A stretch of DNA of 64,000 nucleotides, from assembly GCA_017451385.1 (NCBI GenBank), contig JAFSPS010000008.1, positions 1 through 64,000 of the forward strand. Reading direction: 5' to 3'. This document shows positions 1-64,000 of the stretch, piece after piece. The notes under the pieces are model-generated. The model was given only the letters and a program-made list of their open reading frames with translations. It ran no database searches and was not told the origin of the DNA. How positions within the stretch are numbered: position 1 is the stretch's first letter; every line of letters starts with the position of its first letter. This DNA is from Bacteroidales bacterium (GTDB lineage: Bacteria; Bacteroidota; Bacteroidia; Bacteroidales; P3). The translations under genes were made by a program, and so were the position numbers.

Positions 1-432
1 ATTTCGCATGTGATTCCGCAGAAGGGAGTTTTTGTAGAGGTTGGCGACAGGGTACTGATTGGTACAGTCAGACCAAGTAGCAGAAAGAACTACAATAAGG
101 ATTTTGAGGAGGGAAAGGCAAGGTTATACTATACGGGTGCTCAGTTCCCATCAACGATAATGCTTCACAATCTGCATTTTTTCATTCCATATATTCCAGG
201 CAGAGGCATCCGGGATGTGTATGAGATAACAGGAGTCAGGACGATAACAGGACGTGATGTCAAGCAGTTGGAAGGAACGGATGCCGTGGCTGGTGATATC
301 CGGCTTGCTTTTGATCTCACTTATACCCGAAGTTTGGCAGATGATTTCATGAGAATAAAGACTGCTGGAATGATTAAGGACACCTTCCTTGACACTACAT
401 TTGATAAACTTTCAACCTTTATCAATGGATAA
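1..432 (+). CDS. C-terminal part of an unidentified protein, possibly an R-M methylase
   Basis: The reading frame is open from the first base of the window, so this is a 5'-truncated gene of which about 143 codons are visible; the GTG at 10 is an internal codon, not a start. The visible end contains PYIPGRGIRDVYEITGV and is basic/aromatic. From memory this resembles the C-terminal tail of some Bacteroidota N6-adenine DNA methylases or combined restriction-modification enzymes, but no catalytic motif lies inside the window, so the assignment is weak. Its stop overlaps the vsr start by eight bases (ATGGATAA at 425-432), which indicates translational coupling with the DNA repair endonuclease. 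Vsr genes usually sit beside cytosine methylases, which fits a restriction-modification context. The missing N-terminal part upstream of the window would settle the identity. Confidence 0.4.
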   Translation: MSHVIPQKGVFVEVGDRVLIGTVRPSSRKNYNKDFEEGKARLYYTGAQFPSTIMLHNLHFFIPYIPGRGIRDVYEITGVRTITGRDVKQLEGTDAVAGDIRLAFDLTYTRSLADDFMRIKTAGMIKDTFLDTTFDKLSTFING

Positions 433-958
433 ACTTTCATCACAACAACGTTACGCAAATATGGCGGCCATTCACGGCAAGGACACGAAGCCGGAGATGG
501 TGGTGCGTCGTTACCTGTGGGGGCATGGATATCGGTATAGATTGAATCATAAGCGGTTGCCGGGGAAGCCTGACATCGTGATGCGGAAGTATCGGACTTG
601 CATCTTCGTGAATGGTTGTTTCTGGCATGGGCACTATGTGAGCCTCACTCCCGTCTCCTATCCAAAAGGCGAGGGGAGCGAACAAATTGAGAGTTCTGAG
701 TGTTGTAAGATTCCGAAGACGAACCGAGATTTCTGGGTCGAGAAGATACGGAGGAACCAGGAGCGCGACACGAGGGTGCAGCATGAGCTGGCTGCGATGG
801 GCTGGCATTCCATCACCATTTGGGAATGTGAGTTGAAACCAGTCAAAAGAGAAGATACATTGGAATCGCTGGCATATACACTCAATAAGATTTTTCTGCA
901 AGACAGGACTGTCAAGCAGTATGAGATACCAGAAGAAGAGCCTATGATGGCAGCGTAA
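425..958 (+). CDS. vsr: Very short patch repair (Vsr) mismatch endonuclease
   Basis: Vsr nicks next to T:G mismatches made by deamination of 5-methylcytosine and protects cytosine-methylated sites. The 177-residue product shows the family signature in order: the N-terminal SxxQRxxNMAAIxGKDTKPE segment, GYRYRLN, LPGKPDIV with the catalytic-type Asp, IFVNGCFWH, WVEKIRRNxERD and the late WEC. The start at 425 was preferred to the upstream ATG at 389, because it begins at the conserved MDKLSSQQR and overlaps the preceding stop. Usual length is about 140-155 residues; the excess comes from a roughly 21-residue insertion after GCFWHGH (bases 641-700) that splits the zinc-binding region. A CC pair right after the insertion may supply the displaced zinc ligand. 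No cytosine methylase gene is visible in the window. Whether the enzyme is active is uncertain. Confidence 0.88.
   Translation: MDKLSSQQRYANMAAIHGKDTKPEMVVRRYLWGHGYRYRLNHKRLPGKPDIVMRKYRTCIFVNGCFWHGHYVSLTPVSYPKGEGSEQIESSECCKIPKTNRDFWVEKIRRNQERDTRVQHELAAMGWHSITIWECELKPVKREDTLESLAYTLNKIFLQDRTVKQYEIPEEEPMMAA
641..700 (+). repeat. REP/palindrome-like insertion inside vsr
   Basis: The in-frame segment reads SLTPVSYPKGEGSEQ, a close relative of the LTPSPSPKGEG peptide produced when common intergenic palindromic repeats of the CTCACCCC...CTCTCC...GGAGAGGGGAG type are translated. At DNA level CTCCTATCC and GGCGAGGGGAG form an imperfect stem around AAAA at 664-667. It interrupts an otherwise well aligned Vsr domain without shifting the frame. 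The repeat assignment is from memory of that family and not from a search. Confidence 0.55.
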
Positions 959-996
959 GAAGTTATCTCAAAATTGAGTGAACATTGAGAGAAGTG

Positions 997-1307
997 TGAG
1001 AGAAGTTTTCTATTAATGGCGGGTTTGTCGTGGTGACATATATAAGACCGACAAAGGATGTTAATCAAAGTGTCACTGAAGATGTCACTAAAGATTGTCA
1101 CCAAACAGCTATCTAAGAGACAAAGAATTATTCTTCAACTAATAGAAGATGATGCTTTTGTAACAACAAATGAAATGTCACAAAAAACGGGTGTCACGAC
1201 AAGAACCATCAAGCGAGACTTAGAGTATCTCCAAGAAAAAAATCCTAATTCGAGAAAGTGGCCGTAAAGAAGGTCGTTGGGTGAAATTGAATAAACAAAG
1301 CAATTGA
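997..1307 (+). pseudogene. Frameshifted C-terminus of an ATP-binding (AAA-4/RecG-like) winged-helix protein
   Basis: Three consecutive frames reconstruct one protein tail. Frame one (from 997) reads SINGGFVVVTYIRP followed by a DVxxSVTEDVTKD run; the GFVVTFYRP then VTxxVTxx pattern is typical of the C-terminal linker of divergent AAA-4 ATP-binding proteins. A shift near 1090-1100 leads to a winged helix-turn-helix (KRQRIILQLIEDD ... TGVTTRTIKRDLEYLQEK). A second shift at the run of seven A at 1236-1242 leads to ILIRESGRKEGRWVKLNK and a stop at 1305-1307, the usual wing ending. The N-terminal ATP-binding part is absent. It therefore looks like a decayed leftover of a mobile or defence-associated regulator; the poly-A shift alone could be a sequencing error, but the two shifts plus the missing front make real decay more likely. 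Confidence 0.6.
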
Positions 1308-1394
1308 AGCAGAAATATGAAAGGAAATCTTTACATCAGATAAAAACGTCTTACTCGTATTATTGATATTACTGAATAATATGCCAAAAAATAG

Positions 1395-1507
1395 TTTGCG
1401 AACAAAAATAATGAGATTTGCGAACAAAATGAGTGAATCAATTATTGCAGAAAGATTATATTGGTGTTCGCGAAATTGCAATTTTGTTCGCAAATTGTTC
1501 GCAAAAC
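1395..1507. repeat. Array of GCGAAC / GTTCGC motifs in inverted arrangement
   Basis: TTTGCGAACAAAA occurs at 1395-1407 and again at 1417-1430 on the plus strand. The inverted form TTTTGTTCGCAAA occurs at 1482-1494, followed at once by TTGTTCGCAAAA at 1495-1506. A weaker GTGTTCGCGAAA lies at 1464-1475. Two direct copies facing two inverted copies about 50 bp away could be an operator array or the binding sites of a recombinase. No convincing gene covers this stretch. Confidence 0.6.
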
Positions 1508-1510
1508 AAA

Positions 1511-1547
1511 GAAAAAGGAGCTACATTTTTAATGTAACTCCTTTTTC
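1511..1547. terminator. Bidirectional terminator at the island edge
   Basis: GAAAAAGGAG (1511-1520) pairs with CTCCTTTTTC (1538-1547); the stem continues through CTACATT and AATGTAA with one mismatch and a short T-rich loop. The A and T tracts on either side allow it to work in both directions. It sits between the decayed island genes and the tRNA fragment. Confidence 0.7.
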
Positions 1548-1550
1548 TCA

Positions 1551-1603
1551 GCGTGGACCAGCCTGGGTTTGAACCTGTGACCTCCAGATTATGAGTTTGG
1601 AGA
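1551..1603 (-). other. 3' half of a tRNA-Met (CAT), putative attachment-site remnant
   Basis: On the minus strand this reads as an anticodon arm with loop CTCATAA (anticodon CAT at 1591-1593), stem CCAAA/TCTGG with one A-C mismatch, variable loop AGGTC and a GGTTCAAACC T-loop. There is no D-arm or 5' acceptor half in the adjacent sequence, and the T-stem no longer pairs properly. So it is not a functional tRNA. tRNA 3' halves are classic attachment sites of integrative elements, and this one lies exactly between accessory DNA and the str operon promoter. Identification as an att remnant is an inference. Confidence 0.6.
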
Positions 1604-1607
1604 TGTC

Positions 1608-1769
1608 TTTTTCGGACTAATGTTATTGGTTGTGATGTTGGCCTCGGATTGTTGATAACTTTGGTTTTCGGCTGGATGCTAAAAATTTTAACACATCTGT
1701 AAGTATTTGCTATTTTTAGTGTTATGAGGATTTTATGATTTTTTAACGTGTTGAGTGGGGTGACGATTA
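1608..1769. other. Non-coding spacer between island edge and str promoter
   Basis: I see no credible coding sequence, RNA gene or strong hairpin here. The stretch becomes AT-rich toward the promoter. Confidence 0.5.
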
Positions 1770-1798
1770 TTGTGAATAAAAAAATAATTGTACTTTTG
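1770..1798 (+). promoter_or_regulatory. Promoter of the rpsL superoperon (TTG-N18-TACTTTTG)
   Basis: A Bacteroidota-type -7 box TACTTTTG (consensus TAnnTTTG) lies at 1791-1798, with a -33 TTG at 1770-1772, an 18-bp spacing. The transcript would begin near 1805 and give a leader of about 80 bases before rpsL. No Shine-Dalgarno sequence precedes the ATG; an A-rich leader does. Confidence 0.75.
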
Positions 1799-1887
1799 CA
1801 ATTCGTTCTGTAGGTGGACTATGTCTGTCTGGGACGAAGGAAATAAAAAGAAAAACAATAAATTAATAAAAAATATTAAAACAAAAA

Positions 1888-2271
1888 ATGCCAACAATTC
1901 AGCAATTAGTTCGCAAAGGACGCCAGCAGATGGAGTATAAGAGCAAGTCTCCCGCTTTGGACGGCTGCCCCCAGCGTCGTGGTGTCTGTACCCGTGTGTA
2001 CACAACAACCCCTAAGAAACCTAACTCGGCAATGCGTAAGGTGGCTCGTGTCCGTCTGACCAACCAGAAGGAGGTCAATGCCTATATCCCCGGTGAGGGT
2101 CACAACTTGCAGGAGCACAGCATCGTCATGATTCGTGGTGGTCGTGTGAAGGACCTCCCCGGCGTGCGTTATCATATCATCCGCGGAGCTCTTGATACCT
2201 CCGGAGTCGATGGTCGTCGCCAGCGCCGCTCAAAATATGGTGCAAAGCGTCCTAAACAAGCTGCTAAATAA
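1888..2271 (+). CDS. rpsL: 30S ribosomal protein S12
   Basis: S12 is a decoding-centre protein of the small subunit. The 127-residue product begins [12 protein letters not shown], the universal S12 start, and holds the conserved [19 protein letters not shown] and [11 protein letters not shown] segments, where streptomycin-resistance changes map in other bacteria; the Lys of TPKKPNS is present, so a sensitive-type sequence is expected. Full length for the family. First gene of the superoperon, about 80 bases behind a good promoter and 66 bases ahead of rpsG. Confidence 0.98.
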
Positions 2272-2337
2272 AAATAGTTCATACATTATATTATAGCCTA
2301 AACGTGTTAGGCGTAATACCACAGATTTGTTAAAGTC

Positions 2338-2805
2338 ATGAGAAAATCAAAGCCAAAGAAACGCATAATCCTCCCGGATCCCAAGTTCAACGATGTCCTC
2401 GTCACCAAGTTTGTCAACAACCTGATGATGGGTGGCAAGAAAACCATTGCTTATAAGATTTTTTACGAGGCTATCGACGTGGTGTCCGAGCGCACGAAAG
2501 AGGATGGTCTCGAGGTGTGGAAGAAGGCTCTGGCCAACATCACACCCTCTGTGGAGGTGAAGAGCCGCCGTATCGGCGGTGCCACCTTCCAGGTGCCTAC
2601 CGAAATACGTCCCGAGCGCAAGCAGTCTATCGGTATGAAGAACCTCATCACCTACTCGCGCAAGCGCAGCGAGAAGACGATGGCCCTCAAGCTGGCCGGT
2701 GAGATACAGGCAGCTTATAAAGAGGAAGGCTCCGCTTTCAAACGTAAGGAGGAAATCCACCGCATGGCCGATGCTAACAAGGCATTCTCGCACTTCCGCT
2801 TCTAA
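2338..2805 (+). CDS. rpsG: 30S ribosomal protein S7
   Basis: S7 nucleates assembly of the 30S head and contacts the E site. The product is 155 residues, the usual length, with the conserved MRKSKPKKR start, [20 protein letters not shown] and the [13 protein letters not shown] loop. It follows rpsL and precedes fusA by 45 bases, the standard str-operon order. In other bacteria S7 represses its own operon; no matching leader could be recognised here. Confidence 0.98.
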
Positions 2806-2850
2806 CAACAGCTACAAACAACTCATCGCACTATTACACCTCACTACACG

Positions 2851-4938
2851 ATGTCAGACCTACGATATACACGAAACATTGGCATAATGGCCCACATCGA
2901 CGCCGGCAAGACGACGACGACGGAGCGTATACTCTTCTACACAGGAAAGAACTATAAGCTGGGAGAGACGCATGAGGGTTCTGCCACTATGGACTGGATG
3001 GCCCAAGAGCAGGAACGCGGTATCACTATCACGTCGGCTGCTACTACCGTGTATTGGGATTGGCATGACAACCGCTACAAACTCAACATCATAGACACTC
3101 CGGGGCATGTGGATTTCACTGTCGAGGTGGAGCGTTCGCTGCGTGTGCTGGATGGTGCTATAGCCATCTTCTGTGCCGTGGGCGGCGTGGAGCCCCAGTC
3201 GGAGACGGTATGGCGTCAGGCGGACCGCTACAAGGTGCCTCGCATCGCCTTCGTCAACAAGATGGACCGTGCCGGAGCCGACTTTTTCTCCGTGGTGAGA
3301 CAAATCAGAGAGCGCCTCGGCGCCAATCCTATCCCGCTGGAGATTCCTATTGGCCAGGAGAACCTGTTCAAGGGCGTGGTGAACCTCATCACCAACAAGG
3401 CCTTGATATGGGACGAGGAGTCTAACGGCACCAAGTTCTATGAGGTGCCGATGCCCGACGACTTGAAAGACACCGTGGACGAATACCGCCAGCGGCTTAT
3501 AGAAGGCGTGGCAGAGGAGAACGAGACTCTGATGGAGAAATACTTCAGCGATCCCGACTCTATCACTGAGGACGAGATGATTGCCGAGATACGCAAGGCC
3601 ACCCTCGCCGGCAAGATTACGCCGGTGCTCTGTGGCGCCTCGTTCAAGAACAAGGGCGTGCAGTCGCTGCTCGATGCCGTGGCTGCCTACCTGCCCAGTC
3701 CGCTGGACATGAAGGAGGTGGACGGCATCAACCCCAAGACCGAGCAGCCAGAGGTACGCGCCATTGATGCTAAGGCGCCATTCTCGGCGCTGGCATTCAA
3801 GATTGCCACCGACCCTTATGTCGGCCGTCTGTGTTTCTTCCGCGTCTATTCCGGTTCGCTGGAGTCGGGCTCGTATGTCTTCAACGCCAACACCGGCAAG
3901 AAGGAGCGCATCTCGCGCATTATGCAGATGCACTCCAACAAGCAGAACCCCCTCGACCGTATCGAGGCGGGCGACATCGGTGCTGCCGTGGGTTTCAAGG
4001 ACATCAAGACGGGACACACCCTCTGCGACGAGCATCACCCCATAGTGCTGGAATCTATGAAGTTCCCCGAGCCGGTGATTAGCATCGCCGTGGAGCCTCT
4101 GACGATGGGCGATATGGACAAGCTGACCAACGCCCTCATGAAGCTGGCAGAAGAGGACCCCACTTTCCGCGTCAAGACCGACGAGGTGTCGGGGCAGACC
4201 CTTATCAGCGGCATGGGCGAGTTGCACCTTGACATCATCATTGACCGCCTGCGTCGCGAATTTGGCGTAGAGGTCAATCAAGGTCGTCCGGAGGTGGCAT
4301 ACAAAGAGGCTATCACCACCACCGTTCAGCATCACGAGATATACAAGAAGCAGACGGGTGGCAAAGGTAAGTTTGCCGATATACTGTTTGAGATTGGCCC
4401 TGCCGACGACGGTGTGGTGGGACTGCAGTTCGTCAACGAGGTGAAGGGTGGCAACATCCCCAAGGAGTACATGCCGGCCATCGAGAAGGGTTTCAAGGAT
4501 GCCATGCTCAACGGCGTGCTTGCGGGATATCCTATGGACAGCATGAAGGTACGCATCATCGACGGCTCCTTCCATCCCGTGGACTCCGACCAGCTGTCGT
4601 TCGAGCTCTGCTCCAAGATAGGCTTCAAGAATGCTTGCCGCAAGGCCAGCCCCGTACTGCTCGAGCCCATCATGAAACTCGAGGTGCTGACGCCAGACGC
4701 TTATGTGGGCGATGTCACAGGCGACCTCAACCGTCGCCGCGGCATGCTCGAGAGTATCGACGCCAAAGTCGGTGTGCAGGCTGTGCATGCCAAGGTGCCG
4801 CTGGAGCAGATGTTCGGCTACGTCACCGCCCTGCGCACCATCACGTCCGGTCGCGCCAACTCTACGATGGAGTTCTCTCACTATGCCGTAGTGGCACGTG
4901 AGAAACAGGAAGAGATATTGAAAAACAAAATTTATTAA
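2851..4938 (+). CDS. fusA: Elongation factor G
   Basis: EF-G is the GTPase that drives tRNA-mRNA translocation and, with RRF, recycles ribosomes. The 695-residue protein has all five G motifs in canonical form: [12 protein letters not shown] (from residue 14), [11 protein letters not shown] switch I, DTPGHVDF switch II with catalytic-type His86, and NKMD, followed by the domain II, III, IV ([12 protein letters not shown] region) and V segments. The start [12 protein letters not shown] matches the family. tuf, which follows fusA in many bacteria, is absent and rpsJ comes next, as usual in Bacteroidota. A second, motif-deficient EF-G paralogue lies at 44303-46435; this copy is the housekeeping one. 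Confidence 0.98.
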
Positions 4939-4962
4939 TAAAAAAACAAAACTCTTAAAACC

Positions 4963-5271
4963 GTGAGTCAAAGAATCAGAATCAAGCTTAAATCTTACGA
5001 TCACAATCTCGTGGACAAATCCGCTGAGAAGATTGTTAAGACCGTCAAAATGACGGGCGCCGTCGTCACAGGCCCTATCCCCCTGCCGACCAACAAGAAA
5101 ATTTTTACCGTCAACCGTTCGACCTTCGTCAACAAGAAGTCGCGCGAGCAGTTTGAACTCTGCTCCTACAAGCGTCTGATGGACATCGAAATCAACGACC
5201 GCAACAAGACCGTCGATGCTCTTATGAAGCTCGAACTGCCCAGCGGAGTAGAGGTAGAAATCAAAGTCTGA
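4963..5271 (+). CDS. rpsJ: 30S ribosomal protein S10
   Basis: S10 is a head protein of the small subunit and also the NusE partner in antitermination complexes. The 102-residue product starts [17 protein letters not shown] after the initiator and carries [17 protein letters not shown], both highly conserved. The initiation codon is GTG (4963-4965); no in-frame ATG is available at the conserved beginning, so this non-ATG start is well supported. It follows fusA by only 24 bases, which fuses the str and S10 gene groups into one unit. Confidence 0.96.
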
Positions 5272-5288
5272 AGTTAAACAAACAAAAG

Positions 5289-5348
5289 CAGCCTATGGCC
5301 CGCGGGGACTACTCTCACCAACCACTGGCACCCCGCCACGCTATGCTG
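5289..5348 (+). promoter_or_regulatory. Hairpin between rpsJ and rplC
   Basis: GCGGGG (5302-5307) pairs with CCCCGC (5331-5336), and an outer CAGC/GCTG pair (5289-5292 with 5345-5348) brackets it. There is no T tract, so this is more likely an RNA processing or regulatory structure than a terminator. It fills a 106-base gap that is long for this operon. Confidence 0.45.
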
Positions 5349-5377
5349 TTGTCTAATCAAAAAACAATCCATAAACA

Positions 5378-6007
5378 ATGTCAGGATTAATCGGAAAGAA
5401 AATCGGAATGACCAGTCTTTTTGGTGCCGACGGCAAGCAGATACCGTGCACAGTTATCGAAGCTGGTCCTTGTGTAGTAACACAAGTGCGTACCATCGAG
5501 AAAGATGGTTATGAGGCCATCCAGCTCGCTTTTGGCGAGAAGAAGGAAAGCCACACCAACAAAGCCATGAAGGGCCACTTTGCAAAAGCCAACACCAGCC
5601 CTAAGCGCTATCTTGCAGAGTTCAGCCGTTTCGAGGAAGGCCATAAGAAAAAATACGGCGAGGTGCTCACCGTTGATGTCTTCCAAGAAGGCGAGTTTGT
5701 CGATGTGGTGGGAACTTCTAAAGGTAAAGGTTTCCAAGGCGTGGTGAAAAGACACGGTTTCGGCGGTGTTGGAGATATCACTCACGGACAGCACGACCGT
5801 CTCCGCGCCCCCGGTTCAATAGGAGCATCGTCCTATCCTTCGCGCATCTTCAAAGGAATGCGCATGGCCGGCCAGATGGGCAACCACCGCGTCAAGGTGC
5901 AAAACCTTGAGGTTGTCAAAATCATCGCTGAAAAAAATCTAATCATTGTCAAAGGTTCTGTACCGGGACCCAAAGGTTCAATTTTAAAACTTGAAAGATG
6001 GAGCTAA
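5378..6007 (+). CDS. rplC: 50S ribosomal protein L3
   Basis: L3 is an early-assembly protein near the peptidyl transferase centre. The 209-residue sequence begins [15 protein letters not shown] and has the conserved [17 protein letters not shown] and HRAPGSIG-like extension ([16 protein letters not shown]). Length is normal for bacteria. Its 3' end overlaps the start of rplD by ten bases (5998-6007), indicating coupled translation. Confidence 0.98.
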
Positions 6008-6630
6008 AAATCTATAACACCAACGGAAGCGAGACCGGTAGGACCATTACTCTCGATGATTCTATCTTCGCTATTGAGCCCAACGACCATGCTATCTATT
6101 TGGACTGCAAGCAGTATCTTGCCGACCAGCGTCAGGGCACCCATAAGAGCAAAGAGCGTTCGGAAAATGCTCACAGCACCCGCAAACTCAAACGTCAGAA
6201 AGGTACGGGCGGCGCCCGCTCTGGCGATTTGAAGAGCCCCGTCTTTGTGGGTGGCGGTACCATTTTCGGACCCAAACCGCGCGACTATCGTTTCAAACTC
6301 AACATTAAGGTGAAACGTCTCGCCCGTCGTTCTGCTTTGAGCTACAAGGTTGCCGACAACGCTCTCACAGTCCTTGAGGATTTCTCCTTCGAAGCCCCCA
6401 AGACGAAACAGATGGTTGAGGTTCTCAATAATCTCAAAATTAGTGAGAAAAAATCTCTTATCGTTGTTGAGAAACCAAATAATTTTGTATCTTTGTCTGC
6501 TCGTAACCTGCAAAATGTTAGGGTTGTTAATGCTTGTGAGCTAAATACTTACGACATTATGAACGCCTCTAACGTTGTGCTTTGCGAGGGTGCAATTAAC
6601 GAAATTAACCGCGTTCTGGCTGCAAAATAA
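5998..6630 (+). CDS. rplD: 50S ribosomal protein L4
   Basis: L4 lines part of the peptide exit tunnel. The 210-residue product has the conserved [16 protein letters not shown] loop region and [13 protein letters not shown]. It starts inside the last codons of rplC. In gammaproteobacteria L4 regulates the S10 operon by attenuation in the leader; the place of L4 here deep in the operon and the different leader give no direct sign of the same circuit. Confidence 0.97.
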
Positions 6631-6664
6631 ATAGTGTGTGTTCAACTGATTCAGAAAAAATATC

Positions 6665-7018
6665 ATGATGAATATTATAGTAAAACCCCTCATCAGTGAG
6701 AAGATGACGAGACTTACCGATGCAGCGGCAGCTCCCAAGCTGACCCGCATTCAGCGTAAGAAAGGCAAACCCGAACCAGTAGCTCACAACCGCTATGGCT
6801 TTGTGGTGGACAAGCGTGCCAACAAAATCGAAATCAAAAACGCTGTTGAGAAGTTCTATGGCGTAAAAGTTATCGATGTCAACACGATGAACTACTCTGG
6901 CAAGGTCAAGTCGCGCTACACCAAGGCTGGCTACCTCACCGGACGTACCAACGCTTTCAAGAAAGCTATCGTCACTCTCGCCGAAGGCGACAGCATCGAT
7001 TTCTATGCAGGTATCTAA
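6665..7018 (+). CDS. rplW: 50S ribosomal protein L23 with an N-terminal insertion
   Basis: L23 surrounds the tunnel exit and is the docking site for trigger factor and SRP. The start IIVKPLISEKMT and the C-terminal half (NRYGFVVDKRANKIEI ... KSRYTKAGYLTGRTNAFKKA) are typical. At 117 residues it is about 20 longer than most bacterial L23 (about 96); the excess is one segment around residues 20-40 (AAAAPKLTRIQRKKGKPEPV) between the KMT and NRYGF motifs. The insertion is basic and could touch rRNA near the tunnel exit. The rest leaves no doubt about identity. Confidence 0.96.
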   Translation: MMNIIVKPLISEKMTRLTDAAAAPKLTRIQRKKGKPEPVAHNRYGFVVDKRANKIEIKNAVEKFYGVKVIDVNTMNYSGKVKSRYTKAGYLTGRTNAFKKAIVTLAEGDSIDFYAGI

Positions 7019-7026
7019 TTGATGAT

Positions 7027-7062
7027 ATGACAGCAGTGAGGCATCTGCCTCACCGCTGTCAT
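7027..7062 (+). promoter_or_regulatory. Long perfect-arm hairpin between rplW and rplB
   Basis: ATGACAGC-A-GTGAGGCA pairs with TGCCTCAC-C-GCTGTCAT around a two-base TC loop: sixteen pairs with one internal A-C mismatch. No T tract follows (GTTATACAG). It is strong enough to pause RNA polymerase or to mark an RNase III-like processing site. It occupies the 114-base gap before rplB. Confidence 0.6.
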
Positions 7063-7132
7063 GTTATACAGAAAAAACAATATCCTATAATAGTCAAGCC
7101 AACTGATAAGTGGCTTAAAAGAAAACAAAAAG

Positions 7133-7957
7133 ATGGCTTTAAAAAAGATTAAACCCACAACCCCCGGCCAGCGTCACAAGCTTATCGTCACCAACGACGA
7201 TATCACCGCTACCAAGCCGGAAAAAAGTCTGGTAATCGGATTCGGTAAATCCGGCGGACGTAACAATCAGGGTAAGATGACCCAGCGTTACATCGGCGGC
7301 GGTCACAAGAAACTCTACCGTATCATCGACTTCAAGCGCGAGAAAGACGGTATCCCTGCTACTGTTAAGACTATCGAGTACGACCCCAACCGTAGCTCGC
7401 GCATCGCTTTAGTGTTCTATGCTGACGGCGAGAAGCGCTACATCGTGGCTCCTCAGGGCCTCAAGGTCGGCCAGGTCATCATGTCGGGCAGCGGTGTGGC
7501 CCCCGAAATTGGCAACACCCTTACGCTCGCCGAGATACCTTTCGGTACGCTTATCCACAACATCGAGCTCCGTCCTGGCCAGGGTGCCAAGATGGTGCGT
7601 TCGGCAGGTGCTTATGCCCAGCTCATGTCGCGTGATGATAAATATGCCATTATCAAGATGCCTTCGGGCGAGATGCGTATGGTGCTGCAGGCTTGCCGCG
7701 CCACTGTCGGCATCGTCTCCAACCCCGAGCACAACCTCGAGGTCGGCGGCAAGGCCGGCCGCAACCGCTGGCTCGGTCGTCGTCCGCGCAACCGCGGCGT
7801 CGTGATGAACCCTGTGGACCACCCCATGGGCGGTGGCGAGGGCCGTCAGACTGGTGGACATCCTCGTTCGCGCAAGGGTATCCCAGCCAAGGGCTACAAG
7901 ACTCGTTCTCCAAAGAAACAGTCGAGCATGTATATCATCGAAAGAAGAAAGAAGTAG
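7133..7957 (+). CDS. rplB: 50S ribosomal protein L2
   Basis: L2 is needed for subunit association and peptidyl transferase activity. The 274-residue protein has the conserved [29 protein letters not shown]-terminal region and the C-terminal [14 protein letters not shown] motif with the critical His. Length is normal. It begins just after the 7027-7062 hairpin and is followed 24 bases later by rpsS. Confidence 0.98.
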
Positions 7958-7981
7958 TTCACTCAAAACCAACACAAGAAA

Positions 7982-8260
7982 ATGAGTCGTTCATTAAAGA
8001 AAGGTCCGTATATTTTCCACAAACTGGAAAAGAGAGTCATCGAGGCTCAGAAGTCGAACAAGAAGGTCTCCATCAAGACCTGGTCGCGTGCCTCTATGAT
8101 TTCGCCAGATTTCGTCGGTCAGACCATCGCTGTCCACAATGGCAACAAGTTCATCCCCGTCTATGTTACGGAGAATATGGTTGGCCACAAACTGGGCGAG
8201 TTCGCTCCTACCCGCATCTTCCGCGGCCATGCCGGATCAAAAGATAAAGCAAAAAAATAA
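7982..8260 (+). CDS. rpsS: 30S ribosomal protein S19
   Basis: S19 forms a head complex with S13 and binds the A-site finger region. The 92-residue sequence starts [17 protein letters not shown] and ends with [18 protein letters not shown], both diagnostic. A 122-base AT-rich gap separates it from rplV; that gap contains TTAAAATCTTAA-like direct repeats (8341-8375) but no clear stem. Confidence 0.98.
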
Positions 8261-8382
8261 AGTGATAGCAAGATTTTAGGATTCTAAGGCGGTTGGATAA
8301 TGGAAAACGCATGATGTATTCCTTGCAGTCTTTTAATCGAAAATACCTTAAAATCTTAATCTCTTAAAATCTAAAAAGAACA

Positions 8383-8817
8383 ATGGGAAGTAGAAAACGT
8401 AATAGTGCTGAAGCACGTAAAGAAGCCAACAAGACCCTCTATGTGGCGAAACTGATGAATAACCCCACATCGCCGCGTAAGACCCGCTTGGTTGCCGACC
8501 TCATCCGTGGTGTCGATGTAGATAAAGCTCTTGCTATTCTGCAATATAACCCCAGAGAGTCTGCTCCCAAAATGCGCAAGCTCCTCCTTTCCGCTATTGC
8601 CAACTGGCAGGCTAAAAACGAGGGTGCACGTATTGAGGACCATGCGCTCTATGTCAAACAAATCATGGTTGACGAGGGCCGTACAATGAAGCGTATGCGC
8701 ACCGCCCCTCAGGGTCGCGGCTACCGCATCCGCAAGCGTAGCAACCATATCACCATCATCCTCGGTAGCCGTACCGACGAGATGCCTGCTGCTACTGCAA
8801 CAGAAGAAAACAAATAA
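8383..8817 (+). CDS. rplV: 50S ribosomal protein L22
   Basis: L22 extends a beta-hairpin into the exit tunnel. The product (144 residues) has the family pattern [21 protein letters not shown] and the hairpin [24 protein letters not shown]. There is a short low-complexity C-terminal tail (AATATEENK). Standard order before rpsC. Confidence 0.97.
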
Positions 8818-8841
8818 GTAATAAATAAGAAGAATTTAACA

Positions 8842-9606
8842 ATGGGACAAAAAACTAACCCAATTGGAAACAGATTAGGTATCATCCGCGGATGGGACTC
8901 TAACTGGTATGGTGGTAGATCGTTCGGGCAGAAACTTGTCGAGGATGACAAAATCCGCAAGTACCTCAACGCTCGTCTGGCTAAGGCTGACATCTCGAAA
9001 ATCTACATCGAGCGCACCTTGAAGCTCCTCACCGTCACTATCAATACTGCCAAGCCGGGCCTTATCATTGGCAAAGCCGGCTCCGAGGTTGACAAACTCA
9101 GAGAAGAGTTGAAGAAACTCACCGATAAGGATGTGCAGGTCAACATCAATGAGGTGAAGCGCCCCGAGCTTGATGCCGTCATCGTGGCTCGTGGTATCGC
9201 CAAGCAGATTGAAGGCCGCATCCAGTATCGTCGCGCCATCAAGAACGCCATTACCAACACCATGCGTATTGGCGCCGAGGGTATCAAGGTATCCATCTCT
9301 GGCCGTATCGGCGGTGCTGAGATGTCTCGTACAGAGCACTACAAAGAGGGTCGTACTCCTCTCCACACGCTCCGTGCCGATATCGACTACGCCCTCGCTG
9401 AGGCTCATACCACCTACGGTCGCATCGGCGTGAAGGTTTGGATTTGCCGCGGCATCGTCTATGGCAAGCGCGAACTCGTTGCTACCACCGTCGGCGGTCA
9501 GCAGAAAGACCACCGCGCTGCCGGCAGTGCCTCCGGCGAACGTCGTCAGGGCAATGGCGGTCCTCGCCGCCGTCAGGGCAACAACCGCAATAACAACAAT
9601 AAATAA
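8842..9606 (+). CDS. rpsC: 30S ribosomal protein S3
   Basis: S3 lies at the mRNA entry channel and has helicase activity with S4 and S5. The 254-residue sequence starts [18 protein letters not shown], has the KH-domain [14 protein letters not shown] segment and the [20 protein letters not shown] motif. The last 40 residues form an R/N/G-rich tail ([12 protein letters not shown]), a variable feature of Bacteroidota S3. It precedes rplP by 86 bases. Confidence 0.98.
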
Positions 9607-9692
9607 TAGCGTTAACCAGTCAGACTCCCGTAATACGAGTTTTTCTCTCTAAAAGAGAAGCCTGCAGCGCTAATGCATAATAAGAAGAAGAA

Positions 9693-10115
<423 letters not shown>

Positions 10116-10133
10116 CAACATGGAGGAACCGTC

Positions 10134-10337
10134 ATGAAGAATGAATTAGTTTTAAAAGAACTCTCTACCTCTGAGTTAAAAGAAAAACTGGACAACGAGC
10201 GCAACGTGTATCAGAAGATGCTGCTGACCCATGCTGTCTCCCCGCTCGAGAATCCTAACAAAATAAAAGAAAGCAGAAGAAACATTGCCCGCTACCTTAC
10301 CGAACTCCGCGCACGCGAGATCGCTGAGCAGAAATAA
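10134..10337 (+). CDS. rpmC: 50S ribosomal protein L29
   Basis: L29 is a small two-helix protein at the tunnel exit beside L23. The 67-residue product shows [16 protein letters not shown] and the closing [20 protein letters not shown] helix, the usual pattern. The start at 10134 gives a normal length. It lies in the fixed L16-L29-S17 order. Confidence 0.96.
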
Positions 10338-10360
10338 GGCAATCCAAAAATCCTTACAAG

Positions 10361-10615
10361 ATGGAAAGAAATTTAAGAAAAGAAAGAATCGGTGTCGTGG
10401 TGAGCAACAAGATGGACAAGTCTATCGTCATCTTGGTCGAACGCAAGGTCAAGCACCCCAAGTATGGTAAGTTCGTTAAGAAATCTACCAAGTTCATGGC
10501 TCACGACGAGAAGAACGAATGCAACATCGGCGACACTGTACGCATCATGGAGACGCGCCCTCTGAGCAAGAACAAATGCTGGCGCCTGGTCGAAATCGTT
10601 GAGCGTGCCAAGTAA
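10361..10615 (+). CDS. rpsQ: 30S ribosomal protein S17
   Basis: S17 binds helix 11 of 16S rRNA early in assembly. The 84-residue protein has the OB-fold pattern [43 protein letters not shown] and [15 protein letters not shown]. Usual length. Followed by rplN after 51 bases. Confidence 0.97.
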
Positions 10616-10666
10616 TGCCCGATGCATCTCATCATCACTAATTTCTAATGCTAAACAAGAAAAGCA

Positions 10667-11035
10667 ATGATACAACAAGAAACCAGAATGACAGTTGCCG
10701 ACAACAGCGGTGCTAAAAGCGCTCTCTGTATCCGCGTACTGGGTGGTACCAAGAAGCGTTACGCTTCCATAGGCGACACTATCGTTGTCACCGTTAAGGA
10801 TGCTATCCCTTCGGGCAACATTAAGAAAGGTGCTGTTTCTAAGGCCGTTGTGGTGCGCACCAAAAAGGAAATCCGTCGCAATGATGGCTCTTACATCCGC
10901 TTCGACGACAACGCTTGTGTGCTCCTCACTGCTGCCGACGAACTCCGCGGCACACGTATCTTCGGCCCCGTCGGCCGCGAGCTCCGTGAAAAACAATTCA
11001 TGAAGATCGTGTCCTTGGCTCCTGAAGTATTGTAA
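10667..11035 (+). CDS. rplN: 50S ribosomal protein L14
   Basis: L14 forms an intersubunit bridge and is the docking site of the RsfS silencing factor. The 122-residue sequence starts [27 protein letters not shown] and has the conserved FDDNACVLL and [13 protein letters not shown] motifs. Full length and unremarkable. Confidence 0.98.
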
Positions 11036-11057
11036 AAAACCTTAAAAAGAAAAAGAA

Positions 11058-11372
11058 ATGAAATTGCACGTAAAAAAAGGGGATATGGTCCAGGTGCTTG
11101 CCGGCGACGATAAAGGCAAAATCGCCAAGGTCCTGAAAGTCTATCCCGAAAAGAATCGCGCCATTGTTGAGGGAGTGAACGTCAACAAGAAACATACCAA
11201 ACCCAACGCCAAGAACACCCAGGGCGGTATCGTTGAGCAAGAGGCTCCTATCCACATCTCTAACCTCATGGTTGTCGAAGGCAAGACTCCTACCAGAATC
11301 GGCCGCCGCATAAGTGAGAAGACTGGTAAATTGGTTCGCTATTCCAAAAAAACAGGGGAGGAAATTAAATAA
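11058..11372 (+). CDS. rplX: 50S ribosomal protein L24
   Basis: L24 is an assembly initiator of the large subunit. The 104-residue product holds the KOW motif [20 protein letters not shown] and [22 protein letters not shown]. The stop TAA shares its last A with the ATG of rplE (11372), which indicates termination-reinitiation coupling. Confidence 0.97.
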
Positions 11373-11932
11373 TGACTTACATTCCGACATTAAAGACCAA
11401 GTATAAGGACGAGATAGTTGATGCTCTCATGAAGGAGTACAACTATAAGACTGTCATGCAGTGCCCTCGTCTGCTGAAGATAACCCTCAACCAGGGTCTC
11501 GGCAAAGCCGCTATCGCTGACAAGAAGGTTATCGACAAGGGTATTGAGGAGATGACCCTCATCGCCGGCCAGAAAGCTGTGGCTACCAAATCCCGCAAGG
11601 ATATCTCTAACTTCAAGCTGCGTCGCGGCATGCCCATCGGTGTCCGCGTTACCCTCCGTGGCGAGCGCATGTACGAGTTCCTCGAGCGTCTCGTGACCGC
11701 CTCTATCCCTCGTATCCGCGACTTCCGCGGCATCAACGATAAGGGCTTCGACGGTAAGGGCAACTACACCTTCGGCATCTCCGAGCAGATTATCTTCCCT
11801 GAAATTGATATCGACAAGATTGACCGCATACAGGGTATGGACATCACTTTCGTCACCTCGGCAAAAACCGACAAGGAGGCTATGTCGCTCCTCAAACAAT
11901 TCGGTCTTCCTTTCAAGAATCAGCAAAAATAA
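11372..11932 (+). CDS. rplE: 50S ribosomal protein L5
   Basis: L5 binds 5S rRNA and contacts the P-site tRNA. The 186-residue sequence has the family motifs [50 protein letters not shown] and the final [18 protein letters not shown]. Start overlaps the rplX stop; the next gene follows after six bases. Confidence 0.98.
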
Positions 11933-11938
11933 TTCATA

Positions 11939-12238
11939 ATGGCAAAAGAATCAATCAAAGCAAGAGAACGCAAAAGAGCCAAGATGGCTGCCAAATACGC
12001 TGCAAAGCGTGCTGAACTCAAGGAAATCGTTCGCAAGGGCGACCCCGAAGAGGTAGAGAAAGCCGTCATCGCTCTCCAGAAACTCCCGAAGAACGCCTGT
12101 CCCATCCGCCAGCATAACCGCTGCCAGCTCACGGGCCGCCCCAAGGGTTACATGCGTCAGTTTGGCATCTCTCGTATCAACTTCCGCGAGATGGCTCTCG
12201 CCGGTCTCATCCCGGGTGTCAAAAAATCCAGTTGGTAA
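11939..12238 (+). CDS. rpsN: 30S ribosomal protein S14, long zinc-free type
   Basis: S14 helps to complete the 30S head. At 99 residues this is the longer form without the CxxC-CxxC zinc ribbon: the C-terminal half reads [30 protein letters not shown] and has no zinc quartet. That agrees with the zinc-free L36 further downstream. It lies six bases after rplE. Confidence 0.97.
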
Positions 12239-12311
12239 AATTTAATTCATTGGTAGCTTTGCAAGTTGGAATCAAGCTCCAATACTACAAAACTTAAATC
12301 AAAAAAACAAT

Positions 12312-12713
12312 ATGGTAACAGATCCTATTGCAGATTACTTGACCCGTATGCGCAACGCCATCGCTGTTAAGCAGAGAGTGGTCGAAATCCCTGCATCCAA
12401 ACTCAAGAGAGAAATCACCAAGATTCTCTTCGAGAAAGGCTATATCGCTAACTATAAGTTTGAGAACGACGGCACTCCGGTCCAGTCCATCAAAATCGCT
12501 CTCAAATATCACCCCGTAACCAAGGATTCGGCTATCTCCGAGCTCAAGCGCGTCAGTAGCCCCGGTCTGCGTCGTTACGTCTCGGTGAGTGAGATGCCCC
12601 GCGTGCGCAATGGACTCGGCATTGCCATCGTCTCCACCTCTAAAGGTCTTATGACCGACAAGGAGGCTCGCACGCTCAACGTTGGCGGTGAAGTTCTTTG
12701 TTACATCAGCTAA
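12312..12713 (+). CDS. rpsH: 30S ribosomal protein S8
   Basis: S8 binds the central domain of 16S rRNA; in E. coli it represses the spc operon. The 133-residue product starts MVTDPIADYLTRMRNAI and ends SKGLMTDKEARTLNVGGEVLCYIS, both highly typical. A 73-base gap precedes it; the gap holds a modest stem between GTAGCTTTG and its surroundings but nothing that matches the known S8 target. Confidence 0.97.
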   Translation: MVTDPIADYLTRMRNAIAVKQRVVEIPASKLKREITKILFEKGYIANYKFENDGTPVQSIKIALKYHPVTKDSAISELKRVSSPGLRRYVSVSEMPRVRNGLGIAIVSTSKGLMTDKEARTLNVGGEVLCYIS

Positions 12714-12716
12714 AAA

Positions 12717-12723
12717 GGAGGAG
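12717..12723 (+). promoter_or_regulatory. Shine-Dalgarno sequence of rplF
   Basis: AGGAGGAG ends eight bases before the ATG at 12731. Such a complete anti-SD match is uncommon in this window, where most starts have only A-rich leaders. It also decides the rplF start over the upstream in-frame ATG at 12698. Confidence 0.7.
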
Positions 12724-12730
12724 AGATAAT

Positions 12731-13285
12731 ATGTCAAGAATTGGTAAAATGCCTATCCACCTGCCCAGTGGCGTGGAAGTATCGGTATCCGATGATAACG
12801 TTCTGTCGGTAAAAGGCCCTAAAGGTCAGCTTTCGCAGCAGATTAACCCTATCATCAATGTCGTTGTAGAGGATGGCGTGGTCCGCATGGAGCGCCCCTC
12901 CGATAGCAAAGAGCATAAGGCTCTCCACGGTCTCTATCGCGCTCTTGCCGCCAATATGGTCAAGGGTGTGTCTGAAGGCTTCAAGACAGTACAGGAAGTT
13001 ATTGGCGTGGGCTACAAAGTGCAGGCCAATGGCAACGTGCTTGAAATGGAACTCGGCTACTCGCACAAGATTTACCTCGAGCTTGCTCCTGAAATCCATG
13101 TCGAGACCGTCACCGAGAAAGGTAAAAACCCCATCATCACCATGACTTGCTGCGACAAGCAGATTCTCGGTCAGGCTGCTGCCAAAATCCGCTCGCTCCG
13201 CAAACCCGAGCCTTACAAAGGTAAAGGTATCCGCTTCCAAGGCGAGGAGATTCGTAGAAAAGCTGGTAAGGCTGCTGCTAAGTAA
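12731..13285 (+). CDS. rplF: 50S ribosomal protein L6
   Basis: L6 lies at the base of the L7/L12 stalk near the sarcin-ricin loop. Begins MSRIGKMPIHLPSGVEV and has the conserved GVGYKVQANGNVLEMELGYSH and the C-terminal AAKIRSLRKPEPYKGKGIRF. The start at 12731 was chosen because the conserved sequence begins there and an AGGAGG precedes it; an upstream ATG at 12698 would add eleven residues and overlap rpsH. The product is 184 residues, normal for the family. Confidence 0.97.
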   Translation: MSRIGKMPIHLPSGVEVSVSDDNVLSVKGPKGQLSQQINPIINVVVEDGVVRMERPSDSKEHKALHGLYRALAANMVKGVSEGFKTVQEVIGVGYKVQANGNVLEMELGYSHKIYLELAPEIHVETVTEKGKNPIITMTCCDKQILGQAAAKIRSLRKPEPYKGKGIRFQGEEIRRKAGKAAAK

Positions 13286-13299
13286 GTAAATTAACATGA

Positions 13300-13353
13300 C
13301 GCTGCCGTTGTTGTGCGACACTAGAATGTCTATCCTCATAAACCACGGCAGCG
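13300..13353 (+). promoter_or_regulatory. Hairpin between rplF and rplR
   Basis: CGCTGCCGT (13300-13308) is the exact inverted complement of ACGGCAGCG (13345-13353), with a smaller GACA/TGTC pair inside the loop. No T tract follows. It lies in a 91-base spacer in an otherwise tight operon. Confidence 0.5.
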
Positions 13354-13376
13354 CCGTAAAGCCTATCTAAAGTATT

Positions 13377-13730
13377 ATGGCAACAAAGAAAGATATAAGA
13401 AGAAAAAAGATTAAATTCCGCATTCGTCACAAAATCAGCGGCACTGCAGAGATGCCGCGCCTCTCTGTGTTCAGAAGCAACAAGGAAATCTATGCACAGT
13501 TGATTGACGATGTTAAGGGTGTGACACTGGCCGCGGCCTCCTCACGCGATGAGGCTGTCGAAAAGGGTGGCACAAAGAGCGAGATGGCTGCTAAGGTCGG
13601 CAAGAAGATTGCCGAGCGCGCCACCGCTGCAGGTATTAGTACCGTGGTGTTCGACCGCAATGGTTACCTCTATCACGGTCGTGTTAAATCATTGGCTGAC
13701 GCAGCCAGAGAAGGTGGTCTTAAATTCTAA
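13377..13730 (+). CDS. rplR: 50S ribosomal protein L18
   Basis: L18 carries 5S rRNA onto the 50S subunit. The 117-residue sequence has [35 protein letters not shown] and the final [28 protein letters not shown], typical of bacterial L18. Six bases precede rpsE. Confidence 0.98.
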
Positions 13731-13736
13731 TTAGTC

Positions 13737-14255
13737 ATGGCAGAAGTAAACGTAAATAGAGTTAAATCCAGTGATATTGAGTTGAAAGAGCGCCTCGTCG
13801 CTGTCAATCGTGTCACCAAGGTTACTAAGGGTGGTCGCACTTTCACTTTCGCTGCCATCGTAGTTGTTGGCAATGAAAATGGTGTCGTAGGCTACGGCCT
13901 CGGCAAGGCCAAGGAAGTCCAGGCCGCTGTCCAGAAAGGTGCTGATGATGCTAAGAAAAATCTCATCAGAGTCCCCGTCCTCAAAGGCACTATCCCTCAT
14001 GAGCAGACTGGCAAGTACAGCGGTGCTCGCGTGTTCCTTAAACCCGCAGCCCCCGGTACCGGTGTTATCGCCGGCGGTGCTATGCGTGCTGTCCTCGAGA
14101 GCGTCGGTATCCACGACGTGCTCGCCAAGTGCAAGGGCTCCTCAAACGCTCACAGCGTCGTGAAAGCCACCATCAATGCGCTCCTCCAGATGAAGGATCC
14201 TTACACGGTGGCTCAGCTGCGCGGCATCACTATGGATAAAGTGTTCAACGGTTAA
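13737..14255 (+). CDS. rpsE: 30S ribosomal protein S5
   Basis: S5 supports decoding fidelity and the mRNA entry helicase. The 172-residue protein has the double-stranded RNA-binding-like [28 protein letters not shown] and the [24 protein letters not shown] region (here [17 protein letters not shown]). Usual length. Overlaps no neighbour; rpmD begins 18 bases later. Confidence 0.98.
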
Positions 14256-14273
14256 TCTTAGGAGAACTCAGTT

Positions 14274-14459
14274 ATGGCAGAAAAAACTTTGAAGATTAAG
14301 CAGGTTCGTAGCATCATTGGCCGTCCCGCACGCCAGAAAAGAACCATGGAAGCCCTCGGCCTCCGCAGAATCAACCATGAGCGCAGGGTCGTCGCTACAC
14401 CTCAGGTGCTTGGTATGATTGAGAAAGTGAAACATCTTATCACTGTCGAGGAACTTTAA
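14274..14459 (+). CDS. rpmD: 50S ribosomal protein L30
   Basis: L30 is a small ferredoxin-fold protein of the 50S subunit. The 61-residue product reads LKIKQVRSIIGRPARQKRTMEALGLRRINHE, the standard core. The start at 14274 follows a weak GGAG at 14259-14263. An intrinsic terminator-like stem begins 11 bases after the stop. Confidence 0.96.
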   Translation: MAEKTLKIKQVRSIIGRPARQKRTMEALGLRRINHERRVVATPQVLGMIEKVKHLITVEEL

Positions 14460-14469
14460 TAATTGTACT

Positions 14470-14504
14470 GCCTGCCGGCAGCACTCCTGCTGGCAGGCTC
14501 TTTT
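14470..14504 (+). terminator. Terminator-like hairpin between rpmD and rplO
   Basis: GCCTGCCGGCAG (14470-14481) pairs with CTGCTGGCAGGC (14487-14498) around CACTC with one G-T wobble, then TCTTTT. This has the form of an intrinsic terminator inside a continuous operon, so it may act as a partial terminator or attenuator that lowers expression of rplO-secY and later genes. Confidence 0.65.
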
Positions 14505-14530
14505 CACAACGATTAAAAGAATTATACGTC

Positions 14531-14977
14531 ATGAATTTGAATAGTCTTAAACCCGCAGAAGGGTCCGTTAAGCACTCCAAACGTATCGGCCGTGGTGCCG
14601 GCTCTGGCAAGGGTGGTACCGCTACGCGTGGTAACAAGGGTGCCAAGGCTCGTTCGGGCTACCATCAGAAAATCGGCTTCGAAGGTGGCCAGATGCCTAT
14701 CTATCGTCGCCTCCCCAAATTTGGTTTCAAAAATCGCAACCGTATTGAATACGTGGGTGTCAACCTCGATACCATCAATACTATTGCTGAGACCAAAAAC
14801 GTTACTGATATCAACCTCGAGGTGTTGTGTCAGAATGGTCTCGTCTCGTCCCACGACAAGGTGAAAATCCTTGGCCGCGGTGAGTTGACGAAGGCTCTCA
14901 ATGTCACTGCTCACGCTTTCTCGGCATCTGCCAAAGAGGCTATCGAGGCTAAAGGTGGCTCGGCCAATGTAATGTAG
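14531..14977 (+). CDS. rplO: 50S ribosomal protein L15
   Basis: L15 is a late-assembly protein of the 50S subunit. The 148-residue sequence starts MNLNSLKPAEGSVKHSKRIGRGAGSGKGGTATRG and has GFEGGQMPIYRRLPKFGF, the family signature. It lies between two strong hairpins (14470-14504 and 15006-15056) just before secY. Confidence 0.98.
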   Translation: MNLNSLKPAEGSVKHSKRIGRGAGSGKGGTATRGNKGAKARSGYHQKIGFEGGQMPIYRRLPKFGFKNRNRIEYVGVNLDTINTIAETKNVTDINLEVLCQNGLVSSHDKVKILGRGELTKALNVTAHAFSASAKEAIEAKGGSANVM

Positions 14978-15005
14978 TTTTTGCGGCTAAACGCTTGTTG
15001 ATGTA

Positions 15006-15056
15006 GTTGGTGAAGTTTGACAGCTTGTCATTCGACACTGCAAAAACTTCATCAAC
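15006..15056 (+). promoter_or_regulatory. Nested hairpins upstream of secY
   Basis: GTTGGTGAAGTTT (15006-15018) pairs with AAACTTCATCAAC (15044-15056) with one G-T pair, and TGACA/TGTCA (15018-15030) forms a small stem within the loop. It ends 30 bases before the secY ATG and could control access to that start. Confidence 0.55.
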
Positions 15057-15086
15057 TCCATTAATAACTAAACAAAACAGAATTTA

Positions 15087-16436
15087 ATGAAGAGATTTAT
15101 TCAGACACTGAAAAACATCTGGTCAATCGAAGACCTTCGTAAGCGTATCCTCTACACCCTCGCACTCGTCCTTGTCTATCGTATAGGCTCCTATGTAGTG
15201 CTCCCCGGTGTTGACCCTACGCAGCTGACGGCCTTGCAGAAACAAGGATCTGAGGGTTTGATGGGTCTGCTCAACATGTTCTCCGGTGGCGCTTTTTCCA
15301 ATGCCTCCATCTTTGCTCTCGGCATCATGCCTTACATCACGGCGTCTATCGTTATCCAGCTGCTCGTGATGGTGGTGCCTTATTTCCAGAAGATGCAGCG
15401 CGATGGCGAGAGTGGTCGTCGCAAGATGAACCAGTACACGCGTTGGTTGACTATCATTGTCACGGCGGCGCAGGCTCCTGCCTACATCACCAACATGCTC
15501 TATCAGCTCAACGCTACCCCTACGGCTATCTATCCTTTCGATGGCAGCCAGCCCGGATTCTTCTTCTGGTTCACGAGCATCGTCATCCTTATCAGCGGCA
15601 CGCTCTTCGTCATGTGGATGGGTGAGCGCATCACCGATAAGGGTGTGGGCAACGGTATCTCTCTGCTCATTATGGTCGGCATCATTGCTCGCCTGCCTTT
15701 CGCTCTCTATGCCGAGCTCGCTTCGCGTCTGTCTGAGGGCGGTGGATTAGTCATGTTCCTCTTTGAGCTGGTAGTCCTTCTGGCTGTCATCCTCCTTGTC
15801 ATCCTCCTTGTCCAAGGCACGCGTCGCATCCCTGTGCAGTATGCTAAGCGCATTGTGGGTAACAAGCAGTATGGCGGTGTTCGTCAGTATATCCCTATCA
15901 AGGTCAATGCTGCAGGTGTTATGCCTATCATCTTTGCTCAGGCTATCATGTTCCTGCCCATCACTATCATGGGATTTACTAACAACACTGACTCGGCTTT
16001 TGCTCAGGCCTTTGCCGACTTCAATGGCTTCTGGTATAACTTGGTGTTCTTCATCCTCGTGGTGCTCTTCACCTATTTCTATACCGCTATTGCTATCAAC
16101 CCCAACCAGATGGCTGACGACATGAAGAAGAACGGTGGCTTCATCCCCGGCGTGAAACCCGGAAAGAAAACTGCTGAGTATCTTGAGGACATTCTGTCCA
16201 AAGTTACGCTCCCCGGTTCTATCTTCCTCGCCATTGTAGCTATTTTGCCCGCTATCATCCGTCTTTTCGGTGTCAACAGTCAGTTTGCGCAGTTCTATGG
16301 CGGCACGTCGCTCCTCATCCTCGTTGGTGTCATCCTTGACACCCTCCAGCAGATAGAGAGTCACCTGCTCATGCGCCACTATGATGGTCTCACCAAGACG
16401 GGACGCATCAAGGGTCGTAGTTCCATGTCAATGTAA
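15087..16436 (+). CDS. secY: Protein translocase subunit SecY
   Basis: SecY forms the channel through which SecA and ribosomes export proteins. The 449-residue protein has ten hydrophobic segments, an N-terminal LRKRILYTLALVLVYRIGSYV helix, the plug-side PGVDP region and the conserved MGERITDKGVGNGISLLI and FTYFYTAIAINPNQMADDMKKNGGFIPG segments. It follows the ribosomal genes as in the classic spc order; secE and secG are not in the window. Confidence 0.98.
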   Translation: MKRFIQTLKNIWSIEDLRKRILYTLALVLVYRIGSYVVLPGVDPTQLTALQKQGSEGLMGLLNMFSGGAFSNASIFALGIMPYITASIVIQLLVMVVPYFQKMQRDGESGRRKMNQYTRWLTIIVTAAQAPAYITNMLYQLNATPTAIYPFDGSQPGFFFWFTSIVILISGTLFVMWMGERITDKGVGNGISLLIMVGIIARLPFALYAELASRLSEGGGLVMFLFELVVLLAVILLVILLVQGTRRIPVQYAKRIVGNKQYGGVRQYIPIKVNAAGVMPIIFAQAIMFLPITIMGFTNNTDSAFAQAFADFNGFWYNLVFFILVVLFTYFYTAIAINPNQMADDMKKNGGFIPGVKPGKKTAEYLEDILSKVTLPGSIFLAIVAILPAIIRLFGVNSQFAQFYGGTSLLILVGVILDTLQQIESHLLMRHYDGLTKTGRIKGRSSMSM

Positions 16437-16465
16437 TCGCATCAATCCTTGTCGGAGAAGATAAC

Positions 16466-17245
16466 ATGATTGTTCTAAAGACAAAAGAAGAAATAGAGCT
16501 CATCAGAGAGGCTGCCCTCCTCGTAGGCAAAGCGCTTGCCGAGGTGGGACGCCATATATGTCCTGGTGTTACTACGGCTTTTCTTGACCGTCTTGGCGAG
16601 CAGTTCATACGCGACAATGGCGGCATACCGCTATGCAAAGGCTATGAGGGTTTCCCCGCTGCCTTCTGTATCTCGGTCAACGATGTTGTGGTGCATGGCA
16701 TACCTTCGGAGAGCCTGTTCCTCAAAGAGGGTGACATTGTGTCGCTCGACTGTGTGATAGAGCTCAACGGATATGTTGGCGATTCAGCCTACACTTTCCC
16801 CGTTGGCGAGGTGTCGCCGGAGATGCAGCGCTTGATGCGTGTCACGCGTGAGTCCCTATTCATTGGTCTCGACCAGTGCAAGGCTGGCAATCGTATTGGC
16901 GACATCGGACATGCTGTCCAGATGCACTGCGAGAAGAACGGCTACAACGTTGTTCGCGAGCTCTGCGGACACGGAGTAGGGTTCAAGATGCACGAAGACC
17001 CGCAGGTGCCCAACTATGGCGTTAAAGGTACCGGTCCGCTCCTCAAGGAGGGCATGGTCATTGCCGTAGAGCCCATGGTCTGTCAGGGGTCAAAGAATGT
17101 GAAGTTCTCCAAAGAGGATGGTTGGACTTGCCGTACAAAAGATGGCAAGATGGCAGCCCACTTTGAGCATACCGTAGCCATCGGGAAACAAGGTCCCGAT
17201 ATCCTATCAAGCTTCGATTTCATCGAAAACAAACAAACAAAATAA
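16466..17245 (+). CDS. map: Type I methionine aminopeptidase
   Basis: Removes the initiator methionine from nascent proteins. The 259-residue sequence shows the pita-bread fold markers: the DVVVHGIPS region with His, DCVIELNGYVGDSAYTF with the first metal Asp residues, GHGVGFKMHEDP with the metal His, and IAVEPMV with the metal Glu. The start at 16466 (MIVLKTKEEIELIREAALL) is typical. Location between secY and infA is common in Bacteroidota and Firmicutes. Confidence 0.97.
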   Translation: MIVLKTKEEIELIREAALLVGKALAEVGRHICPGVTTAFLDRLGEQFIRDNGGIPLCKGYEGFPAAFCISVNDVVVHGIPSESLFLKEGDIVSLDCVIELNGYVGDSAYTFPVGEVSPEMQRLMRVTRESLFIGLDQCKAGNRIGDIGHAVQMHCEKNGYNVVRELCGHGVGFKMHEDPQVPNYGVKGTGPLLKEGMVIAVEPMVCQGSKNVKFSKEDGWTCRTKDGKMAAHFEHTVAIGKQGPDILSSFDFIENKQTK

Positions 17246-17254
17246 AACAGGTTA

Positions 17255-17473
17255 ATGGCCAAACAAGCATCAATACAGTTAGACGGAACGGTGACGGAAT
17301 CCCTCGGCAACGCAATGTTTCGCGTTGAGTTGGAGAATGGTCATCAAATTCTTGCTCATATATCGGGCAAGATGCGTATGCACTACATCAAAATACTCCC
17401 TGGCGATAAGGTACAGGTCGAGATGTCTCCCTATGATTTGACAAAAGGTCGTATCACATATCGTCATAAATGA
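17255..17473 (+). CDS. infA: Translation initiation factor IF-1
   Basis: IF-1 blocks the A site during initiation. The 72-residue OB-fold protein has [47 protein letters not shown], nearly invariant in the family. It begins nine bases after map. Confidence 0.98.
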
Positions 17474-17537
17474 GTATCTTTGCATTTTCGATGCGAATAA
17501 CCTGTTAAAAAGAAGTAACAGATAAAATATTAAAACA

Positions 17538-17654
17538 ATGAAAGTTAGAGTTTCTGTAAAAAAACGTTCCCCTGAATGCAAAATAGTGCGTCGCAAAGGG
17601 GTTGTCTATGTTATCAACAAAAAAAATCCTAAATTCAAACAAAGACAAGGTTGA
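17538..17654 (+). CDS. rpmJ: 50S ribosomal protein L36, zinc-free type
   Basis: This 38-residue gene reads [20 protein letters not shown] through NPKFKQRQG. The zinc-binding form of L36 has Cys at 11, 14 and 27 and His at 33; here these positions are Ser11, Cys14, Asn27 and Phe33, so only one ligand remains and the protein should not bind zinc. This C-minus type is the usual one in Bacteroidota. It sits between infA and rpsM as expected. It is too short for most gene callers but certain by position and sequence. Confidence 0.96.
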
Positions 17655-17664
17655 TATGAACGGT

Positions 17665-17693
17665 GCCTCGATAGCGAGGCAGAGGGTGTCTGC
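17665..17693 (+). promoter_or_regulatory. Two small hairpins between rpmJ and rpsM
   Basis: GCCTCG-ATAG-CGAGGC (17665-17680) is a perfect stem with a tetraloop. It is followed, sharing its last two bases, by GCAGA-GGGTG-TCTGC (17679-17693). The 146-base spacer (17655-17800) is otherwise without a recognisable gene. Confidence 0.45.
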
Positions 17694-17800
17694 CGCAAGT
17701 TCCTTATGGCTGAGGATGAAAGAGGCGACATCATCATGCAGCGTCAATCTGTGGCACTCCATGCACCAAGTCTGTTCAACAAAAAGAATCAAATCAGTTT

Positions 17801-18178
17801 ATGGCAAGAATTGCAGGTATTGACTTACCCAAAAACAAAAGAGGTGTTATAGGTCTGACCTATATCTACGGTATTGGTAGAAGCCTTGCTTCCGAAATCC
17901 TGGCCAAAGCCGGCATCGACGAAAACAAGAAGGTGCAGGATTGGAACGATGATGAGCAAAACACGCTTCGTACCATCATCAACGACGAGTATAAAGTCGA
18001 AGGTGCTCTGCGTTCCGAGGTCCAAATGAACATCAAGCGTCTCATGGACATTGGATGCTATCGCGGCATTCGTCATCGTCTTGGTCTCCCTCTCCGTGGT
18101 CAGAGCACTAAGAACAACGCCCGTACACGCAAGGGTAAGAAGAAAACTATCGCTAACAAGAAGAAGGCTACCAAGTAA
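17801..18178 (+). CDS. rpsM: 30S ribosomal protein S13
   Basis: S13 contacts the large subunit and the P-site tRNA from the head. The 125-residue sequence begins [28 protein letters not shown] and ends with [21 protein letters not shown], both diagnostic. First gene of the alpha-operon group. Confidence 0.98.
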
Positions 18179-18288
18179 AACAGCGTGACGTAGCCACCAG
18201 CTGCGGACCATACATGCCCCGTGAGGGAGCGAAAAAATAAGGAGCAACTGGGTAAACAAAAGTAAAATCAAGCACAACAAAACAATTT

Positions 18289-18678
18289 ATGGCAAAGACT
18301 TCTAAACCTACAAAGAAAAGAGTCGTAAAGGTTGAAGCATTTGGAAGAGCATGCATCTTTGCTTCTTTCAACAACGTAATCATTTCGTTGACAAATAATG
18401 CCGGTCAAGTGATTTCTTGGTCGTCTGCAGGAAAAATGGGCTTCCGCGGATCGAAGAAAAACACTCCGTATGCTGCACAGATGGCTGCGGAAGATTGCGG
18501 CAAGGTTGCTTATGATTTGGGCCTAAGAAAAGTTAAGGTCTTCGTGAAAGGACCTGGTTCAGGACGTGAATCTGCAATCCGCGCAATCAATGGCTGTGGC
18601 ATTGAAGTAACGGAAATCGTCGACATTACGCCGCTGCCTCACAATGGCTGCCGTCCTCCTAAACGTCGTCGTGTCTAA
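18289..18678 (+). CDS. rpsK: 30S ribosomal protein S11
   Basis: S11 lies on the platform near the mRNA exit. The 129-residue sequence shows [40 protein letters not shown] and the terminal [18 protein letters not shown], the family signatures. The preceding 110-base spacer holds no gene. Confidence 0.98.
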
Positions 18679-18757
18679 TTTTCTGGATTGCGAATTCTGA
18701 GCAGACAATGTATTGTCGTATCAGGATTCATCATTCATCACTCAAAATTGAAAAAAA

Positions 18758-19363
18758 ATGGCAAGATACACAGGTCCTAAAACCAAGATTGCAAGAAAGT
18801 TCGGTGAGCCTATCTATGGTCCCGACAAAGTCTTAGAGAAGAAGAAATACGGTCCCGGTATGCACGGTCCCAACCGTCGCCGTGGCAAAATGTCGGAATA
18901 TGGCAGCCAGCTGCGCGAGAAGCAGAAAGCCAAATATACTTATGGCATCCTCGAGCGTCAGTTCCGTAAGCTTTATGCTGAGGCCTCTCGTCGTGGCGGT
19001 ATCACTGGCGAGGTGCTCCTTCAGCTCATTGAGTCGCGTCTCGACAACGTGGTCTATCGTCTCGGCATAGCCCGTAGTCGCGCACAGGCTCGTCAGCTTG
19101 TTTCGCATTGCCACATTGCCGTCAATGGCAGTGTTGTCAATATCCCCTCCTGCCTGCTCAAAGAGGGCGATGTCGTCTCTGTACGCGAGCGCTCTAAATC
19201 GCTCGAAATAGTCACCGACTCCCTCGCTTCGCGTCCTTGCAGTGCCTCGTGGCTCTCTTGGGATGCTGCTACGATGAGCGGCAAGTTTATGAACTACCCA
19301 CAGCGCGCTGACATTCCTGAGAATATCAACGAGCAGCTCATCGTTGAGCTCTACTCCAAGTAA
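18758..19363 (+). CDS. rpsD: 30S ribosomal protein S4
   Basis: S4 starts 30S assembly and represses the alpha operon in E. coli. The 201-residue protein starts [21 protein letters not shown] and has the S4 RNA-binding domain [24 protein letters not shown]. There is no zinc CxxC pattern near the N-terminus. Position between rpsK and rpoA is standard. Confidence 0.98.
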
Positions 19364-19390
19364 GGTGTGATTAGTGAATAGTGTTTATCG

Positions 19391-19418
19391 TTTGTGATGA
19401 GTGATTACGCATCACAAA
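19391..19418 (+). promoter_or_regulatory. Hairpin and ATCACAA repeats upstream of rpoA
   Basis: TTTGTGATG (19391-19399) is the perfect inverse of CATCACAAA (19410-19418). The following leader repeats ATCACAA three to four times up to 19440. An rpoA start at 19394 would fall inside this stem, which supports initiation at 19472. The structure could be a translational operator, but this is inference. Confidence 0.5.
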
Positions 19419-19471
19419 TCACAAATCACAAAATCACGAATTTCAAATCACCAATCGCAAATAATAATAAA

Positions 19472-20464
19472 ATGTCAATATTATCATTCCAAAAACCAGA
19501 CCAGGTCGTTATGCTTGAGGCTGATGACTTCCGTGGCACTTTCGAGTTCCGCCCTTTGGAGCCCGGTTACGGCACAACCATCGGCAACGCACTGCGTCGC
19601 GTCCTTCTCTCCTCGCTTGAGGGTTTTGCTATCACCTCCGTCCGTATCGAGGGTGTTGACCATGAGTTCTCCTCACTCCCGGGTGTTGTAGAAGACATGA
19701 CCGACATTATCCTTTCGCTCAAGCAGGTGCGCTTCCGCCGCCAGATTGAGGATACTACCAGCGAGAAAATAGCTTTTGAAATAGTTGGTCAGACCATCTT
19801 TAAGGCTGGTGACCTCAATAACTATCTCAACGGCTTCCAGGTACTCAACCCTGAGTTGGAGATATGCCACATGGAACCCACCACCTCGCTCCGTATTGAG
19901 CTCAATATAGAGAAGGGACGTGGCTATGTGCCCTCTGAGGAGAACAAGAAAGCCTCTGACCCCATTGGCGTTATCGCTATCGACTCTATCCATACCCCCA
20001 TCAAGAATGTGAAGTATGAGGTGAGCGACTATCGTGTTGAGCAGCGTACCGACTACGAGAAGCTGACTTTCGATATCGAGACCGATGGCTCCATACATCC
20101 CAAAGATGCTCTCACAGAGGCTGCCACTATCCTCATCCAGCACTTCATGCTCTTCTCTGATGAGCGCATCACGCTGGAAGTGGAAGAGAAGCACGCACCA
20201 GAAGAATTTGACGAGACGACGCTCCATATACGCCAGATGCTTAAGACCAAACTCAGCGATATGGACCTCTCTGTTCGTGCCCTCAACTGCCTTAAGGCTG
20301 CTGAGGTAGAGACTCTTGGCGAGCTGGTGGCCTACAATAAGGCCGACTTGCTCAAGTTCCGCAACTTCGGCAAGAAGTCTCTCACTGAGCTTGAGAACCT
20401 CGTTGCTTCAAAGAACCTCGAGTTTGGTATGAATGTATCAAAGTATAAATTAGATAAAGAATAA
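19472..20464 (+). CDS. rpoA: DNA-directed RNA polymerase subunit alpha
   Basis: The alpha dimer scaffolds RNA polymerase and its C-terminal domain binds DNA and regulators. I place the start at 19472 ([20 protein letters not shown]), which gives 330 residues, normal for Bacteroidota; the longer frame from 19394 adds a 26-residue translation of the ATCACAA repeat leader. N-terminal dimerisation motifs include [26 protein letters not shown]; the CTD has [21 protein letters not shown] and [13 protein letters not shown]-like residues. It precedes rplQ by five bases. Confidence 0.96.
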
Positions 20465-20469
20465 TAGAT

Positions 20470-20964
20470 ATGAGACACGGTTGCAAAGTAAATCATCTGT
20501 CAAGAACTCATGCACATAGAGTTGCCATGCTCTCCAATATGGCCACCTCTCTCATTATGCACAAACGCATTGAGACCACTGTCGCTAAGGCTAAGGCTCT
20601 CCGCGTTTATGTCGAGCCGCTGCTTACGCGCTCCAAAGAGGATACGATGCACAACCGTCGTATGGTCTTCAGCTATCTCCATAGCAAAGAGGCTGTCAAC
20701 GAGTTGTTCCGCGAGGTATCGCAGAAGATAGCCCAGCGTCCTGGTGGCTACACCCGTATCCTCAAGACCGGTATCCGTCAGGGTGACAATTCGGAGATGT
20801 GCATTATGGAGCTCGTGGACTACAACGAGAATATGCTGAAAGAGGCTACCACCAAGAAGAGCCGCAGCACTCGTCGTAGCCGCGGTGGCAAGAAGGCTGA
20901 GGCTGCTGCAGAGGCTGCTCCCGAGGCTACTGCTACCACCGAAGAGACTCCTAAGGCTGAGTAA
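20470..20964 (+). CDS. rplQ: 50S ribosomal protein L17
   Basis: L17 is near the tunnel exit. The start [21 protein letters not shown] and the core [14 protein letters not shown] are typical. At 164 residues it is longer than E. coli L17 (127) because of a C-terminal low-complexity tail rich in Ala, Glu and Thr after residue 140, a common Bacteroidota extension. Last gene of the superoperon; a strong terminator follows after about 110 bases. Confidence 0.97.
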
Positions 20965-21073
20965 GACGAGCTATCGTTTTCGACAAACGTTGTGCGGACA
21001 AGTTTGCTTGTCTGACGCACTCGGAAGACGACAGTTCAAAAAGAATGAGCTTTTTAAGAAAGTAGTCATTATA

Positions 21074-21100
21074 GCGGTCCTTTTTGGGACCGCTTTTTTT
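21074..21100 (+). terminator. Intrinsic terminator of the ribosomal superoperon
   Basis: GCGGTCC (21074-21080) and GGACCGC (21087-21093) form a seven-pair stem around TTTTTG, followed by seven T. It closes the operon after rplQ. Confidence 0.9.
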
Positions 21101-21106
21101 ATCTTT

Positions 21107-21133
21107 TTTGCTCAAAAAAAATAACTACTTTTG
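21107..21133 (+). promoter_or_regulatory. Promoter of the exported GATase-like gene
   Basis: A -7 box TACTTTTG lies at 21126-21133, with TTTG at 21107-21110 as a possible -33 element (spacing 15, slightly short). It lies just behind the superoperon terminator and about 90 bases ahead of the ATG. Confidence 0.55.
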
Positions 21134-21221
21134 TGCTGAAATGCTGAGGTGAGGTAACAGAAAATACCTTTCTTCAATTTAGCATGTTAGTGTTGTAACA
21201 ATAGAAAAAAATGATATAAAA

Positions 21222-22241
21222 ATGAGAAAAAGACTTCTGAATGGCTGGATGCTTTCTATGCTGGCTGTTTGTGTGGCGATGTTGTTTGCATCGTGCAATG
21301 GTAATAATGCCAAACGGGCTTCTGTCTCCGACGAGGTGGTGATAGGCATAGCATGGCGTGCGGACACTACGTCGGAGTTTTATACCAATGTGCGGCGTGC
21401 TATAGAGGAGGCTGGCGCAACTCCGGTGTTGTTGGACATGGTCATGCCGGATGGCTATACGCATGGGGATGGGAAGCTGGCAGACGAGTATGTCGATGAG
21501 AACGGCGTGCTGCGAGAGGAGTATGCCTCCGAGGTAAAGGGGCTCGCTGCTGAGCTGTCAAACGTGGCTGATGTCGTGAGTGGTGTGAGCGCAGTGGTGT
21601 TCACAGGCGGGGAGGATATTGCTCCCACGTTGTTGCGCTGTCCAGAGCCGTGGCACGGCATAGAGGCAGAGCGCGACTATAATGCTACGCGCGATGTATC
21701 GGACTACCTGACGATGGCCTACTGCCTGAATCATGATATGCCAGTGCTGGGCATGTGCCGCGGTATGCAGATGCTCTCCGTGGTGTCGGGTGCTACTATT
21801 GTTCAGGACATCCCCGCCTTCTATGCCAGTCGTGGTATAGAGTATGCTTTTCTGCATCGCAACCCATGCGAGGCAGGACAGTATCGCGACTATTCGTCGC
21901 ATATTGTGTTGGCAACTCGTGGGACGTTGCTTCACAAGATTGCAGGAACTGACAGCATCGTGGGAGCGCCGTCGTGGCATCACCAGTGCGTAGGCAGCAT
22001 TGAGGGTACGTCGTTGACGGTCGATGGGCTGACCAGCACGCAAGGGATAGATATTATCGAGGCTGTGGAACGCAAGGACAAGACGTTCTGCCTTGGTCTG
22101 CAGTTCCATCCTGAGGCTGCCGTGGTGAAACATTTGGATGGTGCCGCCAACGAGTCGCAGTTTATGACGTATGATGATGCCATGCGCTATTTCAAAGAGT
22201 TGGTGCAGCAGGCTCGTGACTATGCTAAGCGCCAGAAATAG
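21222..22241 (+). CDS. Exported class I glutamine amidotransferase-like hydrolase (peptidase C26)
   Basis: The 339-residue protein has a lipoprotein signal peptide (hydrophobic stretch ending LFASC, lipid Cys25), so it should sit in the envelope. The rest matches the gamma-glutamyl-gamma-aminobutyrate hydrolase (PuuD/peptidase C26) family: FTGGEDIAP oxyanion-side motif, the nucleophile elbow LGMCRGMQML with Cys179, and FHPE with His296 and Glu298 completing the triad. PuuD proteins are usually cytoplasmic and cut gamma-glutamyl amides; an envelope form might act on gamma-glutamyl or cell-wall-derived peptides. It is monocistronic with its own promoter. Substrate is unknown. Confidence 0.85.
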   Translation: MRKRLLNGWMLSMLAVCVAMLFASCNGNNAKRASVSDEVVIGIAWRADTTSEFYTNVRRAIEEAGATPVLLDMVMPDGYTHGDGKLADEYVDENGVLREEYASEVKGLAAELSNVADVVSGVSAVVFTGGEDIAPTLLRCPEPWHGIEAERDYNATRDVSDYLTMAYCLNHDMPVLGMCRGMQMLSVVSGATIVQDIPAFYASRGIEYAFLHRNPCEAGQYRDYSSHIVLATRGTLLHKIAGTDSIVGAPSWHHQCVGSIEGTSLTVDGLTSTQGIDIIEAVERKDKTFCLGLQFHPEAAVVKHLDGAANESQFMTYDDAMRYFKELVQQARDYAKRQK

Positions 22242-22538
22242 AGCTTGCTCGTTGTTGCGACGAGTGCTACGCCAATCACTATCTCATCAGTACGGGCAAA
22301 AGATGTACGATGGTGGCGAAAAGGTGATGTGAAGGAGTGCTACCATTAGTGAATTGAGCGATTCAATGGTTTTAGTCGTAACAGGTGGTGCCAATGGTCT
22401 CCCGTTTATTGCTGTTTATGAGCCGTTAATCCGGTTGAATTGAACTGTTCAGAAATTATTAGTGATTTGGAAGTGACTAAATAGAGAAACGTGATGCGGC
22501 TGTTTGCGCTTAGGTCTTTTTTCTTGTAATATTGGGAG
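22242..22538 (+). other. Intergenic spacer without recognised feature
   Basis: About 300 bases between two plus-strand genes. A TCGT...ACGA stem at 22249-22263 is too weak to call a terminator. TAATATTG near 22527 resembles a -7 box but lies too close to the next ATG to be convincing. Confidence 0.4.
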
Positions 22539-23261
22539 ATGGATATAGTTGTTTCGTTGTTTTTGCTGAGCGTAGTTGGGGCTTTTGTGCAACGCACTAC
22601 CGGTTTCGGCTTCGGCATATTCATGATGACCATGCTTCCTGCGCTGATGCCCAGTTATGGCGAGGCCACGGCTTTGTCGGGTCTGCTATCCATGTCCATG
22701 TCGTTGGTAGTAGCCTATAGGCTGCGCAAATATGTAACGTGGAGGCGCATGGGCATCATGCTCATAGCGTTCACCGTTTTCTCTACTTTTGCTATCTTTG
22801 GTCTTTCGTTAATGAATGACCATACCATACGCGTTGTGCTTGGCGTTGTCTTGGTGGTCATCAGTCTCTATTTTGCTCTTTTCAGCAGCCGCATCCATTT
22901 GCGTGCCACGCCTGTTGTGCAGGGCGTGATAGGGAGCATCAGTGGCGTGATGGGTGGTTTGTTTGGCATGCATGGTGCTCCGGCGGCACTATTTTTTGTC
23001 AGCTCGGAGCCTACAAAGCAACACTACATGGCCATGTGTCAGGCCTATTTCACTATGGGTAATGTGTTGATGACCCTTGTGCGCTGGCAGCGTGGCTACT
23101 TCACCGCTACGGTGTTCGTTGACTACCTCTACGGCATAGGTGGCGTTGTGGTAGGTTTGCTTGTGGGGATGGTGGTCTATAGGTACATCCCATCGCGCCT
23201 ACTTCGCTACTTGGTGTATGCCTATATAGGCATTAGCGGCCTTTTCATCCTCTTTGGTTAA
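22539..23261 (+). CDS. TauE/SafE-family membrane transporter
   Basis: The 240-residue hydrophobic protein has about eight membrane segments arranged as two related halves: RTTGFGFGIFMMTMLPALMP near the N-terminus and GVMGGLFGMHGAPAALFFV in the middle are the paired glycine-rich motifs of the TauE/SafE (formerly DUF81) family. Members export sulfite, sulfoacetate or similar organic anions, but many are uncharacterised. There is no sulfur metabolism gene nearby to indicate a substrate. It stands alone on the plus strand. Confidence 0.85.
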   Translation: MDIVVSLFLLSVVGAFVQRTTGFGFGIFMMTMLPALMPSYGEATALSGLLSMSMSLVVAYRLRKYVTWRRMGIMLIAFTVFSTFAIFGLSLMNDHTIRVVLGVVLVVISLYFALFSSRIHLRATPVVQGVIGSISGVMGGLFGMHGAPAALFFVSSEPTKQHYMAMCQAYFTMGNVLMTLVRWQRGYFTATVFVDYLYGIGGVVVGLLVGMVVYRYIPSRLLRYLVYAYIGISGLFILFG

Positions 23262-23402
23262 GATGATGCTCGCGACGGATGGTGTGGCTCTATCTCGTGC
23301 TTGTGGGTATGGTGTTGCTCGCAGTTTCCTAATATCCGTCTCTTGGGAACTTTCGGAGCAAAACAAAACGATTGCGAAGACACTATGCGACGTGTGGCAA
23401 GT

Positions 23403-23816
23403 CTATTTGTCTTTGAACATGGGCATGTCGAAGGTTGAGGTTGATATGTCGCCCATTATTTCAATGGTTTTTTGGCGTGCTTTTTCTTTTATCTCGTCGG
23501 AGATATTGACTTTCACGCGGTTGAAAACAGCAATGAGAGCCGAGAGGTCGTCGGCATAGCCTACGGCTGGCAGCAAGTCGGGGATGAGGTCGGTGGGTAG
23601 TATCAGGTAGCCGAGTGCTCCGGCAATGATTGCCTTGTCGCGTAGCGGCACTTTGCTTGAAAGCATTACATAGTAGAGCTGCAGAGCGGCATAGACGAGT
23701 GTGGCACCAGCACGCGAAGCGTTGTTCTTCAGCTTGTTCCAGAAACGGTCTTCGCTGTATTCTTTTTCGTAGCGTCCGGCTTTCTCGGTAGTAAATTCAA
23801 GGTCTTTGTTTTCCAT
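23403..23816 (-). CDS. YkvA/DUF1232 family membrane protein
   Basis: The 137-residue product has the YkvA (DUF1232) core at about residues 45-100: VPLRDKAIIAGALGYLILPTDLIPDLLPAVGYADDL, including the P-x-D-x-IPD signature, followed by a charged C-terminal helix with KARQKTIEIMG. A charged N-terminal 30 residues precede it. The function of the family is unknown; it is thought to be membrane associated. The gene lies alone between the TauE-like gene and the importer operon. Confidence 0.85.
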   Translation of the reverse strand: MENKDLEFTTEKAGRYEKEYSEDRFWNKLKNNASRAGATLVYAALQLYYVMLSSKVPLRDKAIIAGALGYLILPTDLIPDLLPAVGYADDLSALIAVFNRVKVNISDEIKEKARQKTIEIMGDISTSTFDMPMFKDK

Positions 23817-23949
23817 CGTTTATATTGATTGCGTATTTATGTATTGGATTGTGAACTGGTTGTGAGTGATAGATATTGGTTGTTTCATTGAGTGCCATCG
23901 GTCCGTAGCTTTTTTTTCTTGCGATAGGCATCTTGGTGGTGTGTAGTAA

Positions 23950-24705
23950 TCACTTGTATGTTAGTGTCAGTTTGCTTTCGTTTATTGTTGTGCTGACGCC
24001 GAAAACGCGTTCTATGCGTTGCGTTGTCAGGCCTTCTCTCATGGGGCCGATGTAGTCGGCTGAGCCGTGGTCTATTAGTAGCAGGCTGGGGCAGTAGTGG
24101 TATGCCATAGGCAGGTCGTGCAGTACAATGAGTATGGTTTTGTGCTCCTGCTGGTTGATGGCTGTCAGCAGTTCCATGATTTCAATCTGATGGGCTATGT
24201 CGAGGTTCGACAGTGGTTCGTCGAGCAGTATGGTAGGCGTCTGCTGAGCCAGAGCGCGAGCAATCATGGTGCGTTGGCGTTCGCCACCGCTCATGGTGCG
24301 TGGCACCCTGTCGCGCAGGTGCCATGTGGCGGTATCTCGCATTGCTTGTTCCACGATGGCGCGGTCGGCGACGCTTTCGTGGCTCAGGCGTCGCTGGTAG
24401 GCGTTGCGAGCCATCATCACGATGTCGTATGCCGTGAAGTCGAAATCGTCATACTGCTGCTGGCATACGAGGGCTATCTGCTTTGCTCGCTGGCGGGTGC
24501 TCAGTGCAGCAATGTCGGTGCCGGCGATGGTCACGTGTCCTTGGTTGGGGCGGATAAGGCCGCCGAGGCAATGCAGTAGTGTCGTCTTGCCGCATCCGTT
24601 GGCACCCATGACGGCATAGAAACCGCCATCCTCGATGGTGATGTTGAGGTCGTTCAGCACGGTGTGATTGTCGTAGCCGTGCGATAGGTGGAGGGTTTGT
24701 AGCAT
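23950..24705 (-). CDS. FecE/BtuD-type ABC transporter ATPase
   Basis: The 251-residue protein powers import of an iron chelate, haem or cobalamin. It has Walker A GANGCGKTTL (near residue 35), Q-loop, the ABC signature MSGGERQRTMIARALAQ, Walker B ILLDEPLSNLD and the H-loop VLHDLPMAYHY. It follows the permease gene by four bases on the same strand, so the two form an operon. No substrate-binding protein or TonB receptor gene accompanies them, so the substrate cannot be fixed. Confidence 0.9.
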   Translation of the reverse strand: MLQTLHLSHGYDNHTVLNDLNITIEDGGFYAVMGANGCGKTTLLHCLGGLIRPNQGHVTIAGTDIAALSTRQRAKQIALVCQQQYDDFDFTAYDIVMMARNAYQRRLSHESVADRAIVEQAMRDTATWHLRDRVPRTMSGGERQRTMIARALAQQTPTILLDEPLSNLDIAHQIEIMELLTAINQQEHKTILIVLHDLPMAYHYCPSLLLIDHGSADYIGPMREGLTTQRIERVFGVSTTINESKLTLTYK

Positions 24706-24709
24706 GGCG

Positions 24710-25687
24710 TTAGAAGCGTTTTTTGTTGCGGTATATCAGGATGATGAACAGTGGTGCCCCTATCAAGGCGGTGAGGCTGCCTATGGGCAGTTCGGAGGGT
24801 TGGAAGAGGCTGCGTGCCGCAGTGTCGCAGAGTAGCAGCAACAGGGCGCCTGCCAGAGCCGAGGCAGGTAGCACGTGCCGATTGTCGGCACCCACAATGA
24901 GGCGCACGGAGTGTGGCACAATAAGTCCTACGAAGCCTATCACTCCGCATGATGCTACGGCAAAGGCTACCATCAGCGTCGTCACGCCCAGCACAAGGCG
25001 TTTGACGCGTTCCACATCCACACCCATGCTCTCGGCTGTCTCGCTGCCCGTCAACATCAGGTTGAGGTCCTTGGCATAGAAGAGCATGATGGCTATGCCT
25101 ATAATGGCCACGCTGCCTACCAATGCCACATCGCTCCATGCTGCCGCTGTGAGGCTTCCCATGGTCCAGAAGATGATGCGGTCTATCTTGTCGTGGTGCA
25201 TCACCATGAGAAAGGAAACGATGGCGCTAATCATCAGCGTCAGGCATACGCCGCATAGCAGCAGCGTGGTGCTGTGAAGGCGGCCGCCTGTGGAGGCAAT
25301 GCGGATGATGACGACGACGGTGAGCAGTCCTGTGGCAAGGGCCATTAGGCCTACGCCGTAGGGGTGGCTCTCCAGTCCCATGATGATGGCTATGGCAGCC
25401 CCCAATGAGGCTCCCGACGAGACACCGAGGAGGTAGGGGTCGGTTAGCGGGTTGCGGAACACCGACTGATAGCCTGCCCCACTCACTGCCAAGGCGGCGC
25501 CCACCGCCAGTGCGAGCAGTTCGCGCGGCAGGCGCAACTGCCAGAAGATGTCGCTCTCCAGCAGCTGCCGCCACTCCATGCGTGCAGCACCGCAGAGGCT
25601 GCCTACGAGCATGGCTGTCACGGTCAGTAGTGTCAGCACTATCATCGTCGTGGAGTATCTTCTTCGCAGTGTGTTTGGGCTGTTCAT
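24710..25687 (-). CDS. FecCD-family ABC transporter permease
   Basis: The 325-residue membrane protein has about ten helices and the FecCD/BtuC hallmarks: RLPRELLALAVGAALAVSGAGYQSVFRNPLTDPYLLGVSSGASLGA in the first half and CGVIGFVGLIVPHSVRLIVG in the second, the latter contacting the ATPase. It is translated just ahead of the FecE-type ATPase. The signature DPYLLGVSSGA is shared by siderophore, haem and B12 permeases. No cobalamin riboswitch is visible in the short leader. Confidence 0.92.
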   Translation of the reverse strand: MNSPNTLRRRYSTTMIVLTLLTVTAMLVGSLCGAARMEWRQLLESDIFWQLRLPRELLALAVGAALAVSGAGYQSVFRNPLTDPYLLGVSSGASLGAAIAIIMGLESHPYGVGLMALATGLLTVVVIIRIASTGGRLHSTTLLLCGVCLTLMISAIVSFLMVMHHDKIDRIIFWTMGSLTAAAWSDVALVGSVAIIGIAIMLFYAKDLNLMLTGSETAESMGVDVERVKRLVLGVTTLMVAFAVASCGVIGFVGLIVPHSVRLIVGADNRHVLPASALAGALLLLLCDTAARSLFQPSELPIGSLTALIGAPLFIILIYRNKKRF

Positions 25688-25725
25688 CTTTAGGATGTGG
25701 TTGTTGGTGGATGGCGAAGGACTCT

Positions 25726-26922
25726 TTATTGTACTCTGGTGCAGAGCAGTCCTGTTTTGTTTGACCCGATGGTGGTGGCTATGATGAAGTGGTCGCCCCC
25801 TTCGCGCAGTTTCAGCTGTCGTTGCAGGGTGGCGGCGGCAGTGGGGTAGTTGCGCGCTACCACGTGAGCCTGTGCGTTTGGCAAGAGCTTGTGTATGGCT
25901 TTGGCGGTGAGCTGCACCTCCTGCACAATCTCAAAGACACGTCCTGGCCATTGGTCTATCAGCGTGTCGGCGGTGTAGAGGTGTGTGTTGCGCGACAGTT
26001 TGTCGATGCCGTAGCGTTGGCTGAGGCTTTTGAACGGGCCGCCTTTCATGAGTGCCGCATGAGGCTCGTAGAGGTAGTGTGCCGCAGTGGTGCAGTAGGA
26101 GGCTTGTGCTGTAGCTTCGTCGGCATGGGAGAAGCGGAATGAGTGGGTGTCGCAGTAGGTGGCGGTGAGCGGTCCTGAGAGGTCTATGCAGCAGGTGGCT
26201 ATATTGTTGGCGGGTTGCTTGTCGCATACGAAAAGCACCTCCTTACATTCTCCGCCTATGGCAACGATATGAATCTCTGTAAGGTAGCGTGCCAGCTGGT
26301 GTTCGGCAGTGGCGAGGTCTATCATCGGCGACGCTTTGACAACCATGCGGTGGCAGTGGTGCATGATGGTGTCGAGGTGAAGCAGCAGGTTGGGTGTGCA
26401 GTCCTCGAAAGCCGCTACCCGTTGGCCTTCCTTGTTGCGCCGTGCAGGGTCAATATAAATAATGTCGTAGGTGTTTTCCTGTGTGGCAATCCATGCCATG
26501 CTGTCGCAGCAGTGGCAGCGGCAGTTGGTGATGCCCAGCACGCCGAGGTTGTATTCCATGCCGCAGCATAGGTCGGCATCCTGCTCTGCATAGTCCACGG
26601 TTGCTCCGCCTTCGGCAGCGGCTATGCTGTCTATGCCCATACCGCCAGTGAGGTCGGCAAGGCGTATGCCCTTACGCAGCAGGCGCAGGGCTTTGTAGCG
26701 TGCGGCTGTCTCCGACGAGCTTTGCTCGCGGTTGAGGCGTGGCGGGTACCATACGGCGTCGTTCCGAGCCAGTGAGGGCCATTTCTCGCATGCCGTACGC
26801 CAGCCTTCTATCTGCTGAGCCACGAGGCGCATGTCCTCCGTGCCATTGGAGTTAAGCAAAAGCCGTGCCACATCAGCATTGCGATGCGGCACGGCCTCTT
26901 CTATGATGCGCTGTCGGTCCAC
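25726..26922 (-). CDS. THUMP-like domain class I SAM methyltransferase
   Basis: The 398-residue protein contains a Rossmann methyltransferase core (SAM motif I LADLTGGMGIDSIAAAEGG near residue 90, acidic loop YAEQDADL, and motif IV YIDPARR). The C-terminal third (from about residue 290, HAALMKGGPFKSLSQRYGIDKLSRNTHLYT onwards) matches the THUMP-like region of a Bacteroidota-wide family. An rRNA or tRNA target is likely given the DPARR motif and the RNA-binding-type tail, but none is proven. It ends 38 bases before the importer operon and may be transcribed with it. Confidence 0.85.
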   Translation of the reverse strand: MDRQRIIEEAVPHRNADVARLLLNSNGTEDMRLVAQQIEGWRTACEKWPSLARNDAVWYPPRLNREQSSSETAARYKALRLLRKGIRLADLTGGMGIDSIAAAEGGATVDYAEQDADLCCGMEYNLGVLGITNCRCHCCDSMAWIATQENTYDIIYIDPARRNKEGQRVAAFEDCTPNLLLHLDTIMHHCHRMVVKASPMIDLATAEHQLARYLTEIHIVAIGGECKEVLFVCDKQPANNIATCCIDLSGPLTATYCDTHSFRFSHADEATAQASYCTTAAHYLYEPHAALMKGGPFKSLSQRYGIDKLSRNTHLYTADTLIDQWPGRVFEIVQEVQLTAKAIHKLLPNAQAHVVARNYPTAAATLQRQLKLREGGDHFIIATTIGSNKTGLLCTRVQ

Positions 26923-26949
26923 GTTGTTTGGTCGGTTCAGGCCTTGCTG

Positions 26950-27837
26950 TTAGTATTCGCCTTTCTCGTGCAGCTCGCGGAATTTGGCCACCACCATGGG
27001 GCGGTCCTCCTTGTATGTGACGCCGAACCACTGTGCCGATGTTGTCAGCACGCGCATCTTGGCGTAGCCGCTTTCAATCATCTTGGTGACGGCCAGCGGC
27101 ACATAGTATTCGGACTTCATCTCGCCGCCGCGTGTTTTCAGGAAGTCGATGAAGAGTTCTTCGCTCTTGGCAAAATAGTCGGGCGTAAAGCCAAAGAGGT
27201 TCATAGACACCGTGGTGTCTGGGGGCAGCATCTGGTGAGTATCGCCCTCGGTGAAGTAGATGCCGTCGTTTTCGCGGGCTATGCTGGTGCGTTCGGTGAC
27301 GCTCTTCAGGTAGCCCTCGCTGTCGGTCTCGCAGACGCCGCGGCTCACGCTGCCGTTCTCGGACAGGGTGTTCTCCAGCCGGTAGCCTACCATGCAGTAG
27401 TGTCCTTGCTTGCCGTCGAGGGTGCGCAGGTAGTCGCCCATCTTCTGGAAGCCGTCGCGACCGTAGAAATCATCGGCATTGATGATGGCGAAGGGTTCGT
27501 GTATCTCGTCTTTTGCCATCAGCACGGCATGGTTGGTGCCCCATGGTTTCTCACGTCCTTCGGGGACGCTGAAGCCCTCAGGCAGACTATCGAGTTCTTG
27601 ATAGACATAGCGTACATCTATCTGGCCGTGGAAGCGGTCGGCATTAAAGGTCTTTTTGAAGTCGTCGGCGAAGCTGTGGCGAATGACAAACACTACTTTG
27701 CCGAAGCCGGCGCGGATGGCATCGGTGACGGAATAGTCGAGAATGGCCTCGCCGTGGGGGCCCAATCCGTCCATCTGTTTCAGTCCGCCGTAGCGGCTGC
27801 CCATACCAGCAGCCAGAACAAGTAACGTAGGTTTCAT
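26950..27837 (-). CDS. Sugar-phosphate nucleotidyltransferase-like protein
   Basis: The N-terminus TLLVLAAGMGSRYGGLKQMDGLGPHGEAILDYSV is the nucleotide-binding loop of the NTP-transferase fold (GalU/RmlA superfamily), and NADDFYGRDGF supplies the metal-binding Asp pair. The protein is 295 residues long. Such enzymes join a nucleotide to a sugar phosphate for polysaccharide synthesis. No sugar gene cluster surrounds it, so the sugar is unknown. A -7 box on the minus strand and a perfect hairpin in the leader lie upstream. Confidence 0.85.
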   Translation of the reverse strand: MKPTLLVLAAGMGSRYGGLKQMDGLGPHGEAILDYSVTDAIRAGFGKVVFVIRHSFADDFKKTFNADRFHGQIDVRYVYQELDSLPEGFSVPEGREKPWGTNHAVLMAKDEIHEPFAIINADDFYGRDGFQKMGDYLRTLDGKQGHYCMVGYRLENTLSENGSVSRGVCETDSEGYLKSVTERTSIARENDGIYFTEGDTHQMLPPDTTVSMNLFGFTPDYFAKSEELFIDFLKTRGGEMKSEYYVPLAVTKMIESGYAKMRVLTTSAQWFGVTYKEDRPMVVAKFRELHEKGEY

Positions 27838-27879
27838 ATATTGTTGTTTTTGTTTATATTATTATTGTTGCGGTTGATG

Positions 27880-27911
27880 CTGACATCGGGATGTCAGTTA
27901 ATGCAAATGTA
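27880..27911 (-). promoter_or_regulatory. Promoter and leader hairpin of the nucleotidyltransferase gene
   Basis: TACATTTG on the minus strand (27904-27911) matches the -7 consensus. Just downstream in the transcript, CTGACATC-GG-GATGTCAG (27880-27897) is a perfect eight-base inverted repeat, either an operator or an RNA stem. Confidence 0.5.
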
Positions 27912-27916
27912 CGTTT

Positions 27917-28363
27917 TTATCGGCGTTCTTTGAAAAACCTTTTCACTATCTCCTCACATTCTTCTTTCAGCACGCCGCCGCACACCTCGGTTTTTGGATG
28001 CAGCATGGTGCGGCCGAGGCGTTCGAAGCCTCGTCGCTCGTCGCTGGCGCCATACACTATGCGGCCTATCTGGCTCCATCCCAGAGCACCGGCACACATC
28101 ACGCAGGGCTCCAGTGTGACGTAGAGGGTGCAGCTGGTGAGGTATTTGGCACCGAGTCCTTCTGTTGCTGCGGTGATGGCCAGCATCTCGGCATGTGCCG
28201 TCACGTCGTGCAGACATTCGGTGTGGTTGTGGCTTCGTGCCAGCAGTGTGTCGCCGCACACCACAATGGCACCTACGGGTATTTCGCCTTCGTCGTAGGC
28301 TGCCTGTGCTTCGCGCAACGCCATCCGCATATAGTATTCATCAGGTCTGTCTATTATGTCCAT
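27917..28363 (-). CDS. tadA: tRNA-specific adenosine deaminase
   Basis: TadA converts A34 to inosine in tRNA-Arg(ACG). The 148-residue protein shows the cytidine-deaminase zinc site HAEM (His57, catalytic Glu59) and EPCVMCAGAL (Cys87 and Cys90), with GEIPVGAIVV in front and a final helix ending VKRFFKERR. Length is normal. The gene lies 80 bases upstream of the nucleotidyltransferase, which has its own promoter in between. Confidence 0.95.
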   Translation of the reverse strand: MDIIDRPDEYYMRMALREAQAAYDEGEIPVGAIVVCGDTLLARSHNHTECLHDVTAHAEMLAITAATEGLGAKYLTSCTLYVTLEPCVMCAGALGWSQIGRIVYGASDERRGFERLGRTMLHPKTEVCGGVLKEECEEIVKRFFKERR

Positions 28364-28420
28364 AAACTTGTTTTAGTTACTAATGTTTCTATGTCACGTA
28401 ATATCTATCTAAATCCTTAA

Positions 28421-28585
28421 TCGGCAAATAATAATGAATTAATTGAAATGTAATGGGCGTTTTATTATGTAAAGATAAACGGCGAATTGTAATGAATTAT
28501 AACGAATTAATTGAAATGTGATTGAGATTATTTGCTATGTAAAGAGAATTGGCGAATGGTGGTGAATTATTGTCGGAATAAGAAA
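28421..28585. repeat. AT-rich tandem repeat with a period of about 70 bp
   Basis: Two full units and part of a third: each begins (T)CGGC(A/G)AAT and carries AATGAATT, ATTGAAATGT and ATGTAAAGA in order. The GGCGAATTGTAATGAATTA part (from 28480) recurs almost base for base in the array at 57660-57700 and, inverted, at 29181-29214. It lies directly behind the GxxExxY pseudogene. Confidence 0.65.
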
Positions 28586-28663
28586 ATCTGAATAATCAAA
28601 AAATATTGTGTAATGATGTTTTTGAAACGGTCAATTAATCTGCAGGTTAATCCATTTTACAGT

Positions 28664-29116
28664 CTAATCTTGGTTTTCGTTGCCCCAAAGGACATTAAGA
28701 TTAACGTCAAGAAGGTGGCATCTGTTCGTCTTTTTATCCCATCCATAGCGGTGGCATTGTGGTTTTTCTTGGCCGAAGTTAAGTAGCAGGCCGATGGGAG
28801 TTTGAGTAAGTCTAAGGTAGTTCAGTAGCTGTTTAGTATGTTGTGGTGTGAATTCCTTAACAGATTTGATTTCTATGATAATATCTTGAACTGAAATGTC
28901 CGCTTGATAGTATTTGTCAAGAAGTCTCCCTTTGTAGAAGCAAGGAATTTTTTGTTCTTGTTGTTTTTTTATTCCTCGTTCGGTTAGTTCTATATGCAGA
29001 GCTTCGTTATAAATGGCTTCTAATAGCCCTCACCCACATTCACGATGAACTTCCATGGCGGCTCCAATGATTCTATATACGATATCTTTGTATTCAGTGA
29101 ATTGATTCAGTGTCAT
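28664..29116 (-). pseudogene. GxxExxY-family nuclease-like protein interrupted by one TGA
   Basis: Read from the ATG at 29116 (MTLNQFTEYKDIVYRIIGAA), the frame is open for 150 codons to a TAG at 28664-28666, except for a single TGA at 29030-29032. The stop falls between the conserved Gly of HRECG and GLLEAIY, that is, directly in front of the family's GxxExxY motif (Gly30, Glu33, Tyr36). Downstream the protein is intact, with ADISVQDIIIEIKSV (the D...ExK arrangement of PD-(D/E)XK nucleases) and QLLNYLRLTQTPIGLLLNFG. Related proteins have Pro or Cys at the TGA position. So the gene is inactivated by one substitution, unless TGA is read through. AT-rich repeats flank it on both sides. Confidence 0.8.
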
Positions 29117-29180
29117 TATGTGTAATATAAAAAGTGCTGTGGATATGGTTTGTGTTGAATATAGAATAATGTGATTGAAA

Positions 29181-29214
29181 AATTCGTTCAAATTCGTTTT
29201 AATTCGCCGAGATA
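29181..29214 (-). repeat. Inverted copy of the GGCGAATT repeat
   Basis: On the minus strand this reads TATCTCGGCGAATTAAAACG followed by AATTTGAACGAATT. The first 14 bases equal the unit starts of the array at 57639-57860. It lies 65 bp upstream of the GxxExxY start and just downstream of the next gene, so the pseudogene is bracketed by members of one repeat family. Confidence 0.6.
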
Positions 29215-29223
29215 AGTATTGCA

Positions 29224-29964
29224 CTAATCGTGTGAGAAGAGGGTGCGGTCGATGGGCAGGAGGCGGGGTGTGTGGAGGAGGGTGGTGCGAAAGGCGTTCT
29301 GCTGATAGGTCTCGTGCGAGATGATAAGACTTTCGCCGAGAGGCAGATATTCATCGATGGAACGCCAATCTACACGGATGGAGGCATCCAACTGCTCGTC
29401 GCCATAGGTGCTCTCTTTCTCCACGAAGAGGAAGAGGAGTCCGCTCTCTTGTTCGAAATAGTACTCGCGGTCGTACATTGATGGCACGGAGGTGGAGACC
29501 CTGTATATGGGATGGCCTTCGAAGGTTGCGGTGCCGCCGTAGATGAGCGTAGTGCCGTTGGTGGCGCGATGGTAGAGCGGTCCGCGGAAGTCGTAGCCCA
29601 CGATGTGGTCGTAGTAGAATATCTCGCTGGCATCCACCCATTGCCGTTGCGCTGCGTCGTAGTGGCGGTAGAGTTTGGTGCCGTCGTTGTGCCATGCGTC
29701 GAACAGCGTGTCGCCATACCATACCTCCACTCTGTAGCTGTTGGGCATGGCATAGTAGCGGCGCACAATGCCCGTGTCGCCCGGCATGGCGGCACTCGTC
29801 ACGAGGGTGGTTATGGCAATCATCTTGTCGTGTGGCAGTGCGTCGTAGTTCATCAGAGCCATATAACGCGCCACGACCCATTCGGCACTGTCTTTCTCCT
29901 GCGCTGCGGCGTTGAGGGCAGCGGCGGAGAGGAGAAGAAGGATAGCAAGGTGTAGGCGTTTCAT
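29224..29964 (-). CDS. Secreted protein of unknown function, possibly LolA-like fold
   Basis: The 246-residue protein has a signal peptide (hydrophobic to about residue 20, cleavage near NAAAQ). The body contains alternating strands with phrases such as SYRVEVWYGDTLFDAWHNDG, GTTLIYGGTATFEGHPIYRV and YYFEQESGLLFLFVEKES, reminiscent of the LolA/outer-membrane lipoprotein-sorting fold in which a sheet binds lipids. The resemblance is by pattern only. It is last in a three-gene minus-strand group after a TPR protein and a DUF4292 lipoprotein, so a role in envelope transport is plausible. Confidence 0.6.
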   Translation of the reverse strand: MKRLHLAILLLLSAAALNAAAQEKDSAEWVVARYMALMNYDALPHDKMIAITTLVTSAAMPGDTGIVRRYYAMPNSYRVEVWYGDTLFDAWHNDGTKLYRHYDAAQRQWVDASEIFYYDHIVGYDFRGPLYHRATNGTTLIYGGTATFEGHPIYRVSTSVPSMYDREYYFEQESGLLFLFVEKESTYGDEQLDASIRVDWRSIDEYLPLGESLIISHETYQQNAFRTTLLHTPRLLPIDRTLFSHD

Positions 29965-29973
29965 GAGGTAGGG

Positions 29974-30504
29974 CTATAGTTTAATCCATTTGACGTTGGC
30001 AGGCATCTTCAGCGGATAGTGCAACGGGGCGGGGGATGGCTCCATGCGGCGTATGTCGAGGACGACGGTCTCTTTCAGTTGTGTGGCGTTAATGTCGAAT
30101 GTAATCTGTTTTTTGTTGTTGCGATAGGCATCGTCTATTTTTTTCTGTATCTCATCGAAAGAGGTGCGGTACTTGGTCTGGCGGTATAGGTCGTTATAGG
30201 TGCCGCGGTAGGCCTTGTTGAGTATTTTGACGAACACGGTGGCGCTGTCTGGCGTGAGCTTCATTCGTCCCATCTCTATAACTTTATTGACCGACACCCA
30301 TATCACGCTGTCGCACGAGGTGCGTATTATGCCTGTCACGCTCACGCCCGAAACGGTGGTGCTGAATGTTGTTTCGAGCCATCTGTAGCCGCAATTGCAT
30401 TCGGGCTGTGGTGGCGTTGGCTTGGTGGGCGTTTGCTTGGGGCTGCGACACCCTGCCAGCAGTGTGATGGCAAGGATGAGGCATAGTATGATAGTCCGTT
30501 TCAT
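29974..30504 (-). CDS. DUF4292-type lipoprotein
   Basis: The 176-residue product has a lipobox (LLAGC, Cys19) followed by a Pro/Thr linker. The core SVTGIIRTSCDSVIWVSVNKVIEMGRMKLTPDSATVFVKILNKAYRG matches the DUF4292 pattern (I-x-x-SVxKxxGxExxRxxxTPDSVxxxNxxxKxY) that follows TPR proteins in many Bacteroidota. It is shorter than most members, which have around 250 residues. It sits between the TPR protein and the LolA-like protein; the LolA-like architecture of DUF4292 suggests the two neighbours work together. Function is not established. Confidence 0.72.
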   Translation of the reverse strand: MKRTIILCLILAITLLAGCRSPKQTPTKPTPPQPECNCGYRWLETTFSTTVSGVSVTGIIRTSCDSVIWVSVNKVIEMGRMKLTPDSATVFVKILNKAYRGTYNDLYRQTKYRTSFDEIQKKIDDAYRNNKKQITFDINATQLKETVVLDIRRMEPSPAPLHYPLKMPANVKWIKL

Positions 30505-30589
30505 GATGTGTTGTTTCTATGGTGTTAGGGCTGTCTGATGTGTTGATGCGTGGGATGGTGCAGGTCTGATTGAGTGGCACTCGTCGGCA

Positions 30590-32206
30590 TTAGTGTCCTT
30601 TGATAGCATCGTAGTGCTTCTTCAGGGTCTCGCTGTCGTCGTCGGACAGTTTCAGAGCGCGTTCGATGTAGGGCAAGGCCTCTTTGTCGCGTCCCAGTTT
30701 GTGAAGAATCCATGCGTAGGTGTCCAGATAGGTGGGGTTGTCGGGTTCTGCGGTGATGGTCTTCATCGACATACGTTCGGCCTTCGACAGTTGTTCTCCT
30801 CGTTCGGCGAGGAAGTAGGCGTAGTTGTTAAGTGTGCTGATGTCGTTGCTGTCGGCGTGAAGGCTCTTCTCGAAGTAACGCCATGCGCGCTCATATTCGC
30901 CTTGATGATAGCAGCAGTCGCCAAGCATGGCGTAGGTCTCTTTCTCCAGATATCCGTGGCGGAAGCCCATCTGTTCGCAACGTTGCAGGGACTTGCGTGC
31001 TGCCGCATAGTCATTCTGCATGATGGCATCGAGGCCAATGAGATAGTGTGGCAGGATGTGCAGTGGGAAGAGTTTGGCGGCACGTCGGGCGTAGGCTGTC
31101 ATCTCGTTGCTGTTATGTTCTGCCGCGTTGAGGCAAATCAGCAGCGATTCCCAAGCGCCGTAGCGGCTGCTGTCGATGGCGATATAGCGTTTCAGCTGTT
31201 CTGCGGCAGCGTCATACTGCTCGTCGTACATGAGCATGGTGCCATAGAATCCTGCCACCTCGCCTTCATCGGGGCAGTCGTCAGCCACAATCTCCGTCAG
31301 GCGTAGTGCTGCTTTGACGGTCTGTCCCACGAGTTCGCTCTCGGCAAAATAGCTTGTCAGCAGATGTAGCCGTTCGGTGCATGAGAAGGTGTGCTGGCGC
31401 AAGCCTTGTTCCATCTCGGCGAGTCCGCGCGTCTCGTCGCCCGTTACTTGGTAGTAGTTGGCCAGAGAGAAGTGGATATATGGGTCGTTGGGGTCTATGG
31501 CAAGGATTTTGTCGTAGTATTCTTTCGCTTTGCCATACTCTTTGCGACGCATATAAACCTCCGCCATCATGGCGCTGTACTTTGTCTCGTTGGGCACAGC
31601 CTTTGCCAGTTGTTCAATCTCTTTGAGTGCCATGTCGCTGCGTCCTATAGATTCCCAAATTTCCTTTTGCTGTAGCGATACTTTCTCGCTTACGCCATAG
31701 CGTTTCTCTACGCGGTCCAGCACTTTGATGGCGCGTTCGCCGTCGCCTTTGTCGAGATAGGCGTTGCTCAGTTCGTAGTAGTAGTCCAACTTGTCAGGGT
31801 ACTGTTTTATCAGTTTCTCCCAGCATGCGATGAGGTTGTCGTAGTCCTTCATAGCCTCGTAGATGGAGGCCTCTTGCAGTTTGTACCATAGGTTGTCAGC
31901 CTCGCAGTGCAACGCTTGCTGTGTCAGTGTCAGAGCTTCGCTGAGGCTGCCCTCTGCCAGCATGATGCCGCCCATCTCGTAGTAAGCAGCTCCATAGGTG
32001 GGCGTTTCGGCGATGATGCTTTTGTAAATCTGCATTGCGTGTTCTGTGTTGCCAATTTCCTGTTGTATTTTGGCATCAATCATTTTGCTGTCGGCGTGCA
32101 GCAATTGCACGCTGCGTTCGCTTTTCTTGTTCTTCTGGCAGTAGGCATTCGGTGTCATCGATAGCAGTGCCACCAGTATCAGAACGATGCTTTTCGTTAG
32201 TTTCAT
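30590..32206 (-). CDS. Tetratricopeptide repeat protein, exported
   Basis: The 538-residue protein begins with a signal peptide (IVLILVALLSMTPNAYCQ) and then consists of consecutive 34-residue TPR units, for example GAAYYEMGGIMLAEGSLSEALTLTQQAL, PYIHFSLANYYQVTGDETRGLAEMEQGL and ISTLNNYAYFLAERGEQLSKAERM; at least ten units can be counted. TPR proteins are scaffolds. It starts a three-gene cluster with a DUF4292 lipoprotein and a LolA-like protein; the same TPR-DUF4292 pairing is common in this phylum and suggests an envelope biogenesis task. Confidence 0.85.
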   Translation of the reverse strand: MKLTKSIVLILVALLSMTPNAYCQKNKKSERSVQLLHADSKMIDAKIQQEIGNTEHAMQIYKSIIAETPTYGAAYYEMGGIMLAEGSLSEALTLTQQALHCEADNLWYKLQEASIYEAMKDYDNLIACWEKLIKQYPDKLDYYYELSNAYLDKGDGERAIKVLDRVEKRYGVSEKVSLQQKEIWESIGRSDMALKEIEQLAKAVPNETKYSAMMAEVYMRRKEYGKAKEYYDKILAIDPNDPYIHFSLANYYQVTGDETRGLAEMEQGLRQHTFSCTERLHLLTSYFAESELVGQTVKAALRLTEIVADDCPDEGEVAGFYGTMLMYDEQYDAAAEQLKRYIAIDSSRYGAWESLLICLNAAEHNSNEMTAYARRAAKLFPLHILPHYLIGLDAIMQNDYAAARKSLQRCEQMGFRHGYLEKETYAMLGDCCYHQGEYERAWRYFEKSLHADSNDISTLNNYAYFLAERGEQLSKAERMSMKTITAEPDNPTYLDTYAWILHKLGRDKEALPYIERALKLSDDDSETLKKHYDAIKGH

Positions 32207-32438
32207 ATATATATCTTTTATGCGTAAGCTGTTTGATTGAAGGCTTACGGGTGTGCGTAGGGTAATGTTTATATTATGTGTATGTGTTGTCGGCAGAGTA
32301 GTATGCGTAGTGACGTGTGTGTGCTGCTACGCGGTCATACGTAGAGGCCTTTATAATGTTTTCCTATTTATAAAATTAACTCTCATACTGTTTTTTTATT
32401 TTATTAACTTTTTTTTAAGTGCTAAAAAAACAAAACAC

Positions 32439-32469
32439 TTTGTAGTTTCCATAAAACTAATTATATTTG
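32439..32469 (+). promoter_or_regulatory. Promoter of the 929-residue T9SS cargo gene
   Basis: TTTG (32439-32442) and TATATTTG (32462-32469) form a textbook Bacteroidota promoter with a 19-base spacing. The surrounding DNA is very AT-rich. The predicted leader is about 108 bases. The remaining part of the 377-base gap (32207-32438) shows nothing recognisable. Confidence 0.75.
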
Positions 32470-32583
32470 CACCGCAACGAGAAAAACCTCATTGTCCTGT
32501 CTGTTTTTATATAACGGCGTGATAGTGTGTTGTTTTCGGGGCAATTATAGATGTGAAATAGTATTAATCAAATTCATCAAACT

Positions 32584-35373
32584 ATGAAAAAAATCGTAAT
32601 GGTTGTCTGCTTTGCACTATGCGGCACGTTTGCATTTGCACAGACTCGTCATTCCGTCGCCAAGGCGAACATGAATGACAAACAAAGCACAGCCAGCATG
32701 GAGCTCAGTGCCCCCCAGGCACGTCCCTCCGTTGGCTACAATGCCTCCATCTTCACCAAGGCTGAAGGCGATGAACTCTTCCGCTGCGAGTTTTCTGCTG
32801 CGGAGCAGGAGAACAGCATTTTCAGTACGGGTCTCGTCCGTGCTGACGACCGTATCAACGGCCAGGATGTCCCCGGTAGCGATGCTCATGCACAGCAGGG
32901 TAGCTATGGCACATGGACATGGTATGACAGTTCTTCCATTGGATATCTCCAGCGCAAGAACCTTGCGACCGGTTATCCTTTGTTGTATCGTTGGTTTGGT
33001 AACAACATGGAGCGTTCCATCAGCGAGGCTATGGACACTACCCAGTGTTCTTCCGACAATGGTTGGATGTTCATGGAGGTCTTTGACCAGACCACTATTG
33101 GTGGTGCTGCCTTCAATGCCTACATCACGTTCAAGCAATTCAACCTGCAGGATGCTCCCGTTTTTGATGTTGAGTTCTACCAGTGGTATATGAAATTCTA
33201 CGACCAGTGCTTTGTCGACTATAGCCTTGATAATGGTGATTCGTGGACTTCTGTTGAGGTCAATGTCACCAATGTCGATGTTATCGTTAATGGTACCGTC
33301 AATGGCGTAGCCCGCTACACCATGCCTTATCAGGCTGCTCGTAGAGCTAACGATGCCAGCAGAGGTGAGGACAAGGGCAACATCCGTCTCCGTCTCCGTT
33401 GGTACAGCAATGTGAAGTCCACCTTCGCTGGCTACGGCTATGCTTGGATGGTTGACGACTTCCGCGTTGTTGCCGGTGGCGAGAGCCGTATCAACACTCA
33501 GCCTGCTTACTACACCGAGGGTCTCTATCAGATGATGCCCGAAGGCATGGACCTGCCTATCTTCTGGCATTCGCGCATTGTCAATGCTGGTAGCAAAGAC
33601 CAGGAGAACATCAAGGCCTACATCTACAACTACAGAGATGGTCAGAGTGCCGAGGTCGTGAGTGCCTCCACCAATGGCGCTCTTGAAAGAGGTATGGACA
33701 AGGACATCTACATTGATGCTGAAGGTCTTTATGCCAATGACTCTACCTATGGCTGGTACTGCATGAGAGGTAATGTCAAGAAAGCTATCGAGGGCAACAC
33801 CAACCGTGTTAAGACCAATGAGGCTGGCGACTATTATGTCTATGCTCAGGTTACTTCTAACCCCAGTGGTGGCGACCCCGTTAATGACATGATTACCAAA
33901 ACCTATGACACCATCTACTACAACGTTAATGGCAAATATGGTGATGTTGATGCTTACGTTTGGGGTCACGACAATGGCGTTATCATTGCCAATCGTGCAT
34001 ATACCTATGGTTTCACCACTGATGGTGAGTCTGGCAACAACTACATCACTGAGTACAGCCCCAACTACAACTATGGTGGCTACTCCGTCAGCGTTCGTTA
34101 CACCATCAATGGTGCTGTTCCTACCGATGAAAACGGTGAGCCTTGGGTAATCCGTGGTGTTGAGTATGTGCCTGCTACCGATACTTTCGCTCGCAAGGAC
34201 CGTTCCATCATTATCCCCACACTCACTGCTGACAGCTGCACCGATGGCGAGCCCAACACAGTTCGTTTCAACACTGTTGTTACTGGTGCCGGTCAGGTGG
34301 TCGTCGAAAGCGGTGACCCGATGGATCAGGAGAACCCATTCTACCTCTTCACTCCTGGTGCACTCTATGATAACCATTTCTTCACCCGTAAAGACTACAC
34401 TCCTATTTTTGTCGAGTTCCCCGAGCAGCCTGTGCTTGAGGCTGGCAAGTCCTACCGTGTAGGTTACACCCTTGCTGAGAATGGTCGTTTTGCTGTTGCT
34501 GCTTCTGCTCCTGCTTATTGGACTGAGTGGCTCCGTGGCGACAAAGAGAGTTCCAATGACTCTATCCGCTATATGCATTTTGCAGACAGCGCAGACCTCG
34601 CTAAATATGCATCTCGTACCGCTCAGGCTGGTATGCTTGACAACCCCTACGATGTTCGCATCTTCGACAACCGTGTCGAGTCGAACCTTTGGGCTAGCTA
34701 CTATCATGGTTACTATCCTATGATTCACCTCATCATTGGACCTAAGGTCGAGAAGGAGCAGTATGACATTGCTTTCAGCTGCGATAATGACGGCATGTCT
34801 TCCGCTCTCGGTCAAGTAACCAAGGCTAACGGTACTGAGGTTTGCGATGCTACCGATAAGGTCAATGAAGGTTCCACCGTCAGCTACTATGCTCGTTCTA
34901 CTGAGCAGGCTCACGTTGACTCCATCGCTATCGATGGCGAATATGTGTGGTCTATCAACCTCGGTTGGAATGAGGAACTTGATGAGGACTTCAAGGTTGA
35001 ACTCAGCTATGAGGAAGGTAACGATAGCCTTATTGGCATCACCCTTCTCAATGTTCATGAGAACCACACTGTGGCTGTCTTCTTCAAAGAGGGTCGCACT
35101 GTGCAGCCTGAAGGCATCAATGATGTTGCTTCCAACGTGAACATGAACCTCCAGCCCAATCCTGCTACCTCGCAGGTGCGTCTCTCTGTCGAGGGCGTCA
35201 GCGGTATGCTTGATTGCGCTATCATCGACATGAGCGGTCGTGTGGTTTACAACGACAAGTTCAGTGCCGAGTCGCCTAAATTCATCAACCTTGGCGGTCT
35301 GAACAAGGGTGCCTACTTCGTACGCATCACCAACAGCACCTTCTCCAAAGTTGAGAAACTGATTGTTCGCTAA
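32584..35373 (+). CDS. Large T9SS-secreted surface protein
   Basis: The 929-residue protein has a signal peptide (MKKIVMVVCFALCGTFAFAQ) and a C-terminal type IX sorting domain of about 75 residues: NMNLQPNPATSQVRLSVEG, then CAIIDMSGRVVYNDKF, GLNKGAYFVRITN and a basic end VEKLIVR. Residues 150-300 resemble a choice-of-anchor-J/MAM-like beta-sandwich (ending AWMVDDFRVVAGGES). The middle is rich in Asp, Asn, Tyr and Thr and shows no recognised enzyme motif. It should be transported across the outer membrane and attached to the surface. Codon use is strongly biased to C/T-ending codons as in the ribosomal genes, which hints at high expression. It is monocistronic, with its own promoter and terminator. 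The octapeptide QPEGINDV in front of the tail is shared with the cargo protein at 54978-56318. Confidence 0.88.
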   Translation: MKKIVMVVCFALCGTFAFAQTRHSVAKANMNDKQSTASMELSAPQARPSVGYNASIFTKAEGDELFRCEFSAAEQENSIFSTGLVRADDRINGQDVPGSDAHAQQGSYGTWTWYDSSSIGYLQRKNLATGYPLLYRWFGNNMERSISEAMDTTQCSSDNGWMFMEVFDQTTIGGAAFNAYITFKQFNLQDAPVFDVEFYQWYMKFYDQCFVDYSLDNGDSWTSVEVNVTNVDVIVNGTVNGVARYTMPYQAARRANDASRGEDKGNIRLRLRWYSNVKSTFAGYGYAWMVDDFRVVAGGESRINTQPAYYTEGLYQMMPEGMDLPIFWHSRIVNAGSKDQENIKAYIYNYRDGQSAEVVSASTNGALERGMDKDIYIDAEGLYANDSTYGWYCMRGNVKKAIEGNTNRVKTNEAGDYYVYAQVTSNPSGGDPVNDMITKTYDTIYYNVNGKYGDVDAYVWGHDNGVIIANRAYTYGFTTDGESGNNYITEYSPNYNYGGYSVSVRYTINGAVPTDENGEPWVIRGVEYVPATDTFARKDRSIIIPTLTADSCTDGEPNTVRFNTVVTGAGQVVVESGDPMDQENPFYLFTPGALYDNHFFTRKDYTPIFVEFPEQPVLEAGKSYRVGYTLAENGRFAVAASAPAYWTEWLRGDKESSNDSIRYMHFADSADLAKYASRTAQAGMLDNPYDVRIFDNRVESNLWASYYHGYYPMIHLIIGPKVEKEQYDIAFSCDNDGMSSALGQVTKANGTEVCDATDKVNEGSTVSYYARSTEQAHVDSIAIDGEYVWSINLGWNEELDEDFKVELSYEEGNDSLIGITLLNVHENHTVAVFFKEGRTVQPEGINDVASNVNMNLQPNPATSQVRLSVEGVSGMLDCAIIDMSGRVVYNDKFSAESPKFINLGGLNKGAYFVRITNSTFSKVEKLIVR

Positions 35374-35397
35374 GCGACAGTAGTTAGATAAATGTTA

Positions 35398-35429
35398 AGC
35401 GGGCCGCCTTCTGGTAGCCCGCTTTTTTT
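35398..35429 (+). terminator. Terminator of the T9SS cargo gene
   Basis: AGCGGGC (35398-35404) pairs with GCCCGCT (35417-35423), followed by seven T. Confidence 0.85.
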
Positions 35430-35546
35430 GTATGCTTCGTTCTTTGTTATCTATGAATTGTATCATGAAAGAGATACAATGATGCGAAACACCTTTGATG
35501 CTGTTTCATTAGTCAGAACTATTACTGTCCGCCAAATGTGCTTTTA

Positions 35547-35670
35547 GAATAATAGTAACACCGTCCTCGACCCTATCGTGGTCGATAATATCCCCACAAA
35601 AACATACGTTCCTTTCGTATCATTCTTGGTCGAATAATAGTAGCGCCGTCCTCGTCCCTATCGAGGTCGA
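35547..35670. repeat. Pair of 39-bp direct repeats with internal stems
   Basis: The repeats lie at 35547-35585 and 35632-35670 and match at 35 of 39 positions. Copy one can fold CGACC against GGTCG; copy two can fold CCTCG against CGAGG. Between them ATACG-TTCCTTT-CGTAT forms a further stem (35603-35619). The 382-base gap (35374-35755) holds these and the preceding terminator but no gene. Confidence 0.7.
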
Positions 35671-35755
35671 AAAACAAAAGAATTAGTGGTTTCTGAATGC
35701 CCCAACGTTTTTTTTGCGGACACCTGTATAAGGATGACAAGCTTTAGGACTATTG

Positions 35756-36853
35756 CTATCCTCTTTCGCTAATCATGCCGGATGCAACAACGAGGTGTGC
35801 ATCGTTGTCGTAGATGGTGCAGTATTGGCCTGCTGCCACGCCTTGTATGCGTTTGTCGGACTCTATGTGGTAGCTGCCGTCGGCATTGCGGCTGAGGTGT
35901 CCTTGTGCAAAGTCTGGCGTATGGCGTATCTTGAACTGTATGTCGATGCTTCTGGACTCTCGTTCGGCATAGTTGCCAAAGGAGCCGAAAATGTCTGTAC
36001 TTAGGTAGTAGAAGCCGTCAAGGTTGAACGATGTCGCATATTGCGTGGCAGGGTCGTAGCCCTGCGACACATAGAGTACGTTCTCCTCTATGTCTTTCTT
36101 CACGACGAACCATGGGCCGCCGCTTAGGAAAAGACCTTTACGTTGCCCGATGGTATGGAACCAATAGCCCTTGTGAGTGCCGAGGATGCGTCCCGTTTCG
36201 AGTTCTATTATTTTGCCCTCGCGCTCGCCCAGATAGCGACGAAGGAAGTCGTTGTAGTTTATCTTGCCGAGGAAGCATATCCCCTGACTATCTTTGCGGA
36301 AGGCTGAAGGCAGATGCGCTTCGGCGGCTATCTGCCGTACCTCGTTCTTCATCAGATGGCCTATGGGGAACATTGCTTTGGCTATCTGCTGATAGTTTAG
36401 TTGCGACAGGAAGTCGGTTTGGTCTTTTATAGGGTCTTTGGCTGTGGCGAGGAATGTGGTGCCGTCAATCACTTCGCTTGTGGCGTAGTGCCCTGTGGCA
36501 ATGCGGTCGTATTCATGTCCCCACCGTTGTTCGAATGCTCCAAATTTTATCAGTTTGTTGCACATGATGTCGGGGTTGGGCGTAAGGCCGCGTCGCACGC
36601 TCTCTATGGTGTAGGTTACCACGTTGTCCCAGTATTCTTTGTGTAGGTTCACCTCGTCAAAGGGGCATCCGTAGCGTTTGGCGATGAATGAGGTTATCTC
36701 GATGTCTTCTTCGGCGGGGCAGTCTATGAATCCTTCTTCGTCCTCCATGCCAATGCGGATATAGAATATATGTGGCGTGATGCCTTGCTCTTTTAGCAGA
36801 TGTACCGCTACCGAGCTGTCCACTCCACCCGAAACAAGTGCTGCAACGTTCAT
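35756..36853 (-). CDS. mnmA: tRNA-specific 2-thiouridylase
   Basis: MnmA thiolates U34 of tRNA-Lys, -Glu and -Gln. The start at 36853 ([20 protein letters not shown]) puts the PP-loop SGGVDSS at residues 8-14 and gives 365 residues; the longer frame from 36901 only adds non-conserved residues. Catalytic Cys98 lies in [12 protein letters not shown] and Cys193 in [16 protein letters not shown] and [10 protein letters not shown] are also typical. It lies alone on the minus strand, 129 bases downstream of prfA, and could share its transcript. Confidence 0.95.
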
Positions 36854-36982
36854 CCTTATTTGTGATATTGATTGGCGTGATGTGTGAAAAGGGGATTGCA
36901 ATAAAACAAAGGGTAATGCTATTCTGCAATCGTTGCCAATCGTCCGGCTATGTTATATTCTGATTATTTCTGACATTATGTA

Positions 36983-38053
36983 TCATCCTACTGAGGCTTT
37001 CAGTTTCTCAGCGTTCTCGGCAAGTTGCAGGGCTTCTATAAGGTCTTCGATGTCGCCATCCATGAATGCTGCGAGGTTGTGCATAGTGTAGCCAATGCGA
37101 TGGTCTGTCACGCGCGACTGGGGGTAGTTGTAGGTGCGCACTTTTTCGGAGCGGTCGCCAGTAGCCACCATCGTTTTGCGCTTGCTCGACATCTCCTCCA
37201 TGTATTTGTTGTACTCGCGTTCGTAGAGGCGTGTACGCAGTACTACGAGGGCTTTTTCAAGGTTTTTGATTTGCGATTTTTGGTCTTGGCAAGATACGAC
37301 AATTCCGGTAGGAATATGCGTCAGGCGTACAGCGCTGTAGGTGGTGTTGACGCATTGGCCTCCTGGGCCAGAGGCGCAGAAGGTGTCCTTGCGGACATCG
37401 GCCATGTTCAGTTCGACATCAAACTCTTCGGCTTCAGGAAGGACGACAACGCCGGCAGCCGAAGTGTGTACGCGTCCTTGCGTCTCGGTGGCGGGTACGC
37501 GTTGCACGCGGTGTACGCCTGATTCGTATTTCAGCAGGCCATAGACCCCGTCGCCCGTAACGTTGAAGGTGATGTCTTTGTAGCCTCCGGCGGTGCCTTC
37601 GTTGAAATCCACGATATCTACCTTCCAGTGCTTCTTCTCGCAGAAGCGAGTGTACATGCGGAAGAGGTCGCCGGCGAAGATGCAGGCTTCGTCGCCGCCC
37701 GTGCCGCCGCGAATCTCGACAACGGCGTTCTTGCTGTCGGTGGGGTCGGCGGGGATAAGCATGATGCGAATTTCGTCCTCCATTTTGTCGCGGCGTTCGA
37801 TGCTGCTGTTCAGCTCTTCTTTTGCCATCTCGCGCAGCTCGTCGTCTTTCTCGGTAGAGAGTAGCTCTTTACATTCTGCTATTGTGTCGAGCAGCGTTTT
37901 GTATTCGTGGTAGGCTTTGACTACCGGTTGCAGGTCTTTGTAGTCTTTGCTTAGTTTGACGTAGCGCTTCATGTCGGCAGTAATCTGTGGGTCGTTCATC
38001 TGTTCCTCTATCTCCTGATAGCGCTTGTATATTGCTTCTAATTTGTCTAACAT
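36983..38053 (-). CDS. prfA: Peptide chain release factor 1
   Basis: RF1 ends translation at UAA and UAG. The 356-residue sequence has the codon-recognition tripeptide PAT at 187-189 (HRVQRVPATETQGRVHTSAA) and the GGQ hydrolysis motif at 231-233 (SGPGGQCVNTTYSAVRLTH). PAT rather than SPF identifies RF1 and not RF2. Length and start are normal. It does not read UGA, which bears on the internal TGA of the GxxExxY gene: that codon would be read by RF2, not visible here. Confidence 0.96.
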   Translation of the reverse strand: MLDKLEAIYKRYQEIEEQMNDPQITADMKRYVKLSKDYKDLQPVVKAYHEYKTLLDTIAECKELLSTEKDDELREMAKEELNSSIERRDKMEDEIRIMLIPADPTDSKNAVVEIRGGTGGDEACIFAGDLFRMYTRFCEKKHWKVDIVDFNEGTAGGYKDITFNVTGDGVYGLLKYESGVHRVQRVPATETQGRVHTSAAGVVVLPEAEEFDVELNMADVRKDTFCASGPGGQCVNTTYSAVRLTHIPTGIVVSCQDQKSQIKNLEKALVVLRTRLYEREYNKYMEEMSSKRKTMVATGDRSEKVRTYNYPQSRVTDHRIGYTMHNLAAFMDGDIEDLIEALQLAENAEKLKASVG

Positions 38054-38180
38054 TGTATATTATTTTTATTGATTTCTATGTAATGAAAAGGTGTGCTATA
38101 ACGCTACGGCAATAGGAGCTACTGTTTTGGCAGTGGATAGCTCTTTTTGACGTGATGCCCTTTTGGGGAAAGAATGATAG

Positions 38181-38678
38181 CTATAGCGGAGCCCTTACGG
38201 CAACTACATCCATATCGCATTGGCGTGTCTGGAGTCCGTTGAATATGGAGAGGCGCAGTTGTGCAGAACCCGAAACGGTGTCGTTGCCGTGTCGCTGTAT
38301 GTTGCTTTCGAGGGTTGTGGCACTTGCCTCGATGCCGTTGTAGTCTATCTTGAGGCGTTTGAATATCAGAATGCCGGCCTCGTCTATTGCCACTACGATG
38401 CTGTTGGTATCGCCTGTTTTGTCGGAGATGTAGGAGATGGCGAGAGTAGCGTTGGCGAGGGTGTCCACCGTGGCGCGTCCGCTGAAATCAACATTACGGT
38501 GTTCTGTGTCGCCGCCCTCATAGGGATAAAGGTCCAGCATTCCGGTAATGTTGTAGTTGCCACGAGCCATAGCGGCTTGTTCTCGCATCTCTTCGGTGAC
38601 GATGCGTTTCTTGCACGATGTCACAGCGAGCACAGCTACAATAGTTAACCCTATTATTATGAGCGATTTATATTTCAT
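38181..38678 (-). CDS. Hypothetical lipoprotein
   Basis: The 165-residue product has a lipobox ending in SC (IVAVLAVTSCKKR), so it should be an envelope lipoprotein. The rest shows no motif I recognise; it predicts mostly beta strands with a sequence FSGRATVDTLANATLAISYISD and VVAIDEAGILIFKRL. It has its own -7 box (TACATTTG, 38701-38708), 22 bases upstream of the ATG. It is downstream-adjacent to prfA only by position. Confidence 0.6.
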   Translation of the reverse strand: MKYKSLIIIGLTIVAVLAVTSCKKRIVTEEMREQAAMARGNYNITGMLDLYPYEGGDTEHRNVDFSGRATVDTLANATLAISYISDKTGDTNSIVVAIDEAGILIFKRLKIDYNGIEASATTLESNIQRHGNDTVSGSAQLRLSIFNGLQTRQCDMDVVAVRAPL

Positions 38679-38700
38679 CGGACTTGCTTACACTATTTTG

Positions 38701-38708
38701 CAAATGTA
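38701..38708 (-). promoter_or_regulatory. -7 box for the 38181-38678 lipoprotein
   Basis: TACATTTG on the minus strand, 22 bases before the start codon; no clear -33 element was found. Confidence 0.5.
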
Positions 38709-38852
38709 CGTATTATTATTGAATTATAGTTCGCTCATTTACTTATTACTGTTAATAATCATCATATTCTGTGTGAGAATCGTTGTAAATTATATTTGCT
38801 CACATATTTATTGCTATAAGCGAAAAAAAACACGTATATGGCGGAAAATATG

Positions 38853-38860
38853 TATTTTTG
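38853..38860 (+). promoter_or_regulatory. -7 box for the SLC13 transporter
   Basis: TATTTTTG matches TAnnTTTG. It lies 21 bases upstream of the ATG at 38882 and covers a TTG codon at 38858, which argues that translation does not begin at that TTG. A second match, TATATTTG, lies at 38791-38798. Confidence 0.55.
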
Positions 38861-38881
38861 CAAAACGAAAAAAACAAAAAA

Positions 38882-40675
38882 ATGTTGTTTTTAGGATTGA
38901 GCGTATATGCGTGGATTACTGTTTTGGTAATCGTGGTGATGTTTGCCGTACTTTTGTTCACAAAGATACCAGCAGAAGTTGTTTTTCTTGCTGCCATAGC
39001 GGTACTTTACCTCACAGGAGTGCTCGATGTTGGAGAGGCCTTGGCAGGATTCAGCAATAGTTCGGTGGTAACCATCGGCGTGCTGTTTGTAGTGATAGCA
39101 GGTCTTGTGCATACAGGTGTCTTGCAGTGGATTGTACAACACCTTTTGGGTACTCCTAAGACTGAGAAAAAGGCAGTGGTGCGCCTTATGTTGCCTGTGG
39201 CTTTCCTCAGTTCGGTGCTCAGCAATACATCGGTGGTGGCTCTATTTGTCAATGTGGTTAAGATGTGGGCTAAAAAACTTGGTATTTCGCCTTCACGTCT
39301 GCTTATACCGTTGAGTTACGCATCATGTTTTGGCGGAATATGTACGCTCATTGGTACCCCTCCCAATCTCATTATCAGCGGTATGTATGCTAACGAGACG
39401 GGGCAGGCCATGAACATCTTTACTACAACATTGCCTGGTTTGTTCTGCCTTGCCGTAGGTATTATAAGTGTTTTGGCGATGCGACGCCTGCTACCCGAAC
39501 GTAAAAGCCCTGAGGACAACTTTGCTAACACGGGTGATTATACAATTGAGATGCTTGTCCCTTCTGATAATACGGCCATAGGCATGACTTTTGGCGAGGC
39601 AGGGCTCTCGCATGTGAATGGCGGCCAACTGTTGGAAGTAGTACGTTTTGACAAAGAAATTATATCGCCTGTGCCCGACGATGAGTACGTAATGGGTGGC
39701 GACCACTTAGTATATGTTGGCCAAGTAGATGAACTCATACAGCTACGTAATACTCATGGGCTTGTCAATGCCAACCATAATGTGTTTTCTCTTGATGAAG
39801 TTGACCGTCGTCGCAAGTTGTACACGGCACATGTAGTGTTTGGTAGTCCGTTTGTGGGGCACTGTTGGAACGAAGCCCCAATAAAGGGACGTGATGTTTT
39901 GACATTGGTGGCTGTCTCTCGTCATGGAGAACGTATAGAGGATGTGCCAGGCAATGTGGTGCTACGTGTCGGTGATACGGTCCTTATCGAATGTTCGCCG
40001 CGTCAATCCGTGATAGATGGCGAAATGGCGAAAGCATTATGCTTTGATGAAAACGAAGCAGTGCCAAATATTGGACGAGGAACCATTGTCTCATCGCTTA
40101 TTATGGTTGCTCTTATGGTTCTTTCGGCATGCGGTATAATGACTTTGCTGCAGAGTGCATTTCTTGCAGCATTGGCTATGGTGGCCTTCCGTTGTTGTAC
40201 TCCTACCCAAGCTTTCAAGAGCATTGACTGGTCTATACTTATGGTTTTCGCTGGAAGCGTAGTATTAGGAACAGCAATCTCAAAAACTGGAGTGGCAGAA
40301 CTCCTTGCTACTTCGGTTCTCAACCTCTGCGGACCACATCCGTTATTAGTGATGATTGCCCTATGTTTTGTCGGAACATTTGTTACCGAGTTTATCAGCA
40401 ATACAGCAGCTGCGGCAATGCTTTTCCCCATAGTGTACCATGCCGCTCTCTCTTTAGGATGTAATCCTTTCCCTTTCCTTATATCGCTCATGCTGGCGGT
40501 GTCAAGTAGTTTTGCTACTCCTATAGGTTCGCCCACGCACATGCTCGTATATGGACCTGGCGGTTACCGTTTCATTGATTTTATGCGTATAGGTTTTTGG
40601 ATGAATATTATCATCTTAATTGCCAACATATTTATTGTTAATCTTATATGGCCAATCTCGCCACTGCATCCATAG
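38882..40675 (+). CDS. SLC13/DASS-family anion transporter with TrkA-C domains
   Basis: The protein of about 597 residues has two hydrophobic halves (N-terminal roughly 1-190 and C-terminal roughly 400-597). Each carries the SNTxx signature of the divalent anion:sodium symporters: SSVLSNTSVVALF and ITEFISNTAAAAMLF (here VTEFISNTAAAAM). GTPPNLIISGM and FATPIGSPTHMLVY match the re-entrant loops. A soluble insert (about 205-380) contains two TrkA-C-like regulatory domains. This architecture occurs in sulfate or dicarboxylate carriers. The ATG at 38882 was preferred to the in-frame TTG at 38858 because that codon lies within the -7 box. Substrate unknown. Confidence 0.85.
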   Translation: MLFLGLSVYAWITVLVIVVMFAVLLFTKIPAEVVFLAAIAVLYLTGVLDVGEALAGFSNSSVVTIGVLFVVIAGLVHTGVLQWIVQHLLGTPKTEKKAVVRLMLPVAFLSSVLSNTSVVALFVNVVKMWAKKLGISPSRLLIPLSYASCFGGICTLIGTPPNLIISGMYANETGQAMNIFTTTLPGLFCLAVGIISVLAMRRLLPERKSPEDNFANTGDYTIEMLVPSDNTAIGMTFGEAGLSHVNGGQLLEVVRFDKEIISPVPDDEYVMGGDHLVYVGQVDELIQLRNTHGLVNANHNVFSLDEVDRRRKLYTAHVVFGSPFVGHCWNEAPIKGRDVLTLVAVSRHGERIEDVPGNVVLRVGDTVLIECSPRQSVIDGEMAKALCFDENEAVPNIGRGTIVSSLIMVALMVLSACGIMTLLQSAFLAALAMVAFRCCTPTQAFKSIDWSILMVFAGSVVLGTAISKTGVAELLATSVLNLCGPHPLLVMIALCFVGTFVTEFISNTAAAAMLFPIVYHAALSLGCNPFPFLISLMLAVSSSFATPIGSPTHMLVYGPGGYRFIDFMRIGFWMNIIILIANIFIVNLIWPISPLHP

Positions 40676-40737
40676 TGGAGAGGCGATGAAGATAAACGAA
40701 TATTCAATATAATAAACAATAATAAAAACACAGTAAA

Positions 40738-41370
40738 ATGATGAACAAGAACGAAAAATTCGTTGTCACTATCAACCGTGAGATGGGGTCTGGCGGTCGC
40801 TCAGTGGGCAGAAAACTCGCCGAAAGACTCAATGTCAAGTATTACGATAAATCCGTCATAGAAGGACTTACCCAGAGGTTCGGTGTCAGTGTTGAGAATA
40901 TAGAGCGTATGAAGGCACAGAGGGCTTCATGGTGGAATAATATTGACCAGTTCTTCAAAGATAACGATTATTCTAATGTTATTGAACAGGACAAACTGCT
41001 CACCAACGAGAATGTTATGAAGGCAGAGCGGGAAATCCTATTTGATATTGCCAAGGAGGGGTCTTGCGTGGTGGCTGGCCGCAGCGGTTTCCTCATCTTC
41101 AAGGATACCCCTAACCACTTGAGTATTTTTATACAGGCTTCTATGGAAAGCCGTATTGAGCGTGTCATGAAGCGTCAAAACCTCTCTCGCAAAGATGCTA
41201 TCACTGCCATTGAGAAGGTAGATGAGGGACGAGAGACTTTCATTAAGAAAAACGCCAAGACCACCCGCTATGACTCTCGTAACTACGACATAGTTCTTAA
41301 AATGGATGGTCTGACGGAGGACGATGCCGTCGATATCATCATGAGTTACATCGACCGTTGTAGCAAATAG
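40738..41370 (+). CDS. Cytidylate kinase-like protein (AAA_26 type)
   Basis: The 210-residue protein starts FVVTINREMGSGGRSVGRKLAERL, a P-loop variant found in the cytidylate kinase-like family; VVAGRSGFLIF and the RVMKRQNLSRKDAI / KTTRYDSRNYDIVLKMDGL segments are also typical. It is distinct from the true Cmk, which has GPAGSGKST. Its nucleotide substrate is not known. It follows the SLC13 gene by 62 bases and may be cotranscribed. Confidence 0.82.
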   Translation: MMNKNEKFVVTINREMGSGGRSVGRKLAERLNVKYYDKSVIEGLTQRFGVSVENIERMKAQRASWWNNIDQFFKDNDYSNVIEQDKLLTNENVMKAEREILFDIAKEGSCVVAGRSGFLIFKDTPNHLSIFIQASMESRIERVMKRQNLSRKDAITAIEKVDEGRETFIKKNAKTTRYDSRNYDIVLKMDGLTEDDAVDIIMSYIDRCSK

Positions 41371-41795
41371 TTTTTCCACCCCTCAATTATACATCACAAA
41401 GTCCATATCGCAAAGGTGTGGACTTTGTGTGTATTAAGTTGATGCTTACTCAACTGATAGGTTTGAAGGTACATCATCCTGCATGTATTTTGATACGTAT
41501 TCCTATAGCCGTTGCATGGTCATGATGTTTTCTTTATCGTTGCAGTGATGGCATGAGTTTTATCTCACCGCCTGCGTAAAAAACGGGCGACTTCCCGTTT
41601 ATGACTGTGACAATTACACGGATTTCTCCTGCTGGCGGCATTTCGGTTTGCCGTCGTGCGGCAGGTTGATGGCAGTGAATATATGTGCAAAATACATCTT
41701 TTTTTAGGGGAAAATACTGCATAAAAAAAGCAAAAAACAACTTGCCTTTATTTGTTGCAGCAGTATTCTCGCTGTCTCCATGTCAGTGGTATTGC
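41371..41795. other. Intergenic region with two hairpins
   Basis: ACAAAGTCCA (41396-41405) pairs exactly with TGGACTTTGT (41419-41428), probably ending the kinase transcript despite a poor T tract. AACGGG/CCCGTT (41582-41599) followed on the minus strand by a T run could end a minus-strand transcript coming from the CatA-like gene. A 68-codon open frame at 41534-41740 lacks any sign of being a gene. Confidence 0.5.
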
Positions 41796-42419
41796 TTATG
41801 GCTTTAGCATTTGGATTGTTTGTTGCAGTCGTTCAAGGAAGAGTGCTGCATGACCGCCATCCATCTGTACATGGTGGAACTGGAAGGAAACAGGCAGGGT
41901 GGTCTTAAAGAGACTTTTGCGGTATCTGCCCCATAGCACCATAGGGTTACTGAAACGGTCGGTGTACTGGTTTACGATGCAGTCGAGTTCTGTCTGTGGC
42001 ATAGCCGAGGTGCCGACGATAATATGATCGTCCAGCGATGTGCTATTGCAGGTTTCGGATGCTGTAGCGGTCAGTGTTAGGTAGTCGTGGTTGAATTTCC
42101 GGAGGTCGGCAGAGAATGGTATGTCGCAAGAGTTGATGCCGCCGTTACGGTTCTTCACTATCACGTTGACGGCCAGCCTGTCGTAGCGGTATAGTTTGCC
42201 GTTTTCTGGTAGAGTGTAGAACTCGTCCATACTACTTGCTGCCTTGCCAATACACCAGCACATCAGCATCGTGAAACGCATATCATGCTTGCGGCTGACT
42301 GCCACCAGCCGACCTACGTTCATAGTCTTTACTATAGTAACCATAGGCATGGGCGATGTCATCCACAGTTGGAAAGCATTGGCGCGGCTGCTATCTTGTG
42401 GTTGTATCTCGGTCTTCAT
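41796..42419 (-). CDS. CatA-like chloramphenicol acetyltransferase family protein
   Basis: The 207-residue protein resembles type A chloramphenicol acetyltransferases in length and in the catalytic motif near the C-terminus, HHVQMDGGHAALFLERLQ (catalytic-type His183, Asp187; family pattern HHxxxDG). The N-terminal half has MTSPMPMVTIVKTMNV and FTMLMCWCIGKAASS, which fit the family's trimer core. Many Bacteroidota members are not proven to act on chloramphenicol and might acetylate other small molecules. No mobile element or resistance gene lies beside it. Function therefore stays at family level. Confidence 0.8.
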   Translation of the reverse strand: MKTEIQPQDSSRANAFQLWMTSPMPMVTIVKTMNVGRLVAVSRKHDMRFTMLMCWCIGKAASSMDEFYTLPENGKLYRYDRLAVNVIVKNRNGGINSCDIPFSADLRKFNHDYLTLTATASETCNSTSLDDHIIVGTSAMPQTELDCIVNQYTDRFSNPMVLWGRYRKSLFKTTLPVSFQFHHVQMDGGHAALFLERLQQTIQMLKP

Positions 42420-42484
42420 GGTACGACAATAAAAATAACGGAACTTGTGTTGTTTTCTTTTAATAATAAGTATTTCTTAAAAAA

Positions 42485-42552
42485 AACTCCGTAGGAGTTG
42501 CATTTCAATAGGGATTGATAGAGTTACTTTTTTTCAGCCTCGTAGTGGTAGC
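42485..42552 (-). repeat. Two-hairpin intergenic element, copy A
   Basis: AACTCC-GTA-GGAGTT (42485-42499) and GCCTCGTAGTGGTAGC (42538-42553 region) form two short stems about 40 bases apart with TTGATAG between them. On the minus strand the order matches the elements at 43945-44048 and 62779-62860. It lies between the acyltransferase stop and the CatA-like start and may end the former's transcript. Confidence 0.5.
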
Positions 42553-42592
42553 ATATAAAATCATTTTTTAGAGGCCGTTAATATATGTTTAA

Positions 42593-43693
42593 TCATTGTT
42601 TAACGGCTTTCTCACTGAAAAGGCACCAACGTACTATTGGGATGCGGTGTAGCACTTCATAGAGTGCCGGCGAGAGGGTGAATACGGCAATGATGAGGGT
42701 TGTATAAATGACTTTTGGCGGGAGCTGTGTGTTGTATTTCATCAGATAGCCCAAGGAGGCTATGACGACATAATGCACTATGTAGATGCCGAAGCTGGAG
42801 TGCGTCATGTAGGAGGCAAAACGGTTGGTGCTGTCGAAACAACTCTTGAACCATCCTATCATGGCGAGGCACATCAGATAGCCATATACGTTGCAAAGAA
42901 CGCTTCCAAGGTATTGTGGCGAAGTATAATCTTGCCCGAAGGTGGTGGCTACAAGTGTTATACCTGTTACCATAGCGGCGCCCATCAGCGGCATCCATGC
43001 TTTGGCTATCTGTTCCTGCACCTCGTCGTGGGAGAAGAGGAAATAGCCCATAAGGAAGGGGATGATGTAGAACAGTGGCTTATAAAGATTAAATAGCCCA
43101 TCGGCACTTTGGAGGCGTGGATGCTGTATGAGTGTCTGCTCGCCGAGCCAGAAGAGCAGCATGCCGAGCAGTACAATCCCCGCCATATTGGCTTTGCCAC
43201 AGAGCGACCAAAACCTATCTTTTGAGTCTATTCGCCGTATGATGAGCAGTGTCAAGGAGAGTAGCCACAGCACCTGAATGAACCATAGTGGTCCAGTGCC
43301 ATTGAGAGACCAGACAACGAACTTGACAGGTTGAGGAACGGCAGCGAGAACATCGTTTCCGCCCAAATGGGTATTGAAGTAGCCTGTTATCCAATGAAGC
43401 AAGAAAAGTCCGATGGTGGAGGGTACAAGCAGTTTGCGTGTACGGCTTTTGAACCATTCAGAGGCAGTCTGTCTGACCAGAGCGTAGCGGGCACTAACTC
43501 CAGCCAGCAGGAACAGCAGCGGCATAAACCACGGATAGAGTGCATATAGCAGTATGTCCTGATATTGGGGTCCGTCGCTGAAACCGCCTACGCCGCCAAA
43601 AACACCTTTGTTGTTGTAGAAATAGATGACATGATAGAGTAATACAAGTAGTATTGTGACCCAGCGGAGGTTGTCAATCCAATGTCGTCGCAT
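42593..43693 (-). CDS. Membrane acyltransferase (acyltransferase 3 family)
   Basis: The 366-residue protein has ten or so membrane segments. The first loop starts RRHWIDNLRWVTILLVLLYHVIYFYN, where the RxxxxDxLR and following His are the hallmark of family-3 acyltransferases (OafA/WecH-like), and later segments include SSFGIYIVHYVVIASLG. These enzymes transfer acyl groups to sugars or lipids at the membrane. No glycan cluster surrounds it, so the acceptor is unknown. Confidence 0.85.
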   Translation of the reverse strand: MRRHWIDNLRWVTILLVLLYHVIYFYNNKGVFGGVGGFSDGPQYQDILLYALYPWFMPLLFLLAGVSARYALVRQTASEWFKSRTRKLLVPSTIGLFLLHWITGYFNTHLGGNDVLAAVPQPVKFVVWSLNGTGPLWFIQVLWLLSLTLLIIRRIDSKDRFWSLCGKANMAGIVLLGMLLFWLGEQTLIQHPRLQSADGLFNLYKPLFYIIPFLMGYFLFSHDEVQEQIAKAWMPLMGAAMVTGITLVATTFGQDYTSPQYLGSVLCNVYGYLMCLAMIGWFKSCFDSTNRFASYMTHSSFGIYIVHYVVIASLGYLMKYNTQLPPKVIYTTLIIAVFTLSPALYEVLHRIPIVRWCLFSEKAVKQ

Positions 43694-43766
43694 AATGGTT
43701 TGTTTGATGAAAAATGATAAATTAGTGGTAAAAAATAAACTACATAAACGGCGGTTTCATGCTTTT

Positions 43767-43845
43767 GCCCTATCAGGGCGTGAAGACTTGGCAACTTTTT
43801 CCCAAGGCGATGCCTTGGGCTATATGCTTTGTGGCCTTTCAGGCC
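43767..43845. repeat. Triple-hairpin intergenic repeat
   Basis: Three stems follow each other: GCCCT-ATC-AGGGC (43767-43779), CCCAAGGC-GAT-GCCTTGGG (43801-43819) and GGCCT-TTC-AGGCC (43833-43845). They sit in a 609-base region without a gene (43694-44302). The arrangement resembles REP-like units common in Bacteroidota intergenic DNA. Confidence 0.6.
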
Positions 43846-43944
43846 GTTTGCTATGGGTAAGTTAATTCTACACGATTACTTACTATCAATGTTTTATATT
43901 ACACAAAACTGTAAATAAAATTTGCTGACTTACTTATTTGATGG

Positions 43945-44048
43945 TTTCTATAAATGGGGTTTATGGGCAACCTCTACTGGGGCTGGGAGGTCTGAAAATC
44001 TGATATTTACTGTCTGTGTGAAGCCCCGAATGGGGGTATTTATAGAGG
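43945..44048 (+). repeat. Two-hairpin intergenic element, copy B, with terminal inverted repeats
   Basis: The element starts TTTCTATAAAT (43945-43955) and ends ATTTATAGA (44038-44046), a perfect nine-base terminal inverted repeat (TCTATAAAT/ATTTATAGA). Inside, CAACCTC...GGGAGGTC and GCCCC-GAAT-GGGGG form two stems. The order and spacer (CTGAAAATC) match the copy at 62779-62860. No coding potential. Confidence 0.6.
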
Positions 44049-44236
44049 TGCCTATCTGATGTTTGTTTTGCAAAGGTACTAATTACTTGTGAATTGTGAG
44101 AAGAATAATGGTATGTGGTATTGTGGAATGTGGAATCATGATAGAGGTTGAATGACTATTGGTAACTAACGGATTGAAAAATAGGGTGTTTTTGTGTCGG
44201 GTTGTTGGATAAAATAAAGGTTGTGGTGACGTCATA

Positions 44237-44278
44237 ATAAAAAACAGACGGGAGTCTTTGGATGAAGCTCCCGTCTGT
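44237..44278 (-). terminator. Terminator of the EF-G paralogue
   Basis: On the minus strand ACAGACGGGAG (44268-44278) pairs with CTCCCGTCTGT (44244-44254) and is followed by TTTTTTATT. It lies 25 bases behind the stop codon. Confidence 0.9.
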
Positions 44279-44302
44279 TGTATTCTGTAGAATAGGATGG
44301 TA

Positions 44303-46435
44303 CTATTCTTCGTCGCTGGCAGCCTCTTCGTAGGCTTTGAGCAGAGCTTGCTGAACATCGGTTGGGACGAGTTCGTAGCTGCTGAAAGTCATGGTGAAGG
44401 TGCCACGGCCGCTGGTCAGCGAGCTGAGAGCGGTGCAGTAGCGGTTCATCTCGGCGAGAGGAGCTTTGGCGCGGAGGGTGGTGTATTTGCCTTCAGCCTC
44501 CATGCCGAGCACCATGGCGCGGCGACCCTGCAGGTCGGTCATGACGCCACCTTGGCTCTCTGTGGGAACGGTGACAGCCACATCGTAGATAGGCTCTTTG
44601 ATTTTAGGACCAGCCTGTTTGAAGGCCTCGCGGAAGGCAGTACGGCCGGCAATCTTGAAGGCGGTCTCGTTGCTGTCCACGGGGTGCATTTTACCATCGT
44701 AGATATTAACCACGATGTCGCGTGCATAGGAACCCGTGAGAGGTCCCTGCTCCATCTTCTCCATGATACCCTTGAGGATGGCGGGCATGAAGCGCGCGTC
44801 GATAGAACCACCGACGATACAGTTGTTGAAGATGAGTTTGCCGCCCCAGTCGAGGGTGTATTCCTGCGTGTCGCGGATGGGGTATTTGGTCTGGTTGGGC
44901 ATGCCCTCGTAGTAGGGTTCTATGAGCATGTGAACCTCGCCAAACTGACCGCTACCGCCGGACTGTTTCTTGTGACGGTACATGGCCTCGGCGCTCTTGG
45001 TGATGGTCTCGCGGTAAGGTACGTTGGGAGCGGTGAAGTTGACGGCCAGTTTGTACTGGTTTTCAAAGTACCACTTTATGGTGTTGAGGTGCAGCTCGCC
45101 TTGGCATCCGAGGATAACCTGACGGAGCTCGCGGCTGTTCTCGAGCGAGAGGCTACGGTCGTAGGTGCTGAGGTCTTTCAGTGCGGCTCCGACTTTCTCG
45201 TCGTCGTTGCTGTTGGCGGCCTTGACGGCTACATTATAGACGGGTGTTGGGAATTCGATTTCCTCAACGACGTCGTTGGTGTTCTTGGGAGTGGTGAGGG
45301 TGTGGTTGATTTTCACATCCTTGAGCTTGATGGTGCAAATGATGTCGCCAGAGCAGGCTTTCTCGACGCGCTGACGGTCTTTGCCGGAGCAGATGAGGAC
45401 CTGGCTCACGCGCTCTTTGCTCTGGTTGACGCTATTGATGACATCCTGCGACTCGGCCAATTCGCCGTCGTAGATACGCAGATAGGTGATTTCGCCGAGG
45501 TTTTTGTCCTTAGCGCTCTTGAAGGCGAAGGCGACGGTGGGGTTGGCGTTGTCGTTCTTCAATTCTTTGCCTTCTTTGGTCTTTTTGGCTTCTGCCACCT
45601 CGTTGGGAGCAGGAACGTTCTGTCCGATAAATTCGAGGAGACGAGCCACGCCCATATTCTCTTTTGCCGAGGCGCAGAGGATGGGGAAGAGGTCGCGCTT
45701 GTCGATAGCCAGTTTGAGTGCTTTGGTGAGTTCGTCTGGCGTGAGGTCGCCGTTTTCGAAGTATTTTTCCATCAGAGCGTCGTCGGCTGCGGCAGCCTCT
45801 TCAACGAGGGCCATACGCATCTCTTCGGCACGGTCTGCATACTCAGCGGGGATGTCGGCAGCTTCGGCCTTGCCATCCTTGAAAGTGAACATCTTGTTAG
45901 CCACGATGTCAATGACCTGATTGAATCCAAGACCGGCATTGGTGGGGAACTGCAGGACGGTGCATTTGCCGCCGAAGTAATCTTTCAGCTGGTTGACGGT
46001 GTCGTCAAAGTTTGCTTTTTCGGCGTCGAGGTGGTTGACTACGAAGAGCATGGGGGTGTTCAGTTTGCTGGCATAGCGGTTGGCAATCTCGGTGCCTACC
46101 TCAACGCCGCTCTGAGCGTTGACTACGACCACGGCAGCCTCGACGACGCTGAGTGCCGATACGAGTTCGCCCTGATAGTCGGCGAAGCCTGGGACATCGA
46201 GAATGTTAACTTTCTTGCCGCCAAACTCGGTGTACATAAGTGTGGTCTCTACGGAGTATTTTCTGTCGAGCTCTATGTCACGATAGTCGCTGATAGTGTT
46301 CTTGTTATCCACGCTGCCACGACGGTTGATGAGTCCGCCGCAGAAAGCCATGGCCTCCGCCATGGTGGTCTTGCCTGACTTGGCACCGCCTACGAGAGCG
46401 ATGTTACGAATGTCTGATGTCTGGTAAATTTTCAT
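44303..46435 (-). CDS. EF-G paralogue (EF-G2) with altered GTPase motifs
   Basis: This 710-residue protein has the whole EF-G domain order but diverged G motifs. The P-loop is GGAKSGKTT (residues 16-24) in place of AHIDAGKTT, switch I has lost RGITI, and the DTPGH motif is DVPGF (80-84), so the His that activates water (His86 in the fusA product at 2851-4938) is Phe84. NKMD is NHLD. Domain IV (RHKKQSGGSGQFGEVHMLIEP) and domain V are well kept. It corresponds to the Bacteroidota EF-G2 group; a member in Bacteroides thetaiotaomicron has been reported to support translation without GTP hydrolysis. It is monocistronic with its own leader and terminator. A role in slow growth or starvation is inferred from that homologue. 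Confidence 0.9.
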   Translation of the reverse strand: MKIYQTSDIRNIALVGGAKSGKTTMAEAMAFCGGLINRRGSVDNKNTISDYRDIELDRKYSVETTLMYTEFGGKKVNILDVPGFADYQGELVSALSVVEAAVVVVNAQSGVEVGTEIANRYASKLNTPMLFVVNHLDAEKANFDDTVNQLKDYFGGKCTVLQFPTNAGLGFNQVIDIVANKMFTFKDGKAEAADIPAEYADRAEEMRMALVEEAAAADDALMEKYFENGDLTPDELTKALKLAIDKRDLFPILCASAKENMGVARLLEFIGQNVPAPNEVAEAKKTKEGKELKNDNANPTVAFAFKSAKDKNLGEITYLRIYDGELAESQDVINSVNQSKERVSQVLICSGKDRQRVEKACSGDIICTIKLKDVKINHTLTTPKNTNDVVEEIEFPTPVYNVAVKAANSNDDEKVGAALKDLSTYDRSLSLENSRELRQVILGCQGELHLNTIKWYFENQYKLAVNFTAPNVPYRETITKSAEAMYRHKKQSGGSGQFGEVHMLIEPYYEGMPNQTKYPIRDTQEYTLDWGGKLIFNNCIVGGSIDARFMPAILKGIMEKMEQGPLTGSYARDIVVNIYDGKMHPVDSNETAFKIAGRTAFREAFKQAGPKIKEPIYDVAVTVPTESQGGVMTDLQGRRAMVLGMEAEGKYTTLRAKAPLAEMNRYCTALSSLTSGRGTFTMTFSSYELVPTDVQQALLKAYEEAASDEE

Positions 46436-46511
46436 TGGTATTTATTGTATTATATTAAAAATCTTCTTGTTGTGTTGCGTGCCCTATTCTTAGGGGCATA
46501 TTTAGAAAAAG

Positions 46512-46519
46512 CAAATGTA
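46512..46519 (-). promoter_or_regulatory. -7 box of the EF-G2 gene
   Basis: TACATTTG on the minus strand. The TTTG at 46545-46548 is 25 bases away, long for a -33 element. The predicted leader of about 70 bases contains an imperfect stem, GCCCCT/AGGGC (46480-46498). Confidence 0.5.
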
Positions 46520-46644
46520 CGAAAAAAAAGTCATTGATACTTGACAAAACGTGCGGCTTCTTTTTTTCGGCGTTAGGTCATGGCATGAAGAATGGCGTAG
46601 ATGGTTATGGGTCAGCTTTTTTGAAAAAAAAAGAGACAAAAGAA

Positions 46645-46679
46645 ACCGATGGCACAGTTTTTTGTGCTGTGTCATCGGT
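46645..46679 (-). terminator. Terminator of the GT-C membrane protein gene
   Basis: ACCGATGGCACAG (46645-46657) pairs with CTGTGTCATCGGT (46667-46679) with one G-T pair; on the minus strand TTTCTTTTG follows. The 307-base gap (46436-46742) otherwise holds only the EF-G2 promoter. Confidence 0.8.
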
Positions 46680-46742
46680 GGTGGGGGATAATATAGAGAT
46701 ATTGAGTGTGTTAGCTGTGGGCTATATCGCTGGTGCCGTTGG

Positions 46743-48452
46743 CTATTGTGCTGTATCGGTCTGTTCGGAGGAGGTGAGATTGAGTTCTGCCATAGCTTGT
46801 TCGCGGTTGAACTGCAGGAGGTAGGTGTGCGTGTTGTCGCGACGAGAGACAATGGGGAAGTATCTCTGGTATTTTTGAATGGTGGGGAACAGGTATAATC
46901 CTGTCTGGCTGTAGCCTAAGTTTTCAAGTACAACATAGTCAACCTTTTTTTCTATAAGGTCGGCCATAACCTCGTCGGTGTCCGACGACCACTTGAAGCC
47001 CACGCCGGGCAGGTTGCTGTACATCCAGAACATCTGCGGCTTGCGGCTGCAGACAACGGCGTCATCGGGTGCAGAGGCTTTCAGCTCTCGCGCTATGTCG
47101 AAGAAGTCTATATAGTTGGCAGGGAATTTTTGTTTTGACTGCATCTGTTCGTACTTGATGCCGTCGCTAACCTTTACGCGTTTTGTTCCGAAAATGCTGT
47201 TGGACGGGGTGAACAGCAGGAGGCAAAGCAGTAGGGCGGCCCCCGAGAAGAGCTCTTTCTTGTATTTAGTGGCTTTCAGGAGCCAAAGAATAATCTGCCA
47301 TAGTCCGCAGAAGAGGCCGGCGGTGAGTATGGGTAGGAGTGATGTGATGTAGCGGTTGCCGCTTGGGGTGCTGAAGATGGATATAAGTCCCAGCGTGGCA
47401 AACAGGTAGGCAGCCATTCCCCAGCGCAGTTTGCCCATGCTCCAGAAGCCAACAAGTATTACCGCGAGCACCAAGGCACCGACAAGGTAGATGGAGAAGG
47501 TGTATGACGGCTGGTCGCAGTTGAGGTCGAGAAAAGGATAGACGGTATTGGGGATGGCGTGGAAGACGAGCATCTGCAAGGTGTCGAAGAAGCGGTCCAC
47601 CACTTGCCCGATGGTGAGTGTCCCCTCTTCGGGACGGAAGGGGTTGGCGAGCATGATGGTGTCAATGTAGCGTGTTCCGTTGAGGCCTAAGGCCTTGTTG
47701 CGGAGGGAGTAGGGGAGATAGCCTATGAGAAATCCAGCCACGGTGGTGCCGAGGGCTGTCCAGCGGCGTGCTATGAGGAGTGCCAACACGATGGCAGCAA
47801 CGAGAGCTAAGCCCTGAGTACGAATGTGATAGTTGAGGAGCAAAACGGCAATCATAACCCACAGCCATGGGTTCTTCACGTCGCTCCACCATGTTTTTTT
47901 GCTGTCGTCGGTCTTGTCGGCAAGGAGGCGTGCCAGAGAGTAGAACACCAGTGCCGAGGTGAAGAAGAAAGAGGCCTCGCTCATCATCATGGTGGAGAAA
48001 TGCCATAGGCGTGGGCAGAAGAGACCGGCAAAAGCGGCGGCAAAGCTGATGTCCCATCGTAAACCAAGGCGTATCAAGGTGAAGAAGAGCAAGATGACGC
48101 CGAGGAGTACAAAAATCTCGTTGAGCCACTTCTGGGCGACGATGCTGTCGGTGATAAGGCGCAGAGGGAGCATGAGCAAGGGGTAGCCCGGAGGAAAATT
48201 GGCGGTAGGCGGGTTGCCCGGTGACGAGAGATCGGCATAGCCGTGGCCTGTGGCCATAGCGGTGGCATAGGTGTAGTAGCAGAAGTTGTCGCCGTTGAGG
48301 TCGGGTTTGCTGTTGAAGGTTTTGGAGGCCAGCATCCACCATGCAACAAGGAGGATGGCTGGTAACACGAAGTAGATAAGCATCTTGGGCGAGCCAGATG
48401 TTTTCTTTTTCACCTCTTGTTGTTTGGCGTTTTTTTTCTGTTTGTCTTTCAT
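46743..48452 (-). CDS. GT-C/ArnT-like membrane glycosyltransferase candidate
   Basis: After a Lys/Gln-rich cytosolic N-terminus (about 25 residues), the 569-residue protein has ten to twelve membrane segments and a soluble C-terminal domain. The first outer loop holds PDLNGDNFCYYTYATAMATGHGYAD with an acidic pair and a later PPGYPLLMLP, similar in layout to GT39/ArnT-type glycosyltransferases that use polyprenyl-phosphate sugars. The family is recognised by topology and loop position only, so the activity is uncertain. It has its own promoter (TAACTTTG, 48571-48578) and terminator. Confidence 0.65.
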   Translation of the reverse strand: MKDKQKKNAKQQEVKKKTSGSPKMLIYFVLPAILLVAWWMLASKTFNSKPDLNGDNFCYYTYATAMATGHGYADLSSPGNPPTANFPPGYPLLMLPLRLITDSIVAQKWLNEIFVLLGVILLFFTLIRLGLRWDISFAAAFAGLFCPRLWHFSTMMMSEASFFFTSALVFYSLARLLADKTDDSKKTWWSDVKNPWLWVMIAVLLLNYHIRTQGLALVAAIVLALLIARRWTALGTTVAGFLIGYLPYSLRNKALGLNGTRYIDTIMLANPFRPEEGTLTIGQVVDRFFDTLQMLVFHAIPNTVYPFLDLNCDQPSYTFSIYLVGALVLAVILVGFWSMGKLRWGMAAYLFATLGLISIFSTPSGNRYITSLLPILTAGLFCGLWQIILWLLKATKYKKELFSGAALLLCLLLFTPSNSIFGTKRVKVSDGIKYEQMQSKQKFPANYIDFFDIARELKASAPDDAVVCSRKPQMFWMYSNLPGVGFKWSSDTDEVMADLIEKKVDYVVLENLGYSQTGLYLFPTIQKYQRYFPIVSRRDNTHTYLLQFNREQAMAELNLTSSEQTDTAQ

Positions 48453-48570
48453 GTGTTTTATTTCGTAAGGTGTGTATGTTTCTTTGTCGGCAGAGCGTGA
48501 CGGCGGTATGTTGTTGTGGCATAGATGGTTTGCTTAATAACAGTGATGCCGCTGGCTCTGTTGTGAATGG

Positions 48571-48578
48571 CAAAGTTA
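48571..48578 (-). promoter_or_regulatory. -7 box of the GT-C protein gene
   Basis: TAACTTTG on the minus strand matches TAnnTTTG, about 119 bases ahead of the start codon. No -33 element was clear. Confidence 0.4.
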
Positions 48579-48649
48579 CAAAAAGTAATGTAATTATCTA
48601 TTTTTATGATAATGAGTGCTGGCGATTGTATATGTGTCGCATGAGTGTG

Positions 48650-49372
48650 TTATTCGGCGAGTAGGTCGAGCATGGTGTGGTACCCTTTGTGTGAGGCGAG
48701 GTATTCGGCGGCGATGAGAGCACCGAGGGCGAGGCCTGTGCGGTTTTTTGCGCTATGTCGCAGGGTGATGGTGTCTATGGGGCTGTCATAGACTACCTCG
48801 TGTATGCCGGGTACTTCGCCTTCGCGTATGGCGGTAATGGCGATGCTGCTATCGGGCATGGGCTGGCAGTTGTTGGCAAGGTGCCATTCAGTTTTGCGGT
48901 CTAACGCTTTGATGATGTCTTGCGCGAGGGTGATGGCGGTGCCGCTTGGGGCATCGAGTTTGTGGATGTGATGTGTCTCGCTGATGGTTACATTGTAGTC
49001 GTAGCGATTCATCAGGTGTGCAAGGCGACGGTTGAGGTCGAACATGATGTTCATGCCAATGCTGAAGTTGGAAGCTACGAAGAGCGACTGCTGTTGTGTG
49101 TTACATTCTTCGACGATGGCGTCCAGATGGTCGTACCAGCCCGTGGTCCCTACCACAATGGGCAGGTTGAGGGCAAAGCATTTGCGTATGTTGTCAACGG
49201 CCACTGATGGCATGGAGAAGTCTATGGCAGTGTCGCATTGGCGTAATTGTTCGGAGCGTTGGGCCCATTCGTCGGTGTTGTCTATGGTCACTACGATTTC
49301 GTGACCGCGTCGGGGCGCTATGTTTTCGATGACGCGCCCCATTTTACCGTAACCTAAGAGTGCTATTTTCAT
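48650..49372 (-). CDS. dapB: 4-hydroxy-tetrahydrodipicolinate reductase
   Basis: DapB makes tetrahydrodipicolinate in lysine and diaminopimelate synthesis. The 240-residue sequence begins MKIALLGYGKMGRVIE with the NAD(P)-binding motif, and holds VVGTTGWYD, the catalytic region ETHHIHKLDAPSGTAITLA and EGEVPGIHEVVYDSP. This is the compact form usual in Bacteroidota. It follows the radical SAM gene by 78 bases that contain a palindromic array; no other lysine genes are nearby. Confidence 0.95.
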   Translation of the reverse strand: MKIALLGYGKMGRVIENIAPRRGHEIVVTIDNTDEWAQRSEQLRQCDTAIDFSMPSVAVDNIRKCFALNLPIVVGTTGWYDHLDAIVEECNTQQQSLFVASNFSIGMNIMFDLNRRLAHLMNRYDYNVTISETHHIHKLDAPSGTAITLAQDIIKALDRKTEWHLANNCQPMPDSSIAITAIREGEVPGIHEVVYDSPIDTITLRHSAKNRTGLALGALIAAEYLASHKGYHTMLDLLAE

Positions 49373-49416
49373 GATGGAGGATGATAAGGGGATTGTTGAG
49401 ATTTTAAGATGTGAGT

Positions 49417-49470
49417 AATCAGATTAGTCTGAGTACTCTGAGTATTCAGATTAATCAGAGTATTCTGATT
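49417..49470. repeat. Palindromic array between a radical SAM gene and dapB
   Basis: AATCAGA (49417-49423) and TCTGATT (49464-49470) bracket a stretch made of TCTGAGTA, CTGAGTATTCAG and AATCAGAGTATTCTGATT units that pair with each other in several ways. Part of it encodes the last residues (IQSEYSD) of the upstream gene. No T tract follows, so it is an RNA structure or a binding array and not a plain terminator. Confidence 0.55.
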
Positions 49471-50443
49471 GTATTTTGTCGCCTTGTCGTGTGCCACGGC
49501 GGCTTAGCTCGGCGACAATCATGGGGGCTATCTGTTCGTTGCGCACATAGCGTCCGTCGGGGTGTCGCCATGCACGGTCGGGCATGGCCTGATAGCGTGG
49601 TGGCACCTCGCCGGCAAAGCGTTCTATGGCTATCGTAGGGCGTAGCCGTTCTACGAAGTCGCACACCAGAGAGATGTAGTCGTCTAAGTCTATGCGAGGC
49701 AGGATGATGCTGCCTTCAGCAACCTGTTGTGCCAGAGTGGTATCGCGGAGCACTTGCAGCTGATGCAGTTTGATGCTGTCGAGAGGCAGGTCGTTTATCA
49801 TCTTTGCTTCGTCGAGGATGGCGTCGTGTTGTTCGCCGGGAAGCCCTATGATGAGGTGCCCGCCGCAGTGTAGTCCTCGTCGTGCCGTCAGGCGTATGGC
49901 GTGGCAGGTGGTGGCGAAGTCGTGGCCGCGGTTGATGCGGCGCAGGGTCTCGTCGTAGCAGCTCTCTATGCCGTACTCTACAGCCACATAGTGTTGTTTG
50001 GCGAGGTGAGCCAGATAGTCCAGCTTCTCGTCGTCGATGCAGTCGGGGCGAGTGCCTATGATGATGCCACGCACCTGCGGATGGCTTAGGGCTTGCTCAT
50101 AGCGTTGGCGCAGCAGTGTGAGGGGAGCGTAGGTGTTGCTGTAGGCTTGGAAGTAGGCGAGGTATCCGCCGCTGTTGCGATAGCGCACGCTGTGGAAGGC
50201 TATGCCGTCGTCTATCTGCTGTGCTATGGGCTTGACGACGCGGAGTGGCGACTGGCTGTCGGTGTGGCAATAGGAGGGATTGAACGCCGTGTTGTTGCAG
50301 AATGTGCATCCCGTTTTGGACAGCGTGCCGTCGCGGTTAGGGCAGGTGAAGCCTGCGTCAATGGATAGTTTTTGCATGCGCGAACCGAAGGTGTGGCGCA
50401 TGTAGGAGGCGTAGGAGTAGTAGCGTGGCGCGCTGTCGTCCAT
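49451..50443 (-). CDS. YhcC-type radical SAM protein (TIGR01212 family)
   Basis: The 330-residue protein has the family's N-terminal CPNRDGTLSKTGCTFCNN, where Cys34, Cys46 and Cys49 are placed to bind the [4Fe-4S] cluster, and further motifs GIIIGTRPDCIDDEKLDYL, VEYGIESCYDETLRRINRGHD and GGHLIIGLPGE. The members (E. coli YhcC) have no firmly assigned reaction. It lies seven bases downstream of namZ, so the two are probably one transcript. Confidence 0.92.
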   Translation of the reverse strand: MDDSAPRYYSYASYMRHTFGSRMQKLSIDAGFTCPNRDGTLSKTGCTFCNNTAFNPSYCHTDSQSPLRVVKPIAQQIDDGIAFHSVRYRNSGGYLAYFQAYSNTYAPLTLLRQRYEQALSHPQVRGIIIGTRPDCIDDEKLDYLAHLAKQHYVAVEYGIESCYDETLRRINRGHDFATTCHAIRLTARRGLHCGGHLIIGLPGEQHDAILDEAKMINDLPLDSIKLHQLQVLRDTTLAQQVAEGSIILPRIDLDDYISLVCDFVERLRPTIAIERFAGEVPPRYQAMPDRAWRHPDGRYVRNEQIAPMIVAELSRRGTRQGDKIQSEYSD

Positions 50444-50449
50444 GTCGGT

Positions 50450-51529
50450 TTAGTGTTCGGGATAGAGGAGGAACTGGCTTCGCACGAGCTTGAAGTTGTC
50501 GAGTTCGGGTTGCCATGATTGGCGTATCTCTTCGTCGCTGGCACCCTCGAGCAGTTGCTGGCGCAGACGTCCGTTGCCAGCCAGTTTCTCGAAAAAGTTG
50601 TTTTTCAGGAAGAAAGTCTCATGGTCGCTGTTGGCGAGCATCTCGCGCAAGTACTTCAGCTCTATGTATGGTGTCGGTTTTACGGAGCGGAGGTCCATCT
50701 TGTAGTCGTTGCCTATAATCTCGAAAGGGTGTTCGGTGCCGCGTCCGACGCTGATGGAGGTGCCTTCGAAGAGGCAGAGCGAGGGGTAGAGCGCGATGGC
50801 TTGTGCTGTTTGGAGGGCAGGCGATGGTGGCACGGGCAGATGGTAGATGCTGTCGTGTGTGTAGTTGAGCAGTGGCACCACTTCCAGTTTATAGCCTTTG
50901 GTGGGCGGAGGCAGCTCGCTACTGATGAGTCCCGCATATTCGCCTATGGTCATGCCATAGACTATGGGTGTGCCGGCGCGGATGCCAACAAAGGAGCAAT
51001 ATTCGCGTTCCATGACGGGGCCGTCAACGTAGTGTCCGTTGGGGTTTGGGCGGTCGAGCACTATAAGGGGTATGCCGCGCAGGGCACAGGCTTCCATAAC
51101 ATAGTGGAGTGTAGAAATATAGGTGTAAAAGCGGCATCCCACGTCCTGCAAGTCGAAGAGCATTACATCCACGTCTGCCATCTGCTGTGGCGAAGGTTTC
51201 TTGTTGCTGCCATAGAGCGAGACGATGGCAATGCCCGTTTTCTCGTCGGTGCTGTTGCCTATGCGTTCGCCGGCTGCTGCGGTGCCGCGAAAGCCATGCT
51301 CGGGGCAGAATATTTTTTTCACCATGATGTTGCTTGCCACGAGGGTGTCCACCAGATGGGTGGAGCCAATGAGCGAGGTGTGGTTGGCCACCACTGCCAC
51401 ACGCTTGCCTTTGAGCAAGTCGAGATACAGGTCGGTCCGTTCGGCACCCACCATGATGCGCTGGGCCTTCAACGGGGCAGCGCATACGAGGACTGCTACA
51501 AGGAGGAGGGAGAGTGCTTTCAGTTTCAT
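50450..51529 (-). CDS. Exo-beta-N-acetylmuramidase NamZ-like (DUF1343), internally shortened
   Basis: NamZ-type enzymes release terminal MurNAc from peptidoglycan fragments. The start at 51529 gives a signal peptide (ALSLLLVAVLVCAAPLKAQ); the longer frame from 51598 spoils it. The 359-residue product has VAVVANHTS, CPEHGFRG, LFDLQDVGCRFYTYISTL, DRPNPNGHYVDGP and the late FEGTSISVGRGTEHPFEIIG. After IIGND (about residue 275) the sequence jumps to KMDLRSVKPTPYIELKYL, where homologues as I recall them have some 30 further residues, including an FTP...PG segment and a CYG before DLR. An in-frame internal deletion is therefore likely, with unknown effect. The C-terminal domain (FFEKLAGNGRLRQQLLEG, SWQPELDNF) is complete. 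Confidence 0.85.
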   Translation of the reverse strand: MKLKALSLLLVAVLVCAAPLKAQRIMVGAERTDLYLDLLKGKRVAVVANHTSLIGSTHLVDTLVASNIMVKKIFCPEHGFRGTAAAGERIGNSTDEKTGIAIVSLYGSNKKPSPQQMADVDVMLFDLQDVGCRFYTYISTLHYVMEACALRGIPLIVLDRPNPNGHYVDGPVMEREYCSFVGIRAGTPIVYGMTIGEYAGLISSELPPPTKGYKLEVVPLLNYTHDSIYHLPVPPSPALQTAQAIALYPSLCLFEGTSISVGRGTEHPFEIIGNDYKMDLRSVKPTPYIELKYLREMLANSDHETFFLKNNFFEKLAGNGRLRQQLLEGASDEEIRQSWQPELDNFKLVRSQFLLYPEH

Positions 51530-51704
51530 AAGATGTTTTGCAGGGTAAAAGTTTGAAAACGCTTTGCGGTATTGGATGGTATTCCAATTTATTGTCATTG
51601 TGTTACATCAATTCCATAGCGTAATGCGATTGCATACATTCTTGTTTTATTGTTGGAATTGCTGACGAGTTGTTGCGTATGCCGAGGCTTAAATATGCAT
51701 GGCT

Positions 51705-52142
51705 TTATTTTACTCCCGTATGGCCGAAGCCGCCGCTGCCCCGCTCGGTGTCAGACAGCACTTCGACCTCTTGCCATGTGGCTTGTTCGCATGGTGCCAC
51801 AATCATCTGCGCTATGCGTTCGCCGTCGTTGACGACAAAAGGTTCTTGCGACAGGTTGATGAGCACCACGCAGAGCTGACCGCGATAGTCGGCATCGATG
51901 GTGCCTGGTGAGTTTAGCACTGTGACGCCTTTCTTCCATGCCAGGCCGCTGCGTGGGCGTATCTGGGCCTCGTAGCCTGATGGCAGTTCCATGTAGAGGC
52001 CTGTGGGAATCATCTTGCGTTCCATGGGCTGCATGGTCACCGGTCCGTCGGGCAGGAAAGCGCGGAGGTCCATGCCTGCCGATTGCGTGGTCTCATATTG
52101 TGGCAGCGGATGGTGAGAGGTGTTGCGAACTTTGACAATCAT
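51705..52142 (-). CDS. dut: dUTP diphosphatase
   Basis: Dut hydrolyses dUTP and so keeps uracil out of DNA. All five trimeric dUTPase motifs are present: [38 protein letters not shown] and the P-loop-like GSGGFGHTG at the C-terminus. The start at 52142 (MIVKVRN) gives 145 residues, normal for the family; the ATG at 52163 adds seven residues. It lies 71 bases downstream of clpP. Confidence 0.95.
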
Positions 52143-52212
52143 TTGTATTCTGTTTAATCTCATTCAGCCACAGCAGGGCTATGGCTGAATGAGGATGGTT
52201 AGCGGATAGGAA

Positions 52213-52878
52213 TTATTGCTTCTTTGCCAGCACCTCGTCAATCATGCCGTACTCTTTGGCCTCTTCGGCGGTCATCCAGTAGTCGCGGTCGCTGTTTTCC
52301 CATACTTGCTCGTAGGTTTTGCCACTGTGTTTGGCTATGATTTCGTAGAGTTCCTTTTTGAGTTTCTGGATTTCGCGGACGGTGATTTCCATGTCCGTAG
52401 CCTGTCCTTCGGCGCCGCCCATAGGCTGGTGAATCATTACGCGGCTATGAGGCAGTGCGCTGCGTCTGCCGTTCTCGCCGGCGCAGAGGAGCACGCTGGC
52501 CATAGAGGCTGCCAGACCTGTGCAGATGGTGGAAATCTTGGGTGCGATATACTGCATTGTGTCGTAGATGCCCAGACCGGCATAGACGGAGCCTCCCGGC
52601 GAGTTGATGTAGAGCATGATGTCTTTGTCGGGGTCGGTACTCTCAAGGAAGAGCAGCTGTGCCTGAATGACGTTGGCTGTATAGTCGTCAATGGCGGTGC
52701 CGAGGAAGATGATGCGGTCCATCATCAGGCGCGAGAACACATCGAGTTGCGAGATGTTGAGAGGGCGCTCCTCGATGATGTAGGGGGTGAGGGAATTGTT
52801 GATTGCCGAGGTGTATTTGGCTACCGTCGTGCTGCTGATGCCACGGTGCATGGTGGCAAATTTCTCAAATTCTGTCAT
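52213..52878 (-). CDS. clpP: ATP-dependent Clp protease proteolytic subunit
   Basis: ClpP forms the tetradecameric protease of the ClpXP/ClpAP machines. The 221-residue protein shows INSPGGSVYAGLGIYDTMQ, the active Ser125 in GLAASMASVLL, His150 in HSRVMIHQPMGG, and the Asp in DRDYWMTAEEAKEYGMID. The first 20 residues are a short leader usual for the family. clpX and tig, often next to clpP, are absent; dut and trmD are the neighbours. Confidence 0.96.
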   Translation of the reverse strand: MTEFEKFATMHRGISSTTVAKYTSAINNSLTPYIIEERPLNISQLDVFSRLMMDRIIFLGTAIDDYTANVIQAQLLFLESTDPDKDIMLYINSPGGSVYAGLGIYDTMQYIAPKISTICTGLAASMASVLLCAGENGRRSALPHSRVMIHQPMGGAEGQATDMEITVREIQKLKKELYEIIAKHSGKTYEQVWENSDRDYWMTAEEAKEYGMIDEVLAKKQ

Positions 52879-52995
52879 GGTTTTATGTGGTGTTATGATT
52901 GTTAATGGATGAAAAAAAATATCGGATAACAGATGTCTGAAAGATTAAGATATGATGCTATGTTTATGGTATTATTATGTGGATAAGTATGTTTG

Positions 52996-53682
52996 TCACT
53001 GTCCGTTGTTGTCGAGTAGGTCGGGGCGGCGAAGGCGCGTACGTTCGAGAGCTTGTTCGTAGCGCCATTGTTCTATTTTAGCATGGTTGCCGCTGAGCAG
53101 TACGTCGGGCACGCGCCATCCGCGGAATTCGGCGGGGCGAGTGTATTCGGGTGGAGCGAGGAGTCCGTCTTGGAACGAGTCGGAGAGAGCGGACTGTTCG
53201 TCGCCTATCACGCCGGGGATGAGCCTAATCACGGCGTCGCACATCACGGCAGCTGCCAGTTCGCCGCCCGTCAGCACATAGTCGCCTATAGAAATCTCGC
53301 GTGTGATGAAATGTTCGCGTATGCGCTCGTCGATGCCTTTGTAGTGGCCGCAAAGGATTATCATGTTGCCTTTCATCGAAAGCTCGTTAGCCATGCCTTG
53401 GGAGAAGAGGTTGCCGTCGGGTGCGGTATAGATTACCTCGTCGTAGCTGCGTTCGTTTTGCAGAGCCTCTATACAGTTGGCGAGAGGTTCTACCGCCATG
53501 ACCATGCCGGCATTGCCACCGTAGGGGTAGTCGTCCACGCTGCCGTAGCGTGTCAGCGAGTAGTCGTGAAGGTTGTGGAAATGCACCTCCACGAGCCCTT
53601 TCTTTTGGGCGCGCATGATGATGGATTCTTCGAAGAACATGCTCATCATCTGAGGAAAGAGTGTCAGTATGTCTATGCGCAT
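52996..53682 (-). CDS. trmD: tRNA (guanine-N1)-methyltransferase
   Basis: TrmD methylates G37 of tRNAs reading CNN and prevents frameshifting. The 228-residue protein starts [16 protein letters not shown] and has the trefoil-knot segments [13 protein letters not shown] and [14 protein letters not shown]. Length is typical. Not in the rpsP-rimM-rplS context seen elsewhere; the upstream neighbour is the M23 endopeptidase, 41 bases away. Confidence 0.96.
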
Positions 53683-53723
53683 TTGAAAAAGAGTCGGTAT
53701 TTGGTTGTTGTGAGGAATGCCTT

Positions 53724-54788
53724 TTACTTGACCCTGAGCTGTTGTCCTTCGCGTATTCTGTCTGATTTGAGGTGGTTGAGTTCTTTGAGTTTGCGAACAG
53801 TGGTTCCGTTGCGGGAGGCTATCTTGCTGAGATTGTCGCCCTTGCGGACACGATAGTATTGTTTGCCGCCTTTAGAAGTAGAGGCTTTGCCTTTGGATGA
53901 GCGCGAGGAGCGTCCGGTCTTGCGGAAGGAGTCTTTGGTGAGCGTAAGGTCGTTGGCGAGGAGCTGTCGAGTGTTGGGGTCTATCACGCTTTCGGGGTTC
54001 ATGGCGTTGCCCATGTAGCGTATTTCGAGGTGCAGATGGCTTCCGTAGGAGCGGCCTGTATTGCCGCAGAGGCCGATGCAGTCGCCGGCTTTGACTTCGT
54101 CGCCCGGCTGCACGTGGCGTGCCGACATGTGAGCGTAGTAGGTCTCAAGGCCGTTGTTGTGGCGTATTACGACGAGGTTGCCATAGGAGCGGTTGCGTAC
54201 GGAGATGCGCACGGTGCCGTCGAACATGGCGTAGATGGGTTCTCCTTTTGGTGCTGCGATGTCGAGGCCGTAGTGGAAGCGGCGACGGCGCGGACCGAAA
54301 TGTGAGGAGGCACGGGCTGTCTCGCCTATGGGCATGGCGTATTCCTCGCCACGCTCAGGGTGGGTGAGCATTATGTGGATGGGCTCGGTGATAGTGTTGA
54401 CATCAAGTTTTGGGTAGTGTATTGTTGAAGAGTCGAAAGAGGCGTAGAGTATCTCGTCTTCGCTCTCAGCGCCTTCGTCCTCGATGGTTTGCAATACTTG
54501 TGGCATCATGTCGGGGTCCTCGTCGTTGTCGGCATCTTCCATAGGCGGGGGAGGCAGCAATGGGGGACGTTCGTACATGTAGCTTTCTTGCTCTGTGGTG
54601 GTGGCTTGTGGCTCGGTGAGGATGTCGATATATTCGTCGTCTTCGTCATAGATGACATCCATCCGGTTTACGCGCACCTCGCTTTTCTGTGGTTTGGTGG
54701 GAGTGGTCTTATTGTTTTGTGCTATGCCGACGGAGCAGAATACGATGGATAAAAGAAAAACTACGAAGTGTTGTGTGTGCTTACTCAT
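53724..54788 (-). CDS. Secreted M23 endopeptidase with C-terminal LysM
   Basis: The start at 54788 gives a signal peptide ([18 protein letters not shown]) and 354 residues; an in-frame codon at 54848 lies upstream of the promoter and is rejected. Residues 175-290 form an LytM/M23 metallopeptidase domain: [27 protein letters not shown] (HxxxD-type first ligands), [21 protein letters not shown] and [14 protein letters not shown] (HxH). The last 45 residues are a LysM domain ([28 protein letters not shown]). A DED-rich linker follows the signal peptide. It should cut peptide cross-links of peptidoglycan during growth or division. Confidence 0.92.
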
Positions 54789-54822
54789 AGTGTGTGCTGA
54801 TGTCAAGATGTGTAATAAACTG

Positions 54823-54830
54823 CAAAGATA
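54823..54830 (-). promoter_or_regulatory. -7 box of the M23 endopeptidase gene
   Basis: TATCTTTG on the minus strand matches TAnnTTTG, 35 bases upstream of the chosen start; the same octamer precedes the T9SS cargo gene at 56372-56379. Confidence 0.55.
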
Positions 54831-54883
54831 CATTTTTTCGCAAAACAAAGTGTGAAAAAATGTAAATTAGGTAGATGAATGTA

Positions 54884-54931
54884 TAAAAAAAGGAGAGAGG
54901 ATGCTGCGGTGGGGCAGCCTCCTCTCTCCTT
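54884..54931 (-). terminator. Terminator of the second T9SS cargo gene
   Basis: On the minus strand AAGGAGAGAGGA-G-GCTGC pairs with GCAGC-A-TCCTCTCTCCTT around CCCACC, then TTTTTTTATAC. It is one of the strongest stems in the window. It lies 46 bases behind the stop codon. Confidence 0.92.
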
Positions 54932-54977
54932 CTTTCCCCATGAGACGTGGTGTGCCATGAGGTATTGTGATGATTAT

Positions 54978-56318
54978 TTATTTCTTGATAATCTGGCGTG
55001 TAGTAGAGCCTTCGCTGGTGCTGATGCGCAGCATATAGACGCCGTTGGCAATGCCGGCGAGGTTGATGCTGTTGCTCTGTGTATTGCGTAGCAGGGTACG
55101 GCCAGACATGTCCATGAGTTCTATGCGGGCGTTGTCCACGCCGTTGATGCGCACCATGCTGGTGGCAGGGTTAGGATAGATGCTCACGCCTGTCAGTTCA
55201 ACGTCGTTGATGCCTTCGGGTTGCTTCTCGGTCCATTGGGCGTAGAAGGTAGTGGCTTCCCAGCAGATGGCATAGTCGCCAGCGGCATAGTTGTCGCCAG
55301 AGCCGTCGGCTTCGGTGTTCCAACCGGCAAGAGAGAGGTTGCCGTTGGAGATAGTGCTGGCGTCAGGCATCTCCACAACGGGGTAGTAAGCCCAATAGTA
55401 GTGTCCGGGGTCGTCTGGCGAGATGGTGTCGGCAACAAGGATGGAGGTGGTGAAGGTGCCTTGTCCGCCGTTGGCGTCGAAGGTGATTTCGGTGGGGATA
55501 CCCCAGCGGGCGAAGAAACGCATATCGGCATCAACGGCAACGGTGTCGCCTACCATGACCCAATATTCGCCGTCCTCGTCGGTGGTGTACCATCCGACAA
55601 TCTCGTAGCCGTCGCGCACAAAGCCGTTGTTGGCGGGGACAGCAAAAGCCTTGTTGGCGAAGACCGTCATGTCGGGCATGCTACCGCTTACGCCATTATC
55701 CTCATTAAGGAAGGAGATGGTGAGCGGCTTGGTGCCGAGCGTAAAATCATTGATAATTAACAATGACTCGTCGCCCAAAGTTTGTCCATGAACTATAATG
55801 AATTGGTAGTCACGGTCTGTCTCCTGTAATCCGAGCGTGTTTTTTAATTCGCCCAGGTCATATACTAAATACTGGTAGCCGTCTTCACTTAGGATTGCCT
55901 TGCCGGCTTCAATCTGTTTAGGTGTTGAAAAGGTGTCGATGTATACCAAAATGCTAATGGAATTAGCTGCTACACCTGTGGATTCAAACGTTATAGTTTG
56001 CGTTCCAATTGCAAGAAAACCGTTAGTATCCTGGATGTTTAACTTATATATGGGCGATTGGAGCATATTGTTGATGGTAGTAGCCTGATTTTTGTCTCTG
56101 TCGCCAAGGACGTCACTGTACGATGAGATATATCCATACTCATCGTCTATTTGCCAAAAGCCATAATAAATCTGGCCTTGATAGGATATTGCACTAATCC
56201 ATCCCTCTTGCAGAGCGCTGGCAGAATCACTGAAAGTCTGCTGATAATAATGATAGTTTTGTGCAAACATTGTCATGCTCATCAGCACGGCAACGGCAAA
56301 GGATAAAATCTTTTTCAT
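54978..56318 (-). CDS. T9SS-secreted protein with Listeria-Bacteroides repeats
   Basis: The 446-residue protein has a signal peptide (ILSFAVAVLMSMTMFAQ), an N-terminal beta-rich domain (20-210) with QTFSDSASALQEGW, resembling choice-of-anchor-J domains, and two InlB/Flg_new-type repeats at about 215-290 (FLNEDNGVSGSM ... GYEIVGWYTTDEDG) and 290-368 (ITFDANGGQGTF ... LAGWNTEADGSG). The type IX sorting tail follows at 375-446 (VSIYPNPATSMVRING, IELMDMSGRTLL, GIANGVYMLRI, TRQIIKK). Surface attachment or secretion via T9SS is expected. Own promoter and a strong terminator. QPEGINDV in front of the tail is shared with the cargo protein at 32584-35373. Confidence 0.9.
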   Translation of the reverse strand: MKKILSFAVAVLMSMTMFAQNYHYYQQTFSDSASALQEGWISAISYQGQIYYGFWQIDDEYGYISSYSDVLGDRDKNQATTINNMLQSPIYKLNIQDTNGFLAIGTQTITFESTGVAANSISILVYIDTFSTPKQIEAGKAILSEDGYQYLVYDLGELKNTLGLQETDRDYQFIIVHGQTLGDESLLIINDFTLGTKPLTISFLNEDNGVSGSMPDMTVFANKAFAVPANNGFVRDGYEIVGWYTTDEDGEYWVMVGDTVAVDADMRFFARWGIPTEITFDANGGQGTFTTSILVADTISPDDPGHYYWAYYPVVEMPDASTISNGNLSLAGWNTEADGSGDNYAAGDYAICWEATTFYAQWTEKQPEGINDVELTGVSIYPNPATSMVRINGVDNARIELMDMSGRTLLRNTQSNSINLAGIANGVYMLRISTSEGSTTRQIIKK

Positions 56319-56371
56319 AATTATTTGATATTTTATTGTTTGCTTATTATTTGTCTATTGTTTGACTTTTG

Positions 56372-56379
56372 CAAAGATA
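56372..56379 (-). promoter_or_regulatory. -7 box of the second T9SS cargo gene
   Basis: TATCTTTG on the minus strand, 53 bases ahead of the start codon, followed by GCAAAAGTC; no clear -33 box. Confidence 0.5.
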
Positions 56380-56464
56380 GTGTTTTTTCTTTTCTCCTCG
56401 GAGTGATAGATTCTTTTTGCGCGTCATGATGGTCTTCGTGTGGCAGGCAAGGCATAGGGATGTT

Positions 56465-57634
56465 TTAGAAACACTCTTTGAGCATCTGCAGAACCTCGTC
56501 GGTCGAGGGGACGTGATATCCACCGCATTTGTTGCAGCTTGCGGCAATGAGTGGCAGCATCTCCTCGGTAGTGCCTACCTCGCGCAGCGTCTGCGGGATG
56601 CCGAGTTCGGCGATGAAGCGGCTGAGACATTCGATGCCTTCGAGAGCTATCTGCTCATCGCTCTTGCCATCGGGGTTGACGCCCCAGATGTGGGTGGCGA
56701 AGCGCACGAAGCGGTGCAGTCCGAAGTGGCAGATGTGCCGATAGTAGGGTATGGAGATGATGGCGAGGCCTACGCCGTGAGCACAGTCGGTGTAGGCACC
56801 GAGTTGGTGTTCAATCTGGTGCACCATCCAGTCCTGAGTCTTGGAGAGGGAGAGAATCTTGTTGAGGGCCATGGTGGCACACCACATGATGTTGCTGCGT
56901 GCCTCGTAATCTTCGGGGTTGACGATGGCTTTGCGTGCAGCAGAGATGAGAGCCAGCATGTCACCTTCGAGGAGGTAGTCGCTCGTGCAGTCGTCGGAGC
57001 CGCTGAAGTATTGTTCCATCAGGTGCGAGAAGGTGTCAAAGATGCCGCTGACCATCTGGTAGCGTGGCACGGTGTAGGTGTATTCGGGGTTGAGGATGGA
57101 GAAGCGTGGCGCAAAGGTGGCGAGGGGGAACACGCGTCCTTGCTTGATGGTCTGCTCCTCGTTGGTGATGACGGAGCCGCCGTTCATCTCGGAGGCGGTG
57201 CCTGTCATGGTGAGCACGGTGCCAATGGGCACTACGGTGCCTTCCACCTCTTCGCCTTGCATCCAGTAGCGCGTCCACGGGTCGCCATGCGTGCATGCCG
57301 CTGCTGCCGCTATGCCTTTTGAGCAGTCAATGACGGAGCCACCGCCAACGGCAAGGATGAGGTCTATGTGTTGCTCGCGCACTATCTTTGCTCCTGCCAG
57401 CACCTGCGCATAGGTGGGGTTGGACTTGATGCCTGCCAGCTCGCTGACATTCTTGCCTGTGGCTTGCATGGCGGCAAGGACGGTATCATATATGCCGTTG
57501 TTCTTGATGGAGTTGCGGCCATATACCAGCAGGATGTTGCGTCCGTAGTTGTTCAGCTCGGTAGTCAGGTGTTGCATGGCGCTGCGTCCGAAGTGGATGC
57601 GTGTAGGGTTCTCGTAGGTAAAGTCGTATATCAT
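56465..57634 (-). CDS. Iron-containing alcohol dehydrogenase (YqhD/BdhA type)
   Basis: NAD(P)H-dependent group III dehydrogenase that reduces aldehydes. The 389-residue protein has the nucleotide loop VGGGSVIDCSKGIA (GGGS at 97-100), and the metal ligands Asp200 and His204 (GIFDTFSHLMEQYF), His276 (IEHQLGA) and His286 (CAHGVGLA), which correspond to D194, H198, H267 and H281 of E. coli YqhD. GTASEMNGGSVITN is also typical. It is monocistronic, with the AT-rich repeat array directly upstream. Physiological substrate unknown. Confidence 0.93.
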   Translation of the reverse strand: MIYDFTYENPTRIHFGRSAMQHLTTELNNYGRNILLVYGRNSIKNNGIYDTVLAAMQATGKNVSELAGIKSNPTYAQVLAGAKIVREQHIDLILAVGGGSVIDCSKGIAAAAACTHGDPWTRYWMQGEEVEGTVVPIGTVLTMTGTASEMNGGSVITNEEQTIKQGRVFPLATFAPRFSILNPEYTYTVPRYQMVSGIFDTFSHLMEQYFSGSDDCTSDYLLEGDMLALISAARKAIVNPEDYEARSNIMWCATMALNKILSLSKTQDWMVHQIEHQLGAYTDCAHGVGLAIISIPYYRHICHFGLHRFVRFATHIWGVNPDGKSDEQIALEGIECLSRFIAELGIPQTLREVGTTEEMLPLIAASCNKCGGYHVPSTDEVLQMLKECF

Positions 57635-57638
57635 TGTT

Positions 57639-57860
57639 TTATCTCGGTTATTTTTTTTGTTATCTCGGCGAATTGTAATTAATTATAACGAATTGTTTTG
57701 TCTTGGTTAATTACAATTAATTATGTTTAATTATTTTCGGTTGATTATTATCTCGGCGAATTAGAATTAATTATGACGAATTGTTTTTATCCCGGGTAAT
57801 TATTTTTTTTATCTCGGTTAATTACAATTAATTATGTTTATATCTCGGTTAGTTATAACG
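57639..57860. repeat. Degenerate AT-rich repeat array (TATCTCGGCGAATT units)
   Basis: At least five units start TATCTCGG(C/T): at about 57640, 57661, 57750, 57811 and 57841. Two continue GCGAATT-RNAATTAATTAT-RACGAATTGTTTT; others continue TTAATTACAATTAATTATG, which is largely the inverse complement of the first kind. One unit matches the array at 28480-28510 at 28 of 29 bases. The array fills the gap between two minus-strand genes and overlaps the leader of the dehydrogenase gene. Confidence 0.7.
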
Positions 57861-57897
57861 GGGTTGTTTTGTTTGATTTTCGGTGGATTGCAATGGA

Positions 57898-58089
57898 TTA
57901 AGACATGTGGATTTTCAGTTCTTTCTTCTTGCAGGTGCAGTTGGCGCAGCGGCCTGTCTTAGGGTCAGCGTTGGTGCAGGGACGTTTGAATTCCTTGCTC
58001 TTGTTCATCAGCATCTTTATGCCCAGACCAGCCATCATCAGCATGACGACAACAACGGCGGCGATAAGTGCAAAGACAAAGGTGTTCAT
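57898..58089 (-). CDS. Small Cys-rich single-pass membrane protein
   Basis: The 63-residue product has one membrane segment (residues 5-25) and a basic tail KSKEFKRPCTNADPKTGRCANCTCKKK with four cysteines at 38, 48, 51 and 53. The cysteine set could bind a metal or an iron-sulfur cluster. I recognise no named family, though small membrane peptides with such tails accompany iron and electron-transfer functions in several phyla. It lies 45 bases downstream of the exported flavodoxin on the same strand, so the two may be one transcript and act together. Confidence 0.6.
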   Translation of the reverse strand: MNTFVFALIAAVVVVMLMMAGLGIKMLMNKSKEFKRPCTNADPKTGRCANCTCKKKELKIHMS

Positions 58090-58134
58090 GGTGCAGTACG
58101 ATTAGAGGATTATGATGAATGAGATTTGTTGTGT

Positions 58135-58644
58135 TTATCGCATCAGCTTGGCATCGACAAAGTTGTAGGTCGGATAGGCGGCTTTCATGTCTTTCAGGGC
58201 ACGGTCGGGGGTGCTACCGCCAGATGTGGCGAAGAGGTGTATCTCTTTGCCTTTGAGGTCGTGCGCTTCGATGAAGGTGTTGATGATGGTTGGCGCAGTG
58301 TACCACCAGATGGGGAATCCGATATACACTACGTTGTAGTCTGCCATGTTGTCCACCTTGTTTTTGATGGCGGGGCGCGATGTGCGGTCGGCCATCTCCA
58401 CGGAGCTGCGCGACTGCTTGTTCTGCCAGTTGAGGTCGGCAGAGGTGTAGGCTTTCTCAGGCACTATCTCGAAGAGGTCGGCATTGAGGTCTTTGGCCAG
58501 CTTGGCAGCGGCATGTTTGGTTGTCTGTGTGCAGGAGAAGTAGGTTACGATGGTTTTCATATTTTGTTGTTTTGTTTTGTTATTCTGTGCGTTGGCACCT
58601 ATGGCGAGGAGTGCGCATAGTGCAATGGCGATTAGTTGTCTCAT
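58135..58644 (-). CDS. Exported flavodoxin
   Basis: After a signal peptide (LIAIALCALLAIGANAQ), the 169-residue protein is a flavodoxin-like FMN domain: TIVTYFSCTQTTKHAAAKLAKDL (phosphate loop) and NVVYIGFPIWWYTAPTIINTFIE (isoalloxazine loop with Trp-Trp-Tyr). A start at an internal ATG (58560, MKTIVTYFS) would give a cytosolic form, but the promoter TATATTTG at 58674-58681 fits the longer form. Periplasmic flavodoxins of this type are known in Bacteroidota, with unknown partners. The Cys-rich membrane peptide downstream is a candidate. Confidence 0.85.
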   Translation of the reverse strand: MRQLIAIALCALLAIGANAQNNKTKQQNMKTIVTYFSCTQTTKHAAAKLAKDLNADLFEIVPEKAYTSADLNWQNKQSRSSVEMADRTSRPAIKNKVDNMADYNVVYIGFPIWWYTAPTIINTFIEAHDLKGKEIHLFATSGGSTPDRALKDMKAAYPTYNFVDAKLMR

Positions 58645-58673
58645 GGTTGTATTTGTTTTGTTTGTTTAATGTG

Positions 58674-58681
58674 CAAATATA
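58674..58681 (-). promoter_or_regulatory. -7 box of the flavodoxin gene
   Basis: TATATTTG on the minus strand, 30 bases ahead of the ATG; the short leader supports initiation at 58644. Confidence 0.6.
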
Positions 58682-58875
58682 TGATTTTTTTCTCTTATGT
58701 GAAAAGCCACAGAAATCTGTAAAATAACGATTGCTTATAGTGGGATGTGGAATATTCTGAATTTTATTTCATTGCATTGTTTTTTTGTCTTTCTGTCAAA
58801 AGCGTGTGGGAAGGATTCATGGCGTTATATTATGTACGAATGACGCTCTGCCTTGTCGGTGTCGTCATTCGCTAT

Positions 58876-60150
58876 TTACAGCCTTTGCTCGTAGTTTTTT
58901 ATGAGGGCAAAGAACCAAACGGTTTGTGCCACCAGTAGCATAGCGGCGACGGCGAAGAAGAGACCCATAGCCAATAGTGGCGAATGGAGCGATATGCCTA
59001 TGGCGAGGGCGGCGGCTTGCAGAACGAGGCGTGCCAGCGAGAAAAGGAAGAGCCCTCGCTGACGGTCGAAGAGGTCGGGGATGAAGTTGATGCCGTTGCT
59101 CACCAGCACCATCAGGAGCCACGGCAGCATGAGACGGATGTAGTCGGCTGTGGCAGCCCATGGTGCGCCGAGCATCCACGAGCAGAGCCACGGCAGGGCG
59201 AAATAGAGTAGGGCGAAAAGTGGCATGGCTATGAGTAGGATGCCGACGGCATAGCGTGCTATACTGTGGCGTATGGGTTTGCGACATTGCACATGCTGCG
59301 CCGCCTGTTGGTAGAGCGCTTTGTTGACGGATGAGCAGATGATGTTGATGGGGCGGTGGGCGAGGGTGAATGCCATGCCTACGAAGCCTACTGTGGCGAG
59401 GTCGAAGGCGGGAGCGAGAAGCAGGAGCGGCAGGTTGGAGGCGAGGCTGTCGGTGAGTGCTTTGGGCAGCGTGAAGCGGGGGAAGTTGCGATAGCGGTGT
59501 GCGGCGGCACGCATTCCGCGCCACTCTATGCGGCATAGCTTACGCCACAGCGCGCGTGGGGTGCGTAGCAGCGTGATGGATAGTGCCAGTGCCGGTGCCA
59601 GCACCGAGCCGTATATGAGTCCGCCGCCAATGGACATCTTGCCGGCGACGGCCTTGGTGGTGGCGTTGAGCAGGCTCTGGTCCACCTGATAGGAGGCGGC
59701 GCGGTCGAAACGGTCGTGGCGCAGGAGCCAGAAGTTGCACAAGGCCCATGATGCCATGACAGCCACATAGAGCGGCATGAGCCACCACAGGCGTGCCAGC
59801 CCGTCGGCATCGAGGAGGTGCTCTATCCCGCTGGCGAAAGGGATGCTTGCTGCGGTGGCAGCGACGACTGCTGCGGTGGCTGCCAGTCCTGCCTGTGCTA
59901 CCCATGCACCTTGGCGGTGGCTGCGTGGCAGAACGACGGCATACTCATACTGCATCGTGGCGAGGAGTACGAGTATGCCGCCGATGGTCAGGAAGATGTT
60001 GAAGACGCCGAAATCGTCGGCAGTGTAGAGGCGCGTGAGGAGCGGATAGACCGCCAGTGCCACGGCTTGCGCCACCACGTTGGCCGTGAGTAGCTGCGAG
60101 GCGTTGCGCAGCAGGGGCGAGCGGAAAAGATGCTTGATGCTATGCGCCAC
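58876..60150 (-). CDS. Polysaccharide flippase (Wzx/MATE-like)
   Basis: The 424-residue membrane protein has about twelve helices. The start LLRNASQLLTANVVAQAVALAVYPLLTRLYTADDFGVFNIFLTIGGIL is the hallmark opening of the oligosaccharide flippase (Wzx, MOP superfamily), and residues 230-270 hold RYRNFPRFTLPKALTDSLASNLPLLLLAPAF as in related LPS/capsule exporters. It should flip lipid-linked sugars across the inner membrane. It follows the HtrA gene by 12 bases, so both are on one transcript; no glycosyltransferases are beside it. Confidence 0.88.
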   Translation of the reverse strand: MAHSIKHLFRSPLLRNASQLLTANVVAQAVALAVYPLLTRLYTADDFGVFNIFLTIGGILVLLATMQYEYAVVLPRSHRQGAWVAQAGLAATAAVVAATAASIPFASGIEHLLDADGLARLWWLMPLYVAVMASWALCNFWLLRHDRFDRAASYQVDQSLLNATTKAVAGKMSIGGGLIYGSVLAPALALSITLLRTPRALWRKLCRIEWRGMRAAAHRYRNFPRFTLPKALTDSLASNLPLLLLAPAFDLATVGFVGMAFTLAHRPINIICSSVNKALYQQAAQHVQCRKPIRHSIARYAVGILLIAMPLFALLYFALPWLCSWMLGAPWAATADYIRLMLPWLLMVLVSNGINFIPDLFDRQRGLFLFSLARLVLQAAALAIGISLHSPLLAMGLFFAVAAMLLVAQTVWFFALIKNYEQRL

Positions 60151-60162
60151 GGCGAGGGATGG

Positions 60163-61299
60163 CTAACGGGTGAGAATCTGCGTGTTGCTCATAGCATTGA
60201 GCAATGTCACGGTGGTGGTGTGCTCCTGCGTGTTGCGGCGATAGGTAATATCTATCTTGTCGCCGGGCGAGCACTTGCCCAGCAGTTCCATCATCTCGGC
60301 GTAGGAGTTGATGGGCGAGCCTGCCATGTTGACAATCACGTCGCCAGCCTTGATGCCGGCACGGTCGGCGGCACAGTCGGCGATGGTGCGTGTGATGATT
60401 ACTCCGCGCACCTCGTTCATGCCCATCTGTTGCGCTATCTGCTGTGTCATCTCCGTCACGTTGACACCGAGGTAGGCGCGTTGCGTGTAGCCGTACTCTT
60501 TGAGGTCGCGCACCACCTTCTGTGCCAGGTCGGAGGGGATGGCGAAGGAGTAGCCGGTATAGTATCCGTCGCCAGAGGCTATGGCGGTGTTGATGCCTAT
60601 CAGCTGTCCGTCGCCATTGACGAGAGCGCCGCCCGAGTTGCCTGAATTGACGGCGGCGTCGGTCTGCAGGAACGACTCGATGGGGCTCTCCAGTCCGCGC
60701 GTGTTCTCGATGATGCCCATATTGCGTGCCTTGGCGCTGATGATGCCTGCTGTGACGGTGGAGGTGAGGTTGAAGGGGTTGCCTATGGCCAGCACAGGCT
60801 CGCCAATGCGCACGCTGTCGCTGTTGCCGAAGGGTATCCATGTAAGACCATCGACATCAATCTTTATCAGTGCGAGGTCGGTGGCAGGGTCGTGGCCTAT
60901 CAGCGTGGCAGGGAAGACGCGTTTGTCGTTGAGCGACACCGTAATCTTCTCGGCATCCTGCACCACATGGTTGTTGGTGACGATATATCCGTCGGGCGAG
61001 ATAATGACGCCGGAGCCGAAGGCGCTGTAGTGCTGCTTCTGTACGCCACGGTCAATAATCATGCCGAAGAAGGACTGATAGAGCGGGGTGAGCTTGGTCA
61101 TCTCGGTCTTTATGTGGACCACGCCGTCAATGGTGTTGGCTGCCACCTGCGAGAAATCAACATATTTAATTTGTGAGGTGTGCGAGGAAGGAGCTGCCGA
61201 TTGAGCGAAAGGTTGAACCGAGGTCTCTTTGTTGGGCTCGGCCTGCGTGCAGCTGCTGAGAACTGTCAATGCCAATAATGCAAAAAAGATTCGTTTCAT
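60163..61299 (-). CDS. HtrA/Deg-type serine protease lipoprotein
   Basis: The start at 61299 gives a lipoprotein signal (LLALTVLSSC, Cys17) and 378 residues; the longer frame from 61410 is unsupported. The trypsin-like domain has His111 (GYIVTNNHVVQDA), Asp141 (HDPATDLALIKID) and Ser222 (NSGNSGGALVNG). One PDZ domain follows (RAYLGVNVTEMTQQ ... GIKAGDVIVNMAGSPI). DegP usually has two PDZ domains; the single one is more like DegS/HtrA2. As an envelope lipoprotein it may sense or degrade misfolded proteins. A minus-strand -7 box TACTTTTG at 61501-61508 would give a leader of about 195 bases. Confidence 0.92.
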   Translation of the reverse strand: MKRIFFALLALTVLSSCTQAEPNKETSVQPFAQSAAPSSHTSQIKYVDFSQVAANTIDGVVHIKTEMTKLTPLYQSFFGMIIDRGVQKQHYSAFGSGVIISPDGYIVTNNHVVQDAEKITVSLNDKRVFPATLIGHDPATDLALIKIDVDGLTWIPFGNSDSVRIGEPVLAIGNPFNLTSTVTAGIISAKARNMGIIENTRGLESPIESFLQTDAAVNSGNSGGALVNGDGQLIGINTAIASGDGYYTGYSFAIPSDLAQKVVRDLKEYGYTQRAYLGVNVTEMTQQIAQQMGMNEVRGVIITRTIADCAADRAGIKAGDVIVNMAGSPINSYAEMMELLGKCSPGDKIDITYRRNTQEHTTTVTLLNAMSNTQILTR

Positions 61300-61500
61300 A
61301 ATATGTATAGTTTGAATGTTAAGATAATCATGCCTTGTTTTTCCGTGGCTGATGCTGCGTGGCGTGCCAGTGTTGTCGCATTGTGTTCTACGGCATAGTG
61401 GTGCTGCCATCGCGTCAGCCTTGATGAGGAGGTAAAAATCATTACATAGGCAAGTTATCTTTACATTATATTGCTACAAATAAAAACTCATTTTGAGTGC

Positions 61501-61508
61501 CAAAAGTA
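61501..61508 (-). promoter_or_regulatory. Possible -7 box for the HtrA gene
   Basis: TACTTTTG on the minus strand; the leader would be long and no -33 box is evident. The spacer 61300-61543 contains nothing else I can name. Confidence 0.4.
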
Positions 61509-61543
61509 TATAACACAGTCAAAAAAGTGTCTTTCCTGCCATA

Positions 61544-62476
61544 ATGGCAACCCGTCCACGACGCACTAAAAAAACACTGCCAAAGACGTTGTTTGGGGTG
61601 GAAGTTCCTACAGTCAACTACCATTTGAAAGAAATCTATAATAGTGGAGAACTGACAGAAGATGCAACTATTAGAAAAATTCGAATAGTTCAACAGGAAG
61701 GCAAACGAAACGTGGAGCGCGAACTTGACTTCTATCATCTGAAGGCCATTTTGGCTGTAGGCTATCGGGTAAACAGCAACGAGGCAACGGCATTCCGTCG
61801 ATGGGCGACGAATACGCTTGACGAGTTTGTCACAAAAGGATATGTGCTTGACAAAGAGCGACTGAAAAATGGAGCGCAGTTTGGAAAGGACTACTTTAAA
61901 GACCTTTTAGAGCAGATTCGAGAAATTCGTGCGAGTGAGCGCCGCTTCTATCAGAAGATTACTGACATCTATGCCCTCTCTACCGACTATGACAAGGATG
62001 CCCCACAGACACGCGAGTTCTTTGCTACGGTACAGAACAAACTGCACTGGGCTATATCAGGAAAGACTGCCGCAGAGATTATCTACTATACGGCTGATGC
62101 GACACAGCCGCACATGGGATTGACGACGTGGAAGCATGCGCCAGAAGGAAAGATTTTGAAATCGGACGTGACCGTGGCTAAAAACTATCTGTCAGAAAAT
62201 AATATCAAGGCACTTGACCGCATCGTATCCGCCTATCTGGATTTGGCAGAAGACCGTGCAGAACAGGAACTGCCAACGACGATGGCGCAGTGGGCACGTA
62301 TTCTTGACAACTTCCTGACCGTGGCCGAGCGTCCCTTGCTGATGGATGCAGGCACCATCTCGGCATTGGAGGCCAAGATAAAGGCAGAAAGCGAGTATGA
62401 AGTGTTTCGTAAAATCCAAGACCAACAATATGTGTCTGACTTTGACAGGGAAGTGAAGCGATTAAAGGGAGAATAG
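61544..62476 (+). CDS. RhuM-family protein lacking its N-terminal domain start
   Basis: The 310-residue protein matches the RhuM (virulence-associated) family from about residue 16: LFGVEVPTVNYHLKEIYNSGEL, VGYRVNSNEATAFRRWATNTLDEFVTKGYVLD, DLLEQIREIRASERRFYQKITDIYALSTDYD, FFATVQNKLHWAISGKTAAEIIYYTADATQPHMGL and VAKNYLSENNIKALDRIVSAYLDLAE. Typical members start with some 35-40 further residues containing a WLTQxxMAELF segment; here only a basic MATRPRRTKKTLPKT precedes the LF. The N-terminus is therefore truncated or rearranged. RhuM proteins have a Fic/Bro-N-like DNA-binding flavour and travel in accessory DNA, but their function is unknown. Confidence 0.8.
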   Translation: MATRPRRTKKTLPKTLFGVEVPTVNYHLKEIYNSGELTEDATIRKIRIVQQEGKRNVERELDFYHLKAILAVGYRVNSNEATAFRRWATNTLDEFVTKGYVLDKERLKNGAQFGKDYFKDLLEQIREIRASERRFYQKITDIYALSTDYDKDAPQTREFFATVQNKLHWAISGKTAAEIIYYTADATQPHMGLTTWKHAPEGKILKSDVTVAKNYLSENNIKALDRIVSAYLDLAEDRAEQELPTTMAQWARILDNFLTVAERPLLMDAGTISALEAKIKAESEYEVFRKIQDQQYVSDFDREVKRLKGE

Positions 62477-62477
62477 C

Positions 62478-62710
62478 GAAGTGGAACTATTGCAATACAA
62501 TTATCATGATGCCTACACCATCCAAGTCAGTAGCACGGATATCGGGTTGTCGTGGCAAAAGTTCAAGGTGAGAGCCAAGCGACTTCCAGCAGAGCGGTAT
62601 TGCAATTAGGTGATGGCGAGTGGCGGAACGCTGATGATGCTCAGAGTCTATTCTGTTATAGGTCTTGCACTGAGAAACAAATAGATGCATTTCAAAAAGA
62701 TGCTATTTAG
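62478..62710 (+). pseudogene. Remnant coding stretch behind the RhuM-like gene
   Basis: Two frames carry protein-like text: EVELLQYNYHDAYTIQVSS in one and LGDGEWRNADDAQSLFCYR then SCTEKQIDAFQKDAI and a stop at about 62708-62710 in another. No start codon or full frame joins them. It looks like the decayed end of a small gene; I do not recognise the family. Confidence 0.35.
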
Positions 62711-62778
62711 TCATCCCATGAAGAGCGTCAATATTTTGTTTTTCGACAGAGAAATGGTGACTTATATCAATTAGATAT

Positions 62779-62860
62779 GCAACCTCTACGAGGTTGAGAG
62801 ATTTGAAAATCAAATAGTTTATATTGATAGGTAACTCCTACGGTGTTATTTATAGAAGTC
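62779..62860 (+). repeat. Two-hairpin intergenic element, copy C
   Basis: GCAACCTC-TAC-GAGGTTGA (62779-62797) and GTAACTCC-TAC-GGTGTTA (62831-62848), then TTTATAGA. The order, the spacer GATTTGAAAATC and the TATAGA end match copy B at 43945-44048; copy A at 42485-42552 is the same on the other strand. Confidence 0.6.
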
Positions 62861-62926
62861 CATATATGCCACAAAAGGATGATGTTTTGTGGCTGATGGG
62901 ATGAGAGTCTGAGATTGCTGGGGAGC

Positions 62927-63244
62927 CTATTCGGTTGGGGTGTTGTTGAGGGACTGTTGGAGGGATAGGAGTTGATGGCGGGCGTCGAGGAGTTTCTGGA
63001 TGGCGAGGTCGGTGTTGTCGGACAGGCGTAGTTGCTCGCGTGCACCGTCGAGGGTGTAGCCACATTCTTTGGTGAGATGGTAGATGCGTCGCAGCAGAGC
63101 GATGTCTTTCTCGGTGTAGGAGCGTGTGCCTTTGGTGGTTTTATGCGGTTTTAGTTGCGGAAACTCGCTTTCCCAATAGCGCAACAGCGATGTGTTTACA
63201 TTGAACATTTCGGCTACTTCGCCGATGGTGTAGAAGAGTTTCAT
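62927..63244 (-). CDS. MerR-family transcription regulator
   Basis: The 105-residue protein starts KLFYTIGEVAEMFNVNTSLLRYWESEFPQLKP, a MerR winged helix with the recognition pattern SLLRYWE, and RSYTEKDIALLRRIYHLTKE, followed by a coiled-coil helix (LLDARHQLLSLQQSLNN). It has no C-terminal effector domain or cysteine metal site. This short MerR form is widespread in Bacteroidota. It is on the same strand as the LptD-like gene, 78 bases downstream, and they may be cotranscribed. Confidence 0.9.
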   Translation of the reverse strand: MKLFYTIGEVAEMFNVNTSLLRYWESEFPQLKPHKTTKGTRSYTEKDIALLRRIYHLTKECGYTLDGAREQLRLSDNTDLAIQKLLDARHQLLSLQQSLNNTPTE

Positions 63245-63322
63245 GTTTTTTTTGTTTTGATTATGGTTAGCTCGTTTTATGTGGGCTGGTGGATGTGTGT
63301 GTGGTGTGTCTGGTTGGCGATG

Positions 63323-64000
63323 TCAGTAGCTGTAGTAGCCTTGGTTGTCGAGGTAGGAGCGTCGTTTCTCGTATTTGAGGTCGCGCATGGAGGGTGCTTT
63401 GATGTTGATGATGAAGTTCCAGCTCTTGTAGTAGCCGAAGGGTACCCAGTTGAGGCGCATCTCCCAGCAGTGTAGGTCGCGGTAGATGTCGATGGAGGTG
63501 TAGGAGAGTCCTTTGTTGACGAAGTCGTAGCCTGTGGAGATGGCCATGCGCCATTTGTCGGTGAGGGTGCAGTTGGCAGAGATGCTGAGTGTTTGGGTTA
63601 TGTTGGTCTGATAGTTGAGTTGTGCTGCCACATAGCTGTTGACGTAGGTTATGGAGTAGTTGAGGGACACGTTCCACGGGACGCTGAAATCGACGTAGGA
63701 GCCCATCATGAGTGCGGGGTTGTAGTTGTAGGGAGTCTGCAGGACGGGGTATTGCATCTGTCCTTTGTTTTCTTTTGGTGCTTCTTTTCGGAAGGTGTTG
63801 TTGTTGAAGGAGTATGACAGTTGTGCGCTGACGTTGCTGTTCTGGCGGTGGAAGAGGTGTTTGTTTTCCGACCATACGAAGCGGTTGAATTTGCGGCCTT
63901 TTTCGTCGATGACGTAGGGGGAGAATGTGGCGCTGTAGTTGAGTACGAGGCCTTTGAAGAGGGTGGTGCGTGCAGAGATGGCGAGGTCGCTCCAGTTGAG
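63323..64000 (-). CDS. C-terminal part of an LptD-like outer-membrane protein
   Basis: The frame is open to the last base of the window, so only the last 225 residues of a larger protein are seen. They consist of alternating strands (FKGLVLNYSATFSPYV, WNVSLNYSITYVNSYVAAQLNY, WRMAISTGYDFVNKGLSYTSIDIY) typical of an outer-membrane beta-barrel. The end DLHCWEMRLNWVPFGYYKSWNFIINIK and LKYEKRRSYLDN match the C-terminal region of Bacteroidota LptD-type LPS assembly proteins as I recall them. The N-terminal part lies outside the window. Confidence 0.75.
   Translation of the reverse strand, partial: LNWSDLAISARTTLFKGLVLNYSATFSPYVIDEKGRKFNRFVWSENKHLFHRQNSNVSAQLSYSFNNNTFRKEAPKENKGQMQYPVLQTPYNYNPALMMGSYVDFSVPWNVSLNYSITYVNSYVAAQLNYQTNITQTLSISANCTLTDKWRMAISTGYDFVNKGLSYTSIDIYRDLHCWEMRLNWVPFGYYKSWNFIINIKAPSMRDLKYEKRRSYLDNQGYYSY

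Follow-up and report, generated by a model that had tools for sequence, protein, structure and literature searches.

Inverted cognate repeats at GxxExxY nuclease-like genes of Bacteroidales suggest a minimal mobile unit

A GxxExxY gene between repeats

The DNA analysed here (hereafter the window) is a stretch of 64,000 nucleotides from a Bacteroidales bacterium (contig JAFSPS010000008.1). In it, a GxxExxY nuclease-like gene with one in-frame stop codon lies among repeats between a tadA-like gene and a gene of 246 aa, and a further array of the same repeat family is found elsewhere in it. The features are as follows.

26923..26949, no strand: empty site (gap between ORF calls) for a different unit, of clade c10, which is found between the same two genes in six relatives
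27917..28363, minus strand: left-border gene of the deaminase family, called tadA (PF14437, PF00383); syntenic in relatives
28364..29223, no strand: whole inserted unit, 860 bp, from the tadA-like gene to the 246-aa gene (from the spacer in relatives and from GC content)
28421..28585, no strand: array on the 3' side of the GxxExxY gene, diverged repeat units (direct repeats within 28427-28570; pattern match at 28479-28508)
28480..28508, plus strand: best-kept inverted arm, 3' side of the gene, complementary to 29181-29209
28664..29116, minus strand: GxxExxY (PDDEXK_3) nuclease-like gene, stop codon included (TIGR04256, PF13366)
29030..29032, minus strand: in-frame TGA immediately ahead of the GxxExxY motif (translation)
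29181..29214, minus strand: inverted arm, 5' side of the gene, with three CGAATT spaced 10 bp apart following TCTCGG (sequence; inverted repeat; pattern match at 29181-29210 on the minus strand)
29224..29964, minus strand: right-border gene, 246 aa, no Pfam match (Pfam scan; synteny)
57630..57889, plus strand: gene-less array of the window repeat family (the pattern matches exactly at 57665 and again at 57753)

A preliminary description, made from the letters of the window, had reported a 150-codon frame broken by one TGA directly before the GxxExxY motif, with the D...E-x-K region intact. Translation confirms this: the frame runs on the minus strand from 29116 to 28664, its single TGA lies at 29032-29030, and D...E-x-K is intact 3' of it. 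Membership of the GxxExxY family is clear, as the curated cut-offs of both models are passed (TIGR04256, 133.5 bits against a cut-off of 35, the search tool having read through the stop; PF13366 on the piece after the TGA, 102.6 bits against 22, E 2.3e-29), and the motif and the catalytic D and ExK are present. A Pfam scan of the post-TGA piece at E<=0.001 returned PF13366 only, with no HUH/Y1 or known transposase domain. Intact relatives of the gene exist; the window copy, with its one TGA, does not have an intact reading frame.

The residue column at the position of the TGA varies among relatives, TGA terminates 4 of the 36 long window ORFs that were taken as genes, and seven above-cut-off TIGR04256 matches among those listed in the genus carry stops, the window copy included. 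Because the column is variable, TGA is used as a normal stop and decayed copies are frequent, the simplest reading is a recent nonsense change or an assembly error, in agreement with the earlier preference for a nonsense mutation. Readthrough or recoding of the TGA is disfavoured by the variable column and by the use of TGA as a stop in this genome.

Across 15 diverse GxxExxY members, the G, E and Y of the motif and a further D, E, K, Q and Y are invariant, and the catalytic K is nearly invariant in a set of 31 members. We take the D, E, K, Q and Y to be a RecB/Cas4-type active site. A search for a relative of solved structure, with one intact GxxExxY protein as query, found none at E up to 10, and a PHROGs search gave weak hits only. 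We also considered a defence gene and rejected it, as PADLOC matches were weak only (an RT-linked nuclease domain was the best, at E 1.5e-4, with Cas4 at about 1e-3).

The repeats were also found where they had been described, behind the gene, inverted in front of it and in a larger array near 57639-57860, by direct-repeat, inverted-repeat and pattern matches. The inverted pair at 28480-28508 and 29181-29209 spans 29 nt and is 83% complementary. A 30-nt pattern of the window repeat, allowing up to three mismatches, has 12 matches in the genome on five contigs (four of them in the window), and its reversed control has none. Orphan arrays, as had been supposed, do occur elsewhere: gene-less arrays lie in the window and on contigs C8, C19, C27 and C41 of the same genome, and a TIGR04256 search placed the GxxExxY matches of this genome on C32 and C28 only.

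Two side observations concern the same genome. Its second GxxExxY gene (L015:2045-2540, on C28) is intact and has inverted flanks of 9-bp CGAAAG-type units, which are unlike the window repeat. At L016:2060-2380, on a contig without a GxxExxY match, a window-family compound repeat of 92-93 bp stands in four tandem copies.

Insertion of the units between genes

Whereas the spacer between the tadA-like gene and the next gene is -4 to 64 bp in 29/29 relatives, it is 860 bp in the window (in-frame scan). The 29 relatives were those read of 57 with a match; the next gene was the 246-aa gene in 27 of them and another gene in two (L141, L154). The insert has a GC content of 0.336, the whole window one of 0.504. 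Since the flanking genes lie so close together in all of these relatives, the comparison supports the window gene and its repeats being one inserted unit.

Other units of the family lie at other junctions. Adjacent to the window unit, at the ntp/p398 junction, a GxxExxY unit of clade c10 is present in six genomes (G006, G007, G009, G015, G036 and G045) and also in G042. These two genes are 27 bp apart in the window genome; in 17 relatives that lack the unit, the gap ranges from -14 to 259 bp, making this a less tight empty site. A unit of clade c4 splits a 260-aa gene in six genomes (L040, L055, L044, L047, L062 and L100), while six other loci have it uninterrupted and complete; the split copies lack an inner part, so the comparison does not give a clean empty site. 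Among the compared relatives, whose spacers are too diverged, neither a target-site duplication nor a base-exact empty site was found. Several of the shared insertion sites may be inherited instead of reflecting independent insertions.

Inverted repeats at GxxExxY genes in other genomes

We found TIGR04256 matches in 43/59 genus genomes, with up to seven per genome, and GxxExxY matches in 39 of 80 genomes sampled from the phylum. At each locus, the two 250-bp flanks were compared in the inverted sense and scored against 199 dinucleotide shuffles, which were used as the null because a null of mismatched flanks is contaminated by the repeats that loci of the same clade share. From the 104 listed matches, 85 entered the genus set (the best-scoring 86 minus G023:C27, which covers 86 positions); the remainder were fragments or weak.

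Inverted flanks were significant (p<=0.05) at 76/85 genus loci vs 18/160 pseudo-gene controls placed alongside, and reached p 0.005 at 70/85 vs 4/160, with the reservations that the pseudo-gene controls are mostly coding DNA and that the shuffles correct for composition but not for all features of intergenic DNA. The nine genus loci without significant inverted flanks were L030, L031, L042, L045, L048, L050, L058, L066 and L073. At the window gene itself (L001), the inverted likeness of the flanks exceeded all 199 shuffles (p 0.005), although its arms are weak, with a score of 19 against a genus median of 26.5. Ordinary genes seldom had significant inverted flanks: 2/32 long window ORFs (four ORFs beside arrays being left out) and 1/27 tadA genes (2/29 loci being dropped as short). 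Likeness in the direct sense was seen at 30/85 genus loci vs 22/160 controls, an excess to which the palindromic or tandem make-up of many arms contributes.

A similar picture was obtained outside this set. Among 43 named relatives, found with one intact protein as query and overlapping the genus set (at least L195, L197, L199 and L205 belong to the genomes G040, G054, G041 and G028, respectively), inverted flanks were significant at 36 vs 7/77 controls, leaving seven that were not. The significant loci include those of isolates such as Prevotella communis E15-14 and of bins assigned to Neisseriaceae, WOR-3, Chitinophagaceae and Calditrichia, where units like CACAGAG occur; at the loci labelled Opitutia and Desulfuromusa, the inverted-sense flanks were not significant. 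In the phylum sample (the best match from each of 30 genomes, out of the 39 with a match), 25/30 loci were significant vs 6/59 controls, and 5/30 were not. Short CACAGAG-like units were also noticed beside GxxExxY genes in several Bacteroidota families, a Chitinophagaceae bin and a Calditrichia bin (L233, L234, L342-L352).

The preliminary description had predicted that repeats like TATCTCGGCGAATT would be enriched next to GxxExxY genes. Taken literally, this failed: the window pattern occurs in 1/59 genus genomes and is absent from the other 58. The window repeat is thereby ruled out as a general GxxExxY repeat, the nuclease clades having units of their own. In its general form, that GxxExxY genes carry their own inverted repeats, the prediction is borne out by the genus and phylum counts above.

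Repeats and proteins diverge together

If each clade has its own repeat, similarity between arms should follow similarity between proteins. Among 3331 pairs of loci from different genomes and non-syntenic sites, same-sense arm similarity declines with protein distance (rho -0.32, permutation p 0.001 with 999 permutations; 166 pairs with similar outer flanks were set aside). The median same-sense arm score falls from 29 at distances below 0.2 to 19 (0.2-0.35), 13 (0.35-0.5), 11 (0.5-0.6) and 10.5 (0.6-0.8), while the opposite-sense score is nearly flat (10-11.5, rho -0.08).

Clade c10, whose proteins read EIRG or QIRG, provides a particular case, with the units AATCYTGGAAATCYTGGAAAT / AATCTTGG. 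Allowing one mismatch, the c10 pattern occurs in 12/59 genomes, and control patterns gave no match. It is present in 7/8 genomes with an intact EIRG/QIRG gene vs 5/51 without one (p 1.7e-5), whereas Y1 transposase genes do not predict it (9/40 genomes with Y1 vs 3/19 without, p 0.73). The pairing is not complete, as an intact cognate gene is missing in 4/12 pattern-bearing genomes (counting any c10 gene) or 5/12 (counting the EIRG/QIRG gene). Of these last five, G004 and G055 retain gene fragments next to the pattern, an EVRG gene is present in G002, and G012 and G054 have none among the listed matches.

These comparisons support the nuclease and its repeat being cognate, with each protein clade having its own repeat and both diverging together. 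The earlier idea that the repeat family and the gene form one unit thus stands in part: the two behave as one insertion and are cognate, but TATCTCGGCGAATT is not a repeat common to GxxExxY genes.

Anatomy of the ends

GxxExxY ends often consist of units of 9-10 bp, accompanied in several clades by a small hairpin. The best period (z>=4) was 9 bp in 30/170 arms and 10 bp in 8/170, compared with 2/170 and 0/170 in the control; the majority of the 170 arms have no period at z>=4.

In clade c3, the ends have a 9-bp hairpin around ACA on each side, with left GAAACGCC/GGCGTTTC and right GAAAACGC/GCGTTTTC and minor variants, present in 7/7 left arms and 6/7 right arms (the search required such a loop and pairing). 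The left and right types differ by paired changes, so that both the pairing and the identity of each side are preserved, and their common loop lies on opposite strands. Because the two sides differ yet remain self-paired, with the loop on opposite strands, this pattern speaks for DNA, perhaps in single-stranded form, being what is recognised. In clade c10, the left-type hairpin was found in 6/14 units, exclusively on the 5' side, and the right-type hairpin on the 3' side in 8/14 units and in a single case on the 5' side. The c10 hairpin expressions fail to fit the six EVRG units.

Gene-less mini-elements and in-frame copies

The c10 pattern has 30 sites, of which 13 are beside a GxxExxY gene or fragment and 17 are not. 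At the ntp/p398 junction, the aligned genes are 217 bp apart in G054, where both ends but no gene are present, and 850 bp apart in G042, which has a full unit. Aligned to each other, the two differ by one extra 584-bp block containing the gene in G042; either may be the older form. Among the mini-elements examined for their ends, the left type was at the left in 9/9 and the right type at the right in 7/9.

Some of these elements lie within reading frames. A 45-aa reading of one c10 mini-element has matches at E 0.01 in 21/120 genomes, some of them weak. We inspected 21 of the 34 listed matches together with L172; of these 22 loci, 14 have the insert in the interior of a conserved gene and 5 have it as an N-terminal extension, 2 are doubtful and 1 is L172 itself. 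Eight of the 14 proteins with interior inserts were scanned and have as best NCBIfam matches MnmA, QueG, Mfd, non-canonical purine NTP diphosphatase, FolC, CCA tRNA nucleotidyltransferase, MtaB and TcdA, with MnmA, FolC and MtaB passing the curated NCBIfam cut-off and the other five below it. In 56 genomes, MnmA is uninterrupted in 43, split in one frame by an insert in 9 and partially matched in 4. A comparison of 40 MnmA loci, nine of them chosen for being split, revealed loop inserts (L298-L306, L239) of several unrelated repeat families in different genomes, c10 included. Since inserts of several families are found there, the sequences indicate that the MnmA loop is a tolerant site and that in-frame settlement is not special to the c10 family.

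Possible mechanism and alternative explanations

We propose, with a probability of roughly 0.65, that GxxExxY genes supply the protein of minimal mobile units, each consisting of a stand-alone RecB/Cas4-like nuclease and its cognate inverted ends. The proposal draws on what can be read in the sequences: inverted cognate ends, insertion at tight junctions, gene-less derivatives, in-frame copies and conserved catalytic residues. A unit would comprise one small PD-(D/E)XK nuclease gene of RecB/Cas4 type bounded by two inverted ends. Each end would typically repeat a unit of 9-10 bp, close to one turn of DNA, in a short array, with a small hairpin in several clades, and the ends would diverge together with the protein. 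Most likely, the GxxExxY protein would bind the unit array and cut at or near the ends, and host repair or strand transfer would then copy or move the unit or a gene-less derivative. Self-targeting, in the sense of a nuclease cutting its own repeats as suggested at the outset, is plausible. Gene-less derivatives keeping both ends would be mini-elements, like the MITEs of an insertion sequence or the REPs of a RAYT, some of which appear to have settled in frame within conserved genes. As part of this explanation, the window copy, with its TGA and degenerate left array, is probably a decaying member of such a unit, with orphan arrays elsewhere.

The strongest alternative, although in our view the less likely one, is a homing-type route, in which the nuclease cuts empty sites or gene-less arrays and host repair copies the unit in, in the manner of a gene drive, rather than by transposase-like excision and insertion. 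Such a route fits the nuclease-type catalytic residues, the lack of a second Pfam domain in the scanned piece, the c10 units at one ntp/p398 site in six genomes, and the recurrence of in-frame copies across genomes at identical positions of CCA-transferase, MtaB, Mfd and MnmA. However, shared sites can be inherited, and units of one clade are also found at unrelated sites; homing and transposition fit these data alike. It is improbable that the repeats are moved by a different enzyme, be it RAYT/Y1, an IS transposase or that of the four-helix-bundle units, with GxxExxY genes as mere hitchhikers. Y1 genes are indeed present in 40/59 genomes and similar inverted arrays occur at four-helix-bundle genes, but the repeat identity tracks the GxxExxY clade, the c10 pattern tracks the c10 gene and not Y1 (the only transposase compared), G042 has the most c10 sites in the sample without a Y1 match, and the four-helix arrays are mostly of 7-bp rather than 9-bp units. 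RAYT as the mover is disfavoured on the same association of the c10 pattern with its gene.

The arrays could also be regulatory or protective, bound by the protein as operators for its own expression or for local DNA structure and not as ends, and in many loci they do lie near the start codon. We see little chance of this, given that an inverted copy is also found 3' of the gene, that gene-less copies with both ends occur elsewhere and within coding genes, and that the window unit is inserted as a whole. Slimmer still is the chance of an RNA-level element, whose inverted arms would pair in the transcript and bracket the mRNA, even though inverted arms around a small gene recall the intervening sequences of 23S rRNA with their S23 gene. 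The c3 left and right hairpins differ yet self-pair, with a shared loop on opposite strands, which favours recognition of DNA, and gene-less elements keep both ends.

Comparison with known systems

By design, the nearest system is the REPtron (TnpA-REP/RAYT with REP/BIME). As characterised in PMC8266576, REPtrons have a gene for a small protein between inverted hairpin repeats, scattered gene-less copies, and repeats that co-evolve with the protein; the same source states that evidence for mobility of tnpA-REP is lacking. GxxExxY genes likewise have inverted cognate repeats and scattered gene-less copies. They differ in that the protein is PD-(D/E)XK-like and not an HUH/Y1 transposase, the ends are arrays of 9-10 bp units, a single genome of the genus can have as many as seven of the genes, and gene and ends seem to travel together. 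Nearest by in-frame habit are the Rickettsia palindromic elements, of about 150 bp, palindromic and in frame in unrelated conserved genes (PMC10969869). It is the c10 mini-elements, not the window repeat, that sit in frame in conserved genes, and for GxxExxY, unlike the Rickettsia elements, a gene-bearing unit with the same ends exists.

With MITEs and insertion sequences, the GxxExxY units share inverted ends and a gene-less derivative at the same site as a full unit with those ends (G054 vs G042). In contrast to insertion sequences, the gene has no known transposase domain, and no target-site duplication could be read, the spacers of relatives being too diverged. The invariant D, E-x-K and Q-x3-Y and the weak PADLOC Cas4 matches (E about 1e-3) are reminiscent of Cas4/RecB. 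Cas4 proteins have four conserved cysteines, whereas no cysteine is among the invariant or nearly invariant columns of GxxExxY, which is also short and stand-alone.

Intervening sequences of rRNA have inverted arms around the gene of a small S23 protein. Those of 23S rRNA, with their S23/four-helix-bundle gene, resemble the GxxExxY units as a small gene between inverted repeats. However, the window unit lies between two protein genes and not in 23S rRNA, the protein family is different, and the units are mostly of 9-10 bp vs 7 bp. Four-helix-bundle genes (TIGR02436) have matches in 58/59 genus genomes. Of 30 such loci (L312-L341), three were dropped for short flanks, and 22 of the 27 tested had inverted flanks at p<=0.05. 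Their arms consist mostly of 7-bp units (mean z of 6.7 at lag 7 for 46 roughly placed arms). These genes are possibly a second, parallel class of unit. Repeats of 7 bp have been described as having no evident mechanism of spread (PMC4679880), and would concern this parallel class.

Significance

GxxExxY genes are common, and we know of no role assigned to the family. Its pairing with private repeats suggests a function that can be put to the test, namely action on its own ends. In open-licence PMC papers, represented mostly by titles and the beginnings of abstracts, no report of a pairing between GxxExxY genes and repeats was found. The family also offers a candidate mobiliser for gene-less intergenic arrays of short units and for in-frame palindromic elements of the kind known from Rickettsia. 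If the nuclease reads the unit array by its sequence, the ten clusters with different units would be a natural set from which to learn the code.

More tentatively, at somewhat less than even odds, GxxExxY units may constitute an undescribed, multi-phylum class of smallest autonomous mobile elements, with one RecB/Cas4-like nuclease and cognate hairpin-iteron ends, moving without a known transposase, and spawning protein-coding palindromic mini-elements, while the four-helix-bundle genes with 7-bp arrays would be a parallel second class. If true, the two classes would explain much of the orphan short-period arrays in Bacteroidota and other phyla.
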